This document shows positions 1 to 64,000 of a stretch of DNA of 64,000 bases, piece by piece (positions within the stretch are counted from its first letter, which is position 1; each line of letters opens with the position of its first letter). A program made the translations under genes and the position numbers. The notes under the pieces were generated by a model. The model ran no database searches. It saw only the letters and a program-made list of their open reading frames with translations, and had not been told where the DNA came from. The stretch spans positions 1 to 64,000 of the forward strand of contig NZ_CAJQNT010000021.1 in the NCBI RefSeq assembly GCF_905479755.1. The letters are read 5' to 3'. This DNA comes from an uncultured Schumannella sp. (GTDB lineage: Bacteria; Actinomycetota; Actinomycetes; Actinomycetales; Microbacteriaceae).

Positions 1-24
1 TGTGATGTCTCACGACATCGTGGA

Positions 25-60
25 CGGGCGAACCCCCATTTTCGGGGTTCGCCCGTTTTT
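25..60 (+). terminator. hairpin with T-tract inside the IS left end
   Basis: A perfect 12-bp stem (25-36 with 44-55), a 7-nt loop and a run of Ts from 56. The T-tract lies on the plus strand, so it would stop transcripts entering the element from the left. It sits directly beyond the transposase stop codon on the other strand. IS elements often carry such a block against outside transcription. Confidence 0.7.
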
Positions 61-1214
61 CATTCTTTGGCTTGGTAGCCCTTGTTCGGGTTGATGATGT
101 GCTCAGCGATGACTTCTCCGTCGGGGGTGATCGTGGTGGCGTGGAGGCCGTGGATGAGGACGATGACCGCGGTGCGGGCGTGGGTGCGGCCGTAGCCGAG
201 GTGCATCATGCGGTTCGCGAAGCGCAATGACACTTTCCCGCCGGCGTCGATGGTGTCGTAGCGGACTCGCCAAATGTTCGGGTCGTCTGGCTGGGTCGGT
301 GCCGCCTTGGGGATCAGGGCGTAGGCGAAGGCCGGGGTGCGCCGGTTCAGGGACCGGTGCGGGCGGTGCTCGTTGTAGTGGGTGCGGAACTCGTCGAGTT
401 CGTGCTGCAGCTCGGCAAGGGTCGTTGCGGGGCGGACGGTGAGGCGCTTTTTGAGCGTCTGCCAGAACCGCTCGATCTTGCCTTGCGTGGTGGGTTTGTA
501 GGGGCGGCCGTTCTTCTGGGTGATGCCGTGCAGGGCCAGCAGGGTCTCGAAGGCGTTGCCGCCGGTGCGAGCACGGCTGCCGCCGGCGAAGCGGGTGGTG
601 AAGATGTTCCCGTTGTCTGTCAACGTCGCCGCCGGATAGCCATACTCTGAGGCGGCTTGTTGGAAGGTGTCGGTGACGGTGCGGCCGTTGGCGCGGGTGT
701 GGGCGCTGAGGTGGGTCAGGTATCGGGAGTGGTCATCGAGCCAGGCGATGATCTCGACCTCGCTGTCGTCGGCGAGCTGCCAGTGGGTGGTGTCGGATTG
801 CCAGAGCTCGTTGGGCCGCTCGGCGGTGAACCGCTGCCAGGAGGAGCGGGGTCTCTTCTGGGGTTGCGGGGTGATCACCGCCGCGCCGCGCAGGATCCGC
901 CAGATCGTCGACCGCGACACCGTCGTGCCCTCGACTGCCAGGACGGCGACGATCGTGTCGGCGCCAGCATCGAGCCCGTCGGCGGCCAGCTGGGCGCGCA
1001 ACTGCAGTATGCGAGCCCGCACCGCGTCCGGGGTTCGACGAGGGCTGGATCCGGGCGCCCTCGAGCGAGGCAGGAAGGCTGCCTCGCCCTCGGTGAGCCA
1101 CCGCTGGTGAAGCTTATGGACCAGTGACTTCGAGACCCCATGTATGCGGGCCGCTTCCCGCATGGAGAGTCCCTGGACGGTGACGGCGAGGATCAACACT
1201 TCGGCTTTGCTCAC
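60..1214 (-). CDS. IS481-family transposase
   Basis: A 384-residue transposase starting with GTG. An N-terminal helix-turn-helix (about residues 15-35, LSMREAARIHGVSKS) should bind the terminal repeats. The integrase-core catalytic triad is intact: Asp141 (WQSD), Asp200 (TLTDNG) and Glu248 (GKIERF). The C-terminal tail after the triad has the usual length. No frameshift or internal stop is present, so the element may still be active. It is the only gene of the element and is transcribed away from the repeat cluster at 1239-1314. The DNA-cutting and strand-transfer role is known for the family; activity here is inferred. Confidence 0.93.
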   Translation of the reverse strand: MSKAEVLILAVTVQGLSMREAARIHGVSKSLVHKLHQRWLTEGEAAFLPRSRAPGSSPRRTPDAVRARILQLRAQLAADGLDAGADTIVAVLAVEGTTVSRSTIWRILRGAAVITPQPQKRPRSSWQRFTAERPNELWQSDTTHWQLADDSEVEIIAWLDDHSRYLTHLSAHTRANGRTVTDTFQQAASEYGYPAATLTDNGNIFTTRFAGGSRARTGGNAFETLLALHGITQKNGRPYKPTTQGKIERFWQTLKKRLTVRPATTLAELQHELDEFRTHYNEHRPHRSLNRRTPAFAYALIPKAAPTQPDDPNIWRVRYDTIDAGGKVSLRFANRMMHLGYGRTHARTAVIVLIHGLHATTITPDGEVIAEHIINPNKGYQAKE

Positions 1215-1238
1215 CTGCTGACACTGCCGCGGCCAGGG

Positions 1239-1314
1239 TGTCCACGATGACGTGAGACATCACGGCCTCACCAACCCTGCTGTCCACGATGACGTGAGAC
1301 AGGTGTCCACGATG
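1239..1314. repeat. iterated copies of the IS terminal-repeat motif
   Basis: A 21-bp word (tgtccacgatga then cgtgagaca) occurs at 1239-1259 as part of the right terminal repeat. It recurs exactly and in direct orientation at 1281-1301, and its first part recurs at 1304-1314. The extra copies could be auxiliary transposase-binding sites or the scar of an earlier copy of the same element. Confidence 0.75.
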
Positions 1315-1357
1315 TACCGAAACCACACACTGCCGAGGGCACATCCGGCGATAACCG

Positions 1358-1987
1358 CTATCGGGCAGCGCTCTGCGGCTCCGGCTCGATCTCGCCCTCG
1401 AACACGACATCGCCGGCGGCGTCACGCGAGGTGGCCGCCGTCTGCTCTGCGGCCCAGCGCTGCTGGTCGGCGATGACCGGGTCGACGGCGTCGGTCTCGT
1501 AGCTCCAACGCTCGAGGTCGAGGCCGAACAGCTTCTTGGCGCGACGCGGATGCGCGACCCACTCCACGAGGCGCTCGCGGTATTCGCGCAGGCTCTGCTC
1601 GGCCTGGAAGCTGAAGCTCACCGAGTTGACGCGCATGTCGGCGAGTTCGTGCGCCGCCCAATCGGCGGCCATGGCGGCGCCGGAGATCGGCAGCAGCCGA
1701 ACCTGGATGTCGGCGGCGGCCGCCAGCTGTTGCGAGTGATCTTTGGCCGCGGCCGACTGGCTGTGCCAGGTCGCGGCGTGCGAGGCCGAGGTCACCAGCG
1801 CGGCGACGGCGGCGGCGCGCGTCTCGCGGTCGCGCTGGACTACCAGTCTCTTGGTGGCGGAACGGCCGATGGCCGCCGCCACGAGACCCGCGATCAGAAC
1901 CGCGAGAAACGGGAGAATCGTGCTCGTCACGAGCCGCTGGCCGTCGGTCGACCAGAACCATTCCACGAAGCTGTTCCACCACTGCAT
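1358..1987 (-). CDS. membrane-anchored hypothetical protein
   Basis: A 209-residue protein of unknown function. Residues about 20-42 form one hydrophobic segment (TSTILPFLAVLIAGLVAAA), followed by basic residues, so the N terminus is anchored and the rest is probably cytoplasmic. The soluble part is rich in Ala, Gln and charged residues and is probably helical. No enzymatic motif was recognised. The start is supported by a leaderless-type promoter whose -10 box ends exactly 6 nt before the ATG. Confidence 0.75.
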   Translation of the reverse strand: MQWWNSFVEWFWSTDGQRLVTSTILPFLAVLIAGLVAAAIGRSATKRLVVQRDRETRAAAVAALVTSASHAATWHSQSAAAKDHSQQLAAAADIQVRLLPISGAAMAADWAAHELADMRVNSVSFSFQAEQSLREYRERLVEWVAHPRRAKKLFGLDLERWSYETDAVDPVIADQQRWAAEQTAATSRDAAGDVVFEGEIEPEPQSAAR

Positions 1988-1993
1988 GGCCGC

Positions 1994-1999
1994 ACACTA
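1994..1999 (-). promoter_or_regulatory. leaderless -10 box (TAGTGT)
   Basis: TAGTGT on the minus strand is followed by exactly 6 nt and then the ATG at 1987. This spacing recurs at many genes in this window and places the transcript start at the start codon. Confidence 0.55.
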
Positions 2000-2091
2000 T
2001 CCCTCGCGAGCCGTGCATCCCGGTTGATTTGGGCCAGCGCGCCGGACTCTCGGCGTGCGTTCAGCGGCGCGTCGGGCGCGCGCGAAGCGCG

Positions 2092-2361
2092 CTACCCGTA
2101 GCGCAGGGCGTCGATCGCCTCATCGGCCGAGGCGAAGTCGCCGAGCTCGGTGAAGTGCGACGCGCCGCGGGCGAGACGCTTGCTGACCCAGCGCACCCCG
2201 GCGCCGGAACGCTCGACCGGCTCGAGATACCCGAGAACCTCACCCGAGGCGAGCACGACGCGATGAAGCCCGCTGGCCAGCGCCACGACACGGATTCCGT
2301 GCCGTTCGTGGCGCGGCGCGAGTTCACTCGGCGCCGGGATCCGTTCCCGCAGGAGGTTCAT
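2092..2361 (-). CDS. small hypothetical protein
   Basis: An 89-residue soluble protein without a recognised domain. It contains a strand-rich middle (IRVVALASGLHRVVLASGEV) and a C-terminal acidic helix. The ATG lies 6 nt after a TAGTCT box (2368-2373) that overlaps the stop codon of the DMT transporter gene upstream. It may therefore have its own leaderless transcript besides readthrough. The function is unknown. Confidence 0.6.
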   Translation of the reverse strand: MNLLRERIPAPSELAPRHERHGIRVVALASGLHRVVLASGEVLGYLEPVERSGAGVRWVSKRLARGASHFTELGDFASADEAIDALRYG

Positions 2362-2367
2362 GTCCGC

Positions 2368-2373
2368 AGACTA
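2368..2373 (-). promoter_or_regulatory. leaderless -10 box (TAGTCT) overlapping a stop codon
   Basis: TAGTCT on the minus strand includes the TAG stop of the upstream transporter gene and precedes the ATG at 2361 by 6 nt. Confidence 0.5.
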
Positions 2374-3339
2374 GAGCGGACCTCCGACGGTGGGGATGCT
2401 GGCGGTCGAGGGCGGCAGCGCGAGATCGGCGGCGACGACCGTCTTGGCGGCGCGCGCCGTTTGGGCGAGCACGATGCCGACCAGCACGACGCCGGCGCCG
2501 AGCAACTGGATCGTGTCGAGTGTTTCGCCGAGCCACAGCCACGCGAACAGGAACGCGAACAGCACCTCGCTCGAGGCGACGACTCCCGCGGCGGTGGCAG
2601 TGAGGTACTTGAGCGCTGTGAATGACAGGAGGAAGGTCACGAACGAGCCGGCGATCGCGGTGACGATCAACGGCATCCACAGCGGAAGCTCGAGGCTGCC
2701 GTGCACGCCCGCGAGTTCGGTCGGCTGCACGAAGATCCCCGCATCGAGTTCCCACCACCCGCTGAACAGTGCCCAGAAGGCGGTGGCGAAGGTGCCCGTC
2801 CAGAACGCGACGGCGAGCGGCGAGGTCCGCGAGACCTGGCGTTCGCCGACCACGAAGTAGATCGTGAGCGAGGCGGCCGCCCCCAGACCGAACAGCACCC
2901 CGAGCGCGTTCAGGGCGCTCGCCCAGATCTGTGCCACCAGGGCGAGCCCGGCGAGCACGAAGGCGATGGCGAACCAGAGCCGCCGCCGCACCTTTTCGTG
3001 GAACACGAAGAAGGCAACGAGTGCGACGAAGAGCACCGCGAGGTATTCGAGCAGGAGCGCGATGCCGACCGGGAGCAGCGCGATCGCCGCGGCGTAGCTG
3101 GCTTGAAGCAGCGCGAGCCCGAACACGCCGAGGATCGCCATGATGCCGACTCGTCGCCATCCGATGCGGAACCCGTTGCGGTCCACGACGAGCAGCGCGA
3201 CGCCGGCGCTGATCGCGATGCCGAGGGTGCGTAGGAGGGTGAGTTGCGTGGCGCTGAGATCCGTCTCCAGGATCAGCTTCGTGAGGCTGCCGTTGGCGCC
3301 GAACAGGACCGCCGCGAGCAGCGCGTAGACATATCCCAT
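2371..3339 (-). CDS. DMT-superfamily (EamA) transporter
   Basis: A 322-residue integral membrane protein with about ten hydrophobic segments arranged as two EamA repeats. The N-terminal LLAAVLFGANGSLTK and the second-half FLFAWLWLGET are typical EamA signatures. The family exports or imports small metabolites such as amino acids or purines across the cytoplasmic membrane; the substrate cannot be read here. The ATG follows directly, without a gap, on the TAG stop of the upstream aldo/keto reductase gene, so the two are almost certainly co-transcribed and translationally coupled. Confidence 0.88.
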   Translation of the reverse strand: MGYVYALLAAVLFGANGSLTKLILETDLSATQLTLLRTLGIAISAGVALLVVDRNGFRIGWRRVGIMAILGVFGLALLQASYAAAIALLPVGIALLLEYLAVLFVALVAFFVFHEKVRRRLWFAIAFVLAGLALVAQIWASALNALGVLFGLGAAASLTIYFVVGERQVSRTSPLAVAFWTGTFATAFWALFSGWWELDAGIFVQPTELAGVHGSLELPLWMPLIVTAIAGSFVTFLLSFTALKYLTATAAGVVASSEVLFAFLFAWLWLGETLDTIQLLGAGVVLVGIVLAQTARAAKTVVAADLALPPSTASIPTVGGPL

Positions 3340-4362
3340 CTAGACCCGGCCGGTGCCCTGGACCGCGAGCGGTTCGATCGCGGCCAGCTCGTCGGAGGTC
3401 AACTCGAGGTTGTCGAGGGCGCCGAGACTCGACTCCAGTTGTGCGACGCTCGACGCGCCGATCAGGGCGCTCGTGACCTGCGGGTGGCGCAGCACCCAGG
3501 CCAGAGCCAGTTGTGCGAGCGACTGGCCGCGCGCCTCGGCGATGCGCTGCAGGCCGCGAACGCGCTCGAGATACTCCGGCGTGAGGTTCTTCTCGGTCAG
3601 CCAACGGCCCTCGGCGGCGCGCGAGTCCGCCGGCACGCCGTTCAGGTAGCGGTCGGTCAGGAGTCCCTGGGCGAGGGGCGAGAACACGATGCTGCCCGCG
3701 CCCACCCCGTCGAGCACCGGCAACAGTCCGCCCTCGACCGGCGCGCGGTCGAACATGTTGTAGCGCGGCTGGTGAATGAGCAGCGGGATGCCTTCCGCCG
3801 CGAGCGCGGCCGCGGCGGCGCGCGTCTGATCGGGCGCGTAGTTCGAGATGCCGGCGTAGAGCGCTTTGCCGCTGCGCACCGCATGGGCGAGCGCGCCCAT
3901 CGTCTCCTCGATCGGCGTCTCGGGGTCGGGCCGGTGGTGGTAGAAGATGTCGACGTAGTCGAGACCCATGCGTAGCAGCGACGCGTCGAGCGAACTCAGC
4001 AGGTACTTGCGCGATCCCCACTCGCCGTAGGGGCCCGGGTGCATGTAGTAGCCGGCCTTGCTCGAAATGACGATCTCGTCGCGGTAGGGCGCGAAATCTT
4101 CGGCGAAGATCCGCCCGAAGTTCGCTTCGGCGCTTCCCGCGGGCGGCCCGTAGTTGTTGGCGAGGTCGAAGTGCGTCACCCCGAGATCGAACGCGCGGCG
4201 CAGGATCGCCCGTTGGGTCTCGATCGGGCGATCATCGCCGAAGTTGTTCCAGAGTCCGAGCGAGATTCGGGGCAGGAGCAGGCCGCTGCGCCCCGAACGG
4301 GCGTAGCCCATCGAGTCGTAGCGGGCGTCATCGGCGATATAGGGGGGAGGCATCCGGAGCAT
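3340..4362 (-). CDS. aldo/keto reductase, YghZ/MgrA type
   Basis: A 340-residue NADPH-dependent reductase with the TIM-barrel aldo/keto reductase fold. Visible family features are the catalytic Tyr in THFDLANNYGPP, the Lys in VISSKAGYYMHPGPYG, the His in YVDIFYHHRPDPETP, and the C-terminal cofactor loop SALIGASSVAQL. The insert after the Lys and the overall length match the YghZ branch, which reduces glyceraldehyde 3-phosphate and methylglyoxal-like aldehydes. The substrate here is inferred. It is the first gene of a pair with the DMT transporter. A TACGCT box ends 6 nt before the ATG. Confidence 0.9.
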   Translation of the reverse strand: MLRMPPPYIADDARYDSMGYARSGRSGLLLPRISLGLWNNFGDDRPIETQRAILRRAFDLGVTHFDLANNYGPPAGSAEANFGRIFAEDFAPYRDEIVISSKAGYYMHPGPYGEWGSRKYLLSSLDASLLRMGLDYVDIFYHHRPDPETPIEETMGALAHAVRSGKALYAGISNYAPDQTRAAAAALAAEGIPLLIHQPRYNMFDRAPVEGGLLPVLDGVGAGSIVFSPLAQGLLTDRYLNGVPADSRAAEGRWLTEKNLTPEYLERVRGLQRIAEARGQSLAQLALAWVLRHPQVTSALIGASSVAQLESSLGALDNLELTSDELAAIEPLAVQGTGRV

Positions 4363-4368
4363 GCTCTC

Positions 4369-4374
4369 AGCGTA
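4369..4374 (-). promoter_or_regulatory. leaderless -10 box (TACGCT)
   Basis: TACGCT on the minus strand lies exactly 6 nt before the aldo/keto reductase ATG at 4362, which supports that start codon. Confidence 0.5.
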
Positions 4375-4445
4375 GATCCAGACCGGGCCGGAACGAATCG
4401 TCCGCGACGTCGGTTGAAGTGGATGTTCCCCTCAGTTACCGAAAG

Positions 4446-4451
4446 TAGGGT
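4446..4451 (+). promoter_or_regulatory. leaderless -10 box (TAGGGT) of msrA
   Basis: TAGGGT ends 6 nt before the msrA ATG at 4458. No clear -35 box or ribosome binding site is seen. Confidence 0.5.
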
Positions 4452-4457
4452 CACAGC

Positions 4458-4985
4458 ATGCGCACATTCGTTCTCGCTGGCGGTTGCTTCTGGTGCCTCG
4501 ACGCGGTCTACCGCACGCTCAAGGGCGTGCACGACGTCGTGTCGGGCTACACCGGAGGGGATTTCGCGAATCCCGACTACGAGTCCGTCTGCACCGGGCA
4601 GACCGGGCACGCGGAGGCGGTCAAGGTGGTGTTCGACGAGGCGGTGATTCCGGCCGAGGTCATCCTCGACGTGTTCTTCACGCTCCACGACCCGCGCCAG
4701 CTGAATCGGCAGGGCAATGATGTCGGCACGCAGTACCGTTCGGCGATGTTCTACGCCGATGACGCCGAGAAGGCCGAGTTCGAGTCGGCGATCGCGCGCG
4801 CGTCCGAGTATTGGGACGGCGGCATCGTGACCGAGGTCTCGCCCCTCGGGGCGTGGTTCGACGCGGAGGAGTACCACCAGAACTTCTTCGCCAAGAACCC
4901 GACGCAGGGCTACTGCCTCGCCGTGGCGCTGCCCAAGGTCAACAAGGTTCGCCGTTCGTACGCGGAGTTCGTTCAGGCCTCGTAG
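4458..4985 (+). CDS. msrA: peptide-methionine (S)-S-oxide reductase
   Basis: A 175-residue enzyme that reduces the S-epimer of methionine sulfoxide in proteins and free methionine, repairing oxidative damage in the cytoplasm. The signature GGCFWC puts the catalytic Cys at residue 10, with Cys13 beside it. Further family blocks are VVSGYTGGDFANPDYESVC, TGHAEAV and FFTLHDPRQLNRQGND. Cys152 in the C-terminal part could act as resolving cysteine. The length is typical. It is a single gene divergent from the aldo/keto reductase, and both promoters look leaderless. Confidence 0.96.
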   Translation: MRTFVLAGGCFWCLDAVYRTLKGVHDVVSGYTGGDFANPDYESVCTGQTGHAEAVKVVFDEAVIPAEVILDVFFTLHDPRQLNRQGNDVGTQYRSAMFYADDAEKAEFESAIARASEYWDGGIVTEVSPLGAWFDAEEYHQNFFAKNPTQGYCLAVALPKVNKVRRSYAEFVQAS

Positions 4986-5002
4986 CGGTCGAGAACAGAA
5001 GC

Positions 5003-5050
5003 TTGCGCTGATTGGCTAGTGGCATTAGCCTATGGCTATGGACGTTAGCC
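5003..5050 (+). promoter_or_regulatory. promoter with twin 17-bp TetR-type operators
   Basis: A -35 box TTGCGC (5003-5008), a 17-nt spacer and a -10 box TAGCCT (5026-5031) place the transcript start at the ATG at 5038. Two 17-bp inverted repeats with the arms GGCTA and TAGCC lie at 5014-5030 and 5034-5050. Their centres are 20 bp apart, two helical turns. The first covers the -10 box and the second the start codon, which is ideal for repression. The TetR gene at 5891 is the obvious candidate regulator. Confidence 0.7.
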
Positions 5051-5898
5051 AGTCAGTCGAGTCCCGCGTTCTGGTCCGCCCGGACGCACGCATCGCGTAT
5101 CGCGTTGCCGGGGACGGCCCCCTGGTCGTCGCCGTCCCCGGAATGGGAGACCTCGCGTCGAGCTATCGCGACCTCGCCTCCGACCTCATCGCCGCCGGCT
5201 ACCGGGTCGCCGTCACCGAGCTTCGCGGCCACGGCGCATCCTCCGCCGATGTCGCCGAACAGGGTGATGAGGCGACGGCGGGCGACATCATCGCCCTCAT
5301 CGACGAACTCGGGTCGCCCGCCGTCGTGATCGCCAACTCGATGGGGGCGGCAGCGGCGGTGCTCGCCGCGGCCGACCGCCCCGAGCTCGTGCGCGGGCTC
5401 GTCCTCGTCGGGCCCGTGCTGCGCGACGCCGAAGGCTCGGCCTTCGCTGCCGCGATGACGAAGCTGTTGTTGCGGGTGGTGCTCGCACGCCCGTGGGGCG
5501 CACGGCTGTGGAGCTCGATGTACCGCAGCTACTTCCACCGCGGTCGCGCCGCGGCATGGCGAGACGCCCACGCGGACGCGATTCGCGCCTCGCTCGATGC
5601 CGACCACCTGCGGAGTTTCCGGGCGCTCACCCAAGTGCTCACCCACCGCGCGGTCACCCCGCGTCTGAGCGATGTCACCGTGCCCGCGCTCATCGTCGTG
5701 GGCTCCCTCGATCCCGACTACGCCGACCCGGTCGCCGAACTCGAGTGGATGTCGGCGCGACTGCCCGGGCGCGCCGAACTCGTCGAGGGCGTCGCGCACT
5801 ACCCGCATGTGCAGGCTCCCGAGCTCGTGACGCCGTGGACGCTCGAGTACCTCGCCTCGCGTCGCTCCGACGAGAACTGGGTCGGCGCGAATGCCTAG
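5038..5898 (+). CDS. alpha/beta hydrolase
   Basis: A 286-residue soluble alpha/beta hydrolase. The nucleophile elbow is ANSMGA with Ser101. The acid is probably in VGSLDPDYADP and the His in VAHYPHVQ. The LRGHGAS block after strand 4 is typical of esterase and haloperoxidase-like members. The substrate is unknown. An ATG at 5032 is also in frame, but the promoter geometry places the transcript start at 5038, so the leaderless start is preferred. It overlaps the following TetR gene by 8 bp. The pair looks like a ligand-induced detoxification unit. Confidence 0.85.
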   Translation: MDVSQSVESRVLVRPDARIAYRVAGDGPLVVAVPGMGDLASSYRDLASDLIAAGYRVAVTELRGHGASSADVAEQGDEATAGDIIALIDELGSPAVVIANSMGAAAAVLAAADRPELVRGLVLVGPVLRDAEGSAFAAAMTKLLLRVVLARPWGARLWSSMYRSYFHRGRAAAWRDAHADAIRASLDADHLRSFRALTQVLTHRAVTPRLSDVTVPALIVVGSLDPDYADPVAELEWMSARLPGRAELVEGVAHYPHVQAPELVTPWTLEYLASRRSDENWVGANA

Positions 5899-6487
5899 AG
5901 CGGGGCTGTCAGCGGATGCCGTCGTCGAACTCGCGGTTTCACTCGTCGACGAGCGCAGCGACGGGCTCGACTCGCTCACGCTCGCCGCGATCGCCGCGCG
6001 CGCGGGGGTTGCTGTTCCCAGTCTGTACAAGCACGTCGCGTCCCTCGACGAGGTGCGGCGACGCGTGACCCTGATCGCCGTCCGAGAGCTGACACGGCGG
6101 GCCGGCGACGCGGCGACGAGCGCCGCCCCGAGCGATAGGTTCCGAGCGGTCGCCCATGCGATCCGACGGTTCTCGCATGAGCATCCGGGGCTCGCCGCCG
6201 CCGCGCAGGCCAGTGGCGACCGCCAGGGCGACGCCCTGGACGCGGAGATTGCCGCGGCGGGACGCGACGCGATCGCGGTCGTGGTGGAGTCGCTGTCGAG
6301 CTACGGCGTTCCGCCCGAGCATCTGGTTGATGTGGTGCGCGCGGCGCGTGCGACGGTGATGGGGTTCGTCGTGTTGGAGGCCTCCGGCGGGTTCGGGCTC
6401 CCCGACGACGTGGACGCCAGCTTTTCGGCGCTACTGGACGTGTTCGAGGCGGGCGTCGCGGCTCAGTACTCGCCGAAACCTGCCTGA
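5891..6487 (+). CDS. TetR/AcrR-family regulator
   Basis: A 198-residue repressor-type protein. The N-terminal helix-turn-helix (about residues 22-52) contains LTLAAIAARAGVAVPSLYKHV, a strong TetR signature ending in the YKHV recognition helix. The C-terminal helical domain resembles the WHG subgroup. It overlaps the hydrolase gene and therefore probably controls it, with itself, through the twin palindromes at 5014-5050. The ligand is unknown, possibly a substrate of the hydrolase. Confidence 0.88.
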   Translation: MPRAGLSADAVVELAVSLVDERSDGLDSLTLAAIAARAGVAVPSLYKHVASLDEVRRRVTLIAVRELTRRAGDAATSAAPSDRFRAVAHAIRRFSHEHPGLAAAAQASGDRQGDALDAEIAAAGRDAIAVVVESLSSYGVPPEHLVDVVRAARATVMGFVVLEASGGFGLPDDVDASFSALLDVFEAGVAAQYSPKPA

Positions 6488-6586
6488 ACGCGAGCTTGGC
6501 ATTGCTGGGCACAGTGCGGAGCCCTCTGGCGATGTGCCGGGGTTCGGCGTAGCGTGCGAAGAGCACCGGAAAGGAGTTCTTCGAAG

Positions 6587-6799
6587 ATGAACGACAACAT
6601 GATGACCGGTCAGCGCTGGGTTGCCTTCGGGCAGGCCGGGGCGGTCGGTTCGATCGAACACACCGACGACGGCTACACCGTCCGGTTCTTGGACGACGAC
6701 GAGCCGCGGGGAACCTACCCGACGCTCCAAGTCGCCAAGAGCGCGTTGCACGCCGCCATGACCCCGGGCTCCGATTGGCCGGAGTTCCGCGAACACTGA
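6587..6799 (+). CDS. small conserved-looking protein
   Basis: A 70-residue soluble protein starting at the ATG after GGAAAGGAG (6568-6575). An upstream in-frame start would remove this ribosome binding site and is less likely. The sequence is GQRWVAFGQAG, then a Gly/Asp-rich beta segment (DDGYTVRFLDDDE) and a final helix ending WPEFREH. Compact proteins of this kind recur in Actinobacteria without a known role, as far as I recall. No motif for catalysis is visible. Confidence 0.75.
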   Translation: MNDNMMTGQRWVAFGQAGAVGSIEHTDDGYTVRFLDDDEPRGTYPTLQVAKSALHAAMTPGSDWPEFREH

Positions 6800-6833
6800 G
6801 CACCCCTCCCGCGGGCGATTCGTCCCCGGGAGC

Positions 6834-6876
6834 GAAGGCCCCGTCCTCTCCACATCTGGAGGGTGACGGGGCCTTC
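6834..6876 (+). terminator. strong GC hairpin after the small protein gene
   Basis: A 12-bp perfect outer stem (6834-6845 with 6865-6876) continues into an inner ctctcc/ggaggg stem around a 6-nt loop. No T-tract follows, so this is a GC-type terminator or a processing site. Confidence 0.6.
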
Positions 6877-6998
6877 GTCGTCGGCGCCGCGTCGAGCATG
6901 GGGGAACGGATGCCGGGGTCCCCTCCGGCACGAACGGCACCCCGGCATCCGGCCGCTCTCCGCACTCGCGGAGAGACCCGCATCCGAAGGAGCCGCAC

Positions 6999-7529
6999 AT
7001 GTCTGACACCATCACCCTCACCGGGCTCGTGGCCACCGAGCCGCGCCACCTCGTCACGGGGGAGGGCCTGCCGATCACTTCGTTCCGTCTCGCGAGCACG
7101 CAGCGCCGCTACGATCGCGGCCAGCAGCGCTGGATCGACGGCGACACGAACTGGTTCACGATCACGTCGTTCCGTCAGGTCGCGCTCAACGTGAACGCGT
7201 CTGTGCGCAAGGGTCAGCGCGTCGTGGTCACCGGGCGGCTGCGGGTGCGCGACTGGGAGAGCGGCGAGAAGGTCGGCACCACGGTCGAGGTCGACGCCGA
7301 CGCGATCGGCCACGATCTGGCCTGGGGCACCGCGAGCTTCACCCGCTCGGTCGCGACCACGGTCGCCGCCGAGGCGGTCTCCGACCCGCGGCCCGAGCCC
7401 GAGGAGGGCGAGGGCAGCGGCGCTGCCGACTCCGCTCCCGATGGCGATCGCGCCGAGGTCGCGGACGCGGCCTCGACCGAGACCTCGCCCGAGTCCGCCG
7501 ACCGCGAGCCCGTGGCGACGCCGTTCTAG
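6999..7529 (+). CDS. ssb: single-stranded DNA-binding protein (accessory SSB)
   Basis: A 176-residue protein with an N-terminal OB fold (about residues 1-110: ITLTGLVATEPRHL, RLASTQRR, WFTITSFRQVALNV, GQRVVVTGRLRVR). A low-complexity acidic Ala/Glu/Ser linker follows. It ends in TPF rather than the acidic DDDIPF tip that recruits partners to the main SSB. This suits a paralogous SSB used in recombination or stress rather than replication. It stands alone with no replication genes nearby. The role is inferred. Confidence 0.88.
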   Translation: MSDTITLTGLVATEPRHLVTGEGLPITSFRLASTQRRYDRGQQRWIDGDTNWFTITSFRQVALNVNASVRKGQRVVVTGRLRVRDWESGEKVGTTVEVDADAIGHDLAWGTASFTRSVATTVAAEAVSDPRPEPEEGEGSGAADSAPDGDRAEVADAASTETSPESADREPVATPF

Positions 7530-7548
7530 GCGCCGCCACGGCGCATGC

Positions 7549-7911
7549 TCAGGAGTAGGACGAGTCGCTCCCGGCGCCCGTGATCGCGATCGCGACGATC
7601 CACCACACGGTCGTCAGCACGATCAGGGCGACCGTGGCGTAGCCGAAGCTGAAGCCGGTGACGGCGAGGGCCTTGCCGGTGCCTCCCATCGCCTTCGATT
7701 TGGCGACGCCGAGGTGTCCGAAGATCACGGCGAGCACGGCGGGCAGGAACGCGAGGAACGCCGCGACAAGCCCGATGATCGGAATCAGCGCCCAGATGCC
7801 GATCACGATGGCGGCGATACCGAGCGCGAGGCTGGCGATCGCGAGGCCGTTCGACGGCTTCGCGGGGATCGGAGCGTAGGCAGGCGGCAGTGGCGGCGTG
7901 GGAGTCGTCAT
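7549..7911 (-). CDS. DUF4190-type small membrane protein
   Basis: A 120-residue protein with a short Pro/Thr-rich cytoplasmic lead (TPTPPLPPAYAPIPAKP) and two or three hydrophobic segments with the family pattern NGLAIASLALGIAAI and LAVIFGHLGVAKSK. Such proteins are common in Actinobacteria and have no assigned function. The ATG at 7911 is chosen because the Pro-rich lead begins there. A TACGCT box lies 7 nt upstream on the minus strand, compatible with leaderless expression. Confidence 0.82.
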   Translation of the reverse strand: MTTPTPPLPPAYAPIPAKPSNGLAIASLALGIAAIVIGIWALIPIIGLVAAFLAFLPAVLAVIFGHLGVAKSKAMGGTGKALAVTGFSFGYATVALIVLTTVWWIVAIAITGAGSDSSYS

Positions 7912-7983
7912 GACCTCGAGCGTAGAGAATGTCGCGCGCCCCTGCCAGGCTCCGCGACGGTGCGAGGGACGCGAGCATCGCTC

Positions 7984-7989
7984 TAGGCT
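7984..7989 (+). promoter_or_regulatory. leaderless -10 box (TAGGCT)
   Basis: TAGGCT ends 6 nt before the lipoprotein ATG at 7996. No ribosome binding site is present. Confidence 0.55.
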
Positions 7990-7995
7990 GGGGGC

Positions 7996-8466
7996 ATGAC
8001 TGTGGCTACTCCTTCCCGCTTCGTTGCTGCCGCGGCCGCCGTGACGCTCGCCTTCGCGGTCTCGGCGTGCACCTCGGAGGAGCCCGCGCCGCTTCCGACG
8101 GTGACGGCGAGCGCGCCGCCGAGCGCGATCCCGAACCCCGATCCGACCCTGCGACCGGAGGGCTCGGCGCTGCAGAACCTCGACTATTTCGAGTTCGTTC
8201 TCACGGCAGCGGTCGATGACGGCGCCCGCACCGGCGGCGCATTCGTGGATGCGCTCGCCTCGGCGGGCTTCGACCGATCGGCGATGGAGGTCACGGCCGA
8301 CCGCACGACCGTCAACCTCGACGCCGACAGTGTGCAGTTCTCGGTCTTGATCAACGACACCTGCCTCGTCGGGCAGTACGGCGATGCGATGGGGTTGCAC
8401 GTCGCGGCGCTGCCGGCGCTCGCGACCGGCACCTGTCTCATCGGGGAGACCGAGTCCGTCGGTTGA
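7996..8466 (+). CDS. secreted lipoprotein, DUF6993-like
   Basis: A 156-residue lipoprotein. Residues 1-25 form a signal peptide with the lipobox VSAC, so Cys25 would be acylated and the protein held on the outer face of the membrane. A Pro/Ala linker is followed by a domain of about 100 residues with two Cys (NDTCLVGQYG and GTCLIGE) that probably form a disulfide. The pattern resembles the DUF6993 family, which has no known function. It is expressed from its own leaderless-type promoter. Confidence 0.8.
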   Translation: MTVATPSRFVAAAAAVTLAFAVSACTSEEPAPLPTVTASAPPSAIPNPDPTLRPEGSALQNLDYFEFVLTAAVDDGARTGGAFVDALASAGFDRSAMEVTADRTTVNLDADSVQFSVLINDTCLVGQYGDAMGLHVAALPALATGTCLIGETESVG

Positions 8467-8504
8467 CCGTTCCGCGCGCGTCAGGAACAGGCTCGCGGCT
8501 TCCG

Positions 8505-8510
8505 TAGACT
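8505..8510 (+). promoter_or_regulatory. leaderless -10 box (TAGACT) of ettA
   Basis: TAGACT ends 6 nt before the ettA ATG at 8517. Confidence 0.55.
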
Positions 8511-8516
8511 CGACGC

Positions 8517-10199
<1,683 letters not shown>

Positions 10200-10211
10200 T
10201 CGCACCCGCAC

Positions 10212-10250
10212 GACAACGGCCGCCCCGGAAAACCCGGGGCGGCCGTTGTC
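10212..10250 (+). terminator. terminator between ettA and proX
   Basis: A perfect 17-bp stem (10212-10228 with 10234-10250) around an AAAAC loop. It lies between convergent genes and can serve both. There is no long T-tract. Confidence 0.75.
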
Positions 10251-10292
10251 TGTCCCTGGCGCGGCGTGGGCCGCGGTCAGGATCGAACTGCG

Positions 10293-11210
10293 TTAGTTGG
10301 CGAGAAGGCCCTCGAACGCGTCCGGGTACTCCGCGAGCCATGCGTCGACGGCCTCGGCGTACTGGCCCTCGCCGTACTCGTTGACCACGAGGTTCTCGAG
10401 CGCACCGTACTGGGCGTCATCGAGCTGGATGTTCGCGATCAGCGCGGCGGCCTCGGGGTGCTCCTCCGAAAAGCCGGCGGTGCCGAGGAAGTGAAGACCT
10501 TCGGAGCCGCCCATGGCGCCTTCCGGGTCCTCGAGCGTCTTGATGTCGAAGGCCGCGTTGGCCCAGAACGGACGCCACAGCGTCACGACGATGTCTTCCT
10601 GCGCGTCGATCGCGTTGCCGAGCTCGGTGAGCATGGCGGCGGTCGACGAGGTGACGAGCTCGTACTCGCCGTCCAGGCCGTAGGTCGGCATCATCGTGTC
10701 CTGCGTGAGGGCGGTGAGGCCCGCGCCCGGCTCGATACCGGTGATGACGCCACCGAACATGTCGCCGTTGCCGGCGAGCTCGGCGATCGAGTCGATCTCG
10801 GTGTAGGTCGGAACCGCGATCGTCAGGCTGGCGCCCGCGTAGTAGGTTCCGAGGTCTTCGATGTCGTCGCCGTACTCCTCCATGTAGGAGGCGTGGGTGA
10901 CCTCGGACCACGCCGAGGGGTAAATGTCGACGTCGCCGCCGGCGAGACCGATGTAGAGCGGGGCCGCCTCGGTGAGGGTCTCCATCTCGACGGTGTAGCC
11001 GAGCTTGCCCAGCTGGTCCTCGAGGAGGTACGCGGTGCTCAGACCGTCGGTCCATCCGGGGATGAAGCCGAGCGTGATGGTTCCCATCGACTCGCCGCTG
11101 TCGGATCCGGCGTCACCGGTCTCGGCGGTCGCGCAGCCGGCGAGGCCGACGGTGAGGGCGAGGGCGCCTCCGATGAGGGAGCTACGGCGCAAAGTGCGTC
11201 CATTCAGCAT
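10293..11210 (-). CDS. proX: glycine betaine/choline-type ABC substrate-binding lipoprotein
   Basis: A 305-residue extracellular solute-binding lipoprotein of the OpuAC class. Residues 1-26 are a signal peptide with the lipobox LAGC (Cys26). The mature part has the two-lobed pattern TITLGFIPGWTDGLSTAYL and GGDVDIYPSAWSEVTHA. Several Trp and Tyr (VTLWRPFWANAAF) could form the aromatic cage for a quaternary amine. It follows the permease gene after 87 nt, with its own AGAAAGGA ribosome binding site. The exact ligand (betaine, proline betaine, carnitine or choline) cannot be told. Confidence 0.9.
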   Translation of the reverse strand: MLNGRTLRRSSLIGGALALTVGLAGCATAETGDAGSDSGESMGTITLGFIPGWTDGLSTAYLLEDQLGKLGYTVEMETLTEAAPLYIGLAGGDVDIYPSAWSEVTHASYMEEYGDDIEDLGTYYAGASLTIAVPTYTEIDSIAELAGNGDMFGGVITGIEPGAGLTALTQDTMMPTYGLDGEYELVTSSTAAMLTELGNAIDAQEDIVVTLWRPFWANAAFDIKTLEDPEGAMGGSEGLHFLGTAGFSEEHPEAAALIANIQLDDAQYGALENLVVNEYGEGQYAEAVDAWLAEYPDAFEGLLAN

Positions 11211-11297
11211 GTGAATGTCCTTTCTCTGGTTGTTCCCGGCGATGCGGGCTTGTCAGCGCTCCACGGGATCTCCGTTGAGCGCAGGTTGTGGGGGTGC

Positions 11298-12203
11298 CTA
11301 GCTGGCGCTGCGGGCGACGAGGTCGGCGCGCGCGGTGCGGCGGCGCGCGACGACGGCTCGCAACGACTGCGGGTGATCCGCGGGCGTTCCGAGGGCCGAG
11401 GTCACGCGATCGAGGAAGATCGCGAGGATGACCACGCCGAGTCCCGCTTCGACGCCCAGCGGCACGTTGAGGGTCGAGATCGACGCGACGACGTCCTTTC
11501 CGAGGCCATCGGCGCCCGCGATTCCGGCGATGACCGCCATCGAGAGCGACAGCATGATCACCTGGTTGATGCCACCCATGATGGTGGGCGCGGCAAGCGG
11601 CAGCTGGATGCCCCGCAGAATCTGCCCGGGCGTCGCGCCGAAGGCCTGGCCGGCTTCGACGCGCTCGGCGTCGACTCCGCGAATGCCCAGCTCGGTGAAG
11701 CGCACCCCGGGCGGCAGCGAGAAGATGATCGTCGCGACGACGCCCGGAACGACGCCGATGCCGAAGAAGATGATCGCGGGGATCAGATACACGTAGGCGG
11801 GCATCGTCTGCATGAAGTCGAGCACCGGGCGCAGGACGGCCCGTGCGGTCGCGTTTCGCGCCATGAGGATCCCGAGCGGAATCGCGATGACGATGGCGAT
11901 GAGGGCCGCGACGAGAACCAACGCAAAGGTCTGCATGGCCGAGGTCCAGACATCCATCGCGAGGATCAGCAGGAACGAGATCACGGTGCCGAGCGCGAGC
12001 TGCCAGGAGCGCAGCGCCCAGCCGATCAGCGCGAAGATCGCGATGAGAACGAGAGCAGGCACCCAGAGCAACACGTCGGTGAGCGAGGTCACCATCCAGT
12101 CGAATCCGGTGTCGAGACCGTCGAACACGATCGCGAGGTTGTCTTTCGCCCAGTCCAGGCCAGCGTCGGCCCAGTCGCCGACGGGAATACGGAACCAGTC
12201 CAT
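11298..12203 (-). CDS. proW: betaine-type ABC transporter permease
   Basis: A 301-residue permease with a periplasmic/membrane-proximal N-terminal stretch, then about six transmembrane segments. The BPD_transp_1 EAA loop is visible as VDAERVEAGQAFGATPGQILRGIQLPLA. It forms the channel of the ProVWX/OpuA-like importer. The start shares one base with the stop of the ATPase gene upstream, implying coupled translation. The C-terminal tail is Arg/Ala-rich and longer than usual. Confidence 0.92.
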   Translation of the reverse strand: MDWFRIPVGDWADAGLDWAKDNLAIVFDGLDTGFDWMVTSLTDVLLWVPALVLIAIFALIGWALRSWQLALGTVISFLLILAMDVWTSAMQTFALVLVAALIAIVIAIPLGILMARNATARAVLRPVLDFMQTMPAYVYLIPAIIFFGIGVVPGVVATIIFSLPPGVRFTELGIRGVDAERVEAGQAFGATPGQILRGIQLPLAAPTIMGGINQVIMLSLSMAVIAGIAGADGLGKDVVASISTLNVPLGVEAGLGVVILAIFLDRVTSALGTPADHPQSLRAVVARRRTARADLVARSAS

Positions 12204-13489
12204 CAGCGGGTCTCCTGCTCTTCGATGGTGGTGTCTCCGACGGGGGTGGCGAGCACCTCGTCGATCTCAGCGGCGGGCACGGGGATGACGATTTCGCCGG
12301 TCGCGGTGGTGCCGGGGCCGAGCGCCGCCAGCAGGGTGACACGCGGAATCACCCCGACGAGGCGCCCCGTGGCGTCGAGCACGGCGAGCGGGAGGGGAGA
12401 CTCCACGGAAGGAACGAAGAGATCCATCAGCACCGAGTCGACTTCGACCGACTGCATCACCGGACGGATCACGTTCGCGAGCGAACGCTCGCCCTGCTGC
12501 ACGAGCTTCATGGCGTCGCGGTCGCGCACCATGCCGAGCAGCTTGTGGTCGCGGCCGGTCACGTAGACGGCGGAGGAGTAGCCCTCGCGCATCGCCTTCA
12601 GCGCGGTGCGGGGACCGGCGGATTCCGAGACCGAGAGGCGCGGCTTTTCCATCACGTTTCCCGCCGTGAGCACGCGGGCACGGTCGACATCCTGCACGAA
12701 CTGCTCGACGTAGTCGTTGGCCGGGTCGGTGAGGATGTCTTCGGGCGTGCCGATCTGAACGACGCGACCGTCGTGCATGACAGCGATGCGATCGCCGAGG
12801 AACATCGCCTCGTTGAGGTCGTGCGTGATGAAGATGATCGTCTTCTGCAGGGTCTCCTGCAGTTCGAGCAGCTGCTCCTGCATTTCACGGCGGATGAGCG
12901 GGTCGAGCGCGCTGAACGCCTCGTCCATCAGGAGCACATCGGTGTCGGCGGCGAGAGCGCGGCCGAGGCCCACGCGCTGCTGCATGCCGCCGGAGAGCTC
13001 GGAGGGGTACTTGTCTTCCCATCCGGCGAGACCGACGAGCGCGGTGGTCTTCCGCGCGCGCTCGAGTCGCTCGGCGCGCGGCATGCCCTGGATCTCCAGA
13101 CCGTAGGCGACGTTGTCGATCACCGTGCGGTGCGGGAGCAGGGCGAAGTGCTGGAACACCATCGAGATCTTCGAACGGCGGATCGCGCGCAGGCGTTCGG
13201 CGGAGATGCCGGTGATCGGGTCGCCGCCGATGGTCACGGTGCCGGCGGTCGCATCGAGCAGGCCGTTCAGCATCCGGATCAGGGTCGACTTGCCCGAGCC
13301 GGAGAGGCCCATGACGACGAAGATCTCGCCGCGCTTGACCTCGAAGCTGGCGTCGATGACGGCGGCGGTGGTGCCGAGTTTCACCTCATCGCGGTGGATG
13401 CCGGTGCGGAGTCGTTCAACGGTTTCAGCGGTACGGCGGCCGAAGACTTTGAAAAGCCCGTCCGCCTTCAATGCAACAGTGTCGGTCAC
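12203..13489 (-). CDS. proV: betaine-type ABC transporter ATPase with CBS domains
   Basis: A 428-residue ATPase. The GTG at 13489 is preceded by AGGA and matches the expected family N terminus; longer in-frame starts would add about 110 unlikely residues. Walker A is GLSGSGKST (about 61-69), the signature is LSGGMQQRVGLGRAL, and Walker B is VLLMDEAFSALDP. After the ATPase core two CBS motifs (about 280-400) follow, which in OpuA sense ionic strength or c-di-AMP and switch on import under osmotic stress. It is the first gene of proVWX. Confidence 0.92.
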   Translation of the reverse strand: MTDTVALKADGLFKVFGRRTAETVERLRTGIHRDEVKLGTTAAVIDASFEVKRGEIFVVMGLSGSGKSTLIRMLNGLLDATAGTVTIGGDPITGISAERLRAIRRSKISMVFQHFALLPHRTVIDNVAYGLEIQGMPRAERLERARKTTALVGLAGWEDKYPSELSGGMQQRVGLGRALAADTDVLLMDEAFSALDPLIRREMQEQLLELQETLQKTIIFITHDLNEAMFLGDRIAVMHDGRVVQIGTPEDILTDPANDYVEQFVQDVDRARVLTAGNVMEKPRLSVSESAGPRTALKAMREGYSSAVYVTGRDHKLLGMVRDRDAMKLVQQGERSLANVIRPVMQSVEVDSVLMDLFVPSVESPLPLAVLDATGRLVGVIPRVTLLAALGPGTTATGEIVIPVPAAEIDEVLATPVGDTTIEEQETR

Positions 13490-13805
13490 GGATTCCTGTG
13501 CCCGGGCGCGCGAAGCAGTCCGGGTCTCGGGTTGCGGTCCGGGCGGGCAACGTGGGCGCACAGTCATGCTTGCGCACGGGGATCTCACATCGAATGAGAT
13601 CGCACGTTGACCTGCCATACGGTCACCGCCACGGGGGCGGCGCTCGCGGCCTGGATGTTGGGGCTCACTCCACGGTCGTGTCGGACGCGTCGCCGGGAGG
13701 CCGTCAACTAACGTAACAGAGCGCCGCGTCACTCTCCGATTCGGGGTACAAGATAGGCTCGATCGAGACCTGATGTTTACCTTTTTTGAGCCGGAGCACA
13801 GCACC
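13490..13805. other. intergenic region between divergent proV and thioesterase genes
   Basis: A 316-bp region without a credible gene. It must hold the promoters of the betaine transporter operon (leftward) and of the thioesterase (rightward). A TAGGCT box at 13754-13759 is a candidate -10 for the rightward gene. The only conspicuous regulatory structure is the inverted repeat at 13581-13601. Confidence 0.6.
13581..13601. promoter_or_regulatory. inverted repeat upstream of proVWX
   Basis: Perfect 7-bp arms (GATCTCA and TGAGATC) separated by 7 bp, centred 102 bp before the proV start. This is a candidate operator for osmotic or ligand control of the importer. No cognate regulator gene is adjacent. 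Confidence 0.45.
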
Positions 13806-14291
13806 ATGACGCGACTACACGTGCCCATCGCCCTGCGCTGGGCCGACCTCGACGCCTACGGGCATGTCAACAACGCGGTGATGCTGCGGCTGCTGGAGGA
13901 GGCGCGCATCCAGGTGTTCTGGGCCGATCATGACGCGGCCGACGAGCCCGGCGGCGCGCCGACGACGGCGCTGATCGACAACGGCGCGGGCGCCCAGACT
14001 CTCTCGCTCATCGCACGGCAGGAGATCGAGTACCTGGCGCCCGTGCCGTACCTGCGCAAGCCCATCGACGTGCAGCTGTGGATCGGCCGGCTCGGCGGCT
14101 CGAGCCTCGAGGTCTGCTACGAGGTCTGCTCGCCGGTCAGCGTCGAACCGCAGGTGGTGTTCGCGCGGGCGAGCACGACGATCGTGCTCGTCGACGCGAC
14201 CACGATGCGTCCGCGTCGCCTCACCGACGCCGAGCGCGAGACCTGGTCAGTGCACGCCGAGGAGCCGATTCAGTTCGCAAATCGCCGCTGA
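13806..14291 (+). CDS. hot-dog fold acyl-CoA thioesterase (YbgC/4HBT type)
   Basis: A 161-residue cytoplasmic thioesterase. The N-terminal RWADLDAYGHVNNAVMLRLLEEAR carries the catalytic Asp/His-Asn motif of the 4HBT family, followed by the long hot-dog helix. It hydrolyses an acyl-CoA thioester of unknown chain type. The ATG at 13806 follows GGAG and begins at the family's usual point; an upstream ATG at 13773 would add 11 hydrophobic residues. The 3' end overlaps the convergent DMT transporter gene by 71 bp. Confidence 0.88.
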   Translation: MTRLHVPIALRWADLDAYGHVNNAVMLRLLEEARIQVFWADHDAADEPGGAPTTALIDNGAGAQTLSLIARQEIEYLAPVPYLRKPIDVQLWIGRLGGSSLEVCYEVCSPVSVEPQVVFARASTTIVLVDATTMRPRRLTDAERETWSVHAEEPIQFANRR

Positions 14292-15291
14292 GCGGCGCCC
14301 GAGGTCGCCGCCGTGCGGGCCCGCTGGGCAGCGTCGCGATCACGATCCCGGCGAGAGCGATGATGCCGCCGATCGCCTTGACCGCGACGAACGGTTCACC
14401 GAGCACGACCGCGGACGCGTAGCCGAGGACGGGGATCCCCGCGATCGCGATGCCGCTGATCGAAGCGGGGATGCGTTCGGCGCCGTAGTTGAACAGCACG
14501 AGCGTCGGCGCGGTCACAACGAAGGCGAGGAGGAGAAGGCCGCTCCAGCCGATCGCGCCGGTCGGCATCCGCGCCGCGCCGGCGGCGACCTCGATCGCCA
14601 GCCACGGAAGCATGAAGGCAGTTCCCCAGATTCCGGTGGCGGTGGCGAGGGTGAGCGGATCGGGCGCCGTTCGGGCGGGCCGCGGCTCGACCGGGTTCTC
14701 GAGGCTCGGCAGAGTGATGGCGCCCGTATCGGGAGTCGGACCGATCCCGACCGGCGGCTGCGAGTACAGCCGAAGCAGCACGGTATAGACCGCGTAGGAG
14801 AGCACTCCGACGAGCGCGAGCACGATCCCGAGGTCGATCGTGAAGCCTTCGGCGACGACGACAACGACGCCGACGGTCGCGAAGACGAGCCCCACGATGG
14901 TGCGGGGTGGGAGGTGTTCGCGCAGCACGAATACCGCGAGCACCGAGGTCAACACGGGCAGCGCGGCAGCCAGCAGGGCGGCCGTTCCGGCGGTCGTGAT
15001 CTCGAGCGCGATGTTCGTCGGCAGGTAGTACAGCGTCACCCCGGTGAGGCCGAGCAGCAGCGTCCGGGGTCGCCAGAGGGTGCTGAGGAGTCCCGCGCGG
15101 CGGGGGTCGGAACCGCGGACCGCCACGAGAAGTCCGAGCACCGGCACCGCGAGTGCGAAGCGTCCGACCGAGAACACGGCGGGGGAGGCGGTATCGAGCA
15201 CGAGCTCACTGATGACGTAGGCGGTGGACCACAAGACGACCGAGAGCGCGACCGCAGCGAAAGCGAGGGCGTTGCCCCCGCCGCGTGTCAC
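14221..15291 (-). CDS. DMT-superfamily (EamA) transporter
   Basis: A 356-residue membrane protein with ten hydrophobic segments in two EamA repeats. The centre holds an unusual hydrophilic insert (about residues 185-215, Pro/Thr/Glu-rich). The start GTG overlaps the tesB stop by 4 bp (GTGA), so it is translated with tesB. The Arg-rich C terminus extends 71 bp into the convergent thioesterase gene, which makes the last 20-25 residues poorly constrained. The substrate is unknown. Confidence 0.87.
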   Translation of the reverse strand: MTRGGGNALAFAAVALSVVLWSTAYVISELVLDTASPAVFSVGRFALAVPVLGLLVAVRGSDPRRAGLLSTLWRPRTLLLGLTGVTLYYLPTNIALEITTAGTAALLAAALPVLTSVLAVFVLREHLPPRTIVGLVFATVGVVVVVAEGFTIDLGIVLALVGVLSYAVYTVLLRLYSQPPVGIGPTPDTGAITLPSLENPVEPRPARTAPDPLTLATATGIWGTAFMLPWLAIEVAAGAARMPTGAIGWSGLLLLAFVVTAPTLVLFNYGAERIPASISGIAIAGIPVLGYASAVVLGEPFVAVKAIGGIIALAGIVIATLPSGPARRRPRAPLSGDLRTESAPRRALTRSRARRR

Positions 15292-16163
15292 TCGCGGAAC
15301 TCGGGCACGCGAACCATGCCCTCTTGCGCCACGCTCGCCGCGAGGACTCCATCGTGAGAGTAGATCCGGCCCTGGGCGAGTCCGCGCCCGCCGATCGCGT
15401 TCGGTGACTCCTGCACGTAGAGCAGCCACTCGTCCGCGCGCACGAAGCGATGCCACCACATGGCGTGGTCGAGGCTCGCCACCTTCAGGCCGCGGTGCGA
15501 CCAGGAGACGCCGTGTTTGCGCAGCACGGGTTCGAGAATCGCGTAGTCGCTCGCGTAGGCGAGGGCGGCGCGATGGATGTTCGGGTCGTCCGGCAGCCGG
15601 TCCTGCGCCCGCATCCAGATGACCTGGTGGGCGCGGCGTTCGCCGTGGTGCGGGAGGTAGATCGGCTCGTCGACGTGGCGGATGTCGAACGCGCGCCGGT
15701 TCGCCCACGCGCGGGCGAGCGGGTGATCGATGTCTTTCAGCAGGTCGGCGACCGTCGGCAGGCTCTCCGGGTCAGGCAGATCACTTGGCATCTCGAGGTG
15801 GTGGTCGAATCCCGGGTCCTCGTCCTGGAACGAGGCGATCATCGAGAGGATCGGTTCGCCCGCCTGATAGGCCTGGGTGCGGCGGGTCGAGAACGAGCGG
15901 CCGTCGTGGATCCGGTCCACCGAGAACGTGATGGGCTGCTCCACATCGCCGGGGCGCAGGAAATACCCGTGCATCGAATGCACGAAACGATCGTCGGGTG
16001 TGGTGCGGATCGCGGCCATCAGCGACTGCGCCAGCACCTGCCCGCCGAACACGCGCCCATTGGGCATCCACTCGCTCGGTCCGGTGAAGATGTCCTCGCG
16101 TGTGCGGGCACCCGTGTCGGAAAGATCAAGTGCCGCAAGGAGTCCCGACACGGCATCGCTCAT
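15288..16163 (-). CDS. tesB: acyl-CoA thioesterase II
   Basis: A 291-residue double hot-dog thioesterase. Family marks are GRVFGGQVLAQSLMAA near residue 37, MHGYFLRPGD, FSTRRTQAYQ, and the second-half SLDHAMWWHR. It cleaves medium and long-chain acyl-CoAs. The catalytic Asp, Thr/Ser and Gln expected in TesB can be placed in the second half. Its promoter -10 (TAAACT on the minus strand, 16171-16176) overlaps the -10 box of the divergent gene at 16184. It is the first gene of a two-gene unit with the DMT transporter. Confidence 0.92.
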   Translation of the reverse strand: MSDAVSGLLAALDLSDTGARTREDIFTGPSEWMPNGRVFGGQVLAQSLMAAIRTTPDDRFVHSMHGYFLRPGDVEQPITFSVDRIHDGRSFSTRRTQAYQAGEPILSMIASFQDEDPGFDHHLEMPSDLPDPESLPTVADLLKDIDHPLARAWANRRAFDIRHVDEPIYLPHHGERRAHQVIWMRAQDRLPDDPNIHRAALAYASDYAILEPVLRKHGVSWSHRGLKVASLDHAMWWHRFVRADEWLLYVQESPNAIGGRGLAQGRIYSHDGVLAASVAQEGMVRVPEFRE

Positions 16164-16169
16164 GGGTTG

Positions 16170-16176
16170 TAGTTTA
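16170..16176. promoter_or_regulatory. overlapping divergent -10 boxes
   Basis: TAGTTT (plus, 16170-16175) and TAAACT (minus, 16176-16171) share five bases within a 20-bp gap between divergent start codons. The two promoters cannot be occupied at the same time. Confidence 0.45.
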
Positions 16177-16183
16177 GGAGCAG

Positions 16184-16888
16184 ATGAGCCGTTCCTTCAC
16201 GCTGACAGACCTTCCCGCCCTCGACGATCTGCAGACTTTCCTGGCGCGCGCCGCGCGCATCGAGGACGGTTCCGTGCGCCTGATCGCCGCCAACGGGGTG
16301 CTCGCCGTCTACGTCGCGATTTTCTACCCGGTCGGGCTCACCGACGACGCTCCCACGGTGCTGGGGCTGAGAGTGGCCCGGATCTCGGGCGACGAGAGCT
16401 TCGACGCCGTCGTTCCGCTCGCGGCGCTGCGACAGCGACTCGAGAACGTGCAGGCGGAGGCGGCGCGCGCCGCCAACCCGGAGCTGTTCACCGCGACGTT
16501 GACGCTTCCCATGGAAGCGCCCAGCGTCACCTGGGCGGCCATCTCGCCTCCGCGTGGCGGCTGGTCGCCGATCGGCACGATCGCCGCGGCCACCCTCGAC
16601 GCGGCGGCGCGCGCCGGCATCGACCAGGTCGCCGAAGCGCTGCCCGACGGCGCCGGGGAGCAGATCGTGCGCACGGTGCGCACGGAGGTCTGGGGTCGCG
16701 AGATCGCGGGAGCCGAGCACATCCCCGCCGGGGCCGCCTTCGCGGCGCTCAGCCTCGGATTCCTCGGCGCGTCGGGCGCCGACCCCACCGCGGCGGTCGA
16801 GGTCTTCGAGACCGGCACCTGGACCAGGCTGAGCTCGCCGCGCGGACACGTGCTCGTCAAGCGCCGCGCCTGGACGCTCTCGCGCTGA
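16184..16888 (+). CDS. conserved-type hypothetical protein
   Basis: A 234-residue soluble protein without a recognised domain. It alternates short strands and Ala-rich helices, with motifs such as GVLAVYVAIFYP and SVTWAAISPPRGGW. There is no signal peptide and no membrane segment. It starts only 20 bp from the divergent tesB gene. A TTAGGAG before the ATG could be a ribosome binding site, although a leaderless start is also possible. The function is unknown. Confidence 0.8.
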   Translation: MSRSFTLTDLPALDDLQTFLARAARIEDGSVRLIAANGVLAVYVAIFYPVGLTDDAPTVLGLRVARISGDESFDAVVPLAALRQRLENVQAEAARAANPELFTATLTLPMEAPSVTWAAISPPRGGWSPIGTIAAATLDAAARAGIDQVAEALPDGAGEQIVRTVRTEVWGREIAGAEHIPAGAAFAALSLGFLGASGADPTAAVEVFETGTWTRLSSPRGHVLVKRRAWTLSR

Positions 16889-16908
16889 CGCGCTGACGCG
16901 CCGTCGCG

Positions 16909-18564
16909 CTACGCCTGCGCGGCGACCGTGCGACCCGCGGTGCGCCCGGTGAACAGGCACCCGCCGAGGAAGGTGCCTTCGAGCGAGCGGTAGCCGTGCA
17001 TGCCGCCCCCACCGAACCCGGCGGCCTCGCCGGCCGCGAACAGGCCCGGGATCGGCGTGCCGTCGGCCGCGAGCGCCTGCCCGGTCAGGTCGGTCTGGAT
17101 TCCGCCGAGGCTCTTGCGGGTGAGGACGTGCAGCTTGACCGCAATGAGCGGCCGATGCTTGGCGTCGAGGATCTTGTGCGGCTTCGCCACGCGGATGAGA
17201 CGGTCGCCCCGGTAGTTGCGCGCACCGCGCGCCGCGGTGACCTGCGCATCCTTGCTGAAGGAATTGTCGAGCTCGCGATCGCGCGCTTCGATCTCGCGGC
17301 GGATCGCTTTGGTGTCGAGCTTGACCCCGGCCGACAGACGCTTCATGCCGGCGAAGAGCTCATCGAGCGTGTCCGCGACGACGAAGTCGTCGCCGCGTTC
17401 CTTGAACGCTTCGACGGGCCCCGTGGCGCCTTTCCCGAGCCGCTGACGCAGCAGCTCGAGAACGCTCTTGCCGGTGAGGTCCGGATTCTGCTCGCTGCCC
17501 GAGAGCGCGAACTCTTTCTCGATGATCGACTGCGTCAACACGAACCACGAATGATCGTGCCCGGTCTGGCGCAGGTACTCGAGGGTTCCGAGGGTGTCGA
17601 ATCCCGGGAAGAGCGGCACCGGGAGCCGGTGACCGGTGGCATCGAACCACATGCTCGAGGGCCCGGGCAGGATCCGGATGCCGTGGTCGGCCCAGACGGG
17701 ATCGAAGTTGGTGATGCCCTCGACGTAGTGCCACATGCGGTCGCCGTTGATCAGCCGCGCACCGGCGTTCTCCGAGATCGCGAGCATGCGCCCGTCGACG
17801 TGCGCGGGAACCCCGCTCAGCATGTGCGTCGGGGGAGCGCCGAGCCACTCGGGCCACTGCGCGCGAACCAGGTCGTGGTTGCCGCCGATGCCGCCGCTTG
17901 AGACGATCACCGCACCGGCCTCGAACTCGAACTCGTCGATCTCGTCGCGGTTGCTCGCGGCGCCGCGAGCGGCGTCGTCATCGGCGAGGATCTGCCCGCG
18001 CGCCCCGACGACGGCGCCGTCGCGCGTGATCAGTTCGTCGACGCGGTGCCGGAAGCGCAGCTCGACGAGCCCGGCTTCGACGCCCTCGCGCACGGCGCGG
18101 ATGAACGGCTCGAGAATGGCGGGGCCGGTGCCCCAGGTGATGTGGAAGCGCGGCACGGAGTTGCCGTGCGCCGTGGCGGTGTAGCCGCCGCGCTCGGCCC
18201 ATCCGACGACGGGGAAAAAGCCGACGCCTTTCTCCCGCAACCAGGCTCGTTTCTCGCCGGCGGCAAATGCGAGGTAGGCCTCGGCCCAGCGACGGCCGTG
18301 ATCGTCTTCGTCGCGGTCGAACTCGGCGCTGGCGAACCAATCCTGCCGGGCGAGTTCGTGGCTGTCGCGGATCCCCATGCGTCGCTGCTCGGGGGAGTCG
18401 ATGAGGAAGAGTCCTCCGAAGGACCACCAGGCCTGGCCTCCGAGACTCGCCTCGGGCTCCTGCTCGAGGACGATGATCTTCTTGCCGGCGGCGACGAGTT
18501 CGCCCGCCGCGACGAGCCCCGCGAGTCCGGCTCCGACAATGATCGCGTCTGCCTGATCCGTCAC
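16909..18564 (-). CDS. FAD-binding dehydrogenase (KstD/fumarate-reductase flavoprotein family)
   Basis: A flavoprotein of about 551 residues. The N-terminal dinucleotide-binding motif is AIIVGAGLAGLVAAGELVAAG, and the C terminus has the FAD-closing block PGLFAAGEAAGFGGGGMHG. The overall pattern matches the actinobacterial FAD-binding dehydrogenase group related to 3-ketosteroid-delta1-dehydrogenase and fumarate reductase. The substrate is not known. The GTG at 18564 starts just before the Rossmann motif. A GTG at 18579 with GAGGAAG in front of it is an equally possible start. Confidence 0.85.
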   Translation of the reverse strand: MTDQADAIIVGAGLAGLVAAGELVAAGKKIIVLEQEPEASLGGQAWWSFGGLFLIDSPEQRRMGIRDSHELARQDWFASAEFDRDEDDHGRRWAEAYLAFAAGEKRAWLREKGVGFFPVVGWAERGGYTATAHGNSVPRFHITWGTGPAILEPFIRAVREGVEAGLVELRFRHRVDELITRDGAVVGARGQILADDDAARGAASNRDEIDEFEFEAGAVIVSSGGIGGNHDLVRAQWPEWLGAPPTHMLSGVPAHVDGRMLAISENAGARLINGDRMWHYVEGITNFDPVWADHGIRILPGPSSMWFDATGHRLPVPLFPGFDTLGTLEYLRQTGHDHSWFVLTQSIIEKEFALSGSEQNPDLTGKSVLELLRQRLGKGATGPVEAFKERGDDFVVADTLDELFAGMKRLSAGVKLDTKAIRREIEARDRELDNSFSKDAQVTAARGARNYRGDRLIRVAKPHKILDAKHRPLIAVKLHVLTRKSLGGIQTDLTGQALAADGTPIPGLFAAGEAAGFGGGGMHGYRSLEGTFLGGCLFTGRTAGRTVAAQA

Positions 18565-18642
18565 GCGCGAACCCCCCACTTCCTCAATGTCCGCTGGCGT
18601 GTCGAGACTACCCGGGCGCGCGGAGCGCCGGGCTCGGCGCGC

Positions 18643-19038
18643 CTAGTCAGCGGCGATCGACAGGTGCAGCGTGTCGCCGTCGACCCGGTCGAGCTCGGCC
18701 GGGGTGACGAAGAGGTCGTGGTGCAGCAACCGGTGGACTCGAACGAATCCGGCGCGGAGCAGGTGGTGTGCTTGTTCATCGGGAATCGCGTCTCCGCCGA
18801 GGATGGAGCGGAGCTCGTTGAGCATGTCGAAGGAGCTCTCGTCGAAGTGCTGGCCCTCATCGGTGACGGCCTGCGGGTCACCGATGCTGACCGCGCTGAC
18901 CGTGCCGATCCGTTCGCCGGTCATGTCGACGACCGACATCCCCTCGCGGACTTGATCGATGGTGTTCAACGCGCTGACGTCCTTCCGGGCCGCTGTCGCG
19001 CGACTGTGCACGACGTTTTCACGATAGGCGGTGCGCAT
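18643..19038 (-). CDS. PRC-barrel-like / DUF2171-like protein
   Basis: A 131-residue soluble protein preceded by GGAGGATGGG. Residues about 28-60 read VREGMSVVDMTGERIGTVSAV, the pattern of PRC-barrel/DUF2171 domains that set up a small beta barrel. A helical middle and a second beta segment (FVTPAELDRVDGDTLHLS) follow. Such proteins are often stress-induced; no catalytic residues are seen. It stands alone between the flavoprotein and globin genes. Confidence 0.75.
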   Translation of the reverse strand: MRTAYRENVVHSRATAARKDVSALNTIDQVREGMSVVDMTGERIGTVSAVSIGDPQAVTDEGQHFDESSFDMLNELRSILGGDAIPDEQAHHLLRAGFVRVHRLLHHDLFVTPAELDRVDGDTLHLSIAAD

Positions 19039-19108
19039 CCCATCCTCCGCTCTTGACGGCCGCTCAGCAGGGGTTACTCAGCGTGCCATCAGATTAGCGG
19101 AGGAATTC

Positions 19109-19537
19109 TCACGCGTCGAGAGTATTCACCATGGCTTGCGCGGCGCGTTCCAAATAGCTCCACAGCGTCGCTTCGTGTAGCGGTGAGAGCTCGAGGGTCT
19201 TCATGGCCGTGTGCATGTGCGCGAGCCAGCGATCGCGCGCATCCGGGGTGACCTTGAAAGCGGCGTGGCGCATCCGCAGTCGCGGGTGACCGCGTTCCTC
19301 GCTGTAGGTGGTCGGCCCGCCCCAGTACTGCTCGAGAAAGCCGGTGAGTCGTTGAATCGCGCCCTCGAGGTCCTCGTCCGGGTACATCGGTCGCAGTACG
19401 TCGTCGGCGGCGACGCCGACGTAGAACTCGCGCACGAGCTTCTCAAAGGTGGGGCGACCGCCCACCTGGTGCCAGAAGTTTCCCCCGACGGCCTCGCCGC
19501 CGAGACCGGATCGCAGGGTGAGGGGGCTCTCGGTCAT
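19109..19537 (-). CDS. group II truncated haemoglobin (trHbO)
   Basis: A 142-residue globin. PTFEKLVREFYVGVAADDVLRPMYP is the B/E-helix region with the B10/CD1 Tyr pattern of trHbO. YWGGP and RHAAFKV hold the proximal-side residues including His, and the G-helix Trp is in EATLWSYLERA. trHbO proteins bind oxygen or react with peroxide and NO. The gene overlaps the stop of the upstream mechanosensitive channel gene by 4 bp, so the two are co-translated. Confidence 0.9.
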   Translation of the reverse strand: MTESPLTLRSGLGGEAVGGNFWHQVGGRPTFEKLVREFYVGVAADDVLRPMYPDEDLEGAIQRLTGFLEQYWGGPTTYSEERGHPRLRMRHAAFKVTPDARDRWLAHMHTAMKTLELSPLHEATLWSYLERAAQAMVNTLDA

Positions 19538-20550
19538 GATTCCTTCGATCGGGAGGAGGTGCCGCGGGTCGAGGGCCGCGGAGGGATCGGCACTTGCGCC
19601 GTCTTCGGCGGGCGAGCGCCTCGCACGGATGCGGCGCCTTCATACCCGGTCAACACCGTGGTGGTCAGCGCGGGCAGACGAACCCCGAGCTCGTCGAGCG
19701 CGCGCTTGAGTCGGGCGCGGAGTTCACGGGCGACATCGTCTTTGCTGCCGGAGTGAGTCTTCACCACGAGGCGGATGACGATGCCGTCGCCCGAGATCGA
19801 CTCGATGCCCCAGAGTTCGGGCCGCTCGAGGATGACACGCGTCCACTTGGGTTCGGAGGCCAGCTTGACCGCGGTCGCGAGCATGTGCTCTTCGACGGTG
19901 TCGACGTCGGCGTCGTAGGGCACCTGCAGGTCGAGCACGACGCGGGACCAGCCCTGGGAGAGGTTGCCGACGCGCGTGATCTCTCCGTTGCGGACGTACC
20001 AGAGCGTTCCATTGACGTCGCGGATGCGCGTGACCCTGATTTCGACCGACTCGACGATTCCGGTGGCCGGGCCGAGGTCGACGACGTCGCCGACGCCGAG
20101 CTGATCCTCGGCGACAAGGAAGATGCCGCTGAGGATGTCGCGCACGAGGTTCTGCGCACCGAAGCCGAGGCCCGCGCCGAGGGCGGCCGTGATGAGGGCG
20201 AAGGCACCCGTGGCATTGGGGTCGATCGCGGTGATGATGAGCACGAGCGCGACGATCACGATGATCGCCGTCACGATGCCGGTGAGGATCCCCCCGAGGG
20301 CTCGGGTTCGTTGCACGATGCGCGCCGCGGCGACGGGGGAGGCGTGCAGGAGCTGCGTGTCGTCAATGCCCTGGCTCTTCTTGACCCCGCTCACGACCCG
20401 GTGCACGACGCGTCGGATCACGAACGTCAGAACCACCCGGACGAGGATCGAGCCGACGACGATCGCGACGATCGTGAGGGGCGTGCCGAAGCGACCATCG
20501 AGGATGGCTTCGACGCTGGCCCAGAATGCGCCCCATGAGCTGAAATCCAT
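19534..20550 (-). CDS. MscS-type mechanosensitive channel
   Basis: A 338-residue membrane protein. About three to four N-terminal hydrophobic segments are followed by the pore-lining block AALGAGLGFGAQNLVRDILSGIFL, the hallmark of MscS, and a C-terminal beta/alpha cytoplasmic domain. It releases small solutes on membrane stretch after hypo-osmotic shock. The last 50 residues are disordered and basic. It precedes and overlaps the truncated haemoglobin gene. Confidence 0.92.
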   Translation of the reverse strand: MDFSSWGAFWASVEAILDGRFGTPLTIVAIVVGSILVRVVLTFVIRRVVHRVVSGVKKSQGIDDTQLLHASPVAAARIVQRTRALGGILTGIVTAIIVIVALVLIITAIDPNATGAFALITAALGAGLGFGAQNLVRDILSGIFLVAEDQLGVGDVVDLGPATGIVESVEIRVTRIRDVNGTLWYVRNGEITRVGNLSQGWSRVVLDLQVPYDADVDTVEEHMLATAVKLASEPKWTRVILERPELWGIESISGDGIVIRLVVKTHSGSKDDVARELRARLKRALDELGVRLPALTTTVLTGYEGAASVRGARPPKTAQVPIPPRPSTRGTSSRSKES

Positions 20551-20582
20551 ATCGGTGTCAGCCTAGTTCGCTGTGCCGGGAG

Positions 20583-20611
20583 TTGCCTCGGGATACCCCC
20601 GGGGGTATGCT
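20583..20611 (+). promoter_or_regulatory. promoter with CsoR/CstR-type operator in the spacer
   Basis: The -35 box TTGCCT (20583-20588), a 17-nt spacer and the -10 box TATGCT (20606-20611) put the transcript start at the ATG at 20618. The perfect palindrome ATACCCCCGGGGGTAT (20593-20608) fills the spacer and overlaps the -10 box. This matches known CsoR/CstR operators, which are G/C tracts flanked by ATAC and GTAT. The regulator encoded at 22602 is the natural candidate. Confidence 0.85.
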
Positions 20612-20617
20612 GGCGGC

Positions 20618-22276
20618 ATGACTTCGAAACGTGTCGTAATTATCGGTGGTGTCGCGGGGGGAATGTCGGCAGCGACGCGACTGCGTCGGCTCGACGAGTC
20701 CGCCGAGATCATCGTGCTCGAGCGCGGGGGCGAGGTGTCCTTCGCCAACTGCGGCCTCCCGTATCACCTGGGCGGCGTCATCGCGGAACGCTCCTCGCTG
20801 GTGCTGCAGACCCCGCGGGCACTCGGCGCGCGCTTTCGGCTCGACGTCCGCGTGCGCTCGACCGTGACCGCGATCGATGCCGCGGGCCACCGCGTCTCGG
20901 TGCTGCCCTCCGACGGCGCGGCATACGAGTTGACGTACGACAAGCTCATTCTCGCGACCGGGGCTGCCCCGATCCGACCGGAGATCCCGGGCGTCGCCCG
21001 GGCCCACGTCTTGCGTGACCTCGACGACCTCGACCGCATCATGAGTGCGCTCGACGAATCACCGCGCACCGCCGTTGTCCTCGGTGCCGGATACGTCGGG
21101 CTCGAGGTCGCCGAGAACCTCGCGCACCGCGGCATCGCCACGGCGGTCGTCCAGCGCGACCCCCAGATCCTCACCGGACTCGACCCCGAGATGGCGCAGC
21201 CCGTGGCTCGGCAACTCGAGAACAACGGAGTTCGTCTGTTCACCGGTGCCACCGCCACCCGGATCGACGAGGCCGCGGTCACCCTCGACAACGGCACCGA
21301 GGCGCCGGCAGAACTCGTGATCGCCGCAATCGGGGTCCGCCCCGAAACCGACCTCGCGGTGCGCGCCGGACTCGAGATCGGGCCGCGCGGCGGCGTGGCC
21401 GTCGACCACGAACTCCGCACGAGCGATCGCGACATCTACGCGCTCGGCGACGCGGCCGAGAAGGCCGACGCGGTGTTCGGCGGAACGCGGCTTCTGGCGC
21501 TCGCCGGTCCCGCCAACCGGCACGGCCGGCTCGTCGCCGACTCGATCGCGGGACGGCCGGTCTCGGCCCGCCCCTCCTGGGGCGTTGCGATCGTCTCGGT
21601 GTTCGGTCTCGCCGCCGCGTCGGTCGGCGCCAACGAGAAGCAGCTGCGCGCGGCCGGGCGCGACTACCGCGCCATCCACACGCATCCGCAACAGCACACC
21701 GGGTACTACCCGGGGGCCCGGCCCATCTCGCTCAAGCTGCTCGTCGACCCGGTCGACGATGCCATCCTCGGCGCGCAGGCGGTCGGGATGGAGGGCGCCG
21801 ACAAGCGCATCGACGTCATCGCGACCGCGATGTCCAGCGGCCGCACGGCGACCGAGCTCGCCGAACTCGAACTGGCCTACGCCCCCCAATTCGGTTCGGC
21901 GAAAGACCCGGTCAACATGCTCGGCTACGTCAACGAGAACCTCCGCGACGGGCTCGACCGCACGCTGCAGTGGCACGAACTCGCGGATGTGCTCGCCTCC
22001 GGCGCCCGGCTGATCGACGTGCGGGGGCGGGGTCAACTCGCCGAGGGCTCGATTCCCGGCAGCACCTGGATCCCGGTCGAAGAACTCCGTGCGCGCGCCG
22101 ACGACCTGCGCGGCGGCCCGATCGTGATTCACTGCCGTGTGGGGCAGAGCGCCCACACCGCGGTTCGGCTGCTCACCGAGCTCGGCGTCGATGCCGTCAA
22201 CCTCGACGGCGGCTACCTGACCTGGCGCGACGGAACCTCCGCGCGTGACTCCGCGACGACGCTCGCCGCCGCCTGA
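20618..22276 (+). CDS. CoA-disulfide-reductase-like flavoprotein with C-terminal rhodanese
   Basis: A 552-residue fusion. Residues 1-450 are a pyridine-nucleotide-disulfide oxidoreductase: FAD motif VVIIGGVAGGMSAATRL, redox Cys45 in SFANCGLPYH, and NAD motif AVVLGAGYVGLEVAENL. Residues about 465-545 are a rhodanese domain with Cys506 in HCRVGQSAHT. Such CoADR-Rhd proteins reduce CoA-disulfide, CoA-persulfide or polysulfide with NADH. With the downstream rhodanese and CstR-like repressor it makes up a persulfide detoxification operon. The start is set by the leaderless promoter. Confidence 0.92.
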   Translation: MTSKRVVIIGGVAGGMSAATRLRRLDESAEIIVLERGGEVSFANCGLPYHLGGVIAERSSLVLQTPRALGARFRLDVRVRSTVTAIDAAGHRVSVLPSDGAAYELTYDKLILATGAAPIRPEIPGVARAHVLRDLDDLDRIMSALDESPRTAVVLGAGYVGLEVAENLAHRGIATAVVQRDPQILTGLDPEMAQPVARQLENNGVRLFTGATATRIDEAAVTLDNGTEAPAELVIAAIGVRPETDLAVRAGLEIGPRGGVAVDHELRTSDRDIYALGDAAEKADAVFGGTRLLALAGPANRHGRLVADSIAGRPVSARPSWGVAIVSVFGLAAASVGANEKQLRAAGRDYRAIHTHPQQHTGYYPGARPISLKLLVDPVDDAILGAQAVGMEGADKRIDVIATAMSSGRTATELAELELAYAPQFGSAKDPVNMLGYVNENLRDGLDRTLQWHELADVLASGARLIDVRGRGQLAEGSIPGSTWIPVEELRARADDLRGGPIVIHCRVGQSAHTAVRLLTELGVDAVNLDGGYLTWRDGTSARDSATTLAAA

Positions 22277-22296
22277 TCCCCTCGAAAGGAACTCCC

Positions 22297-22605
22297 ATGC
22301 AGAGCATCACCCCGACCGACCTCGCGGCGCTCGGCGACAGCGCCACGATCGTGGATGTGCGCGAACGCGACGAGTACGACGCGGCCCACGTGCCCGGCGT
22401 CATCCACGTGGCGCTGAGCGAACTCACCGTTCGTGTCGCCGAACTCCCCGACGACCGCACGCTGTACATCATGTGCCTCTCGGGCGGACGCAGCGTGCAG
22501 GCCACCAACTACCTGACCGCCCAGGGACGCGACGCCGTCAACGTCCTCGGTGGCATCACCGAGTGGTACCACGCGGGACTGCCGATCGAAACGGCCGCGG
22601 CATGA
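22297..22605 (+). CDS. single-domain rhodanese
   Basis: A 102-residue sulfurtransferase domain with VDVRERDEYDAAHVPG near the N terminus and the active loop CLSGGRS with Cys60. It would accept a sulfane sulfur as Cys-persulfide and pass it to a thiol. It follows the CoADR-rhodanese fusion by 20 bp with the ribosome binding site GAAAGGA, and overlaps the regulator gene by 4 bp (ATGA). Confidence 0.92.
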   Translation: MQSITPTDLAALGDSATIVDVRERDEYDAAHVPGVIHVALSELTVRVAELPDDRTLYIMCLSGGRSVQATNYLTAQGRDAVNVLGGITEWYHAGLPIETAAA

Positions 22606-22874
22606 GCGACCAGGATGACGCCACGCGCGCGATCGTCAACCGCCTGAAGCGAGCGGAGGGCCAGCTTCGCGCCCTCGTCACCGCCGTCGAGAACGGCGGC
22701 GACTGCAAGAGCGTCGTGACCCAGCTCTCGGCGGTCTCGTCGGCGATCGACCGTGCCGGATTCGCCATCATCGCCTCCGCGATGAAGAACTGCGCCACGC
22801 TCGACGACGAAGAGGCCGGCCCCGACGGGCTGACGCGGGCCGAGCTCGAAAAGCTCTTCCTCACGCTCGCCTGA
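22602..22874 (+). CDS. CstR-like persulfide-sensing repressor (CsoR/DUF156 family)
   Basis: A 90-residue all-helical repressor. IVNRLKRAEGQLRALV is the family N-terminal block. Cys35 (GGDCKSVVTQLSA) and Cys64 (MKNC) are present, but the Cu(I)-binding His of true CsoR, four residues before the second Cys, is Ala60. Two Cys without the His is the hallmark of CstR, which senses persulfides through di- and trisulfide links. Its position at the end of a rhodanese operon agrees. It probably binds the palindrome at 20593-20608. Confidence 0.88.
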   Translation: MSDQDDATRAIVNRLKRAEGQLRALVTAVENGGDCKSVVTQLSAVSSAIDRAGFAIIASAMKNCATLDDEEAGPDGLTRAELEKLFLTLA

Positions 22875-22893
22875 CCGGGGCCGGCACCGACGA

Positions 22894-25440
22894 CTACGCC
22901 TGCGCGTCGCGCTCCTGCGCGCGCAAGGCGCGTTCGACGCCGGCGAGCTGCTCGATCACCAGTCGACGCAACGCCGGAACCTCCGGGTGCGCCTCCAGCC
23001 AGCGGTTCGTCGTGTCGACGAGTTCTTGGCTGACGATCGGCGGGAAGAAGCCCTGGATGACGTACGACGCGATCTGGTAGCTACGGTTCGTCCAGACGCC
23101 CACGAGCGCGTCGAAGTACGGCTCCATGAGCCCCGCGAGGTCGCTCGTGTCGTTGACGTGCTGGTAGCCGACTCCGGAACTGCGCAGCAGCACGTTCGAC
23201 ATCGAGGCGTCGGAGATCGCCGCCGCCAGGGCCGCGCGCTTCCCCGCGAACGTCGCGATCGTCGCGCGAGCGCGAGCCGCCGCCTGCTGGCCGTTGGCCG
23301 TGTTGTCTTTTTCCAGTGCCGCGGCGATCTCGGCCTCGCCCGCGTCGCCCACCAGGACGAGCCCCTCAAGGAGTTCCCAGGAGAGATCGGTGTCGATCTC
23401 CAGATCATCGAGCGCCACCGAACCGTCGAGCAGACCCCGGAGCGCCGCCGCGTGGTCGGACGTGGAGGCGAGGTTCGCAAAGAACTTCACGAACTGGAAC
23501 TGCGCGTCGGAACCGGCATCCGCCTCGCTCGCAAGAGTCCACAGCGCGTCGCCGACCTGGCGGATGGTTTCGTCGCGGATCTCGGGGGCGACGTAGGCGC
23601 GGGCCACCGTCGCGAGCTGCGTGAGGGAGAGCCGGATCGTGGTCGACTCGGTCTCGGTCGCGATGTTGTTGAGCACGAGCTGCACGTAGTCGCGCGGGGC
23701 CACCTCGGCGTCGCGGGTCGCGTCCCAGGCCGAGCCCCAGACGAGCGCGCGCGCCAGCGGGTCTTCGATGTCGGCCAGGTGCGCGATCGCGGTGTCAAGC
23801 GACCCCTCATCGAGTCGGATCTTCGCATAGGCGAGGTCGTCGTCGTTGAGCACCACGAGGGCGGGCTTCGTGAGCCCCACCAGTTCGGCGACCTCGGTCT
23901 CGGCGACCGCCTCCAGATCGAGCTCGACGCGGTGCGTGCGCACGAGCTTCGTGCCGGCCCCCGTCTTCTCGTAGAAACCGACCGCGAGTCGGTGCGGGCG
24001 CAGCGTCGGGTAGTCGGGATGCGCCGACTGCAGGATGCGGAAGCTCGTGATCCGGCCGTCGGCATCGGTCTCGATCGCCGGCTTGAGCGTGTTGACGCCC
24101 GCGGTCTCGAGCCACAGCTTCGACCACGTCGTCAGCTCGCGTCCGCTCGTCGTCTCGAGCTCGCGCAGCAGGTCGACCAGTTCGGTGTTCCCGTAGGCGT
24201 TCTTGCGGAAGTAGGCGCCGACCCCGGCGAAGAACTCGTCGATGCCGACCCAGGCGGCCAGCTGCTTGAGCACCGATCCGCCCTTCGCGTAGGTGATGCC
24301 GTCGAAGTTGACCTGCACGTCTTCGAGGTCGTTGATCGTCGCGACGATCGGGTGGGTGGACGGCAACTGATCCTGGCGGTAGGCCCAGCTCTTCTCCATC
24401 GCCTGGAACGTCGTCCACGCCTCGGTCCACTCGGTGGCTTCGGCGGTCGCGATGGTCGAGGCCCACTCGGCGAAGGACTCGTTGAGCCAGAGGTCGTTCC
24501 ACCAACGCATCGTCACTAGGTCGCCGAACCACATGTGCGCGAGCTCGTGCAGGATCGTGACGACGCGGCGCTCGCGGATCGCATCCGTCACCTTCGAGCG
24601 GAAGATGTAGGTCTCGGTGAAGGTGACCGCACCCGCGTTCTCCATCGCGCCCGCGTTGAACTCCGGCACGAAGAGCTGGTCGTACTTGGCGAACGGGTAC
24701 GGGTAGCCGAACTTCTCCTCGAAGTAGGCGAAGCCCTTCTTCGTGATGTCGAAGACGTAGTGCGCGTCAAGGTGCTGCATGAGCGACTTGCGCGCATAGA
24801 CGCCGAGCGGAATCGTGCGCCCGCTGGCGCTGACCAGCTCGTCGTGGACGGACTCGTACGGGCCCGCGATGAGCGCGGTGATGTAGCTCGACAGGCGCGG
24901 CGTCGGCTCAAGGGTCCAGGTCGCGCTCTCGCCGTCGACAACGGGCTCGGGTGTGGGGGAGTTGCTCACGACACGCCACGCGGCGGGAGCCGTCACGGTG
25001 AACTGGAACGTGGCCTTGAGGTCGGGCTGCTCGAACACCGGGAACACGCGGCGGCTGTCGGGCACCTCGAACTGCGAGTACAGGTACACCTCACCGTCGA
25101 CCGGGTCAACGAAGCGGTGCAGGCCCTCGCCGGTGTTCGTGTAGCTCATGTCGGCGACGATGCGCACGACGTTCGAGGCGGCGAGGCCCTCGAGCTGGAT
25201 GCGGGTGCCGTCGGCGACGCTCACGTCGACCGGCTGCCCATTGAGCTCGATCGAGTGCACCGCGGTGGTGATCGCGTCGAGGAAGGTGCTGGCCCCCTCG
25301 GTCGCCCGGAAACGAATCGTCGTGTCGGCGCGGAAGGTCTCGGCGCCGGTCGTCAGATCGAGGGCGACCTCGTAGCTGTCGGTCTGCACCTGCGCGGCGC
25401 GTTCCTGGGCTTCGACTCGAGTGAGGTTGTCGGCGGGCAC
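22894..25440 (-). CDS. pepN: aminopeptidase N
   Basis: An 848-residue M1-family zinc metallopeptidase that removes N-terminal residues from peptides in the cytoplasm. The exopeptidase motif GAMENAGAVTF and the zinc motif HELAHMWFGD, followed by the third ligand in NESFAEWAS, are intact. The length and the C-terminal ERAP1-like helical domain match actinobacterial PepN. The GTG start follows GAAGGAG. It is monocistronic and convergent with the persulfide operon, with only 19 bp between the stop codons. Confidence 0.95.
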   Translation of the reverse strand: MPADNLTRVEAQERAAQVQTDSYEVALDLTTGAETFRADTTIRFRATEGASTFLDAITTAVHSIELNGQPVDVSVADGTRIQLEGLAASNVVRIVADMSYTNTGEGLHRFVDPVDGEVYLYSQFEVPDSRRVFPVFEQPDLKATFQFTVTAPAAWRVVSNSPTPEPVVDGESATWTLEPTPRLSSYITALIAGPYESVHDELVSASGRTIPLGVYARKSLMQHLDAHYVFDITKKGFAYFEEKFGYPYPFAKYDQLFVPEFNAGAMENAGAVTFTETYIFRSKVTDAIRERRVVTILHELAHMWFGDLVTMRWWNDLWLNESFAEWASTIATAEATEWTEAWTTFQAMEKSWAYRQDQLPSTHPIVATINDLEDVQVNFDGITYAKGGSVLKQLAAWVGIDEFFAGVGAYFRKNAYGNTELVDLLRELETTSGRELTTWSKLWLETAGVNTLKPAIETDADGRITSFRILQSAHPDYPTLRPHRLAVGFYEKTGAGTKLVRTHRVELDLEAVAETEVAELVGLTKPALVVLNDDDLAYAKIRLDEGSLDTAIAHLADIEDPLARALVWGSAWDATRDAEVAPRDYVQLVLNNIATETESTTIRLSLTQLATVARAYVAPEIRDETIRQVGDALWTLASEADAGSDAQFQFVKFFANLASTSDHAAALRGLLDGSVALDDLEIDTDLSWELLEGLVLVGDAGEAEIAAALEKDNTANGQQAAARARATIATFAGKRAALAAAISDASMSNVLLRSSGVGYQHVNDTSDLAGLMEPYFDALVGVWTNRSYQIASYVIQGFFPPIVSQELVDTTNRWLEAHPEVPALRRLVIEQLAGVERALRAQERDAQA

Positions 25441-25528
25441 GCGGGACTCCTTCGGATGCGATCAGGCGGCGCGAGTCGCGCCGGAGAATCAGCCTAATCG
25501 TGACGACCCGGGAAGTCGTGATGATGCG

Positions 25529-26227
25529 TCACCGATGAGGTGCGAGTTCGCTCTCCGCCGGCGCGGTGGCCTCGTCGGCGTCGTCGGCGGCGTGGTCGCG
25601 CACACCGCGAAGGAGTGCTTCAACGTCATCGATCGACAGGCGCAGCATGGAGACCAGTCGGGCGTCGGCATCGGGGACGCACGCCTCCGCAATGCCGAGA
25701 ACGGCCGTGCGGACGATCGAGACGGCCCCGTGTCGAGCGAACTGGGTGCGGTTGACTTTCACCTGAGCGAGGTGAACCTCGGCCCAGGAGCGCGCGTCGG
25801 GAACGTCGTCGAGTGCCTCCTCGGCGAGGTCGCGCAACTGCGGCGGGAGTGCGTCGCGCTCGGCGAGTTCGTGCATGAGCAGCAGGATGCCCACGGCGAG
25901 CGCGTGCTGACGATCCATGCTCGCGACCGGAATCGCACAGATCGCCGACCGGAGCGCAACGCGGAGCCCGAGAAGCTCGTCGCCTCGGGCACCGACGACA
26001 CGGGGAATGTCGTGAATCAGGTGCGCACGATGCTCATCGTCGACGAGGTCGTTGACCCCGCGCGCCATTGCCGCCAAGACCGGATCGGTGCACTTGGGGT
26101 GATCGCTCCAGCGCTCCCCGGCGAGGAACGAGGCGAACTCCATGAAGCACGCGCCGGAGCGTGGAGTGAAGTGTCGACCGCGCGAAAGATTCGGCAGCAA
26201 CTCGGGAACGAAATCGGTTCTACGCAT
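25529..26227 (-). CDS. conserved-type hypothetical protein
   Basis: A 232-residue soluble helical protein. The start ATG at 26227 follows GGGAG and gives the N terminus MRRTDFVPELLPNLSRGRH. A Cys-containing block near residue 28 (GACFMEFASFLAGE) and a second (DHPKCTDPVLAAMARGVND) are conserved-looking and could bind metal or nucleotide. This type is frequent in Actinobacteria as I recall, but without known function. It is divergent from the membrane protein at 26334. Confidence 0.75.
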   Translation of the reverse strand: MRRTDFVPELLPNLSRGRHFTPRSGACFMEFASFLAGERWSDHPKCTDPVLAAMARGVNDLVDDEHRAHLIHDIPRVVGARGDELLGLRVALRSAICAIPVASMDRQHALAVGILLLMHELAERDALPPQLRDLAEEALDDVPDARSWAEVHLAQVKVNRTQFARHGAVSIVRTAVLGIAEACVPDADARLVSMLRLSIDDVEALLRGVRDHAADDADEATAPAESELAPHR

Positions 26228-26333
26228 GGGGTTCTCCCGTCGTCCTTTCTTGATTCTCTCTCCCCGCGGTGGCGCTGACAAGGGGGTCAACAACCGCGCC
26301 CCTAGACTGGCGAGAGCAACACAAGGGAGCAGG

Positions 26334-26852
26334 ATGGCCAACGACCAGCCGATCGTTGTCGGCGTCGACGAGGAGTCGAGTCCGGAACGACGCCGCCGTT
26401 CCGCGTTGCCCTGGATTCTGCTCGGCGTCGGGGGGGCTCTCCTGCTTGCGCTCGGCATCGCCGTCGTCGCGTTCGTCATCCCGACGACCGTCGGCACCGC
26501 GGCCGACCCCGCCGCGAGCGTGCAGCGATTTGATCGGGCGTACGCGGCGGTCGACTGCGCACAGTTCGAGTCGGTCACCACCGAGAGCTTTCGCGAGATC
26601 TCCCACGGCAGCGATGAGCACGGCATCTTCGACTGCGCGACGTGGGAGGCCATTGCGACGGAGTACACCGTCGACGGCGCCTACCTCTACGACCTCGAGG
26701 TGCTCGACACGTCGACGGAAGCCGATCGGGCCTTCGTCTCCACCCACGAAGTCGACGGCCGCGACGGTAGCGAGTACGACTACACCTACACCCTCGTGCC
26801 CGATGTCGACGGCATCTGGGTGATTGATTCGATCGTCGAGACGGAGAGCTGA
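26334..26852 (+). CDS. membrane-anchored hypothetical protein
   Basis: A 172-residue protein with a short cytoplasmic lead ending in RRRR, one transmembrane segment (about residues 28-50, ALPWILLGVGGALLLALG) and an extracytoplasmic domain of about 110 residues. That domain resembles a small alpha+beta (NTF2/DUF4878-like) fold, with two Cys (AAVDCAQFES and IFDCATWE) likely forming a disulfide. GGGAGCAGG precedes the ATG. It lies 2 bp before rpiB, so they are probably co-transcribed. The function is unknown. Confidence 0.75.
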   Translation: MANDQPIVVGVDEESSPERRRRSALPWILLGVGGALLLALGIAVVAFVIPTTVGTAADPAASVQRFDRAYAAVDCAQFESVTTESFREISHGSDEHGIFDCATWEAIATEYTVDGAYLYDLEVLDTSTEADRAFVSTHEVDGRDGSEYDYTYTLVPDVDGIWVIDSIVETES

Positions 26853-26854
26853 CC

Positions 26855-27340
26855 GTGCGGATTCACATCGCCACCGACCACGCCGGGCTGGACTTCAGCC
26901 GTGAACTGCAGCAGCACCTGCGTGAGCAGGGCCACGACGTGATCGACCACGGTCCGCAGTCCTACGACCCGCTCGACGACTACCCCTCGTTCTGCATCGG
27001 AGCGGCCCAGGGCGTCGTGCGTGACCAGACCGCCGGGGTCGAGGCGCTCGGGATCGTGTTCGGCGGCTCCGGGAACGGCGAACAGATCGCCGCCAACAAG
27101 GTTGAAGGCGCGCGCGCGGCACTCGTTTGGAATCAGTCGACGGCGATGCTCGCGCGGGAGCACAACGACGCCAACGTGATCGCGATCGGGGCGCGCCAGC
27201 ACGAGTTCAGCGAAGTCGTCCAGCTGATCGACACGTTCATCGCGACCCCGTTCCCCGGCGAAGAGCGTCACGCGCGTCGCATTGCACAACTCGCCGAGTT
27301 CGAGACCACGGGCGCGATCGCCGGGCACGAGATCTCCTAA
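26855..27340 (+). CDS. rpiB: ribose-5-phosphate isomerase B
   Basis: A 161-residue isomerase of the pentose phosphate pathway, interconverting ribose 5-phosphate and ribulose 5-phosphate. The N-terminal IHIATDHAGLDFS and the phosphate loop GGSGNGEQIAANKVEGARAA are clear. As in the mycobacterial type, the catalytic Cys of the E. coli enzyme is missing and the Glu of SGNGE takes its place. GTG start. It lies within a short operon with the membrane protein before it and the DNA glycosylase 5 bp after it. Confidence 0.93.
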   Translation: MRIHIATDHAGLDFSRELQQHLREQGHDVIDHGPQSYDPLDDYPSFCIGAAQGVVRDQTAGVEALGIVFGGSGNGEQIAANKVEGARAALVWNQSTAMLAREHNDANVIAIGARQHEFSEVVQLIDTFIATPFPGEERHARRIAQLAEFETTGAIAGHEIS

Positions 27341-27345
27341 CGACC

Positions 27346-28317
27346 GTGCCCGAGGGCCACTCCGTTCATCGCATCGCGCGCCAGTTCGCGCGCCACTTTC
27401 TCGGCGAGCCGGTCGCCGTGTCCTCGCCGCAGGGGCGCTTCGCCGCGGGGGCCGCGCAGCTCGACGGGCACACCATCGTGCAATCGCGCGCGGTGGGCAA
27501 ACAGATGATCCTGGAGTTCGATCACGGGCTGTGGCTGCGCATCCATCTCGGCATGTATGGGGCGTGGGACTTCGCCGGCGAGATCGATGTCGACGACACG
27601 CTTGCTTCTGCCAACGGGCGGATGGGCCAGACGGCCCAGCGCGGCACGGTGGTCGGCAGCCACGAAGACTCCCCGTGGTCGATCGGGGCGCCGCGACGCG
27701 CGCGGCTGCGCATGTCGGAGTCGGAGAAGCTCGGAGCCGAGCTCGAGACCTTCCCGCCGGAGCCGGTGGGGCAGGTCCGGGTGCGCCTGGTGACCCCGAA
27801 CACGGTGGCAGACCTGCGCGGCCCGACCGCGTGCGAGGTGCTGACGGCCGAGGAGGTCGATCGGGTGCTCGCCAAGCTCGGTCCGGATCCGCTCGTCGAC
27901 GATGTGGCCGAGTCGGAGGAACGGTTCGTCGCCACCGTACGGCGCAAGCCAACCGCGATCGCGCTGCTGCTGATGGATCAGTCGGTGGTCGCCGGGATCG
28001 GCAACGTCTACCGGGCCGAACTGCTGTTCCGAGCGCGGCAGAGTCCCTTCACGCCCGGCCGCGACGTGCCCGAAGACACGGTGCGGGAACTCTGGCGCGA
28101 CTGGGTGCACCTGCTCACCATCGGTGTCGAGACCGGCCAGATGCTCACGATGGACGGCCTCGACGACGAGGCCTACGCGCGCGCGCTCGCGAGCCGGGAC
28201 GATCGGCACTGGGTCTACCACCGCACGGGAGAACCGTGCCGAGTGTGCGGCACGGCGATCGCGATGACAGAGCTCGGGGGCCGCAAACTGTACTGGTGCC
28301 CCACCGATCAGGCCTGA
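27346..28317 (+). CDS. Fpg/Nei-family DNA glycosylase (Nei2-like)
   Basis: A 323-residue base-excision repair enzyme with AP-lyase activity. The GTG start gives Pro2-Glu3 (PEGHSVHR), the catalytic pair. The helix-two-turn-helix region reads LLLMDQSVVAGIGNVYRAELLFRA cut across two helices. The C-terminal zinc finger has Cys298, Cys301 and Cys318, but the fourth ligand is Asp321 (WCPTDQ) rather than Cys. Asp can bind zinc, so the finger may be functional. It probably excises oxidised pyrimidines. Confidence 0.9.
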   Translation: MPEGHSVHRIARQFARHFLGEPVAVSSPQGRFAAGAAQLDGHTIVQSRAVGKQMILEFDHGLWLRIHLGMYGAWDFAGEIDVDDTLASANGRMGQTAQRGTVVGSHEDSPWSIGAPRRARLRMSESEKLGAELETFPPEPVGQVRVRLVTPNTVADLRGPTACEVLTAEEVDRVLAKLGPDPLVDDVAESEERFVATVRRKPTAIALLLMDQSVVAGIGNVYRAELLFRARQSPFTPGRDVPEDTVRELWRDWVHLLTIGVETGQMLTMDGLDDEAYARALASRDDRHWVYHRTGEPCRVCGTAIAMTELGGRKLYWCPTDQA

Positions 28318-28327
28318 GGAGTCTGCC

Positions 28328-28951
28328 GTGCGCTACACCCCCTACTACCTGATGAACGATCCGGCCGAGGTCGCGCGCCTCGTGCGCGAGAACCCGTGGG
28401 CGACCTGGACCTCGCCCGCGACGAAGGGGCTCGTCGCCTCGCACTACCCGACGCTGCTCGACGAGGAGGCGACCGCAGCATCCGGGGAGCTCGTGCTCCT
28501 CACCCACTTCGGGCGTCCCGACGAGCGCAGTCACGAGCTCGGGAAGCACGAGGTGCTCGTGATCGTGCAGGGGCCGCACGGCTACATCTCGCCCAGCTGG
28601 TACCCCGACCCGAGCGACATGGTGCCCACCTGGAATCACGTCACCGCGCACCTCTGGGGCGTGCCCGAGATCCTGAGCGACGACGAGAACTTTGAGGTGC
28701 TGGGCCAGCTGGTCGACCAGTTCGAGCAGCACGTGGCGGCGCCGCGTTCGCTTCAGCTCGACGAGACCAGTGCGCGCCACATCGCCACCGGCACGGTCGG
28801 CGTGCGGCTGCGGGTGACCCGCTTCGATGCTCGTGCCAAGCTCAGCCAGAATCGCACCGCCGAGGAGCGCGAGCGGATCACCGCCGAACTCCGCGGCGAG
28901 GGACACTACGCGCACCCCGGCCTCGCCGCCGAGATGGAGCGCCTCGCGTGA
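28328..28951 (+). CDS. FMN-binding PaiB-like protein
   Basis: A 207-residue protein of the PaiB family (FMN-binding split barrel), described in Bacillus as a negative regulator of sporulation and protease genes. YTPYYLMNDPAEVARLVRENPWATWTS and the later HVTAHLWGVPEIL are diagnostic. It more likely acts as a flavin or haem-binding enzyme or sensor than as a DNA-binding protein; no helix-turn-helix is visible. The GTG start follows GAGGAG. It overlaps the amidohydrolase gene by 4 bp. Confidence 0.88.
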   Translation: MRYTPYYLMNDPAEVARLVRENPWATWTSPATKGLVASHYPTLLDEEATAASGELVLLTHFGRPDERSHELGKHEVLVIVQGPHGYISPSWYPDPSDMVPTWNHVTAHLWGVPEILSDDENFEVLGQLVDQFEQHVAAPRSLQLDETSARHIATGTVGVRLRVTRFDARAKLSQNRTAEERERITAELRGEGHYAHPGLAAEMERLA

Positions 28952-30423
28952 CGCTCCTGCTGCGTGGCGCGCGCCTCGTCGGCGGTGACGACCGGCTCGT
29001 CGACCTGCTCGTGCGTGACGGGCGCATTGCGGCACTCGGCCCGGAGGTGAAGGGCGACGCCGCGACCGAGGTGATCGACCTCGACGGCCGGTTTGTGCAT
29101 CCAGGGCTCTGGGACGGGCACGTGCACTCCGGCCAGGTTTCGACGGCGGGCCGCCGTCTCGACGTCAGCGGCGCCGAGTCGGCCGCCGAGGTGGTGGCGC
29201 TCGTGCGCGCCCGCCTCGAGGTAGCGCCCCCGTCCGCAGGCGAGGTGATGCTCGGCTTCGGGTTCCGTGACGGGCTCTGGCCCGAAGAGCCGCAACCCGA
29301 CGATCTGGAGCTCGGTGAGCACGCTGTGTCGCTCGTCAGCGGTGACGTGCACACCGTGTGGAGCAACCGCGCGGCGCTCGCCACGATCGGGCGCGGCCCG
29401 GGCGACTGGTGGTTGCGCGAACAGGACGCCTTCGACGCCAACATCGCCTTCTCGGCGGTGCCGGATGCGGTGCTCGACCGGTGGGCGATCGAGGACGCCG
29501 CCGTGTGGGCGCGGCGCGGCGTCGTCGGCATCCACGATCTGGAAATGGAGGATGCCCCCGGCGCCTGGGCCCGCCGGGTCGCGGCCGGGTTCGACGGGCT
29601 TCGCGTGCGGGCGGGCGTGTACCCGGCGGGGCTGGATGCGGCGGCGGGCATCCGTACCGGGGACGAGGTGGAGGGGACCCGCGGACTGGTGGTGGGCGGC
29701 AACTTCAAGCTCTTCACCGACGGCTCGTTGAACACGCGCACCGCGTGGTGCTCGGAGCCGTATCCCGACCTCGAGGGCGACGACGCCTTCGGGCTCGCGA
29801 CGTACGACCTCGACGAGTTGGTCGCGCTCGCCCGCGAGGGGCTCTCCCGCGGCCTCGTCCCCACGATTCACGCCATCGGCGACCGCGCTGTCACGATGGC
29901 GCTCGACGCCTTCGCCGCGCTCGGTCCGCTGCCGGGCGGCGCGCGCGGCCGACTCGAACACGCACAGCTGGTGGCGGCGCGCGACCTGCCGCGGTTCGCC
30001 GCGCTCGGGGTGGTGGCGAGCGTGCAGCCCGCGCATGCCCTCGATGATCGGGAGGTGGCGGATCACTTCTGGGCCGGCCGCACCGACCGCGCCTTCCCGC
30101 TCCGCGCCCTGCGGGATGCGGGTGCCGAACTCGCGCTGGGCTCCGACGCCCCGGTCGCCGCGCTCGACCCGTGGGTGACGATCTCGGCGGCCGTGTCGCG
30201 CACGCGCGACGGGCGTCCCGCCTGGCACCCCGAGCAGGGCATCACGACGGCCGAGGCGCTCGCCGCCTCCGTCGGGGGCGGGCCGGCGCGCGTGGAGGCC
30301 GGGGGAGTCGCCGACCTGATCGTTCTAGAGGCGGACCCGCTCAGCGCATCCGGCGACGAGTTGGCGTCGATGCCGGTCGCGGGCACGATGCTCGCCGGCC
30401 GCTGGACCCACCGCGCCTTCTAA
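28948..30423 (+). CDS. amidohydrolase, YtcJ-like
   Basis: A 491-residue metal-dependent hydrolase. The N-terminal beta-sandwich ends in DGRFVHPGLWDGHVHSG, with the HxH metal motif. Later metal ligands are found in GNFKLFTDGSLNTRTAW, PTIHAIGDRAV, RLEHAQLV and LALGSDAPVAALDPW. YtcJ-type enzymes hydrolyse N-acyl or aryl amides; the substrate is not known here. GTG start with a GTGA overlap to the PaiB-like gene. Confidence 0.9.
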   Translation: MTLLLRGARLVGGDDRLVDLLVRDGRIAALGPEVKGDAATEVIDLDGRFVHPGLWDGHVHSGQVSTAGRRLDVSGAESAAEVVALVRARLEVAPPSAGEVMLGFGFRDGLWPEEPQPDDLELGEHAVSLVSGDVHTVWSNRAALATIGRGPGDWWLREQDAFDANIAFSAVPDAVLDRWAIEDAAVWARRGVVGIHDLEMEDAPGAWARRVAAGFDGLRVRAGVYPAGLDAAAGIRTGDEVEGTRGLVVGGNFKLFTDGSLNTRTAWCSEPYPDLEGDDAFGLATYDLDELVALAREGLSRGLVPTIHAIGDRAVTMALDAFAALGPLPGGARGRLEHAQLVAARDLPRFAALGVVASVQPAHALDDREVADHFWAGRTDRAFPLRALRDAGAELALGSDAPVAALDPWVTISAAVSRTRDGRPAWHPEQGITTAEALAASVGGGPARVEAGGVADLIVLEADPLSASGDELASMPVAGTMLAGRWTHRAF

Positions 30424-30466
30424 ACCTCCGCTCGTCGACACACCTGCGCGGGTGGGGTGAGCAATC

Positions 30467-30502
30467 ACGAAGGCCGCGCCGGAGGGGGCGCGGCCGTCGT
30501 TC
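30467..30502. terminator. bidirectional hairpin between amidohydrolase and dps
   Basis: A 9-bp GC stem (ggccgcgcc 30472-30480 with ggcgcggcc 30487-30495), extended by weaker pairs, lies between convergent genes. Confidence 0.6.
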
Positions 30503-30515
30503 GTGTGCGGAAGTG

Positions 30516-31004
30516 CTACTTCGTGGCGAGGTGGGCGAACAAGAACCAGCGGTCCTTCTCCAGCCCGGCCGCGATCGCGATCGCGACATCCTGGCTCACC
30601 AGGTCGAGCTCATCGAGCTCGTCGATCGCGGTGCGCACGGTGGCGAGCGTCGCATCGATCGAGGCGATGATCTCGGCGATGGTCGTCTCCGACTGCTGGA
30701 AGCCCGCGGTCAGCTTCGGGGTGGTCGTCTTCGACGCCACCGTCTGCACCCGTGCGTCGAGCGGAAGACCGAGGGCGACGACGCGCTCGGCGGCGCTGTC
30801 GGCGTAGGCCTGCGCGTGCTCGACGACCACGTCGAGCAACTCGTGCACGGCCTGGAAGTTGGCACCGCGGACGTGCCAGTGCGCCTGCTTGCCGTCGATC
30901 GCGAGGGCCTGCAGGTCGACGACGACGGGAGCGAGGAACTGCGCGACGCCGGACGACACATCCGGGTCGATGGAACTTTCGGGAACTGCCTTCACGTCTG
31001 TCAT
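30516..31004 (-). CDS. dps: Dps-family ferritin-like protein
   Basis: A 162-residue DNA-protecting mini-ferritin that forms dodecamers, oxidises Fe(II) and protects DNA from Fenton chemistry. The ferroxidase helix HWHVRGANFQAVHELLDVV carries the His and Glu/Asp ligands. The ATG at 31004 follows AAGGAG at a good distance. The N-terminal tail is short and acidic, so direct DNA binding is uncertain. Monocistronic. Confidence 0.93.
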   Translation of the reverse strand: MTDVKAVPESSIDPDVSSGVAQFLAPVVVDLQALAIDGKQAHWHVRGANFQAVHELLDVVVEHAQAYADSAAERVVALGLPLDARVQTVASKTTTPKLTAGFQQSETTIAEIIASIDATLATVRTAIDELDELDLVSQDVAIAIAAGLEKDRWFLFAHLATK

Positions 31005-31080
31005 ATTCGCTCCTTGTGGGTTGACGACAGATACAACGCTAGCCAGCGCGGAAGATTCCGCAACGAAGGCAAGGCAGTCC

Positions 31081-34000
31081 TCAGCGAAGTTGCCGGATAC
31101 TCCGAGCAACCGTCTTGAGGTTGTTCAGGCGCTGTTCGTAGCGGATTGCCGCGGCGATGAGCAGCGCACCGGCGATGCCGACCCAGACCCACCACGGCAC
31201 GGCGTTGTAGACGAGGGCGAGTTCGTTCCAGAACTGGGTGACCAGGTGCCACAGCAGGACGCCGCCGCCGAGCAGGAACGGGGCCTGGAGACGGGCAAAG
31301 AGGCCCACGGCGAGCACGCCGAACGCGGCCACGCCGATCCCGATGAGTCGCCAGAGTGGGTCGTTCTCGTAGGCCGCGAGGAGCGACGGAAGGAGGAGGA
31401 CGGCGAGCCCCGGCCCGAGGTGCGGCAGGCTGCGTGCCGCCGCACGGCGCCGCAGCACGATCGCGCCGCGGAGGAGAAGCGCCGCCGCGAGCGGGACGGT
31501 CACCCATTCGAGCGGATCCGCGACCTCCATCGCGATGAGGATCGCGCCGCCCAGAGCGCCGATTCCGAACGCCACCCAGGAGAGGGTTCGCGCACCGTGG
31601 GCGGGGGGCACCACGAAGACCAGCAACGAGATCGTGGCGAGGGCCGCCACCGAGCCGATGCCGATCGGGTCGAGGGCGGCCGGTGAGCTGCCGATCGATC
31701 CGGCGAGCAGGGCAGTGATCGTGACCGAGCCGACGAGGTAGCCCACGAAGCGATCGGCGCGCGTGCCGATGCGCGAGGAGTCGCTTCCCGCCACGGCGCC
31801 GAGCGCCAGCGCGGCCATCGCGGCGAGGGCGACGACGAGCGTCCGCGCGGGCGTTGCGTCGGTCGTGACGATCGCCGACGGCACGAGGGCGAGCAGGAGC
31901 GATGCGGCGACCAGATACGCAACACTCGGGGGAGCCACGGCCGGCTCGCGCCGCGGTGCGCGCCAGTGGATGAGCGCGGCAGTCAGCAGAACCGCACCGG
32001 CGACCGGCAGCGTGTACGGCTCGACCTGCATCGTGTCGGTTTGCCACAGCCGCGACCAGAGGGCGGCGGCGCCGAGCGCGAGGGCGACCCATCCGACCTG
32101 GGCGCGCGGCGCCCGCGACTCGAACAGCCCCTCGGGTGAGATCGCGATGACCAGCGCGATCAGCGCCGCCGGGAGCAGCACGATCCATGGTTCGACGCGA
32201 GGATCCGCGATCGGTGCTGCCAAGGCGACGGTGGCGATCGCGGCGATTCCCAGGTCGGAGGCGAGCCGGAGCCTCGCGTTCTCCCCGATGGCGAAGACCA
32301 GTCCGGCGATCGCGGCGGCGAGCAGCGCGAATTCAACGCTCAGAGCGATGAGCCCTTCGGCGAGGCGTGCGGAGGCGGCGAGGGGCCAGACGATCGCGGC
32401 CGCGATGCCCGGCAGCAGGATTGCCGCGACGAAGCGCTCCGGGAAGAACGGGAGCGTCGCACGCCGGAACACCCACACATTCAGACCGATCAGCATCGCG
32501 GCGCCCGCGGCTGCCATCAGTTGCAGCGCCTCCGCGTATTCGCGGTTGACGCCTCCGATCCCGGTCGTCACCATCATGGCGGCGATGCCGGTGCCGGTCG
32601 CGATCCAGAACAGCGCGCGTCGTTCGACGGCACTCAGGATGCGCGGGGGAAGGCTGGCACACAGCACGATCGCGAGCGCCGCGACGGCCGCGACGGCGGC
32701 CGCGGTGCCCGTGTTGAGGACCACGCCGAGGCGGAGTTCGCTGAATTCGCGAACAAGCGCCGCGGCAAGCACTCCGGTGATCACGAGGATCAGTGCGTCG
32801 GGAAGCACCCGGCTGTCGCCGCGAATCAGCCAGCGCGCGACGCCGAGGGCGACGAGGGTGAGCACGCTACTGGTGATCCATGCTTCGGGAGTCGTCCACG
32901 ACGCGAGGTAGGCGAGTGTTGCGCCGAGCAGCGCACCGCCCGCGAGCGAGAGGCGCGCCGGCTCCCGGTGTCCGCGTCGCACAACGAGCACCGCGATCGC
33001 GGCTCCCGCGATCACCCACCACAGCAGAAGCACCACGCCGTGAACGAGTGCGAGCGGTGCCGCCAGTGCGGCGACGAGGACCGCTCCGCCGACGAGCGCC
33101 GCCCGCCGACGTGCGAGCAGCTTGTCGATCGACCACAACGCGGCGGCGAGCACGACGACGCCGGCCAGCGCCAGGATGCTGGCCACCGACTCTCTCTCCA
33201 CCGCATCCGCCGGGGTTCCGAGGGTCACGCCCTCACTGCCGAGGAGCGCGAACTGGGTCGCGACGGCGAACGCGGCGATCACGAGCGCGATGAGTGCGGC
33301 AACGCTGCCCAGGCTGATCGCCACGATCACTCCCACCATCGCGGTGTTGCGCACGTTCGTGCGAATGCGCCGGAGGATCAGCTCGCCAACGAGCGCGAGC
33401 ACCGCGGCGACGAGCAGCGGGCCCGAGAAGGCCAGCTCGAGGTTGTCGTCGCGCGCGGCGGCGTTGAGCGGGGTGACGATGAGCACCGCCACGGTGCCGC
33501 CGACGGCAATGCTCGCGAACGCGCGTGTGGCGGCGCGCGCCTGGGGCACGCTCAACAACGTCGCGGCGAGCGCGGCGAGCGCGCCCGCGACTCCGAGCAG
33601 CGCGATCGCGCCGAGGAACTCGCCACCGGGCTCGTCGATCGCGACGAGGCCACCCGCGATCGTCGCAACAAGACCGAGGAGCAGCGCGCCGACCGTCATC
33701 AGGATGCGTTCGGCGACGCCCGCACGCCCGGGCTGTGTCGCGTCGCGCGGGATGAGCAACCGGTGCGCCAGCGCCGCCACGATTCCGGCGACGGCGGCGG
33801 TGTAGGTGCGCAGAGCCTGGTCGTCGATCTCCACGACGTCGGTGGTGAAGCCCAGGCCGAACACGAACACGGCGGGGGCCACCAGCGCGTGACCGGCGAT
33901 CGACGGAATTCGCAGCCGCGCGACGCGGCTCCATCCGACGAAGATCGCGGCGCAGCTCGCGAGTGCGGCGCCCCAATACAGCGCGACGTCGGCCGACTCG

Positions 34001-34683
34001 ACGCCGAAGAAGTCGTTCTCGCGAATCGCCCACGCATCCAGAACGACGAGAAGTGCCCCGAGCGCGGCGATGCCCTCGGCGGTGCTGGTGAGTCCGCGGC
34101 GACGCAAGACCGTCGCGACGACGATCGCGGCGACGGTGACCGCCCCGACGATGAGCGAGCGCGCGATGACGCCGTAGTTGATGAAGGCGTAGACGAGGCC
34201 GAACACCGCGAAGGTCGACAGCAGCGTCACGCCGATGACGACGAGCGCGATCTGCACGCTCGAGCGGCGCGGCGCGGCGGGCGCAGCGGGAGCCGGATGC
34301 GGTGCTGCGGCGGCAGGGGGCGAGGGGCTCGCCGGCGCTTCGGAAGCGGGCACCGCGGTGACGACCGGTTCAGCGGCGGCCGCATCGGGCGTGGTGGCGG
34401 CGTCGGGGGCGACGGCGGGGCTCGGCGACGCGGCCGCGGCTGCTGCCGCGCGCATCCGAGCTATGACGGCCGCGCGCTGGTCGAGCGCCTTCGCTGCGGC
34501 CTCGGAGGCGGCCGCGAGTTCGTGGGCGAGGGGATCGTCGAGATTCAGCCCGCACCGGCCGCACACGAGCGAGGTCAGCGGCTCCAGGCACGCGGGGCAT
34601 CGACCGAGGTCGCGCAGTTCTCGCGCCCGGTCACCCAGGTGCGATTCGCTCAGCGGTGAGGATGAGTTCGGCTCGGTCATCAC
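31081..34683 (-). CDS. giant multi-pass membrane protein, SCO7613 type
   Basis: A 1200-residue protein. Residues 29-44 form a zinc ribbon (Cys29, Cys32, Cys41, Cys44). An Ala/Pro-rich linker (about 75-140) follows, then roughly thirty hydrophobic segments up to the basic C terminus. This matches the SCO7613 family of Actinobacteria, whose role is unknown; a channel, scaffold or cell-envelope function has been only guessed. A TAGCGT box sits 5 nt before the GTG at 34683; the ATG one codon later is an alternative. Confidence 0.85.
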   Translation of the reverse strand: MMTEPNSSSPLSESHLGDRARELRDLGRCPACLEPLTSLVCGRCGLNLDDPLAHELAAASEAAAKALDQRAAVIARMRAAAAAAASPSPAVAPDAATTPDAAAAEPVVTAVPASEAPASPSPPAAAAPHPAPAAPAAPRRSSVQIALVVIGVTLLSTFAVFGLVYAFINYGVIARSLIVGAVTVAAIVVATVLRRRGLTSTAEGIAALGALLVVLDAWAIRENDFFGVESADVALYWGAALASCAAIFVGWSRVARLRIPSIAGHALVAPAVFVFGLGFTTDVVEIDDQALRTYTAAVAGIVAALAHRLLIPRDATQPGRAGVAERILMTVGALLLGLVATIAGGLVAIDEPGGEFLGAIALLGVAGALAALAATLLSVPQARAATRAFASIAVGGTVAVLIVTPLNAAARDDNLELAFSGPLLVAAVLALVGELILRRIRTNVRNTAMVGVIVAISLGSVAALIALVIAAFAVATQFALLGSEGVTLGTPADAVERESVASILALAGVVVLAAALWSIDKLLARRRAALVGGAVLVAALAAPLALVHGVVLLLWWVIAGAAIAVLVVRRGHREPARLSLAGGALLGATLAYLASWTTPEAWITSSVLTLVALGVARWLIRGDSRVLPDALILVITGVLAAALVREFSELRLGVVLNTGTAAAVAAVAALAIVLCASLPPRILSAVERRALFWIATGTGIAAMMVTTGIGGVNREYAEALQLMAAAGAAMLIGLNVWVFRRATLPFFPERFVAAILLPGIAAAIVWPLAASARLAEGLIALSVEFALLAAAIAGLVFAIGENARLRLASDLGIAAIATVALAAPIADPRVEPWIVLLPAALIALVIAISPEGLFESRAPRAQVGWVALALGAAALWSRLWQTDTMQVEPYTLPVAGAVLLTAALIHWRAPRREPAVAPPSVAYLVAASLLLALVPSAIVTTDATPARTLVVALAAMAALALGAVAGSDSSRIGTRADRFVGYLVGSVTITALLAGSIGSSPAALDPIGIGSVAALATISLLVFVVPPAHGARTLSWVAFGIGALGGAILIAMEVADPLEWVTVPLAAALLLRGAIVLRRRAAARSLPHLGPGLAVLLLPSLLAAYENDPLWRLIGIGVAAFGVLAVGLFARLQAPFLLGGGVLLWHLVTQFWNELALVYNAVPWWVWVGIAGALLIAAAIRYEQRLNNLKTVARSIRQLR

Positions 34684-34721
34684 CGCTCACGCTATCTCGC
34701 GTGGGGGGTTTCGCGAGTGGG

Positions 34722-34988
34722 TCAGGCAGCGGTGTGTCGCCCGGCGCGGCGATCCAGCGCGGAATCGATGTAGTCGATGCTCCAGGTCTGGATCTCGGCG
34801 CGGTCTTCCTGGATGCGGTTCGTCCAGGACATGCCGTTCCACCAGCGCAGCTGGGGGATTCCGAGCGGGTCGCGGTACCAGCCAGCGGGGATGGCGGGGG
34901 CCGACGGGGTAATGATCGTCACGGGGGTGCTCCTTCGCGGGAGAAGCGGGAGTGGAGTGTCCACGACGGGGATCGTGGTACTCGGCAT
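34722..34988 (-). CDS. DUF2510 mini-protein 1
   Basis: An 88-residue protein with a hydrophobic/Pro N terminus and a DUF2510 motif (PAGWYRDPLGIPQLRWWNG), which folds around a Trp-rich small module usually attached to membrane or secreted proteins. Here it stands alone. The segment AGWYRDPLG to QTWS is almost identical to that of the neighbouring gene at 35099, so the two are tandem paralogues. The ATG at 34988 is preceded only by a G-run. The function is unknown. Confidence 0.7.
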   Translation of the reverse strand: MPSTTIPVVDTPLPLLPRRSTPVTIITPSAPAIPAGWYRDPLGIPQLRWWNGMSWTNRIQEDRAEIQTWSIDYIDSALDRRAGRHTAA

Positions 34989-35098
34989 GCTATACCCCCC
35001 CAACGGGGGGACGCGAGTGTTCGTTGGGAATTTCTCAGGGATTGCGGTCGTGGCGGCACTCGCCGCTCGGCCGGGGAACCGGCTCGTGCCGGGACGAG

Positions 35099-35269
35099 TT
35101 ATGCGACGGCACCCGCGAGGTCGTGCGACCAGGTCTGGAACTCGGCGCGGTCTTCCTGGATGTGGTTCGTCCACGCGATGCCGTTCCACCAGCGCAGCTG
35201 GGGGATGCCGAGCGGGTCGCGGTACCAGCCGGCGGGGGCGGCGGGGGTCTGGGGGGTGACGACAGTCAT
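35099..35269 (-). CDS. DUF2510 mini-protein 2
   Basis: A 56-residue protein, MTVVTPQTPAAPAGWYRDPL at its start, consisting of little more than one DUF2510 module. GGAGTACCCC before the ATG is a plausible ribosome binding site. It is a tandem paralogue of the gene at 34722, with a truncated N terminus and C terminus relative to it. Downstream of the Ser/Thr kinase gene on the same strand. Confidence 0.7.
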   Translation of the reverse strand: MTVVTPQTPAAPAGWYRDPLGIPQLRWWNGIAWTNHIQEDRAEFQTWSHDLAGAVA

Positions 35270-35428
35270 GGGGTACTCCGGGGGGACGGGCGTTGCGGCG
35301 TTGGGGGGAGAGCGCAACGAATCGGGGGGTGAACGTCTCCGAAGTTACTCCGGGGGAGACAGGGTCCCCCATCCCCAGAGCGGGGGGCAAAAAGGAGGAC
35401 GAATCGGGGTACAAGGGCGTCTGCTGGT

Positions 35429-36316
35429 TCAGCGTGGTCGCGCGCGAAGGATGCGTCGCGACGATTCCAACACGGCCCCAGCATCCGGTCGATGGCGTGG
35501 TTCGCGAGCGGTCATCGCTCGCAACAGCGAACGCCACGCGCCGGGGACATCGCGACCGATCATCGGGTCCCGCTTGACGCGCTCCTCCATCGACTCGCGA
35601 TATGTTCCCGGGAACTCCCGTCGCCCGGTGAACGTCTCCAGCAGCACGAGCCCCAGCGAGTAGATATCGGTGGCCGAGTTGAGGGGGGCGCCGGTCGCCT
35701 GTTCGGGACTCAGATACGGCGCGGTCCCGACGGCGGTTTCCGCTCCGGGCACGGACCCTCCCTCGACGGCGATACCGAAGTCGGTCAACAGAGCGCGGCG
35801 CCGCAATGCCGGCGTCCCGTAGTCGGCCAGCATGATGTTCGTGGGCGTCACATCACGGTGAATGACGCCGTGTGCGTGAATGTAGGCGAGTGTTTCGGCG
35901 ATCTCGAAGCCGATCTCGCCGATCACGCGAGCGCTCGGGCGACGTGTGGCGCTGAGCTCTTCCAGTGTCGTCCCCGTCACGAGCTCCATGACCAGAAACG
36001 GACGTGCGTCGTTGGGCTGCGATCGATCGATGCCAGCGTCGATAATTCCGACGATGCCGTGGTGCGCGAGGCTTGCCAAGACGCGGATCTCGTCGGCATG
36101 CCGTTCCAACTGATGCGCACCACCGGAGTTGAAGACTTTGATCGCAACCTGGCGACCGAGTGACTCATCGGTGCCGCGAAACACGGAGGAACTCCCGCCG
36201 ACGCCGATGCGTTCGACCGGGCGGTAGCGTCCCGCCAGCAGTGGTGCGCTGCTCAGGGCGCGAGAGGGAGCAGCTGATGCGGCGACACGCGCATCCGGTC
36301 CCAGCTGGCTCGCCAT
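35429..36316 (-). CDS. soluble Ser/Thr protein kinase
   Basis: A 295-residue Hanks-type kinase consisting of the catalytic domain only, without membrane or PASTA sensor domain. Visible are the Gly loop (IGVGGSSSVFRG), Lys60 in VAIKVF, the helix-C Glu76, the catalytic loop HRDVTPTN (Asp155, Asn160), and DFG at 179-181. The catalytic-loop Lys of HRDxKxxN is Thr157, which is uncommon for Ser/Thr kinases. Activation-loop Thr are present (AVGTAPYLSPEQ). The targets are unknown; the DUF2510 genes downstream are candidates by position only. GGGAGGAAG precedes the ATG. Confidence 0.9.
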   Translation of the reverse strand: MASQLGPDARVAASAAPSRALSSAPLLAGRYRPVERIGVGGSSSVFRGTDESLGRQVAIKVFNSGGAHQLERHADEIRVLASLAHHGIVGIIDAGIDRSQPNDARPFLVMELVTGTTLEELSATRRPSARVIGEIGFEIAETLAYIHAHGVIHRDVTPTNIMLADYGTPALRRRALLTDFGIAVEGGSVPGAETAVGTAPYLSPEQATGAPLNSATDIYSLGLVLLETFTGRREFPGTYRESMEERVKRDPMIGRDVPGAWRSLLRAMTAREPRHRPDAGAVLESSRRILRARPR

Positions 36317-36397
36317 CCGCTTCCTCCCTGGCCCGGTGTCAGAATACTGTCAGGGGGTAGGTGAGGATAGCGCGACGCGTGATGGGGTGGAAAGCAG

Positions 36398-37204
36398 ATG
36401 CAGGCCGTGACTGACGTTCGACGCCGCAACAACGTGATCGTCCGCGGCCGCGACGGGGGCCGTCCGCTCGTCTTCGCGCACGGTTTCGGGTGCAGCCAAG
36501 AGATGTGGCGGCACGTCGAGGTGCAGCTTCGCGATAGATATCTGACCGTCACCTTCGACCATGTCGGCTCGGGCGGATCTGATCTCTCCGCCTACGACCG
36601 GGGCAAGTACGACTCACTTCACGGCTACGCCGACGACGTGCTTCAGATCCTGGAGGAGCTAGCTCTCGAGGACGCGGTCTTTGTCGGCCACTCCGTGAGC
36701 GCGATGATCGGCGTGCTTGCGGCCGCGGATGACCCGGCACGGTTCGGCGCGCTCGTCCTGGTCGGGCCGAGCCCGCGCTACGTCGACGACGGTGACTACA
36801 CCGGCGGCTTCACCGGGGATGACATCGAGGGGATGCTCGACGCCCTCGACTCCAACTACCTGGGCTGGTCCTCGGCGATGGCCCCGGTCATCATGGGCAA
36901 CTCCGACCGTCCGGAACTCGGCGAGGAGCTCACCGCGAGCTTCTGCCGCGTCGAGCCCGAGATCGCCCGTCACTTCGCGCGCGTGACCTTCCAGTCCGAC
37001 AACCGCCATGATCTGGCCCGTGTTCGGGTCCCGACGGTGGTGCTGCAGTGCGCCGACGACGTCATCGCGCCCGACGCGGTCGGCGCGTACGTGGCGTCGC
37101 AGATCCCGGGTGCCCGGTTGGTCAGGCTGGATGCGCGAGGCCACTGCCCCAACCTCTCGGCGCCGGACGAACTGGCGGCGGCGATCGCCGCCGCAGCGGG
37201 ATGA
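36398..37204 (+). CDS. RsbQ-like alpha/beta hydrolase
   Basis: A 268-residue hydrolase closely resembling Bacillus RsbQ. The catalytic Ser99 lies in GHSVSAMIG, His249 in ARGHCPNLSAP (nearly the RsbQ sequence), and the Asp in CADDVIAPD (220/221). RsbQ senses an unknown hydrophobic molecule and activates the PAS-domain phosphatase RsbP. Here the partner PAS protein is the overlapping GGDEF gene (ATGA, 4 bp), so this protein probably supplies a ligand or signal to a diguanylate cyclase. The signalling link is inferred. Confidence 0.88.
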   Translation: MQAVTDVRRRNNVIVRGRDGGRPLVFAHGFGCSQEMWRHVEVQLRDRYLTVTFDHVGSGGSDLSAYDRGKYDSLHGYADDVLQILEELALEDAVFVGHSVSAMIGVLAAADDPARFGALVLVGPSPRYVDDGDYTGGFTGDDIEGMLDALDSNYLGWSSAMAPVIMGNSDRPELGEELTASFCRVEPEIARHFARVTFQSDNRHDLARVRVPTVVLQCADDVIAPDAVGAYVASQIPGARLVRLDARGHCPNLSAPDELAAAIAAAAG

Positions 37205-38568
37205 GTTCCGAGCGCCGTTCCGGGGCGGACGCCCGTTACGACGACGCCCCCTGCGGGTTGATGACCACGACGCTCGACGGGATGGTCATCGACGCCAATG
37301 CGACGATGTGCAGTTGGCTGGAGACTGAGTCGGCGGAGCTCGTGGGCAAGGACCTCTCGTCCTTGCTGACGGGGGCAAGTCAGCTGTTCTACGACACGAG
37401 GTATGTCCCGGTGTTGCGGCTACGCGGACGGGTCAATGAGGTGTCCATGTCGTTCGCCCGTGCGGATGGGTCGTCGTTTCCGACCTTCGTTTCGGCCCAT
37501 GTCCCGAAGGCCGACGACGAGACTTCGGCTCGCGTGCAGCTTGCCGTCTTCGACGCGCGCGAACGCCGCGACTACGAGCGCGAGCTGTTGAGCGCACGCC
37601 GGGCCGCGGAGTCCTCGGCCGCACGGGTGGAGGTCTTGCACGCGGCGGGATCGCAGTTCGCCGCGGCGCACACGAGGGACGAGGTGGGATCGATTCTTGC
37701 CGACGCCGCGCGTCGCGCGTTCGACACCGCGCGCGCCTCCGTGCTGCTGCAGTCGGACGCGACCGTGGAGCTTCGGGCGGGGGAGCCCGCCCCCGAGGCC
37801 GCACATCATGTCGTCGAGCGCGCGCTCGCCGAGTCGAGCGTCGTCGTGGTTCAGGTTGCCGATGAGTTGGACGAAGCCTCGGTTCGAGATCTGCGGAAGG
37901 AACGAGTCGAGACGATCGTCGCGGCGCGGATCCTCGCGGAGACGGACGCACTCGGGCTCGTGCTGCTCACCTTCGGCCGCCCTCGCCCGTGGCCCGAGGG
38001 CGACTCGGAGCTCGCGCTGACGCTCGGTCGGATGGCGGCCCAGGCACTCGATCGCATCGCGCTGCTGGACCGGCTCGCGCACCATGCGACGCACGATCAG
38101 TTGACGGGCGCCGCGAACCGTCTACTCCTGGAAGACCGTGTCGCCGAGGAGGAGTCGCGCTCGCGTCTCGCGGGGGAGTCCTTCGCGGTGGTGATGATCG
38201 ACCTCGACGGGTTTAAGGCGATCAACGACCGCCATGGGCACCACACGGGAGACGAGGTGCTTCGCGTCGTCGCAGCACGCCTGCAGGCGCTTGTTCGTGA
38301 CGAAGACACCGTTGCCCGGGTCGGCGGGGACGAGTTCGTTCTGGTCTGTCGCGGGGCAAATACAGCGGACGCGGAACGCATAGCGGCGCGCGTGCGCGAC
38401 GCCTTCGCTGAACCGCTCGACGTGGCGCCGGGGCTTCAGCTGGCTGCGAGCGTCGGCTTCGCCGTGCACTCGTCGAGCACGCCGCGCACCATCGCGGAGC
38501 TGCTGCGTGACGCCGACGCGGCGATGTATCGCGCGAAGGCGCACCCCGAGGCGAGCGCCCCGCGCTGA
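37201..38568 (+). CDS. PAS-GAF-GGDEF diguanylate cyclase
   Basis: A 455-residue cytoplasmic sensor. The N-terminal PAS domain (about 10-125; DDAPCGLMTTTLDGMVIDAN) is followed by a short coiled coil (ERRDYERELLSARRAAES), a GAF-like domain (about 145-285) and a C-terminal GGDEF domain. The active site is intact (GGDEF 375-379), and the inhibitory I-site RxxD is present (Arg366, Asp369), five residues upstream. It should make c-di-GMP with product feedback. Its PAS resembles that of RsbP-type proteins, matching the RsbQ-like gene it overlaps. Confidence 0.9.
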   Translation: MSSERRSGADARYDDAPCGLMTTTLDGMVIDANATMCSWLETESAELVGKDLSSLLTGASQLFYDTRYVPVLRLRGRVNEVSMSFARADGSSFPTFVSAHVPKADDETSARVQLAVFDARERRDYERELLSARRAAESSAARVEVLHAAGSQFAAAHTRDEVGSILADAARRAFDTARASVLLQSDATVELRAGEPAPEAAHHVVERALAESSVVVVQVADELDEASVRDLRKERVETIVAARILAETDALGLVLLTFGRPRPWPEGDSELALTLGRMAAQALDRIALLDRLAHHATHDQLTGAANRLLLEDRVAEEESRSRLAGESFAVVMIDLDGFKAINDRHGHHTGDEVLRVVAARLQALVRDEDTVARVGGDEFVLVCRGANTADAERIAARVRDAFAEPLDVAPGLQLAASVGFAVHSSSTPRTIAELLRDADAAMYRAKAHPEASAPR

Positions 38569-38637
38569 CGCGAGCGCTCCGGTCGTGGGGGACCTTCGTC
38601 CCGAGACAATTCCTTCGCTGTCGACCACGATGGGGGC

Positions 38638-39594
38638 ATGGCCGTCATCGAAAACTCCAAGCTCGCGATCGTCGGTGCGGGCGCCGTCGGAACGTCCCTC
38701 GCGTTCTCTGCGTTGCTGCGCGGGAGCGCGCGCGAGGTCGCGCTCTACGACATCCGCACCGAAAAAGTCGAGGCCGAGGTGCTCGACCTCGCGCACGGTA
38801 CTGCATTCACGGGGGCCTCGCGCATCACGGGAGGGTCCGACATCGGGGTCGTGCACGGTGCCAACGTCGTCGTCATCACGGCCGGGGCGAAGCAAGAACC
38901 CGGCCAGTCGCGGCTCGATCTCGCGGGCTCCAACGTCGCGATCCTCCGCGAGCTCATGCCAGCCCTCGTCGAGCAAGCGCCCGACGCGATCTACATGCTC
39001 GTGACGAACCCCTGCGACGTGCTGACGATCGCGGCGCACCGCTTCGGCGGACTCCCGGCCAACCGGGTGTTCTCCTCCGGCACGGTACTCGACAGTTCGC
39101 GGCTGAAGTGGCTGCTCGCCGAACGTGTCGGCGTCGCCCCGTCGAGCGTGCACGCGATGATCGTGGGGGAGCACGGCGACTCGGAGTTCCCGCTGTGGTC
39201 GCAGGCCCGGATCGGCCCGATCCCGATTCGCGATTGGGCGCCGGCCGGGCGCCGCGCGTTGGACGCCGCCGAACTCGACCGCATCGCCGATGATGTCGTC
39301 CACGCCGCCTACCAGGTGATCGCCGGCAAGGGGGCGACAAACTACGCCATCGGCGTCTCGGGGGCGCGCATCGTCGAGGCGATCCTGCGCGACGAGCACG
39401 CGATCTTGCCGGTCAGCTCGATCCTGCACGACTACCAGGGCGTCTCGGGTGTCGCGCTCTCGGTGCCGACGATTGTCGACTCGTCGGGCATCTCGGAGGT
39501 GCTGCCGCTTCCCTTCACGGACGACGAGACCGCGCGCTTCCGCGCCTCGGCTGAGGTCGTTGCCAGCTCGTTGAAGAAGCTGGGGCTCGACTAG
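38638..39594 (+). CDS. ldh: L-lactate dehydrogenase
   Basis: A 318-residue NAD-dependent dehydrogenase interconverting pyruvate and lactate. The nucleotide motif is AIVGAGAVGTSLAF, the catalytic His lies in MIVGEHGDSEFPLWS, and the substrate loop is GAKQEPGQSR, with Gln where malate dehydrogenases have Arg. A CACGAT hexamer ends 6 nt before the ATG, a weak form of the leaderless pattern. It is the last core gene before the island. Confidence 0.93.
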   Translation: MAVIENSKLAIVGAGAVGTSLAFSALLRGSAREVALYDIRTEKVEAEVLDLAHGTAFTGASRITGGSDIGVVHGANVVVITAGAKQEPGQSRLDLAGSNVAILRELMPALVEQAPDAIYMLVTNPCDVLTIAAHRFGGLPANRVFSSGTVLDSSRLKWLLAERVGVAPSSVHAMIVGEHGDSEFPLWSQARIGPIPIRDWAPAGRRALDAAELDRIADDVVHAAYQVIAGKGATNYAIGVSGARIVEAILRDEHAILPVSSILHDYQGVSGVALSVPTIVDSSGISEVLPLPFTDDETARFRASAEVVASSLKKLGLD

Positions 39595-39620
39595 ATCATC
39601 GGACCGGATGGTGGTCGTCG

Positions 39621-39664
39621 TGGAGGGGATGACGGGAATCGAACCCGCGTCATCAGTTGGGAAG
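39621..39664. repeat. att copy 1: tRNA-Gly 3' half
   Basis: 44 bp matching 49008-49051 of the intact tRNA-Gly gene at all but two positions (39651 and 39659). It contains the CCA end, acceptor 3' strand, T-arm and part of the anticodon arm. It marks the far boundary of the island. Confidence 0.85.
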
Positions 39665-39903
39665 TCGCTCCCCAAACTGTTACCGCTGCTTGCCGCTCGT
39701 GGCCGACTCCGACCGCGCTGAGCCGCCGTGCCCAGTGATTTTGGCGCTTCTTGGGGCGGTCGGCGCTCCGCAGGCGGTCGTCCTCGGTCGGCCTCGGATT
39801 GCCCCGGCGGAGCGCGGTCGCCCTCTTTTTCGCCCTCTCGCGCCCACCTGCGCTCGACCAGCGTTGCCAGTTTGGAGAGTCCTGACGAGGGAGCGTCGGT
39901 TGC
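39665..39903. repeat. left-end repeat of element A
   Basis: About 240 bp that aligns with 44248-44482 with scattered substitutions and small indels. Shared blocks include aaactgttaccgctg, cggtcggcctcggat and cccggcggagcgcggtcgcc. No gene is seen. As the sequence beside each att copy, it could hold recombinase arm sites or an element promoter. Confidence 0.75.
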
Positions 39904-39945
39904 CGGTGTTAGCGTGCGTCCACGGGACACGAGGAAGGACGGACA

Positions 39946-40563
39946 GTGGGCAACCTGGTCAAGAACCTGCCCTGGCAGAACGGGGAGAACTGGCGCAGGG
40001 CTGAGGCCGACGCGGCCTCCATGCTGTCCGAAGACGAGCGTGCCGCCGACTTCCGAGCCAACCTGCCCAACCTCATCGCAGAGGAGAAGGCGCAGATCGA
40101 CGCGGCGCTCGCCGAAGGGCGCACGCTCGTTGCCAACAAAGTCGACTACACGTACGTCATCCACCGCTCCAACTGCTTCGCGATTCGCCATCAGATGGAC
40201 CGTGACGAGGCGTGGACCCGGTACGACGATGACCCGCGCGGAGTCTCCCACTCCTACGAAATGCCCAACCTGCTCGCACCCGAGGAGGTCGAGGCGTTGG
40301 AGGTCTACCGGGCCTGCCTGACCTGCAATCCGGATACGACGCGGCGCATCAAGAAGCGCGAGCACAGCCTGCGGCCGACGGCTCTGCGCAACATCGCGCG
40401 CCGTCACCTTGGGCGGGACTTCGAGAGCATCGACGGTGAGCCTTTGGGTGAGCTGATTGCGTACACTGTGGCGTCTGACTCGGTCACTCTGCACTTCGCG
40501 TCGGGTGATCGAGTGGACTCGGAGTACCCCGAAGTCGTAATGCTGCCCCTGGCAAGCGCGTAG
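39946..40563 (+). CDS. island hypothetical protein
   Basis: A 205-residue soluble protein with a GTG start after GAGGAAGGA. It begins with an acidic helical region (LSEDERAADFRANLPN) and has a central part VDYTYVIHRSNCFAIRHQMD, then VYRACLTCNPDTTRRIKKRE with a CxxC pair, and a short beta-rich end. The two Cys, with the Cys of SNCF and nearby His, could bind a metal. No known family was recognised. It is cargo of element A and ends 7 bp before the next gene. Confidence 0.7.
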   Translation: MGNLVKNLPWQNGENWRRAEADAASMLSEDERAADFRANLPNLIAEEKAQIDAALAEGRTLVANKVDYTYVIHRSNCFAIRHQMDRDEAWTRYDDDPRGVSHSYEMPNLLAPEEVEALEVYRACLTCNPDTTRRIKKREHSLRPTALRNIARRHLGRDFESIDGEPLGELIAYTVASDSVTLHFASGDRVDSEYPEVVMLPLASA

Positions 40564-40570
40564 CGATCCG

Positions 40571-41125
40571 ATGCCCGACTGGATCACCCCGATTGCATCC
40601 TCGGCCCTGGTCGCAGGTGCGGTAGGTGCAACGCTGGCGATCCTCGGAAACTTCTGGATTCAGTCCGCTGCAGCCCGAAGGGAGCGACGTCGCTACGTAG
40701 CGAAGTTGGCCGCGGACTTTCTCTCGCACGACGCTTCGCTGGTGTTCAACATGGCGCAGCAGCGCAGGCTCGGCCCGGTCGATGGGGCAGAGGGCGAAGA
40801 GGTCGACGGCGAGCCGGAGGTGCTCGTAGGGATTGATGGCCATATGCGACGGGCCTGGACCGCGGGGGCGGAACTGAGCCTCGTTGCGCCCGCACCGATC
40901 GCCTTCCTCGTTCAGGCCGTCAGTGGGACTTCAAGCGCCCTCCTGGTGCAGTCCGTCGCCTCAGACGACGAGGTATGGAGACAGTCGATGATTGAGCATG
41001 GTCACGCCCGCCTCCAACTGATGCACGCTGTTCGTCGGTTCGTGAAGGCTGGCCGCATGACGGACGCCGAACTTGGACACGACGCGATCGACGTGGACGA
41101 TCCGCGGAATACCCACACTCCCTGA
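40571..41125 (+). CDS. island membrane-anchored hypothetical protein
   Basis: A 184-residue protein with one N-terminal transmembrane segment (about residues 8-30, SSALVAGAVGATLAILGNFW), a basic stretch (AARRERRRY) and a cytoplasmic helical domain. It resembles in layout the many single-pass island proteins without assigned function. It probably forms an operon with the gene upstream. It is convergent with the small gene at 41132, and the stop codons are 6 bp apart. Confidence 0.7.
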   Translation: MPDWITPIASSALVAGAVGATLAILGNFWIQSAAARRERRRYVAKLAADFLSHDASLVFNMAQQRRLGPVDGAEGEEVDGEPEVLVGIDGHMRRAWTAGAELSLVAPAPIAFLVQAVSGTSSALLVQSVASDDEVWRQSMIEHGHARLQLMHAVRRFVKAGRMTDAELGHDAIDVDDPRNTHTP

Positions 41126-41131
41126 CTCCCG

Positions 41132-41416
41132 TCAGCCGTCCTCGGGGTCGGTCGGGTGCTGCGGCTCGGGCGGCGGGAAGTGGTAGCCGAAGCCGCGGGC
41201 CAGGCAGGTGTCGAGCCAGATCGCCTCGACGGTGCGGTTCCAGGCGGCGCTTTCGACCTCGCCCAGCACGGCGACGACGTCGGGATTCTGTATGTCGTCC
41301 ATCATCACAGAGTGGCCCGCGGGCAGGTCGGCCAGCATCCGCCGGTAGAGGTCTTCGATCTCCGCCTGGTGGACCAGCGCCACGGCGTGCAGGTTGTCCC
41401 GGGCCGTCATGGTCAC
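41132..41416 (-). CDS. recombinase-associated small protein, copy A
   Basis: A 94-residue protein, mostly helical, with RDNLHAVALVHQAEIEDLYR and ADLPAGHSVMMDD. It is about 75 percent identical by eye to the protein at 45734. In both places its GTG overlaps the stop of the recombinase-derived frame by 4 bp (GTGA). The constant link to the recombinase tail suggests a helper such as an excision or directionality factor, but no helix-turn-helix is recognised. The ATG at 41410 is an alternative start. Confidence 0.7.
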   Translation of the reverse strand: MTMTARDNLHAVALVHQAEIEDLYRRMLADLPAGHSVMMDDIQNPDVVAVLGEVESAAWNRTVEAIWLDTCLARGFGYHFPPPEPQHPTDPEDG

Positions 41417-41796
41417 GCCTCCGCCGTGCGGGTGAACGCCTCGAAGCGCTCGACCTCCGCCGAGTAGTCGCTAACGTACAGGTGCTCGTACACGCGCCCG
41501 ACGGCGCAGCCGACGAGTCCCACAATCAACAGCACCTCGACGAGCGAGATTGGTTCGGTGCCGGTGCCCATCGCGACGGTCACGGTCAGCGTCGCCCCGA
41601 TCCCGACCCACACGGCGTAGGCACTGCCGGTGGGGATCTCGCGCATCGCGAGGGCTAGCCCGGTCATGCTGAGCACGAGGGTGACGCCGAACACGATCGT
41701 CGGCGTGGCCTTAGTACGGTTTTCGGAACGCCCGAGCGCGGTCGCCCAGGCGGCTTCGAGAACGCCCGACATGACGAGGATGATCCACGCGCACAC
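41413..41796 (-). CDS. sugE: Gdx/SugE-type SMR exporter fused to a tyrosine-recombinase tail
   Basis: A 127-residue chimera. Residues 1-97 are a small multidrug resistance protein with four membrane segments, the essential Glu14 in GVLEAAWATA and GSAYAVWVGIGA, which are marks of the guanidinium-exporting Gdx (SugE) branch. From residue 99 on (GRVYEHLYVSDYSAEVERFE) the sequence is the C-terminal tail of the recombinase seen at 45997. The usual SMR end is replaced. The GTG at 41796 follows AAGGAG. A guanidine-III riboswitch candidate lies directly upstream. The active site is complete, so export may persist with the extra tail in the cytoplasm. Confidence 0.85.
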   Translation of the reverse strand: MCAWIILVMSGVLEAAWATALGRSENRTKATPTIVFGVTLVLSMTGLALAMREIPTGSAYAVWVGIGATLTVTVAMGTGTEPISLVEVLLIVGLVGCAVGRVYEHLYVSDYSAEVERFEAFTRTAEA

Positions 41797-41809
41797 GACT
41801 GCTCCTTGA

Positions 41810-41850
41810 GGCAAGTCTTGTCACGCACCGGACACTTGGCCATCGTCCGG
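41810..41850 (-). promoter_or_regulatory. guanidine-III (ykkC-III) riboswitch candidate
   Basis: Read on the minus strand, the segment starts CCGGACGATGG, pairs CCGGAC with GTCCGG (41835-41830 region through 41828) and then has GACAAGAC followed by TTGCC. Known ykkC-III RNAs share CCGGACGA, a closing CCGG and GACAAGAC in this order, with a pseudoknot between the loop and the 3' end. Here loop GGCCAAG and end CTTGCC can pair with one bulge. The 3' strand lies 4 nt before AAGGAG, so guanidine binding could control ribosome access to the SMR gene. Recognised from memory, not by a covariance search. Confidence 0.75.
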
Positions 41851-41887
41851 GAGCCGGGGTTGTGGCTCGCGAACCAGCATGCCGGAG

Positions 41888-42190
41888 CTAACTGGGCAGG
41901 GCCTGCGCAGCTGACTCGGGTTCGCGCTCGAGTGTGCGGATCAGCCGCAGCGTGATCCCGAGCGAGATGATCGCGCCGGCGTCGAACGAGATATTGACCA
42001 CCTGCCAGCCGAGAGGGAGCTCGCGCACCGCCCCGGCGCCGAGGGCGAGGGGCACGATCGCGACACACATGATGATGCCCCACTGCACGATCCCCGGCAG
42101 CAGCTGGGCGGCGGGGGATGCGTGCAGCAGGTCGGGCGCGAGCCGCAGCTCCCGCTCGAGCGGGGGGGGGCAACCGGGCGAGAGGCCACG
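41888..42190 (-). pseudogene. membrane-protein fragment
   Basis: The frame closest to the SMR gene reads LLPGIVQWGIIMCVAIVPLA and continues through a second hydrophobic part to a normal C terminus (TLEREPESAAQALPS). An ATG at 42088 would give 66 residues. The same frame stays open further upstream (ERELRLAPDLLHASPAAQ), but no start is found, and a run of nine Gs at 42162-42170 interrupts it. It looks like the 3' part of a membrane-protein gene cut by a rearrangement. The family was not recognised. Confidence 0.5.
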
Positions 42191-42195
42191 TCAGG

Positions 42196-44016
42196 TCATA
42201 CGCACTCCCAGTACGCCCATGCCCATCCGACCTGAATCTCATACAGCCGATTGTCGACCGTGCTGAAGCCGTACTCGGTTCCATCGATCGTCGCCCTGTA
42301 GAAGCTGCGATTCGACGAATTCTCGAATTCAATGACGATGCCCGGAAGGTTTTGGAGCTGACTTGCTGGGCCCCCGAGGGTCACGTCGTAGCCATCGAAG
42401 TGAATCGCACTCTCGGCAGCATCGCCGTAAACCCCCACCACGATGCCCCCGATCGGGCCGCTTCCGTCGCCAGTGAAGAGATTGAACGTTTCCCCATCGG
42501 GCCCCTCGCCGACGAGGCACGCGTAGTTGATGCTCGTATTGGACAAATACCCTGAAGCCTCGTCGCCCGGAGCACCCAACCGGATCGGGCCGACGCCGCC
42601 TGCATCGATTGACCATGCTGCGGGTAGCTTGTACGAGATCCTCAGGGCTCGGGCTTCTGCGGGGAGCGTCCGCTCGCCGGCATAGTCGAACGAATTGACA
42701 AGGACTGGCAGCAGTGCGAGAGCGATTGATGCGCGACCGATCAATCTTCCCGCCAGCTGGCCCGCGGCCTTCTCGCTCAGACCTGTCCTGAGGAGCCCAA
42801 CCGCAAGTTGTTGTGCAACTTGCGTATCGATCTCACTAAGACAGTTCGCCGTCGCGCGAGCGCCAGAAACGACGTCATCGATTTCGCGGACGTGGGACCA
42901 ACAGTTCGCGACCGCGAGCACCGCCGCAAGGTATCCCAAAACCTGGTCGGTGCCCCACGCGACGAGCGCCGACGCCATCGTTGATGCGACAAATTGCGCG
43001 ATACTTGGCGCGGGAAGTTCGATCAGATATTCGGCATTGAAGTCCCTGAGGGCGGATGCTTCGATGCCGAAGCTCACTTCCTCGCCCGAGCCGACAAATA
43101 TTCCGTCGCTGAAGAGGTCGGTGATCGACTCCCCGACGACCGCATCGAGTGATCCGACAGTCTCTAGTGCGTCGTCCAGACCCCCCTCGTACGTGGAATT
43201 GTAGGCCCAACGAGATGTGACTTCGAGCACAACGGGGAACCCGTAGCCGCGATTCGCGCGTGCCTTCACGACGAGCAAGTTAGAGTCGTTTGCGTCGTGG
43301 CCAACACAGAACAGAACTGGATCGTTGGGTTCAAACTTGACGGATGTCTCAAGTACCCAATCCGGAGTCGATTGGAGGCACTCGGGGAGTTCGACTCTGG
43401 TCGTCAACAGGTCGCCCAATGTGTAATGGAGCGCCTCGGCGCCGTCTGCGATTAGGGACGAAATCGAAGCATTCACCTCATCCGCAGCTCCGCCAAGAAA
43501 CGCGCCGACCTGCCCGACAGTTCCCCCGACGGATTCGGCTCCACGAACGAACGACTCGATCGCGTCCTTGGTTCCGCCGACGAGATCGTTCCACCAAGAC
43601 AGATGGTGCACAACAGTTGTCACCGTGCGTCGGTCCGCGCTTAGCTCAGAAGGCGCCGCCACCCACGAGCCGAGAGATGCATCCCAGTAGATGAAAGTCG
43701 CTGTTGCCTCGGCAGGCAGCGGCTCGGCGTAGGTTCGCGTGAGCGTGACCCCGTCCTGGGGGATTTCTCCGGATAGCGCGATCTCGACGGGAACGCCCAT
43801 CACGAGGTCCGTGACCTGGCCGATTCCGGCAAGCTCTTCGATCGCTTCCTTCGTCAGCTCAGGCGCGGCAATTGTGGGCTGCGCGCCATTCCCACTGACT
43901 TGTGCGACGATCGGAGTTGGGCTTGGCGCAGCGGGCACGCATGCAACGAGCGCGCTTGCGACCACTGCAATCGTGGCCATGATCGAAGCCGTGCGAACGC
44001 CGACATCTGTCTTCAT
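42196..44016 (-). CDS. large island lipoprotein
   Basis: A 606-residue secreted lipoprotein. Residues 1-26 are a signal peptide with lipobox VAC (Cys26 in SALVACVPAAPSP). A Pro-rich linker is followed by a beta domain (VTLTRTYAEPLPAEATATFIYWD), an Ala/Gly-rich helical part (about 170-215), a middle domain with several Cys, and a C-terminal domain with GPIRLGAPGDEASGYL and three late Cys. No family is recognised. The base composition is visibly lower in GC than its neighbours, in line with recent transfer. A TAAGGT box ends 6 nt before the ATG. Confidence 0.8.
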   Translation of the reverse strand: MKTDVGVRTASIMATIAVVASALVACVPAAPSPTPIVAQVSGNGAQPTIAAPELTKEAIEELAGIGQVTDLVMGVPVEIALSGEIPQDGVTLTRTYAEPLPAEATATFIYWDASLGSWVAAPSELSADRRTVTTVVHHLSWWNDLVGGTKDAIESFVRGAESVGGTVGQVGAFLGGAADEVNASISSLIADGAEALHYTLGDLLTTRVELPECLQSTPDWVLETSVKFEPNDPVLFCVGHDANDSNLLVVKARANRGYGFPVVLEVTSRWAYNSTYEGGLDDALETVGSLDAVVGESITDLFSDGIFVGSGEEVSFGIEASALRDFNAEYLIELPAPSIAQFVASTMASALVAWGTDQVLGYLAAVLAVANCWSHVREIDDVVSGARATANCLSEIDTQVAQQLAVGLLRTGLSEKAAGQLAGRLIGRASIALALLPVLVNSFDYAGERTLPAEARALRISYKLPAAWSIDAGGVGPIRLGAPGDEASGYLSNTSINYACLVGEGPDGETFNLFTGDGSGPIGGIVVGVYGDAAESAIHFDGYDVTLGGPASQLQNLPGIVIEFENSSNRSFYRATIDGTEYGFSTVDNRLYEIQVGWAWAYWECV

Positions 44017-44022
44017 GAGCGA

Positions 44023-44028
44023 ACCTTA
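44023..44028 (-). promoter_or_regulatory. leaderless -10 box (TAAGGT)
   Basis: TAAGGT on the minus strand lies exactly 6 nt before the lipoprotein ATG at 44016. Confidence 0.5.
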
Positions 44029-44127
44029 GCGGCGCGGTCCAGTCTCCGCGACCTGACGTGCGCCCTTCGACTGTGCGCTTCTTGGTCTGCGCTCACGCGA
44101 CTCTCGTCGAGGTGCATTAGACCGTGA

Positions 44128-44203
44128 AGCGCGTTCGGGCTATGGCCCTCTTTTCGCCCTCTTGGGAGAATTTGGATGGAGCCGGGATGCGCCTACTTTT
44201 CAG
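44128..44203. repeat. right-end repeat of element A
   Basis: About 76 bp aligning with 48928-49007: gttcgggct, then a gccctctttt-like block, then gccgggatgcgcctact against gccgggaggggcctact. It directly precedes the second att copy, as its counterpart precedes the intact tRNA gene. Confidence 0.65.
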
Positions 44204-44247
44204 TGGAGGGGATGACGGGAATCGAACCCGCGTAATCAGTTCGGAAG
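44204..44247. repeat. att copy 2: tRNA-Gly 3' half
   Basis: 44 bp matching the intact tRNA-Gly (49008-49051) at every position but one (44242). It marks the junction between the tandem elements. Confidence 0.87.
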
Positions 44248-44482
44248 CCGCTCCTCAAACTGTTACCGCTGATTGCCGCCGCCGACCGACACCGGCCGTG
44301 CTGAGCCGCCGCGCCCAGTGATTTCGGGGCTTCTTGGGCCATTCGACGCTTCGCAGGCGGTTGTCTTCGGTCGGCCTCGGATCGCCCCGGCGGAGCGCGG
44401 TCGCCCTCTCTTCGCCCTCTCGCGCCCACCTGCACTCGACCAGTGTTTCCAGTGGAGAGTGCCGCGGAGTGCGTCGGCTGCC
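44248..44482. repeat. left-end repeat of element B
   Basis: Aligns with 39665-39903 of element A over its whole length. It ends about 30 bp before the DUF4062 start codon, so part of it is likely promoter DNA for that gene. Confidence 0.75.
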
Positions 44483-44502
44483 TGAACTCGACAGCGCGAC
44501 AA

Positions 44503-44508
44503 TATGCT
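44503..44508 (+). promoter_or_regulatory. leaderless -10 box (TATGCT) of the DUF4062 gene
   Basis: TATGCT ends 6 nt before the ATG at 44515, the same geometry as the host genes, so the gene is adapted to host transcription. It also fixes the start codon over an upstream in-frame ATG at 44443. Confidence 0.6.
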
Positions 44509-44514
44509 GGCGCG

Positions 44515-45723
44515 ATGGAGCAGCGGTATCAGGTATTCATCAGTTCCACGTTCGTCGACCTCATCGACGAGCGTCGCGAAGTCATCGAGGCCTTGTTGGA
44601 GATGGACGCGATCCCGGCGGGTATGGAACTCTTCGCGGCGGGCAACACGGACCAGTGGACCTTGATAAAGCAGGTCATCGACCAGAGCGACTACTACCTC
44701 GTCATCGTCGGCGGCCGCTATGGCAGCACCACGGCCGAGGGCATCTCATACACCGAGATGGAGTATGACTACGCCGTCGAACAAGGGATCCCCGTCATGG
44801 GATTTGTCCACGGCAAGCCGGACGACATCCCGGCTGGTCGCACGGAACTCGACCCAGAGGCGCGCAAGAAGCTCGATGCATTTCGCACCAAGGTCAAGCA
44901 GAAGATCGTCAAGCAGTACACGACGCCCGCAGAGCTTGGCGGCGTCGTCTCTCGAGGCTTGATCAAGTTGCAGCGAGACTTCCCGCGCCCCGGCTGGGTG
45001 CGTGGAGACATGGCAATGACACCCGAGACAGAGGCGCGCATCGCCGAGATGCGCGCCGAACTGGCCGAACTTCGTCAAGCCGCAGCAGAAAAGAGCGAGG
45101 CCGAGGCCCTGCCAAAGATCGAGGGTTTGGCGTCCGGCGACGACCCGTTCGACCTTGAGATGGAGATCACCGGCGAGCACGTCCGGGACCGTGCGAAGCC
45201 TTCCTATCAGCGAAAGAACTATCTCTGGACAGTCGGATACGAGACGAACTGGAACGAGATTCTTCAACAAGTCGGGCCGTCGCTCATGGACGAAGCCTCG
45301 GAGACCGAAATCCGTGAGTCGCTGCAGAACCTTGGACGACAACTCATCCGCGAGCAGCCCGACCGGACGCCTGACGCGATTCTCGAATGGTCACGTAGCG
45401 AGATATCCGGGGCGAGCGTCGACGATGTGCTCGTGCAGTTGTTTGCGCTGGACTTGATCTCGCACGGCAAGAAGAAGCGGACCATGAGCGACCGGAACCG
45501 CTACTGGATGCTTACAGGAGCGGGCCAAGATCAGGTCATGCGCCTTCGTGCGCTTCGAGAGCCGACACCCGATGAGCGTCGGGAACGGCGCAGGACAGAG
45601 CTCGAAAGTCTCACGGTGCCCCGGCTCCGGGTATTGGCACTTGACCACAGCCTCGACGGGAAGGGCGTCAAGCCTGAACTGGTCGCAGCCATCCTTGGCG
45701 CAGAAGGCCATGCCTCCGCGTAG
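44515..45723 (+). CDS. DUF4062 protein with C-terminal SAP-like motif
   Basis: A 402-residue protein. Residues 1-130 are a DUF4062 domain (YQVFISSTFVDLIDERREVI, then VIVGGRYGS and SYTEMEYDYA), a TIR/SEFIR-like fold that often serves as the sensing or effector end of defence-related multidomain proteins. A coiled coil (about 178-205), a winged-helix-like middle (235-345) and a C-terminal SAP-like helix-turn-helix (LTVPRLRVLALDHSLDGKG, about 362-395) follow. SAP motifs bind DNA. Its island location suggests an anti-phage or stress-response role, which is inference only. Confidence 0.85.
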   Translation: MEQRYQVFISSTFVDLIDERREVIEALLEMDAIPAGMELFAAGNTDQWTLIKQVIDQSDYYLVIVGGRYGSTTAEGISYTEMEYDYAVEQGIPVMGFVHGKPDDIPAGRTELDPEARKKLDAFRTKVKQKIVKQYTTPAELGGVVSRGLIKLQRDFPRPGWVRGDMAMTPETEARIAEMRAELAELRQAAAEKSEAEALPKIEGLASGDDPFDLEMEITGEHVRDRAKPSYQRKNYLWTVGYETNWNEILQQVGPSLMDEASETEIRESLQNLGRQLIREQPDRTPDAILEWSRSEISGASVDDVLVQLFALDLISHGKKKRTMSDRNRYWMLTGAGQDQVMRLRALREPTPDERRERRRTELESLTVPRLRVLALDHSLDGKGVKPELVAAILGAEGHASA

Positions 45724-45733
45724 TGCTGTCTGC

Positions 45734-46000
45734 TCAGCCGTCCTCGGCATCGGGCTGCGGGAAGAGGTAGCCGAAGCCGCGGGTGAAGCAGGCGTCGAGC
45801 CATATCGCTTCGACGGTGCGGTTCCGGGCGGCACTTTCGACCTCGCCCAGCACGGCAACGACGTCGGGGTTCGGTAGATCGTTCATGGTGACCGAGTGAC
45901 CCTGGGGTAGCGCGGCGAGCATCCGCCGGTAGAGGTCTTCGATCTCGGCCTGGTGTGCCAGCGCGACGCCGCGGAGGTCGTCTCGGGCCGTCATGGTCAC
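45734..46000 (-). CDS. recombinase-associated small protein, copy B
   Basis: An 88-residue protein, paralogous to that at 41132 (shared RDxLxxVALxHQAEIEDLYR and the NRTVEAIWLD block). The GTG at 46000 overlaps the recombinase stop by 4 bp, so it depends on recombinase translation. The conserved coupling in both elements makes a role in recombination likely. No known fold was recognised. Confidence 0.7.
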   Translation of the reverse strand: MTMTARDDLRGVALAHQAEIEDLYRRMLAALPQGHSVTMNDLPNPDVVAVLGEVESAARNRTVEAIWLDACFTRGFGYLFPQPDAEDG

Positions 46001-46416
46001 GCGTCCGCCGTGCGGGTGAACGCCTCGAAGCGCTCGACCTTCGCCGAGTACTCGCTGACGTACAGGTGCCCGTACACGCGCCCCACGAGTTCGAGGGACG
46101 AGTGCCCGAGCCACCGCGACACCTGGAACGGCTGGAACCCTGCCGCCAGCCACAGGCTCGCTGCGGTGTGTCGGGTGTCGTGGTTGCGGATGTGGTCGAC
46201 GCCGACCGCCTGCGCTGCGGGGAGCAGGTAGTAGTTCAGGAAGCCGCTCATGGCGATGGGGCGCGTCCAGCCGAGGCGGCGGGAGCCGTTCTCGCGGGCG
46301 GGCCAGAACAGCGCATCGGCGTCGCCCGCGTTCGGGTTGGCGAGCGGTACGTTCCGCAGGGCGGCCACGAGCGCCTTCGACAGGATCAGCGCGTCGCGCG
46401 TGCTGCGTGAAGGCGT
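45997..46416 (-). pseudogene. truncated tyrosine recombinase (integrase) C-terminal part
   Basis: The last 139 residues of a phage-type tyrosine recombinase. The HxxR box (NHDTRHTAASLWLAAG), the GH box (SRWLGHSS) and the Tyr-containing end (GRVYGHLYVSEYS) are present. The N-terminal arm and core-binding domains and the first catalytic Arg are missing. Reading upstream, the frame meets the UDG-like gene's TAG stop at 46417-46419, so the deletion joint lies there. This was presumably the enzyme that targeted tRNA-Gly. Confidence 0.85.
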
Positions 46417-47028
46417 CTACACCAACAGGGCAGCGGCTCGCCTGACGGCGGCGGCGAACTCCGCGCGACGGGAGCCGAAGTTCAACGACTGCGCGCTCGG
46501 GTGATGTGTCTCAATGACCGCGGGGCCGGGGCCGTCGAACAGTCCGGCGACGTAGCGCCGCCACCCCTGCCGTGCGTAGTCACCGCACAGGACGACAACG
46601 GTGAGCCGGGGGAGCAGCTCGATCAGGTACCGGAGCTGGACCGCGCCGTCAGCCAACTCCAGTGGGGTCGGCTTCACGGACGCGGCACCGAGATACCAGG
46701 GGACGATGTTCGCGTGCAGGCAGTCGTCCAGTAGTCCGGCATCAGTGCGCGCCTGCCAGAGGTTGGCTGCGGTCTGGTCGTTGTTGTCGGCGCTGATGAA
46801 CCCCGAGCCCTTCCCGGCAGCAGCCTTCGGCCCCGGCGCTTCGAGCACGAACAGCACTCGGGCATCTGTACCCGCGTCGGTCGGGTCGAATGCAGGCGCG
46901 TCTCTGCCCCGGATCGACAGATCGCCGACGTAGTCGCGCAGCGCGGCGAGTGCCGGGCCTTGCCAGAGGGCGCGACGCTCGGCCACTGCCTCGGGATCGC
47001 GCAGCGAGCGAGGTCCGGTGGCATCCAC
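46417..47028 (-). CDS. uracil-DNA-glycosylase-superfamily protein
   Basis: A 203-residue soluble protein. Motif 1 is VLFVLEAPGPKA, where family 4-like enzymes have GEAPG, and motif 2 is THHPSAQSL, with the HPS core. Between them lies GFISADNNDQTAANLW. This fits the UDG superfamily, which removes uracil or other bases from DNA or has been recruited to sense damaged or modified DNA. GTG start. It is divergent from the XRE regulator across a perfect palindrome, so its expression is probably switched by that regulator. Confidence 0.78.
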   Translation of the reverse strand: MDATGPRSLRDPEAVAERRALWQGPALAALRDYVGDLSIRGRDAPAFDPTDAGTDARVLFVLEAPGPKAAAGKGSGFISADNNDQTAANLWQARTDAGLLDDCLHANIVPWYLGAASVKPTPLELADGAVQLRYLIELLPRLTVVVLCGDYARQGWRRYVAGLFDGPGPAVIETHHPSAQSLNFGSRRAEFAAAVRRAAALLV

Positions 47029-47039
47029 GCCGCGACCTT

Positions 47040-47065
47040 ACTCATCGTCTATGGAGACGATGAGT
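47040..47065. promoter_or_regulatory. perfect palindromic operator between UDG-like and XRE genes
   Basis: 11-bp arms (actcatcgtct and agacgatgagt) around ATGG, in the 58-bp gap between the divergent start codons at 47028 and 47087. This is the expected place for an XRE autoregulator site that controls both genes. Confidence 0.75.
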
Positions 47066-47086
47066 CAACACGCCCAGGTTTGAACG

Positions 47087-47308
47087 GTGCCGAAATCAGC
47101 CCCGCCGTCGCCCTGGCGGGACGACCTCGGGGCGCGTGTTCGCGAACTCCGAGCCGAGCGGCAATGGTCGCAAGAGACACTCGCCGAGCGCGCGGACATC
47201 CATACGGCCTATGTCAGCGGTATCGAGCGCGGACGCCGCAACGTAAGCGTCGACAATCTGCATCGTCTGGCCGTCGCATTCGATATCCAAGTTCATGATC
47301 TGTTCTAA
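47087..47308 (+). CDS. XRE-family regulator
   Basis: A 73-residue protein that is little more than a Cro/C1-type helix-turn-helix: VRELRAERQWSQETLAERAD, then HTAYVSGIERGRRN. The size and form are those of restriction-modification controller (C) proteins and phage repressors. The GTG start has no strong ribosome binding site. It faces away from the UDG-like gene and probably represses both from the palindrome at 47040-47065. Confidence 0.88.
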   Translation: MPKSAPPSPWRDDLGARVRELRAERQWSQETLAERADIHTAYVSGIERGRRNVSVDNLHRLAVAFDIQVHDLF

Positions 47309-47333
47309 GGCGATGCCTCGTTGAATGGCTCGC

Positions 47334-47339
47334 TAGTCT
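47334..47339 (+). promoter_or_regulatory. leaderless -10 box (TAGTCT)
   Basis: TAGTCT ends exactly 6 nt before the GTG at 47346. Confidence 0.5.
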
Positions 47340-47345
47340 CGGAGC

Positions 47346-47912
47346 GTGATCCGGACAGTCGATCCTTCGCCTTGGGATGATTTTCTGGCTTGGGCCCAGA
47401 CGAATCTAGGCGCTGGGATAGTCAGCGGTCTATTCGTCGCCGTGGTGCTCGGTCTCGTCGCCGCAGTTCCTCGGCTGCGCCGACGAATCGTTGGTGGAAT
47501 CAAGAAGGTCGGAAGGTGGATGTCCGGACTTCGAGTCACAACTGCTGCGGCACGAGACCAGTCCGTCGCGGACGCGCTCGAAGCCCGGCGACCCAAGATT
47601 GTTCGTCAGCCACGGTGGGTGGTCGCTCCGCACAAGTCGGAGCGCGGGACTTGGCTCTTCACGAATGTGTCCGAAGGGACCAGGGCGCGAGACGTCACGT
47701 TGGACGCGCCGGTGTCCGAGTTCACCTTCATGGGCTCAGCGGACTGGGACGAGATAGCCGGCGAAGGCATGAAGACTTTTCGCGGATACCCGACCGAAGG
47801 TGGAGCGCACTTCGGCGTCGACTTCTACACAGAATGGACCGACGATGGGGATGAGCGGCAGAGCGCTTCCGTAAGGTGGCAGCGTCCGACGGGATACTCA
47901 GGGCTTCTCTGA
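47346..47912 (+). CDS. island membrane-anchored hypothetical protein
   Basis: A 188-residue protein, GTG start. One transmembrane segment (about residues 24-44, GIVSGLFVAVVLGLVAAVP) is followed by a basic stretch and a C-terminal beta-rich domain of about 100 residues (RGTWLFTNVSEGTRARDVTL to VRWQRPTGYSG), which looks immunoglobulin-like. The function is unknown. The 3' end overlaps the convergent gene at 47898 by 15 bp. Confidence 0.7.
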   Translation: MIRTVDPSPWDDFLAWAQTNLGAGIVSGLFVAVVLGLVAAVPRLRRRIVGGIKKVGRWMSGLRVTTAAARDQSVADALEARRPKIVRQPRWVVAPHKSERGTWLFTNVSEGTRARDVTLDAPVSEFTFMGSADWDEIAGEGMKTFRGYPTEGGAHFGVDFYTEWTDDGDERQSASVRWQRPTGYSGLL

Positions 47913-48809
47913 CTCACTCGAACCGCGCAGATGGCCGAGCCCGAGATAACTGACGGCATAGTCGCGCATCTGCCGTGGATAGAGTCCTGCGTCGGGATCT
48001 AGGGAGTAGTGGCGTTGACCGAGACTCTCGGCTTGCGTCACATCAGCGACCGCGTTGAGTAGAGGTATTCCGTCGTTCAGGAGGAGCCCGACCAAGGTGC
48101 TGGGACGAACCCACAGATACTCGCCGACGAGTTCGATGCCGACGAATCTCGTCCAACCTGCCTTTTCGAACGTCGTGAAGATCGCGTCGTGACTCTGCTT
48201 GTCAAGGGTTAGTACCGCGTGCGGAAGCGCCGGGTCGCCGTCAGCCTGGCCGAAGGTTCCTGTGTCAGGCATCCTCCGATGCACGGTGTTACGGAATGCG
48301 AGGACTGCTGCGAGGTAGCGCCCTCCCGCTGCATTCGGTTCGAGAAGACTCATGGCGACTGGCGAGTGCTCACGCATGACCTTCTGGAAGTCCGTCATCT
48401 GCCACGCCATGCGGTTGAATTGCGTCTGGCCGCAGAGCAGGCCATTGATGATGGCGAGCGCGTCGAACGCTCCTGCCATGTGGATGAATGCGAGTGTTGT
48501 CGCTTCCAGCAGTTCGTCCTGGGTTTCTAGGTTCGGGCTGCCCGTCTCGCTCAGGTGCAGAACCCGCGTCCTTTGAACGAGGATTCGCGTGACCCGGCGA
48601 AGGAGTGACCCAGCGAGGTTGGCATGCTCCTGATTGGCCGCGACCGAGTAGTCGGGGTGTGCCGCCAGTTGCTCATGACTCACGAGCAGGGAGCGCGCTG
48701 CCGCGTCTGCGAGCCGATCGTCGCTGAGCTGTCTGAGGTCGTATCCGTGGAGCGGATGATCAGTGGCGAGAGAGGCCAGAACCTGCGGCTCTAGCGGGTG
48801 TCGGAACAT
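47898..48809 (-). CDS. island hypothetical protein
   Basis: A 303-residue soluble, mostly helical protein without a recognised family. The block LAVLAFRNTVHRRMPDTG-like region near residue 190 contains an Arg-Asn...His arrangement reminiscent of HEPN ribonuclease motifs, but the spacing (RxxxH) is one short of the usual form. A helical middle part (ATTLAFIHMAGAFDALAI) could be a core for dimerisation. It is the cargo gene next to the tRNA end of element B. The function is unknown. Confidence 0.65.
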   Translation of the reverse strand: MFRHPLEPQVLASLATDHPLHGYDLRQLSDDRLADAAARSLLVSHEQLAAHPDYSVAANQEHANLAGSLLRRVTRILVQRTRVLHLSETGSPNLETQDELLEATTLAFIHMAGAFDALAIINGLLCGQTQFNRMAWQMTDFQKVMREHSPVAMSLLEPNAAGGRYLAAVLAFRNTVHRRMPDTGTFGQADGDPALPHAVLTLDKQSHDAIFTTFEKAGWTRFVGIELVGEYLWVRPSTLVGLLLNDGIPLLNAVADVTQAESLGQRHYSLDPDAGLYPRQMRDYAVSYLGLGHLRGSSESEKP

Positions 48810-48838
48810 GCCTCGCCTATCTGGTTCGATGGCTGACT

Positions 48839-48912
48839 TGGAGGGGCGGACGGGAATCGAACCCGCGTAGTTAGTTCGGAAGACTGAGGTTCGACCATTG
48901 CGCTACCGCCCC
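48839..48912 (-). tRNA. degenerate tRNA-Gly(TCC)-like gene
   Basis: 74 nt with encoded CCA, a perfect 7-bp acceptor stem (GGGGCGG/CCGCCCC), an intact T-arm and a TCC anticodon in CTTCCGA. The D-stem is broken (GCGC against GAAC), and the anticodon stem has one C-A mismatch. It is clearly derived from tRNA-Gly(TCC) but differs from the intact copy 95 bp away. The compensated acceptor stem suggests it evolved as a tRNA, perhaps on the element, rather than being a simple decayed copy. Probably a pseudo-tRNA. Confidence 0.6.
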
Positions 48913-48927
48913 GAATCCGTACGCAGT

Positions 48928-49007
48928 TGTTCGGGCTGTCGCCGTCTCTTCGCTCTCACAAGCGAATCTGGCCGAAGCCGGGAGGGGCCTACTTCTCAGC
49001 AATTACG
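48928..49007. repeat. right-end repeat of element B
   Basis: About 80 bp aligning with 44128-44203, with an extra caattac-like insert just before the tRNA CCA end. Together with the left-end repeats it shows that the two elements share a common ancestor. Confidence 0.65.
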
Positions 49008-49081
49008 TGGAGGGGATGACGGGAATCGAACCCGCGTAATCAGTTTGGAAGACTGAGGCTCTACCATTGAGCTACATCCCC
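49008..49081 (-). tRNA. tRNA-Gly(TCC), intact
   Basis: 74 nt including the encoded CCA. The acceptor stem is GGGGATG/CATCCCC, the D-arm GCTC/GAGC, the anticodon stem TCAGT/ACTGA around CTTCCAA (anticodon TCC), and the T-arm CGGG/CCCG with TTCGATT. All stems pair. Its 3' half is the attachment site of the island to its left. Confidence 0.96.
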
Positions 49082-49136
49082 GTTGGCCGTCGGAACGGCC
49101 GGGATTGAGTGTAGCGCAGGAGCGCGCCGCCGCCGT

Positions 49137-49505
49137 TCAGGACGGGTTGGACTGGTCCATCCACCACTCGGTGAACGAGGTGGCGGTCTTGTCGGCCGCG
49201 AGTCGGAAAACCCACAGGTTCGAGTAGGCGCGGCCGTCGGTGTAGCGCGTCACGCCTTCGACCACCGCGAGATCGCCCTCGCAGGCGACGACCTCGTGCT
49301 CGAAGGTCCACGACTCGGCGGCGTCCTGGCGGCGCAGCCACTCGGCGACGATCGCCTCGCGACCGACGACCGGATCACTGAACGCATCAAAGCGGTACTC
49401 CGCCCTCTCGGCAAAGAGAGCCCCGATCTCGGCGGGGTCGTTCGACGTCCAGGCCCGCAGATATCCGGCGACCCAGTCCTTCGCGGCGCGTCTCGACTCG
49501 TCCAT
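49137..49505 (-). CDS. NTF2-like (SnoaL-type) protein
   Basis: A 122-residue cone-shaped alpha+beta protein: WVAGYLRAWTSNDPAEIGAL at the N-terminal helix, then FAERAEYRF, the FEHEVVACEGDLAVVEGVTRY strands and a final TEWWMDQ. Members bind small hydrophobic molecules or act as isomerases. No catalytic pair is evident. Probably a stand-alone gene beside tRNA-Gly. Confidence 0.85.
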   Translation of the reverse strand: MDESRRAAKDWVAGYLRAWTSNDPAEIGALFAERAEYRFDAFSDPVVGREAIVAEWLRRQDAAESWTFEHEVVACEGDLAVVEGVTRYTDGRAYSNLWVFRLAADKTATSFTEWWMDQSNPS

Positions 49506-49567
49506 GGCTCAAGAATGCCTCGCCGCGCCCGGAAAGAACACCCGAAGTCCTGCCCGCCCGTGCCGCG

Positions 49568-51613
49568 CTACCGGTGCGTGGCGATCAGGTCTGCCGCGCG
49601 CTCGGCCAGGTACGGCCCCAGCGTCTCGACGAAGGTGCGCGTCAGATGCCCGCTGTTCCGATACGCGATCGCGTTGCCGACGACCGGCGTGCACGGGTCG
49701 CCGGGGCAGATCAGATCGTTCAAATCCAAGACCTCGACGTGGTCGGTGGATGCGGCGGCAACCGAAAGCGCATCGATGCCGGAGAAGGCCTCTGACCGGT
49801 CGAGAGAGCACTCCTCGTTGATCGAGTCGGGGTGATCGTTGAGGCACGCGATGTACTCGTTGCGCGTGCGCGGGGGCGAGGCGATCGCGATGATCAACGT
49901 CTCCGACGAGGCGTGCGCCTGCCACGTCTCCTGGTATCCGACGACGAGTGATTCCGAGGCGGAGCGCCCCGCCGCGGTGGTGAAGATCACGTCGTACGGT
50001 TCGGCCTCATCGAGGTACTCGTCGATCAGCTCGTTCCAGGTCAAACAGGCCTCGCTGCGCGATGCGCTCGTCGGCGCCGAACTCCAGCCACAGCTGCGCC
50101 GCGAGGCGACATCGATTTGCCAGTTGTTGAGCTCCGCGGTCGTCTCGTAGGCGGCGACCAGCGCCCCGTTGTAGGAGTCGCCGAGAGCGAGCGCGCGGAG
50201 TTCGTACCCGGATTCGGGCCCGAGCGTGCAGATGTTGACCGTCGGCGGCGAGTCGCCGCTCCAGCACTCGGCGCGATTCGAGTCGTCGCTGCGGAGTACC
50301 TGGAGCGGCGGCAGGATGGGGCCGTCCCACGTGCTCGGGCACGCGAGCGCGGGATCGGCGGACTCGGCGCCGAAGCACTCCAGACCGCCGCTCGCTATCG
50401 CCTCGACGTAGGCGAGGAGCTCGGCCTGCTCGCGGTTCGTGGTGTTGATTCCCGCCCAGGCGGTGCCCGCGACGAGCGACATCGCGGTGATCGCGGCGAT
50501 CCCCACGGTCGACTTCCGCAGACGGAGTGAACCGATGGTCGAGGCGAATCGTGCCGGATCTTCGATCGTTCGTTTGGTGATCCACGCCAAGACGAGTGTC
50601 CCCGCGATGATGAACGCTTTCGTTGTGATCCCGATCTGGTCGAGTTCGCCGGGGGTGAACTGAATGATCGGCCAGTGCCACAAATAGATGCCGTACGAGA
50701 TCCCGCCCACCCACAGCACGGGGGCGAAGGTCGACAGGCGCCCGAACCACGATTCGTGCCCTGCCGCGATCACGGCCAGAGTGCCGACAACGGGCACCAG
50801 GGCGACCCATCCGGGGAACGCGGTCTCCTCGTTGATCAGGAATGCGGAGAGGATGATCGCAGCGGTGCCGGCCGTGGCGGCGAGCGTCGACCAGCGTCGC
50901 GGAATGCGAATTGCCGTGAAGGCGGCCAGCCCTCCTGCCAGGAACTCCCACAGGCGCAACGGGGTCGCAAAGTACGCGGTTTCGGGAGAGGTCGTCGTGA
51001 AGAGGACGCTCGCGATGAGACTTGCGGTGAAAAGCCCGGCGAGCAGAATCAGCACCGCGCGGCTCCGCAGCTGTTGGCGACGTCGAGTCGCGAACACGAC
51101 CAGCGCGAAGAGCACCGGCAGCAGCAGGTAGAACTGCTCCTCAACGCCGAGCGACCAGAATTGCTGCACCGGCGAAGGGTCGTAGTCGGCCCGGATGTAA
51201 TCGACGGCGTTGTAGGCCAGCAGCCAGTTCTCCGAGAAGAACACCGACGCGATGATCTCTTCCAAGTATTGAATCCGGTCCTCGCCCTGCGCGAGGAACC
51301 ACGAGGCGATCGCGGTGGCGAACAACACGACCAGCGCCAACGGAAGGATGCGCCGGATGCGTCGCGTCCAGAACCCGGCGAGGTCGACGCGTCCGTCGTC
51401 GCGAAGCTGCCGCAACAGGTGGCCGATGATCAGGTATCCCGAAATCACGAAAAAGATGTCCACGCCGATGAAACCGCCGGGGATCCGCTCCGGCCAGAGG
51501 TGAAAGGCGAAGACGAGGCCGACCGCGACCGCACGCAGACCCTGAATTTCGGGGAGGAGTCCGTGGCTCTTGCGCACCGCGGGCGCAACGGGGCGCACAA
51601 GAGAAGTCGACAT
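49568..51613 (-). CDS. OafA-type acyltransferase with SGNH domain
   Basis: A 681-residue envelope enzyme. Residues 15-400 are an acyltransferase-3 domain with about ten or eleven membrane segments; the N-terminal EIQGLRAVAVGLVFAFHLWP carries the catalytic His. After a last membrane segment the extracytoplasmic SGNH domain follows, with the Ser in ALGDSYNGAL. At the C terminus the DxxH pair reads NSGH (YRNSGHLT), so the usual Asp is Asn. Such proteins O-acetylate cell-wall or exported polysaccharides. The ATG at 51613 is chosen; 51622 is also possible. Confidence 0.88.
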   Translation of the reverse strand: MSTSLVRPVAPAVRKSHGLLPEIQGLRAVAVGLVFAFHLWPERIPGGFIGVDIFFVISGYLIIGHLLRQLRDDGRVDLAGFWTRRIRRILPLALVVLFATAIASWFLAQGEDRIQYLEEIIASVFFSENWLLAYNAVDYIRADYDPSPVQQFWSLGVEEQFYLLLPVLFALVVFATRRRQQLRSRAVLILLAGLFTASLIASVLFTTTSPETAYFATPLRLWEFLAGGLAAFTAIRIPRRWSTLAATAGTAAIILSAFLINEETAFPGWVALVPVVGTLAVIAAGHESWFGRLSTFAPVLWVGGISYGIYLWHWPIIQFTPGELDQIGITTKAFIIAGTLVLAWITKRTIEDPARFASTIGSLRLRKSTVGIAAITAMSLVAGTAWAGINTTNREQAELLAYVEAIASGGLECFGAESADPALACPSTWDGPILPPLQVLRSDDSNRAECWSGDSPPTVNICTLGPESGYELRALALGDSYNGALVAAYETTAELNNWQIDVASRRSCGWSSAPTSASRSEACLTWNELIDEYLDEAEPYDVIFTTAAGRSASESLVVGYQETWQAHASSETLIIAIASPPRTRNEYIACLNDHPDSINEECSLDRSEAFSGIDALSVAAASTDHVEVLDLNDLICPGDPCTPVVGNAIAYRNSGHLTRTFVETLGPYLAERAADLIATHR

Positions 51614-51823
51614 GGGCTCCATTATCAAGGGCGCGAAGGGCTCGACGTGCCACCGGGTCGCGCGTCGACGCCGCCCACCGCGCGGATCGCGCGAGTGTGC
51701 AAGGAACACCCGCAGTCACTCTCGGCTAGACTTACCGCGGCCATTCGTCGGTGAGCCGTGCCCGCACGTCACTTACGGCGCCGTGTCGCTCGCCATCACG
51801 TGCGGGTGGCGCGACGAGACAAC

Positions 51824-51898
51824 CGGGGCGTAGCTCAGCTTGGCTAGAGCGCCCGCTTTGGGAGCGGGAGGTCGCAGGTTCAAATCCTGTCGCCCCGA
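51824..51898 (+). tRNA. tRNA-Pro(TGG)
   Basis: Acceptor CGGGGCG/CGCCCCG, D-arm GCTC/GAGC, anticodon stem CCCGC/GCGGG around TTTGGGA (anticodon TGG), variable loop, T-arm CAGG/CCTG, discriminator A. The CCA is not encoded. It lies 38 bp before trigger factor on the same strand. Confidence 0.96.
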
Positions 51899-51936
51899 CG
51901 AAGCCCATCCAGACACCCTCAGGAGATACCAGACCT

Positions 51937-53307
51937 ATGGTCAGCACGACCGTCGAGAAGCTTTCCCCCACGCGCGTCAAGCTCAGCATCACCGTGACGC
52001 CCGAGGAACTCAAGCCCTCCATCGACCACGCCTACAAGCACATCGCCGAATCGGTGAACATCCCCGGTTTCCGCAAGGGCAAGGTTCCGCCGCCCATCAT
52101 CGACCAGCGCGTCGGTCGCGCCGAGGTGCTCAACCACGCGGTGAGCGAAGGCCTCGACCGCCTCTACCGCGAGGCCGCGCAGGAGGAGAAGCTCCGCCCG
52201 CTCGGACGCCCCTCCGCCGACGTGACGCAGTGGCCGAGCGAGAAGGACTTCTCCGGCGACCTGCTCGTCGAGGTCGAGGTCGATGTTCGCCCCGAGTTCG
52301 AGCTGCCGAAGTACGACGGCCTCAAGCTCGAGGTCGAGCCGGTCAGCGTCTCGCCCGACGACGTCGAGAACGAGCTCGAGAACCTCCGCACCCGTTTCGG
52401 CACGCTCGTGACCGTGGACCGTCCGGCCAAGAAGGGCGACTTCGTCTCGCTCGACCTGACCGCGACGATCGGTGGCAACGAGGTCGACACCGCCTCGGGC
52501 ATCAGCTACGAGCTGGGCTCAGGTGAACTGATCGACGGCATCGATGACGCCGTCGAGACTCTCACCGCGGGTGAAGAGACGACCTTCGAGTCGGAGCTGC
52601 TCGGCGGCGACAACGCCGGCGAGAAGGCGCAGATCGCGGTGACCGTCCTCGCCGTCAAGGAGCGCGAGCTTCCCGAGGCCGATGATGAGTTCGCTCAGAT
52701 CGCCAGCCAGTTCGACACCATCGGCGAGCTTCGTGCCGACCTGCGCGAGCAGCTCGAGAAGTCGGCCACCTTCGGTCAGGGGGCCGCGGCGCGCGACAAG
52801 ATCGTCGACGTTCTGCTCGAGAAGGTCGAGATCCCGGTCCCGCAGCAGCTCATCGACGACGAGGTGACTCGCCACCTCGAGAACGAGAACCGTCTCGAAG
52901 ACGACGAGCACCGCGCCGAGGTTGCCATCTCGAGCGAGAAGACCTTCCGCACCCAGATCCTCCTCGACTCGATCGCCGAGAAGGAAGAGATCAAGGTCAG
53001 CCAGGACGAGCTCACCCGCTACCTCGTGCAGGCCTCCAGCCAGTACGGCATGGAGCCCGGTGAGTTCATCCAGGTGCTCGACCAGAACGGCCAGATCCCG
53101 GCCATGGTCGGCGAGGTCGCGCGCAGCAAGGTGCTCGCGGTCGTGCTCGGCAAGGCCAAGGTCGTCGACACCAAGGGCAAGGCCGTGGATGTCTCCGCGT
53201 TCACCGCCGCGGTTCTTGGCGAGGGCGACGAGGCGTCGAACGCCGCCGACCTGCTGGCCGCCGCGAACGCGGGTGCCGAGGACGAGCACGCGGGTCACAA
53301 CCACTAA
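51937..53307 (+). CDS. tig: trigger factor
   Basis: A 456-residue ribosome-bound chaperone and peptidyl-prolyl isomerase. The ribosome-docking signature [10 protein letters not shown] (about 46-55) lies in the N-terminal domain, an FKBP-type PPIase domain follows (about 155-240, [17 protein letters not shown]), and the C-terminal helical arms reach to about 425. The tail is Ala/Glu-rich and ends GHNH. AGGAGA precedes the ATG. It heads the protein quality-control region that also contains clpP1, clpP2 and clpX. Confidence 0.97.
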
Positions 53308-53340
53308 GACAGTGTCCGAGCGGGGCGGCAGACTGGGTCC

Positions 53341-53859
53341 ATGACCCGGTTTGCCGCCCTTCTTCGTGGAGTCAACGTCGGCGGAGTGAAGATCCGCATG
53401 GCGGACCTGTCCGAGCTCGTGGCCGGTCTCGGCTACGACGACGTGCGCACAGTGCTCGCCAGCGGCAACGTGCTGTTCTCCACCGACGAGGGGGCGGATG
53501 CCGTCACCGCGACACTCGAACAGGCCCTGCGGGACCGCTTCGGCTACGAGGCGTGGGTGCACGTGCTGCCGGTCGAGGCCGTCCGACGCATCGTGGATGC
53601 CTACCCCTTTGAGCGGGGACGAGGCGGCTGGCACGACTACGCGATCGTCGCCGTGCGGGCGGAGGCGCGCGAGGAGTTGCTGAGCGTTGAACTCGACCCG
53701 GAGGTCGAACGGGCCGCGCCGGGGGAGGGTGTCGTCTACTGGACGGTGCCGCAGGGATCCACGATTGACTCGCGACTCGGCAAGGCGCAGGCGGCGGCGA
53801 GACTCAAGCCGTGGATCACGACGCGCAACCTGAACACTCTCGAGAAGCTGTTGCGCTAG
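53341..53859 (+). CDS. DUF1697 protein
   Basis: A 172-residue soluble protein starting FAALLRGVNVGGVKIRMADL, the DUF1697 signature, followed by VLASGNVLFSTDEGAD. The family is common in bacteria and of unknown function. A CAGACT hexamer ends 6 nt before the ATG, a weak leaderless -10. Confidence 0.9.
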   Translation: MTRFAALLRGVNVGGVKIRMADLSELVAGLGYDDVRTVLASGNVLFSTDEGADAVTATLEQALRDRFGYEAWVHVLPVEAVRRIVDAYPFERGRGGWHDYAIVAVRAEAREELLSVELDPEVERAAPGEGVVYWTVPQGSTIDSRLGKAQAAARLKPWITTRNLNTLEKLLR

Positions 53860-53877
53860 TTGTGGGCGGCGGGGACG

Positions 53878-54684
53878 CTACTCCACCGGGTTGCGACGTG
53901 TCATTGCGCCGACGGTGTTGACGACGGTGCGCCGACTCAGGAGCCGCGACGCCCAGGCGGACACCGTGTTGCGGCGACCGGAGATGACGCTCGGCGGCGG
54001 GTTCCGACGATCGAGGGTGCGCAGCGCGAGTGCGACGACCTCACGGGACGTCTTGAACTGGCCGACCCGCGCGCCCGCCCCGGCGACGTCGAAGAACTCG
54101 GTGGCCGTCGCGCCGGGGGAGAGGCAGAGAACGCCGAGCCCGCGATCCTTGTTCTCAAACCAGAGTGCCTCGGTGAAGCTCAGGACGAACGCCTTGGTGG
54201 CGCCGTAGACCGCCATCAAGGGGACCGGCTGGTACGCCGCGGTGCTCGCGATGTTGATCAGCGCGCCCCGATCGTTCGACTGCAATTGGTCGTAGAACGC
54301 TTGGGTCAGGCTGACGACGGCGCCAACGTTCAGAGTGACCTCGTCGGAGATCCGGGCGGGGTCTTCGTTCTCGAAGTGATTGCGCGTGCCGAATCCGGCG
54401 TTGTTGACGAGGGTGGAGATGCGGATCTCTCGCCGTGCGAGGTCCTCGGCGAGGTCGGCCACGGCATCCGGAGCCGAGAGATCGGCAGCGATCACGGTGA
54501 CGGTGCGGCCGGTTGCGCGTACCTCGTCTGCAACGGATTCGAGGCGGTCGCGGCGGCGGGCGACCAGCACGAGATCGGCGCCACGGGCGGCGAGCTGGCG
54601 GGCGAACTCGGCTCCCAAGCCCGAGCTGGCGCCGGTGACGAGGGCGGTGGTGCCGGTGTAGTCGATGCTCACGGTGTCCTTCAC
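53878..54684 (-). CDS. short-chain dehydrogenase/reductase
   Basis: A 268-residue NAD(P)-dependent oxidoreductase. The cofactor motif is TALVTGASSGLGAEFARQLA (about 14-33), followed by NNAGFG. The catalytic Ser, Tyr and Lys lie in NIASTAAY and YGATKAF. RRDRLE after strand 2 suggests NADP. The C-terminal region is basic. It is divergent from the TetR gene at 54753, and a palindrome lies between them, so it is the probable target of that regulator. Confidence 0.9.
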   Translation of the reverse strand: MKDTVSIDYTGTTALVTGASSGLGAEFARQLAARGADLVLVARRRDRLESVADEVRATGRTVTVIAADLSAPDAVADLAEDLARREIRISTLVNNAGFGTRNHFENEDPARISDEVTLNVGAVVSLTQAFYDQLQSNDRGALINIASTAAYQPVPLMAVYGATKAFVLSFTEALWFENKDRGLGVLCLSPGATATEFFDVAGAGARVGQFKTSREVVALALRTLDRRNPPPSVISGRRNTVSAWASRLLSRRTVVNTVGAMTRRNPVE

Positions 54685-54691
54685 TCTTCGG

Positions 54692-54705
54692 TGAACGGTT
54701 GTTCA
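54692..54705. promoter_or_regulatory. candidate TetR operator between SDR and tetR
   Basis: TGAAC and GTTCA arms around GGTT, in the 68-bp gap between divergent start codons. This GAACNNNNGTTC shape is common for TetR-family sites. Confidence 0.5.
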
Positions 54706-54752
54706 GGGTGTAGGTTTACACATGTACAGTGAATTGTCCACCGGAGGTGCGC

Positions 54753-55328
54753 ATGGCACGGGAGTCGAACCCCCGCGGCGCGGGCGACCAGCTTCGAGCC
54801 GAGCTCGTTGCCGCCGCGAGCGCGCTCCTCCTCGATCCGCAGTCCGTCGCACTGCCCTCGCTTCGCGCCGTCGCGCGCGCGTGCTCCGTCTCGCCCGCCG
54901 CCGTCTACCTCCACTTCGACTCCGCGCAGGCGCTCACCACCGCCGTGCTCGATGCCCAACTCGACGACCTCGAGAAAGCGATCCGATCGCAGCTGCCTGA
55001 AGGCGTTCCGCCGCGGGCACGGCTCGCCGCCCTCGGTCGCGCGTACGCGGGCTGGGGGCTCGCGCATCCGGGTGCCTATCAGCTCGTCTTCGAAAGCGCC
55101 GACCGGCTCGACCTGCCCGAGCACGAACACGACCGGTGGAGTCTCATCGACGAAGCCGCGCGTCTCGTCGCCGCCGAGACGACGGTGACTCCGGACCAGG
55201 CGACCGCGACGGCACTGCGGCTGTGGACCATGCTTCACGGGCTCGTTTCGCTGCGCATCCACAAACCGCTCCTGCCCTGGCCTCCCGTCGACGACGAAAT
55301 CGACGAGACCATCGCCCGGCTCGTGTAG
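54753..55328 (+). CDS. TetR/AcrR-family regulator
   Basis: A 191-residue regulator. The ATG at 54753 follows GGAGG. The helix-turn-helix SLRAVARACSVSPAAVYLHF (about 39-58) has the typical YLHF end. The C-terminal domain (about 85-180) contains GWGLAHPGAYQLVFES, seen in TetR_C_13-type regulators. It is divergent from the SDR gene and probably represses it and itself. The ligand is unknown. Confidence 0.9.
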   Translation: MARESNPRGAGDQLRAELVAAASALLLDPQSVALPSLRAVARACSVSPAAVYLHFDSAQALTTAVLDAQLDDLEKAIRSQLPEGVPPRARLAALGRAYAGWGLAHPGAYQLVFESADRLDLPEHEHDRWSLIDEAARLVAAETTVTPDQATATALRLWTMLHGLVSLRIHKPLLPWPPVDDEIDETIARLV

Positions 55329-55337
55329 TCGAGTTGT

Positions 55338-55434
55338 GCCCACGGCGGCTGTGCCGCTCTTCGCCGTGGTCTCACACCCGCGGCGGCTGTGCCCTCTTTT
55401 CGCCGTGGTCTCACGCCCACGGCGAACATGCCCC
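55338..55434. repeat. tandem hairpin-forming repeat
   Basis: Two units of 38 and 39 bp (55338-55375, 55376-55414) and a partial third (55415-55434). Each full unit has cacggcg and cgccgtg arms with a tctt centre. They lie between the TetR gene and clpP1 and may end the former's transcript or bind a protein. Confidence 0.75.
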
Positions 55435-55455
55435 AAGTGGTCGGGGGTGCCCCGG

Positions 55456-55461
55456 TAGATT
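55456..55461 (+). promoter_or_regulatory. -10 box (TAGATT) of clpP1
   Basis: TAGATT lies 33 bp before the clpP1 ATG and leaves room for a short leader with the ribosome binding site CAGGAG. Confidence 0.45.
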
Positions 55462-55494
55462 CGAACCCGACACCACAGAACAGGAGTCCCTTCC

Positions 55495-56085
55495 ATGGCT
55501 GAAACGGCATTCCCGCCGAGCGTCTTCGACCGCCTTCTCAAGGACCGCATCATCTGGCTCGGATCCGAGGTGCGCGACGACAACTCGAACGAGATCGCGG
55601 CGAAGCTCCTTCTGCTCGCGGCCGAAGACCCCGAGAAGGACATCTACCTCTACATCAACTCGCCCGGTGGATCGATCACGGCGGGCATGGCGATCTACGA
55701 CACCATGCAGTTCGTGCCGAACGACATCGTCACCGTCGGAATCGGCATGGCCGCGTCGATGGGCCAGCTGCTGTTGACCGCCGGCACCAAGGGCAAGCGC
55801 TACATCACCCCCAACGCGCGCGTGCTCCTGCACCAGCCGCACGGCGGGTTCGGCGGAACCAGCTCCGACATCCAGACCCAGGCCGCGCTCATCCTCAACA
55901 TGAAGAAGCGCCTGGCCGAGATCACGGCCGCCGCGACGGGCAAGACCGTCGAGCAGGTCAATGCCGACGGTGACCGCGACCGCTGGTTCGACGCCCAGGA
56001 GGCGCTCGAGTACGGCTTCGTGGACCACATTCGCGAATCCGCATCCGACGTCATCGGCGGCGGCGGAACGCGCGACGAGAAGTAG
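55495..56085 (+). CDS. clpP1: ATP-dependent Clp protease proteolytic subunit 1
   Basis: A 196-residue serine protease subunit. [20 protein letters not shown], Ser88 in IGMAASMG, and His113 in LLHQPHGG are in place; the Asp of the triad follows in the handle helix region. In Actinobacteria ClpP1 and ClpP2 form a mixed two-ring barrel fed by ClpX or ClpC. It is separated from clpP2 by 33 bp and is co-transcribed with it. Confidence 0.95.
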
Positions 56086-56118
56086 CCGGCGAGCCCGAGA
56101 CGAAGGACGAAAACACAG

Positions 56119-56787
56119 ATGGAAACCCCGAACTTCTCCGCGGCCGGCGACCTGGCCCAGCGGATGCCCGGCTCGCGCTACATCCTCCCGAGCTTCGAGG
56201 AGCGCACCGCCTACGGCTTCAAGCGCCAAGACCCGTACGCCAAGCTCTTCGAGGACCGCATCATCTTCCTCGGCGTGCAGGTGGATGACGCCTCCGCCGA
56301 TGACGTGATGGCCCAGCTTCTCGTGCTCGAGAGCCAGGACCCGGATCGCGACATCGTCATGTACATCAACTCACCCGGTGGTTCCTTCACCGCGATGACT
56401 GCGATCTACGACACGATGCAGTACATCCGCCCGCAGGTGCAGACCGTGGTGCTCGGCCAGGCGGCGTCGGCCGCCGCGGTGATTCTCGCGGCCGGGACCC
56501 CCGGCAAGCGGCTCGCGCTGCCGAACGCGCGCGTGCTGATTCACCAGCCCGCCGTCGGCGAGGCCGGGCGCGGGCAGGCATCCGACATCGAGATCCAGGC
56601 GGCCGAGGTGCTGCGTCTGCGCACCTGGCTCGAGGAGACGCTGTCGAAGCACTCGAACCGCAGCGCCGAGCAGGTCAACATCGACATCGAGCGCGACAAG
56701 ATTTTGTCGGCCGATGAGGCGCTGGAGTACGGCCTGATCGACCAGGTGCTCACGAGCCGCAAGACGGGCAACGCGCTCGTCAAGTAG
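56119..56787 (+). CDS. clpP2: ATP-dependent Clp protease proteolytic subunit 2
   Basis: A 222-residue partner subunit. It has a longer N terminus than ClpP1, [20 protein letters not shown], Ser117 in GQAASAAAV and His142 in [11 protein letters not shown]. In the actinobacterial complex the ClpP2 ring usually binds the ATPase. A strong terminator follows, so clpX is transcribed separately here. Confidence 0.95.
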
Positions 56788-56806
56788 CGCGACGCGCACG
56801 ACGCAG

Positions 56807-56833
56807 GTGGCCCCGGACTGAGTCCGGGGCCAC
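56807..56833 (+). terminator. terminator after clpP2
   Basis: gtggccccggact (56807-56819) pairs with agtccggggccac (56821-56833); the innermost bases form the loop. No T-tract. Confidence 0.65.
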
Positions 56834-56862
56834 TCGTGCGTGGTGGGGGTTCCCCGCGCGCG

Positions 56863-57001
56863 AGTGTGTCGTTTTTCCGGAGAAGTTGCCCGCGTGTGCA
56901 GTGTTTGACAGGCATCCGGGCGCCGCTGTCTGATTTCCTCCGGAAAAGCGTCACACTTCGGGGGTGGCGGGCATCCGAAAGCTCCGGAAAAGCGTCACAC
57001 T
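56863..57001. repeat. three copies of a 20-bp element around the copC end
   Basis: ctccggaaaagcgtcacact occurs exactly at 56938-56957 and 56982-57001. An inverted copy with three differences lies at 56863-56882. The last copy includes the copC stop codon. gcatccg is also repeated nearby. It looks like a small REP-type cluster. Confidence 0.75.
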
Positions 57002-57591
57002 GGGGGGCGCTCGGGGCGGCGGCGCGTCAGGAGCAGCGTGGTGACCGCGGCCAGCACGATGGCGCCGACGGCCCCGAGGATCCACCACACGTCCGAACTG
57101 ACGGCGGGTGTCGCCGGCTCCGCCGCGTCGGGGGATGCCTCCACCGGCTCCGCATTCACCCCGCAGCGGGGTGCCGTGAGGCTTCCGACCGACGCGGATG
57201 CGCCCTCCGGCGCCCACGTGAACGCGTAGCTGCCGCTGACCGTATGCCCGTCGGCGGAGACAAGCTGCCAGGTGACCGTGTACTCGCCCGCCTCGCCGAT
57301 CGCGGCCGTGGTGAACATCGACGACCCCGAGATGCGCGTGCAGCCGTCGCCGTAGTAGAGCCCGGCCGCGTCCTGCACCTGGAACGCAAACCCGTTGCCC
57401 TCGTCGCCGAGGTCGAGCAGCGGCTCACTCGTGCGAATCTCGAAGCTCTCGGGCAGTTCGGTGAGCACCGCACCCTCGGCCGGGTTGGTGAACACGACCG
57501 AGTTGTGGGCGAACGCGGGGGAGGCGAGACCGAGCACGGTGGTGGCAGCGAGCGCTGCCACCACCGCACCGGCGCGCAGTGACCGGGTCAC
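56995..57591 (-). CDS. CopC-domain copper protein
   Basis: A 198-residue exported protein. A signal peptide (cleaved after PAFA) leaves His at the new N terminus, a Cu(II) ligand in CopC. The beta-sandwich VVFTNPAEGAVLTELPESFEI to VSADGHTVSGSYAFTW carries the second His site (DGH). A linker and a C-terminal membrane segment (WWILGAVGAIVLAAVTTLL) anchor it outside the cell. It overlaps the YcnI gene by 4 bp, forming a copper-handling pair. Confidence 0.92.
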   Translation of the reverse strand: MTRSLRAGAVVAALAATTVLGLASPAFAHNSVVFTNPAEGAVLTELPESFEIRTSEPLLDLGDEGNGFAFQVQDAAGLYYGDGCTRISGSSMFTTAAIGEAGEYTVTWQLVSADGHTVSGSYAFTWAPEGASASVGSLTAPRCGVNAEPVEASPDAAEPATPAVSSDVWWILGAVGAIVLAAVTTLLLTRRRPERPPV

Positions 57592-58292
57592 GAGCCCGTT
57601 CGAGCGCCGCGCCGCGCGACGACGGCCGCGACGATGCCCGCGGTGCCGACGACGAGGCCGCCGATTCCGAGCACGCGCGCGAGCACGTCGGTCGAGCCGG
57701 ACGTTCCGGTGTCGGATGCGGCGCCCTCGTCCGCGACGGCCTCGTGATCTTCGCTGTCGGCGTCGTCGTGCCCGTGGGCATCCGCGGCGGCCGCGCTGAG
57801 CGTCACCATCGGGGTGTCCTCGCCGTCCCAGACCGTCTCGCCGACGACGCAGGTCTGCGTCACCGGGAACTCGAGCGCGGTGCCCGCCTCGAGGTCGGGC
57901 AGCTGCACCTGCACGTCGAATTGCTGACGGAATCCGTCGGCGAGACCGCCGTCGGTTGCGGTGTAGACGACCTGTGCCACGCGCTCGGCCACCTCGTTGC
58001 CGTGGGCGTCGCTCGTCGCCGCCATCTCGACGGTCACCTTCGTGGCGTCCCAGCCGGCAACAACGGTCGGTGTGGCCGCGATGATCGACTCCGGCAGTTC
58101 GATCGAGATCACGGTGGTCGGCGAGCCGTCACAGCCGTGCGGGACGTTGAAGGAGAGCAGCGCGGTCGAGCCTGCGGCGGTCGTGCTGGCCGTCACGCCG
58201 ACGTGGGCGCTCGCGGGCAGGGCGCCGGCGAGGGCGAGGAGAGCTCCGGCGCCGAGGGCGATGCCGGTCTTGATGAGGGTGTTGTTCGTCAT
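57588..58292 (-). CDS. YcnI-family (DUF1775) copper-binding membrane protein
   Basis: A 234-residue exported protein. The signal peptide ends PASA, leaving His-Val-Gly, the N-terminal Cu(II) ligand of YcnI. The DUF1775 domain (FNVPHGCDGSPTTVISIELP) follows. An acidic, His-containing linker (ADAHGHDDADSEDHE) could also bind metal, and a C-terminal membrane helix anchors it. YcnI domains act as copper chaperones for envelope proteins. It is translated together with CopC. Confidence 0.92.
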   Translation of the reverse strand: MTNNTLIKTGIALGAGALLALAGALPASAHVGVTASTTAAGSTALLSFNVPHGCDGSPTTVISIELPESIIAATPTVVAGWDATKVTVEMAATSDAHGNEVAERVAQVVYTATDGGLADGFRQQFDVQVQLPDLEAGTALEFPVTQTCVVGETVWDGEDTPMVTLSAAAADAHGHDDADSEDHEAVADEGAASDTGTSGSTDVLARVLGIGGLVVGTAGIVAAVVARRGARTGS

Positions 58293-58385
58293 GTGGAAAA
58301 GGGATCCGTTTCATCTGTGTGCGCGAGGGCGCACGCGACCGGCGGGTACGGCCGGTCAACCAAAAATGGAGGCGCGTGCTCGGCG

Positions 58386-59006
58386 TCAGCCGAGCGAGAT
58401 GAAGATCGGCGGACCGCGCCGCTGCAGTCGATAGCGCAGGACCTCTAGCCGCGACGGGACCGCGAACGTGGGGGTGACGTGGGGTGCGCGGGGGAGCGCC
58501 GGGAGCGCGACCAGGGTGCGGAAACCTCGCACCAAGAATTCGGCGCCGGCGGACAGCGCCGAGCCGAGCAGTGCCCAACCACCCCGCAGCAGAGCGAAGC
58601 TCGCGACCGCCGCGATCACGTGGTGGGCGCCCATACCGAGCCCGATGGCCTGCGACTCGGCGCCGAGCGCGAAGGTCAGTAGCGGCTCGTGGTGGGCGTG
58701 CGGCGTGCCCGGAAGAGCCGTGGCGGAGCCGATGGTGGCGAAGAGGGTGTGGAAGACGAGCTGATCGAGCGCTACGGCCGTTGCGATCCGCCAGCCGCGC
58801 ACCCGCGCGCCGATGATCGGGGTCGAGAGGAACGTTGACAGCACCAGGGCGACGAGGAGGGTGACGGCATTCGGCCAGCCGCCCCCGGCGGTGGCGTGGG
58901 CGAGCGCCGCGATCAGCGTCGAGACGGCCGCCACCAGCACGGCGCTCCCGACGCGGCGCGCGCGGGCGCGTTGCCGTGCGGTCGAGTCGAGGGAGGTGGT
59001 CGTCAT
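58386..59006 (-). CDS. multi-pass membrane protein of the copper cassette
   Basis: A 206-residue protein with four to five hydrophobic segments and His-rich loops ([10 protein letters not shown] and [11 protein letters not shown]). Its gene precedes ycnI on the same strand. The ATG at 59006 gives [18 protein letters not shown] as a basic N terminus. The His-rich loops and the neighbours suggest copper handling, but no known family was recognised. Confidence 0.7.
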
Positions 59007-59136
59007 GGCGATCGACTTCAGCTTAGTTCGCACGATGACGCCGAATGACGGCGCGCCGAGCCCAAAACGGGCGTGGGACAGGCCAGCATCGCAGGATCGG
59101 GTTAGGCTCGAGACACGCTCATTGGGAGGAGTCAAG

Positions 59137-60414
59137 ATGGCGCGCATCGGCGAGAGTGCCGACCTGCTCAAGTGCTCCTTCTGCGGAAAAAGCCAGAAGC
59201 AGGTCCAGCAGCTCATTGCGGGACCGGGCGTCTACATCTGCGACGAGTGCGTCGAGCTCTGCAACGAGATCATCGAAGAACGTCTTGCCGAAGCCGGCGA
59301 AGAGTCGACGAGCGAGTTCGACCTGCCGAAGCCGAAAGAGATCTTCTCGTTCCTCGAGGAGTACGTCATCGGGCAGGAGCCCGCCAAGCGTGCCCTCAGC
59401 GTCGCGGTCTACAACCACTACAAGCGCATTCGTGCCCGGTCGACGATCGCCGCGGCCGACACGCTGATCGACGACATCGACATTCAGAAGAGCAACATCC
59501 TGCTGATTGGCCCGACCGGATGCGGGAAGACCTACCTCGCGCAGACGCTCGCGAAGCGGCTGAATGTTCCGTTCGCGGTGGCGGATGCCACGGCGCTCAC
59601 CGAGGCGGGCTACGTCGGTGAAGACGTTGAGAACATCCTGCTGAAGCTCATCCAGGCCGCCGACTACGACGTCAAGCGCGCCGAGACCGGAATCATCTAC
59701 ATCGACGAGGTCGACAAGATCGCCCGCAAGGCGGAGAACCCCTCGATCACGCGCGATGTGTCGGGCGAGGGCGTGCAGCAGGCGCTGCTGAAGATTCTCG
59801 AAGGCACGACCGCGTCGGTCCCGCCCCAGGGCGGGCGCAAGCATCCGCACCAGGAGTTCATCCAGATCGACACGACGAATGTGTTGTTCATCGTGGCGGG
59901 AGCGTTCGCCGGTCTCGAGGAGATCATTTCGGCGCGCGTCGGCCGCCGCGGGATCGGTTTCGGCGCTCCGTTGCACTCCAAGCGCGACGAGGCCGAGATC
60001 TTCAGCGAGGTACTTCCCGAAGACCTGCACAAGTTCGGGCTGATCCCCGAGTTCATCGGGCGTCTACCCGTGGTCACCACGGTGTCGCCGCTCGACCAGC
60101 ACGCGCTGATGCAGATCCTCACCGAACCGAAGAACGCGCTCGTGAAGCAGTACCAGCGCATGTTCGAGCTCGACGACGTCGAGCTGGAGTTCGAGCGCGA
60201 GGCCCTCGAAGCGATCGCCGATTTGGCGGTGTTGCGTCAGACCGGTGCGCGCGGGCTGCGCGCGATCCTCGAAGAGGTGCTCGGCCCGATCATGTTCGAG
60301 GTGCCGTCGAGCGAAGAGGTCGCCCGCGTCGTCGTGACGCGCGACGCCGTGATGGACAACGCGGCGCCCACGATCGTGCCGCACGCGCCTCGGCGCGCCG
60401 AGAAGTCGGCGTAG
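59137..60414 (+). CDS. clpX: ATP-dependent Clp protease ATP-binding subunit ClpX
   Basis: A 425-residue unfoldase. The N-terminal zinc-binding domain has Cys13, Cys16, Cys35 and Cys38. Walker A is GPTGCGKT, Walker B is [14 protein letters not shown], the pore loop GYVGED is present, and the LGF-type ClpP-docking loop appears as GFGAPLHSK region. It feeds unfolded substrates into ClpP1P2. GGGAGGA precedes the ATG, and a TAGGCT box lies at 59103-59108. It is split from clpP2 by the copper cassette on the other strand. Confidence 0.97.
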
Positions 60415-60448
60415 CGCTCCGCTCCGCGCCCGGTCGCGCTGCGGCCGG

Positions 60449-61921
60449 CTACCGTCGTGCGAGCGCGCGCATCGTCGTCGTGGTGACATCCGACAGCTCG
60501 CGCCACAAGGCGTAGGCCTCGTCGTAGCGCTCCACGAGTGCGGGTTCGGGGTCGACGGTTTCGCCCGGGATCACGAAACGCTCGATCTCGGACCAGTCCG
60601 TGAGGGCGCCGACGCCGATCGCCGCGGCCACCGCGGCCGCGAGCGACGCGCCCGGATGCTGTTGGACGGTGCGCAGCGGGGTGCCGAGCACGCTCGCGTG
60701 AATGCGCTTCCAGAAGAGCGAGGTGGCGCCGCCGTTGGTCACGGTGGCTTCCGCCAGCACGATCCCGCGGTCGGCGAGCACCTCGGCATTGTGCCGGAAT
60801 CCGAACGCGATGCCTTCCAGCGCCGCCCGGTAGAGGTCGACGCGATCGTGACCGAGGTGCATCCCGGCGAACACGCCGCGGAGCTCCGGGTCATTAAGCG
60901 GCGACTTCTCGCCGAGGAAGTAAGGCAGGCAGAGCACTTCGGCGGCACCGCGTTGGCCCGCCTCCACGTCGAGCGCGGTCAGATCGGTCTCGCGCAGGAT
61001 GCCTTGCACCCACCGCACCAGGCTCCCGCTGGTCGCCATGCATCCATTGGGCAGCCACAAGCCGTCGACGGGGTGGTCGTCGAGGTAGAAGCGCGCGTCG
61101 GTGACCGGCTCGGTGCTGACGGCGAGGATGTCGCCCGCCCCGCCGAGTTTGACGAGCCAGTCGCCCGGACGGGACAGGCCCGCGCCGACGGCGGACAGCA
61201 CGTGGTCGGCGCCGCCGACGACGATCGGGATGCCCGCGGCGAGCCCGGTGAGCCCGGCCACGGCCGCGCTCAACTCGCCGACAATCTCACCGGGGGAGGC
61301 GACGGGCGCGAGCCGTGCGCCGAGCTGGGCGTTGTCGACCGCGGGGGCGAACGGGGCACCGTCCAGCGTGAACAACCCGGACTCGATGGCCCAGTTGCGC
61401 TCGACGTGCGGCCGAGCACCGAGGGCCATGGCGACGAAATCGTAGGAGCCGACGAGAGTCGTGCATGCAGCCCACATCTCGGGTTCGTGCTGCGCGAGCC
61501 AGCGCGCCGTGGGTCCGACCGACTGCTGCGTGACGGGCGAGCCGGTGAGGGCGATCACGTCGTGGTCTGCGAGTGCGGCGGCGACGTCGCTCACCTGCGC
61601 GGTGGCCCGGCCGTCGTTCTGCAGGATCGCGCGGCGCAGCGGCGCCCCGTTGGCGTCGAGAGCCACGACCGCGGGAACCATCCCGGTGGTGGCGATGCCG
61701 ACGATGCGGGTCGCGGCGACGGCCGGATGCGCCGCGAGCGCGGCGAGCACGGCGTGGGTGTTCTGCAGCCACTGCGCCGGATCGGCTTCGGCCCAGCCGG
61801 CGTGGGGCGAGTGCAGGTCGTTCGACATGGTGACCTGGGCGAGCAGTCCGCCCTCGAGGTCGAGGGCGATCCCCTTCACCCCGGTCGTACCGATGTCGAG
61901 GCCGAGCGTGATCGCGCTCAC
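60449..61921 (-). CDS. FGGY-family carbohydrate kinase
   Basis: A 490-residue kinase of the xylulokinase/gluconokinase superfamily. The phosphate motif GLDIGTTGVKGIALD opens the first domain, GGADHVLSAVGAG is the nucleotide-binding block, and GEKSPLNDPELRGVFAGMHLGH and TNGGATSLFWKRI are FGGY signatures. The sugar is unknown. It is the last gene of a four-gene operon; its GTG overlaps the BtpA-like gene by 4 bp. Confidence 0.9.
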   Translation of the reverse strand: MSAITLGLDIGTTGVKGIALDLEGGLLAQVTMSNDLHSPHAGWAEADPAQWLQNTHAVLAALAAHPAVAATRIVGIATTGMVPAVVALDANGAPLRRAILQNDGRATAQVSDVAAALADHDVIALTGSPVTQQSVGPTARWLAQHEPEMWAACTTLVGSYDFVAMALGARPHVERNWAIESGLFTLDGAPFAPAVDNAQLGARLAPVASPGEIVGELSAAVAGLTGLAAGIPIVVGGADHVLSAVGAGLSRPGDWLVKLGGAGDILAVSTEPVTDARFYLDDHPVDGLWLPNGCMATSGSLVRWVQGILRETDLTALDVEAGQRGAAEVLCLPYFLGEKSPLNDPELRGVFAGMHLGHDRVDLYRAALEGIAFGFRHNAEVLADRGIVLAEATVTNGGATSLFWKRIHASVLGTPLRTVQQHPGASLAAAVAAAIGVGALTDWSEIERFVIPGETVDPEPALVERYDEAYALWRELSDVTTTTMRALARR

Positions 61922-62718
61922 GACCGGGCCGCCTCCACGAAGCGGCGCGCGCGATCGGCGTCGACCGGGTTCCAGGTGTGACCGTCGACCTTGAGCGAGG
62001 AACCGACGATGCAGCCATCGGCGATCTTCAGCATCTCGCCGATCGTGTCGGCGCGCGCGCCGGTGTTGAGCAGCACCGGAACATCGGAGGGAACCGCGTC
62101 GCGAACGCCGCTGAGCGTGCTCGTGGAGGGCCCCGCCCCCGCCATCGGACCGGAGACCAGGATCGCGTCGGCGAGGCTCGAGACGACCGTCGAGCGCGCG
62201 GTCTCCGCGGCATCACGACGCCCGATCGGGGAGGCGAACTCGGGCGTGATGTTCATGAAGATGGCGAGGTCCTGCGCGTCGAGCCGGCGGCGTTCGCGCA
62301 GGGTGTGGGCCGCATCCGTCGTCCACAGTCCCATGTCGGACTCCCAGACGCCCGTGACGACTTCGCGGATGAAGCTGGCGCCGGTGGCGACGGCGGCGGC
62401 GAGGGCGATGCGCGAATCCCAGAGGAAGTCGACGCCGAACGGGATCGAGGTGGGTCGGCACTCGGTGACGACGCGCGCCATGACCGCCGCCGATTCGGGG
62501 CCCGCGTGCAGTTCGTAGGGGCGGTCGTTCTCGTTGCAGAACATGACTGCGTCGAAGCCCGCGTCGACAAGCAGTGCGACGTCGCTGCGCACCTGATCGA
62601 CGAGGCCCTGGATGCCCGCCTTCTCGTCGTAGAGCGGGGTCCCGGGAAGTGCCGGGACGTGCGCCATCGCGATGAGCGGCTTCTCGACGTTCGGGAAGAT
62701 TGAGGCAAAGCGGTTCAC
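61918..62718 (-). CDS. BtpA/SgcQ-family TIM-barrel protein
   Basis: A 266-residue protein of the BtpA/SgcQ family: EKPLIAMAHVPALPGTPLYD at the start, GFDAVMFCNENDRPY, SIPFGVDFLWD, and the phosphate-binding end VLLNTGARADTIGEMLKIADG with GCIVGSSLKVDG. The fold is a TIM barrel; members occur in sugar and nucleoside catabolic operons, but a reaction has not been firmly assigned as far as I know. GTGA overlap with the DeoR gene before it. Confidence 0.9.
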   Translation of the reverse strand: MNRFASIFPNVEKPLIAMAHVPALPGTPLYDEKAGIQGLVDQVRSDVALLVDAGFDAVMFCNENDRPYELHAGPESAAVMARVVTECRPTSIPFGVDFLWDSRIALAAAVATGASFIREVVTGVWESDMGLWTTDAAHTLRERRRLDAQDLAIFMNITPEFASPIGRRDAAETARSTVVSSLADAILVSGPMAGAGPSTSTLSGVRDAVPSDVPVLLNTGARADTIGEMLKIADGCIVGSSLKVDGHTWNPVDADRARRFVEAARS

Positions 62719-63509
62719 TGAGTGTCTCCTGAGGTGGTGCTGGGTGGAACGAGGACGACGTCGGCTCCGGCCGCGCGCGCGGCGGTGACGACGGGATGGG
62801 AGGCGTCGCCGTCGGTGACGAGGATCGTCACGTCCGAGAGCGGGGAAATCGTGACGAGATGGACGCGGCCGAGCTTGGCGGAGTCGGCGCCGACGATCAG
62901 ACGTCGGGAGGCGCCGAGCGCGGCCTGTTTCACGCTCGCCTCCTGGGGGTGGTACTCGGTGAGTCCCCGTTCGGCGTCGACGCCCGCGACGCCGATCACG
63001 AAGGTGTCGCAGTTGTAGCGCGCGAAGGCCTGTTCGGTTTCCGTGCCGATGAGACTCAGCTCGCCCGGACGCACGGTGCCTCCGGTGAGGATCACGCGGG
63101 TGTTCGGCTCGTCGGCGAGCGTGGTGGCGACGGCGATGCTCGGCGTCACCACCGTGAGTCCGAGGTCGCGTCCGCGGATCGCGCGGGCGACCGAGGCCAC
63201 CGTGCTTCCGCTGTCGAGGACGACCGTCTCGCCTGGGTTCAGCAGGGCGGCGATCTGTTCGCCGATGTGGTCTTTGCTCGCGGCGGCCTGGCCCGCGCGC
63301 AGCCCGTAACTCGGCTCGAAGGCGGTGCCGGTGATCGAGATCGCGCCGCCCGAGACGCGGCGCACGACGCCTTGCGCCTGCAGGGCCTCGATGTCGCGGC
63401 GCACCGTCATCTCGGAGACGTCGAACGCTTCGGCGAGTTCACCGAACGACACCTCGCCGGTCTTGATCACGCGCTCTTCGATGAGCGTGCGACGTTCTGC
63501 GACGTCCAT
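62715..63509 (-). CDS. DeoR/GlpR-family regulator
   Basis: A 264-residue repressor. The N-terminal helix-turn-helix is VSFGELAEAFDVSEMTVRRD with the IEALQAQGVVRR wing. The C-terminal domain (about 75-235) is the phosphosugar-binding fold with VVLDSGSTVASVARAI and ILTGGTVRPGELSLIG. It should release DNA upon binding a phosphorylated intermediate made by the kinase of the same operon. It shares one base with the amidohydrolase stop. Confidence 0.93.
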   Translation of the reverse strand: MDVAERRTLIEERVIKTGEVSFGELAEAFDVSEMTVRRDIEALQAQGVVRRVSGGAISITGTAFEPSYGLRAGQAAASKDHIGEQIAALLNPGETVVLDSGSTVASVARAIRGRDLGLTVVTPSIAVATTLADEPNTRVILTGGTVRPGELSLIGTETEQAFARYNCDTFVIGVAGVDAERGLTEYHPQEASVKQAALGASRRLIVGADSAKLGRVHLVTISPLSDVTILVTDGDASHPVVTAARAAGADVVLVPPSTTSGDTQ

Positions 63510-64000
63510 CAGGCCTTCTTCTCCTCGGCGGAAGCCGCACGCATCCGCGACACCAGTGTGTCGAAGTCCCGCTGCTGCTGCGAGAGGGCCTCGGCGACGT
63601 CGAGTGTACGCACCTGACGTTCTGTCATGAGCCAGTGGCCGTCGACCATCGAGTGGCTCACCGACGCCCCGGAGGTTCCGTAGACGATCGCAGCCTCGAG
63701 CGACTGGGCTCCGATCGGCCCGCGCGACACCTCGGAGAGCGGGATCGCGATCAGGTCGGCCACCGCGCCGGCGACGAGCTGGCCGTCGTCGGCGCCGCCG
63801 TCGATCGCGCGCTGACCGCCGCGGGTCGCGATGCCGAGGATCTCACGCGGGGTGACGTGGTTCGGGGTGCGGGAGGCGAACGCGGCGAGCTTGCCGAGGA
63901 TCCGCATCTCTTCGAACAGGTCGGTGTTCGTGTTGTTGCACACGTTGTCGCTGCCGAGCGCCACGAGCACGCCGGCGTCGAGTGCGTCGCGCACCGGCGC
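63509..64000 (-). CDS. amidohydrolase, C-terminal part (runs off the window)
   Basis: At least 163 residues of a metal-dependent hydrolase of the cytosine/guanine-deaminase-like group. DAGVLVALGSDNVCNNTNTDLFEEM holds the metal-binding Asp (GSDN), and VTPREILGIATRGGQRA with VAGAVADLIAI is the usual C-terminal block. The metal-binding HxH part lies beyond the window. It is the first visible gene of the operon with the DeoR, BtpA-like and FGGY genes. Confidence 0.88.
   Translation of the reverse strand, partial: APVRDALDAGVLVALGSDNVCNNTNTDLFEEMRILGKLAAFASRTPNHVTPREILGIATRGGQRAIDGGADDGQLVAGAVADLIAIPLSEVSRGPIGAQSLEAAIVYGTSGASVSHSMVDGHWLMTERQVRTLDVAEALSQQQRDFDTLVSRMRAASAEEKKA

Follow-up and report, generated by a model that had tools for sequence, protein, structure and literature searches.

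In-frame fusion of an SMR exporter gene to a recombinase tail beside tRNA-Gly fragments in an uncultured Schumannella sp.

The closest described counterparts of the gene analyzed here are the Gdx-type SMR exporters, among them Gdx-Clo (PDB 6WK5/6WK9). The accessible part of PMC9574504 assigns roles in SMRs to a central Glu, a Trp, a Ser, a switch Tyr, a further Trp and the GXG residues, and it gives an Arg/Lys balance for single-gene SMRs that is centered at 0, with 3% lying beyond +/-2. C-terminal positive charges are reported, in the portion of PMC4560821 available, to force a single orientation on EmrE. For the surrounding DNA, the nearest described systems are the genomic islands in tRNA genes, including tandem arrays, as Islander defines them in the accessible part of PMC4383910. 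Below we compare these systems with a locus in the first 64,000 nucleotides of contig NZ_CAJQNT010000021.1 from an uncultured Schumannella sp. (this whole stretch is referred to as the window).

An SMR gene that runs into a recombinase end

The fusion of an exporter gene with a recombinase tail is real and made of known parts. It comprises the following features.

41413 to 41796, minus strand: in-frame fusion of an SMR exporter gene with a recombinase C-terminus, giving 127 residues if started at the GTG and 133 if started at a TTG at 41814
41497 to 41796, minus strand: SMR part of the fusion (residues 1 to 100 in GTG numbering; four predicted helices)
41413 to 41496, minus strand: recombinase-derived tail of the fusion (27 residues plus the stop)
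41808 to 41871, minus strand: guanidine-III riboswitch match (RF01763, model positions 1 to 67), directly upstream of the SMR start

The minus-strand frame runs without an internal stop to 41413 from either the TTG at 41814 or the GTG at 41796; the latter, 5 bases after an AAGGAG, is the likelier start. The SMR frame stays open to the end of the fourth membrane helix, and recombinase-derived residues then follow in frame. Taken with the VG that precedes it (29 residues in all), the tail is identical at 25 of 29 positions to the recombinase at 45997 and at 28 of 29 to an integrase end in a Microbacteriaceae MAG contig (L034). The in-frame joint proposed in the first-pass annotation is thus borne out by the open frame, the Pfam SMR match given below and this identity. 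That annotation had the SMR part end at about residue 97 and counted 29 tail residues. It was right about the switch to recombinase sequence, but SMR sequence reaches residue 100 (GTG numbering) and 27 residues follow, the VG being common to both parent proteins. At the DNA level, the L034 and window copies share 17 identical bases from CGTCGGG on and are unrelated upstream of it. The joint point reads GTCGG in 16 of 31 SMR relatives and GTCGGGC in 6 of them, so the parents may have shared some five to seven bases, an estimate that rests on relatives from which the true SMR parent may differ. A 33-base sequence across the joint occurs once in the 64,000-nt window and in none of 100 shuffles.

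The SMR part matched Pfam Multi_Drug_Res (PF00893) at 64.5 bits (cut-off, 23.7) over residues 9 to 98 (TTG start) and profile positions 2 to 91 of 93; a match above the curated cut-off and across the whole domain places it in the SMR family. The nearest solved structure was 6wk5 of the Gdx-Clo set (E = 1.4e-12), and the best EmrE entry reached 3.2e-5. Aligned with 6wk5, the fusion has the same four-helix core, with the central Glu14, Trp17, Ser43, switch Tyr60, Trp63 and the GIG fulcrum at 65 to 67 (GTG numbering) in matching places; the features that mark Gdx proteins (central Glu, Trp/Ser/Trp stack, switch Tyr and GXG fulcrum) are partly common to other subtypes. The NCBIfam SugE model (NF008512.1) was the best of its library, but its 60.8 bits fall short of the cut-off, 126. 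In the window's genome, a search at E 0.001 found the fusion as the only SMR match (the other match was the recombinase end at 46000 to 46089), and one other genome of the genus had no SMR match at this threshold.

As in Gdx-type SMR exporters, a guanidine riboswitch match lies upstream. It covers the full RF01763 model at the expected place, but its 31.2 bits (E = 0.0019 over 10.5 kb) fall below the gathering score of 36. Above-threshold guanidine-III riboswitches were found in 30 of the 31 SMR relatives, at 45.1 to 65.4 bits, and none in the remaining one (L031). Folding of the riboswitch stretch in the window was no better than that of shuffled sequences (z = -0.25; 74 of 200 shuffles at least as good). 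The annotation's assignment to the guanidinium exporter family agrees with the nearest structure, the kept key residues and the riboswitch match; the exporter is Gdx-like and would probably export guanidinium. Farther upstream, between the riboswitch and a 606-residue gene at 42196, a 66-residue membrane-protein-like piece with no Pfam match (41888 to 42088, minus strand) may be a further deletion scar. Near 42165 there is a stretch of at least nine G.

The fusion differs from Gdx-type exporters in that its own C-terminal end has been replaced by the 27 recombinase residues. We rejected the idea that such a tail is a normal SMR ending, which would have undone the annotation's reading: all 31 aligned SMR relatives (L003 to L033) end 5 to 11 residues beyond the VG (in some, IG) of the joint point (8 residues in 20 of 31), and the genome listings agree. 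Among the best matches listed for two overlapping genome sets, 398 genomes of the family (242 matched) and 396 of the order (207 matched), the tail was covered without a stop only in the window's own genome; a few other genomes reached query residue 115 to 130, with a stop inside. Exact short peptide patterns, searched in genome contigs from which the window's own genome or very near ones are excluded, yielded 3 loci out of 173 stretches and no tailed SMR relative. The viral contigs scanned contained neither a tailed relative nor the exact joint. None of 1180 plasmid records and none of 6 phage records covered 80% of the fusion query; together with the viral contigs, this led us to reject the idea that the fusion came from a phage or a plasmid. 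Among the papers listed in literature searches, none dealt with such an SMR-recombinase fusion, as judged by title or the start of the abstract. The search for SMR proteins ending in this tail, which the annotation had proposed, therefore yielded no second one in the family and order genome matches listed, contigs, viral contigs, plasmids or phages, and the fusion is seen in one genome. To that extent the tailed exporter may be called new, as the annotation had it; its functional novelty is weakened by the signs of relaxed constraint described below and by its presence in a single genome.

Two tRNA-Gly elements and the source of the tail

The tail and the neighboring genes can be traced to a pair of related elements, named A and B.

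39620 to 39871, no strand assigned: end arm of element A with a tRNA-Gly 3' fragment (39621 to 39664; 95.5% of 44)
44203 to 44453, no strand assigned: end arm of element B with a tRNA-Gly 3' fragment (44204 to 44247; 97.7% of 44)
48839 to 48912, minus strand: tRNA-Gly(TCC), weaker copy (41.2 bits)
49008 to 49081, minus strand: tRNA-Gly(TCC), strong copy (74.5 bits), which both fragments match best and which is the presumed integration target
41132 to 41416, minus strand: small gene of element A (94 residues), starting in a GTGA overlap with the fusion
45734 to 46000, minus strand: small gene of element B, a paralogue of 41132 to 41416
45997 to 46368, minus strand: truncated recombinase of element B, reduced to the C-terminal catalytic part (the upstream part is missing beside a UDG-like gene)

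The two arms are 88.5% identical over 252 bases, and a related arm in L034 aligns at 90.1% over 213. Both 44-base tRNA 3' fragments have the same orientation as tRNA-Gly(TCC). Given the fragments and the shared arms, 39.6 to 44.2 kb (A) and 44.2 to 49 kb (B) look like two tandem insertions. The window resembles the islands that the accessible part of PMC4383910 describes in its tRNA gene, its displaced 3' fragments of the same orientation and its tandem arrangement. It differs from them in that neither element has a whole integrase, so element A departs from the Islander rule that each member of an array has one integrase.

In element A, the recombinase is cut to its last 27 to 29 codons, which adjoin the SMR gene; element B retains a 123-codon piece. 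The latter had been taken for an intact recombinase, which it is not: whole relatives have 378 to 402 residues, and its Phage_integrase match (28.9 bits; cut-off, 27.1) spans profile positions 116 to 169 of 172, leaving the catalytic domain incomplete. The tail alone is too short for an enzyme. Its RVY presumably includes the catalytic tyrosine of the recombinase, which is meaningless without the remaining enzyme. A 300-nt repeat comprising the recombinase end and the small gene (41166 to 41465 versus 45750 to 46049) is 87% identical, and the GTGA overlap of the stop with the small gene is identical in both window copies, so that the annotation was correct in stating that this link had been kept. 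The small gene at 41132 to 41416 had no match in Pfam, PADLOC or NCBIfam and was present in 2 of 398 family genomes, the window's own and one other (G126). In the latter, near a tRNA-Tyr, a 400-residue integrase overlaps the small gene by ATGA; judging by this arrangement, the recombinase and the small gene would form an operon in their whole form.

A broken recombinase beside a tRNA gene is common in this recombinase group. Among the 12 closest recombinase relatives (own excluded), 11 had a tRNA gene within the fetched 9 to 18 kb (L078 had none), 6 were near a tRNA-Gly(TCC), and 6 were broken, with a frame too short for a whole enzyme or an internal stop. In one contig (L068), two tRNA-Gly copies separated by about 4.8 kb flank a 378-residue integrase. 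This integrase (7678 to 8814) points towards the tRNA, whereas the recombinase at 45997 to 46368 points away from it; the element orientation is therefore not fully explained, and the two element groups differ.

Several other features of the elements were recorded. A DUF4062 protein (44512 to 45723, plus strand; 99 bits) is cargo of element B, and a UDG-superfamily gene (46417 to 47028, minus strand) adjoins the recombinase fragment of that element; a piece related to this gene (60% over the matched part) lies at 10034 to 10477 inside the L068 element. The small gene of L034 (340 to 618) has an in-frame stop and does not overlap the integrase end. The two tRNA-Gly(TCC) copies at 48839 to 49081 lie 169 bases apart, and L067 and L068 show a second partial copy at a similar distance. 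PADLOC, run on 9 proteins, gave matches only for an HTH protein at 47087.

The contig could in principle have brought together an SMR gene and a recombinase end that belong to different places. Such a misjoin is conceivable because the genome is in 54 contigs and the recombinase end occurs twice in the window. Against it, no exact 15-mer from 41443 onward (tested stretch, 41431 to 41560) recurs in the window, which thus offers no repeat across the joint, and the tail and small gene of element A differ in sequence from their element B counterparts and lie within a separate element that has an arm of its own. We consider an assembly artefact unlikely.

We favor, at a probability of about three in four, a one-off chance fusion scar in a decaying tRNA-Gly element rather than a novel type of pump, with a tail that has no selected role and a gene under relaxed constraint. 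A small tRNA-Gly element would have carried a Gdx-like SMR gene as cargo, and a deletion or replacement would have taken out its tyrosine recombinase gene almost entirely. The SMR gene, a few codons before its own stop, would thereby have been joined in frame to the last 27 recombinase codons at the shareable VG. The predicted product is a four-helix exporter whose C-terminus is extended by foreign, acidic sequence, and the GTGA would still couple the fusion to the small gene formerly downstream of the recombinase. The annotation had a deletion create the single frame, a fair inference, although a replacement would look no different in the sequence. The unremarkable fold of the riboswitch stretch, the low SugE score and the incompletely explained element orientation count against our reading.

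Constraint on the exporter and the role of the tail

Of 42 alignment columns with at least 95% conservation among the 31 relatives, the SMR part of the fusion departs at 6. Four departures change conserved core positions (V22A, F33R, T64S and K93E in TTG numbering), and two more lie at the joint. In leave-one-out comparisons, 29 family members departed at 0 to 2 columns and two Nocardia relatives at 4 each. The SMR end branch was the longest of 32 (0.48 versus a median of 0.13) but was not flagged as long by the tree tool. Mean pN of the SMR part was 0.221; the 29 family members gave 0.146 to 0.192, and the Nocardia relatives 0.213 and 0.240. The longest end branch, the raised pN, the four core departures and the low riboswitch score suggest relaxed constraint, under which the gene most likely stands. 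Plain lineage divergence could also explain the SMR rate, as the two Nocardia relatives show a similar pN and also depart at 4 columns. The open frame, the kept key residues and a pN below the mean pS of 0.488 fit a working protein, and the scarred exporter is possibly still active.

A stronger version of decay is a pseudogene whose fused frame is untranslated or yields no working transporter. The weak riboswitch points this way, as do the replaced Phe33 and Lys93 and the start: the relatives' ATG corresponds to TGC in the fusion, so the GTG one codon upstream must serve. However, the frame is open over 127 codons, its GC3 (0.88) is as in relatives, every key residue checked is in place, and the gain of Arg33 makes up for the loss of Lys93, so that the loop total stays at 3, as in relatives. 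We regard a pseudogene as a real possibility, at odds somewhat below even.

The opposite reading is that selection has kept the tail, for instance because it changes how the exporter is oriented in the membrane, how stable it is or which partner it pairs with, or because it brings the small gene under the control of guanidinium. With the tail the Arg/Lys balance comes to +1, and without it to -2 (relatives, -1 in 30 of 31 and -2 in the other), EmrE orientation responds to added C-terminal positive charge (PMC4560821, accessible part), and the GTGA coupling places the small gene behind the exporter. Yet the tail's 3 Arg are accompanied by 6 acidic residues, and a balance of +1 is within the range that the accessible part of PMC9574504 reports for ordinary single-gene SMRs. 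The tail is also found in one genome only, with no close relative carrying it in the searches made. An AlphaFold model, weak and built from three sequences only (mean pLDDT, 64.2; pTM, 0.35), has four helices, the last extending through the tail. An orientation effect of the tail in this protein, argued by analogy with EmrE, would be speculation, and we hold a selected tail to be quite improbable. The full chain, in which a working exporter has its orientation balance shifted by the tail, its translation drives the small gene and guanidinium controls a former recombination operon, seems highly improbable.

As a scar, our preferred explanation, the fusion is ordinary. If it is translated, it would be a natural example of the decay of a tRNA-targeted element extending a cargo protein, and the downstream gene would have been handed to a new promoter and riboswitch. 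Because SMR orientation responds to C-terminal charge, the fusion may also serve as a natural test protein.
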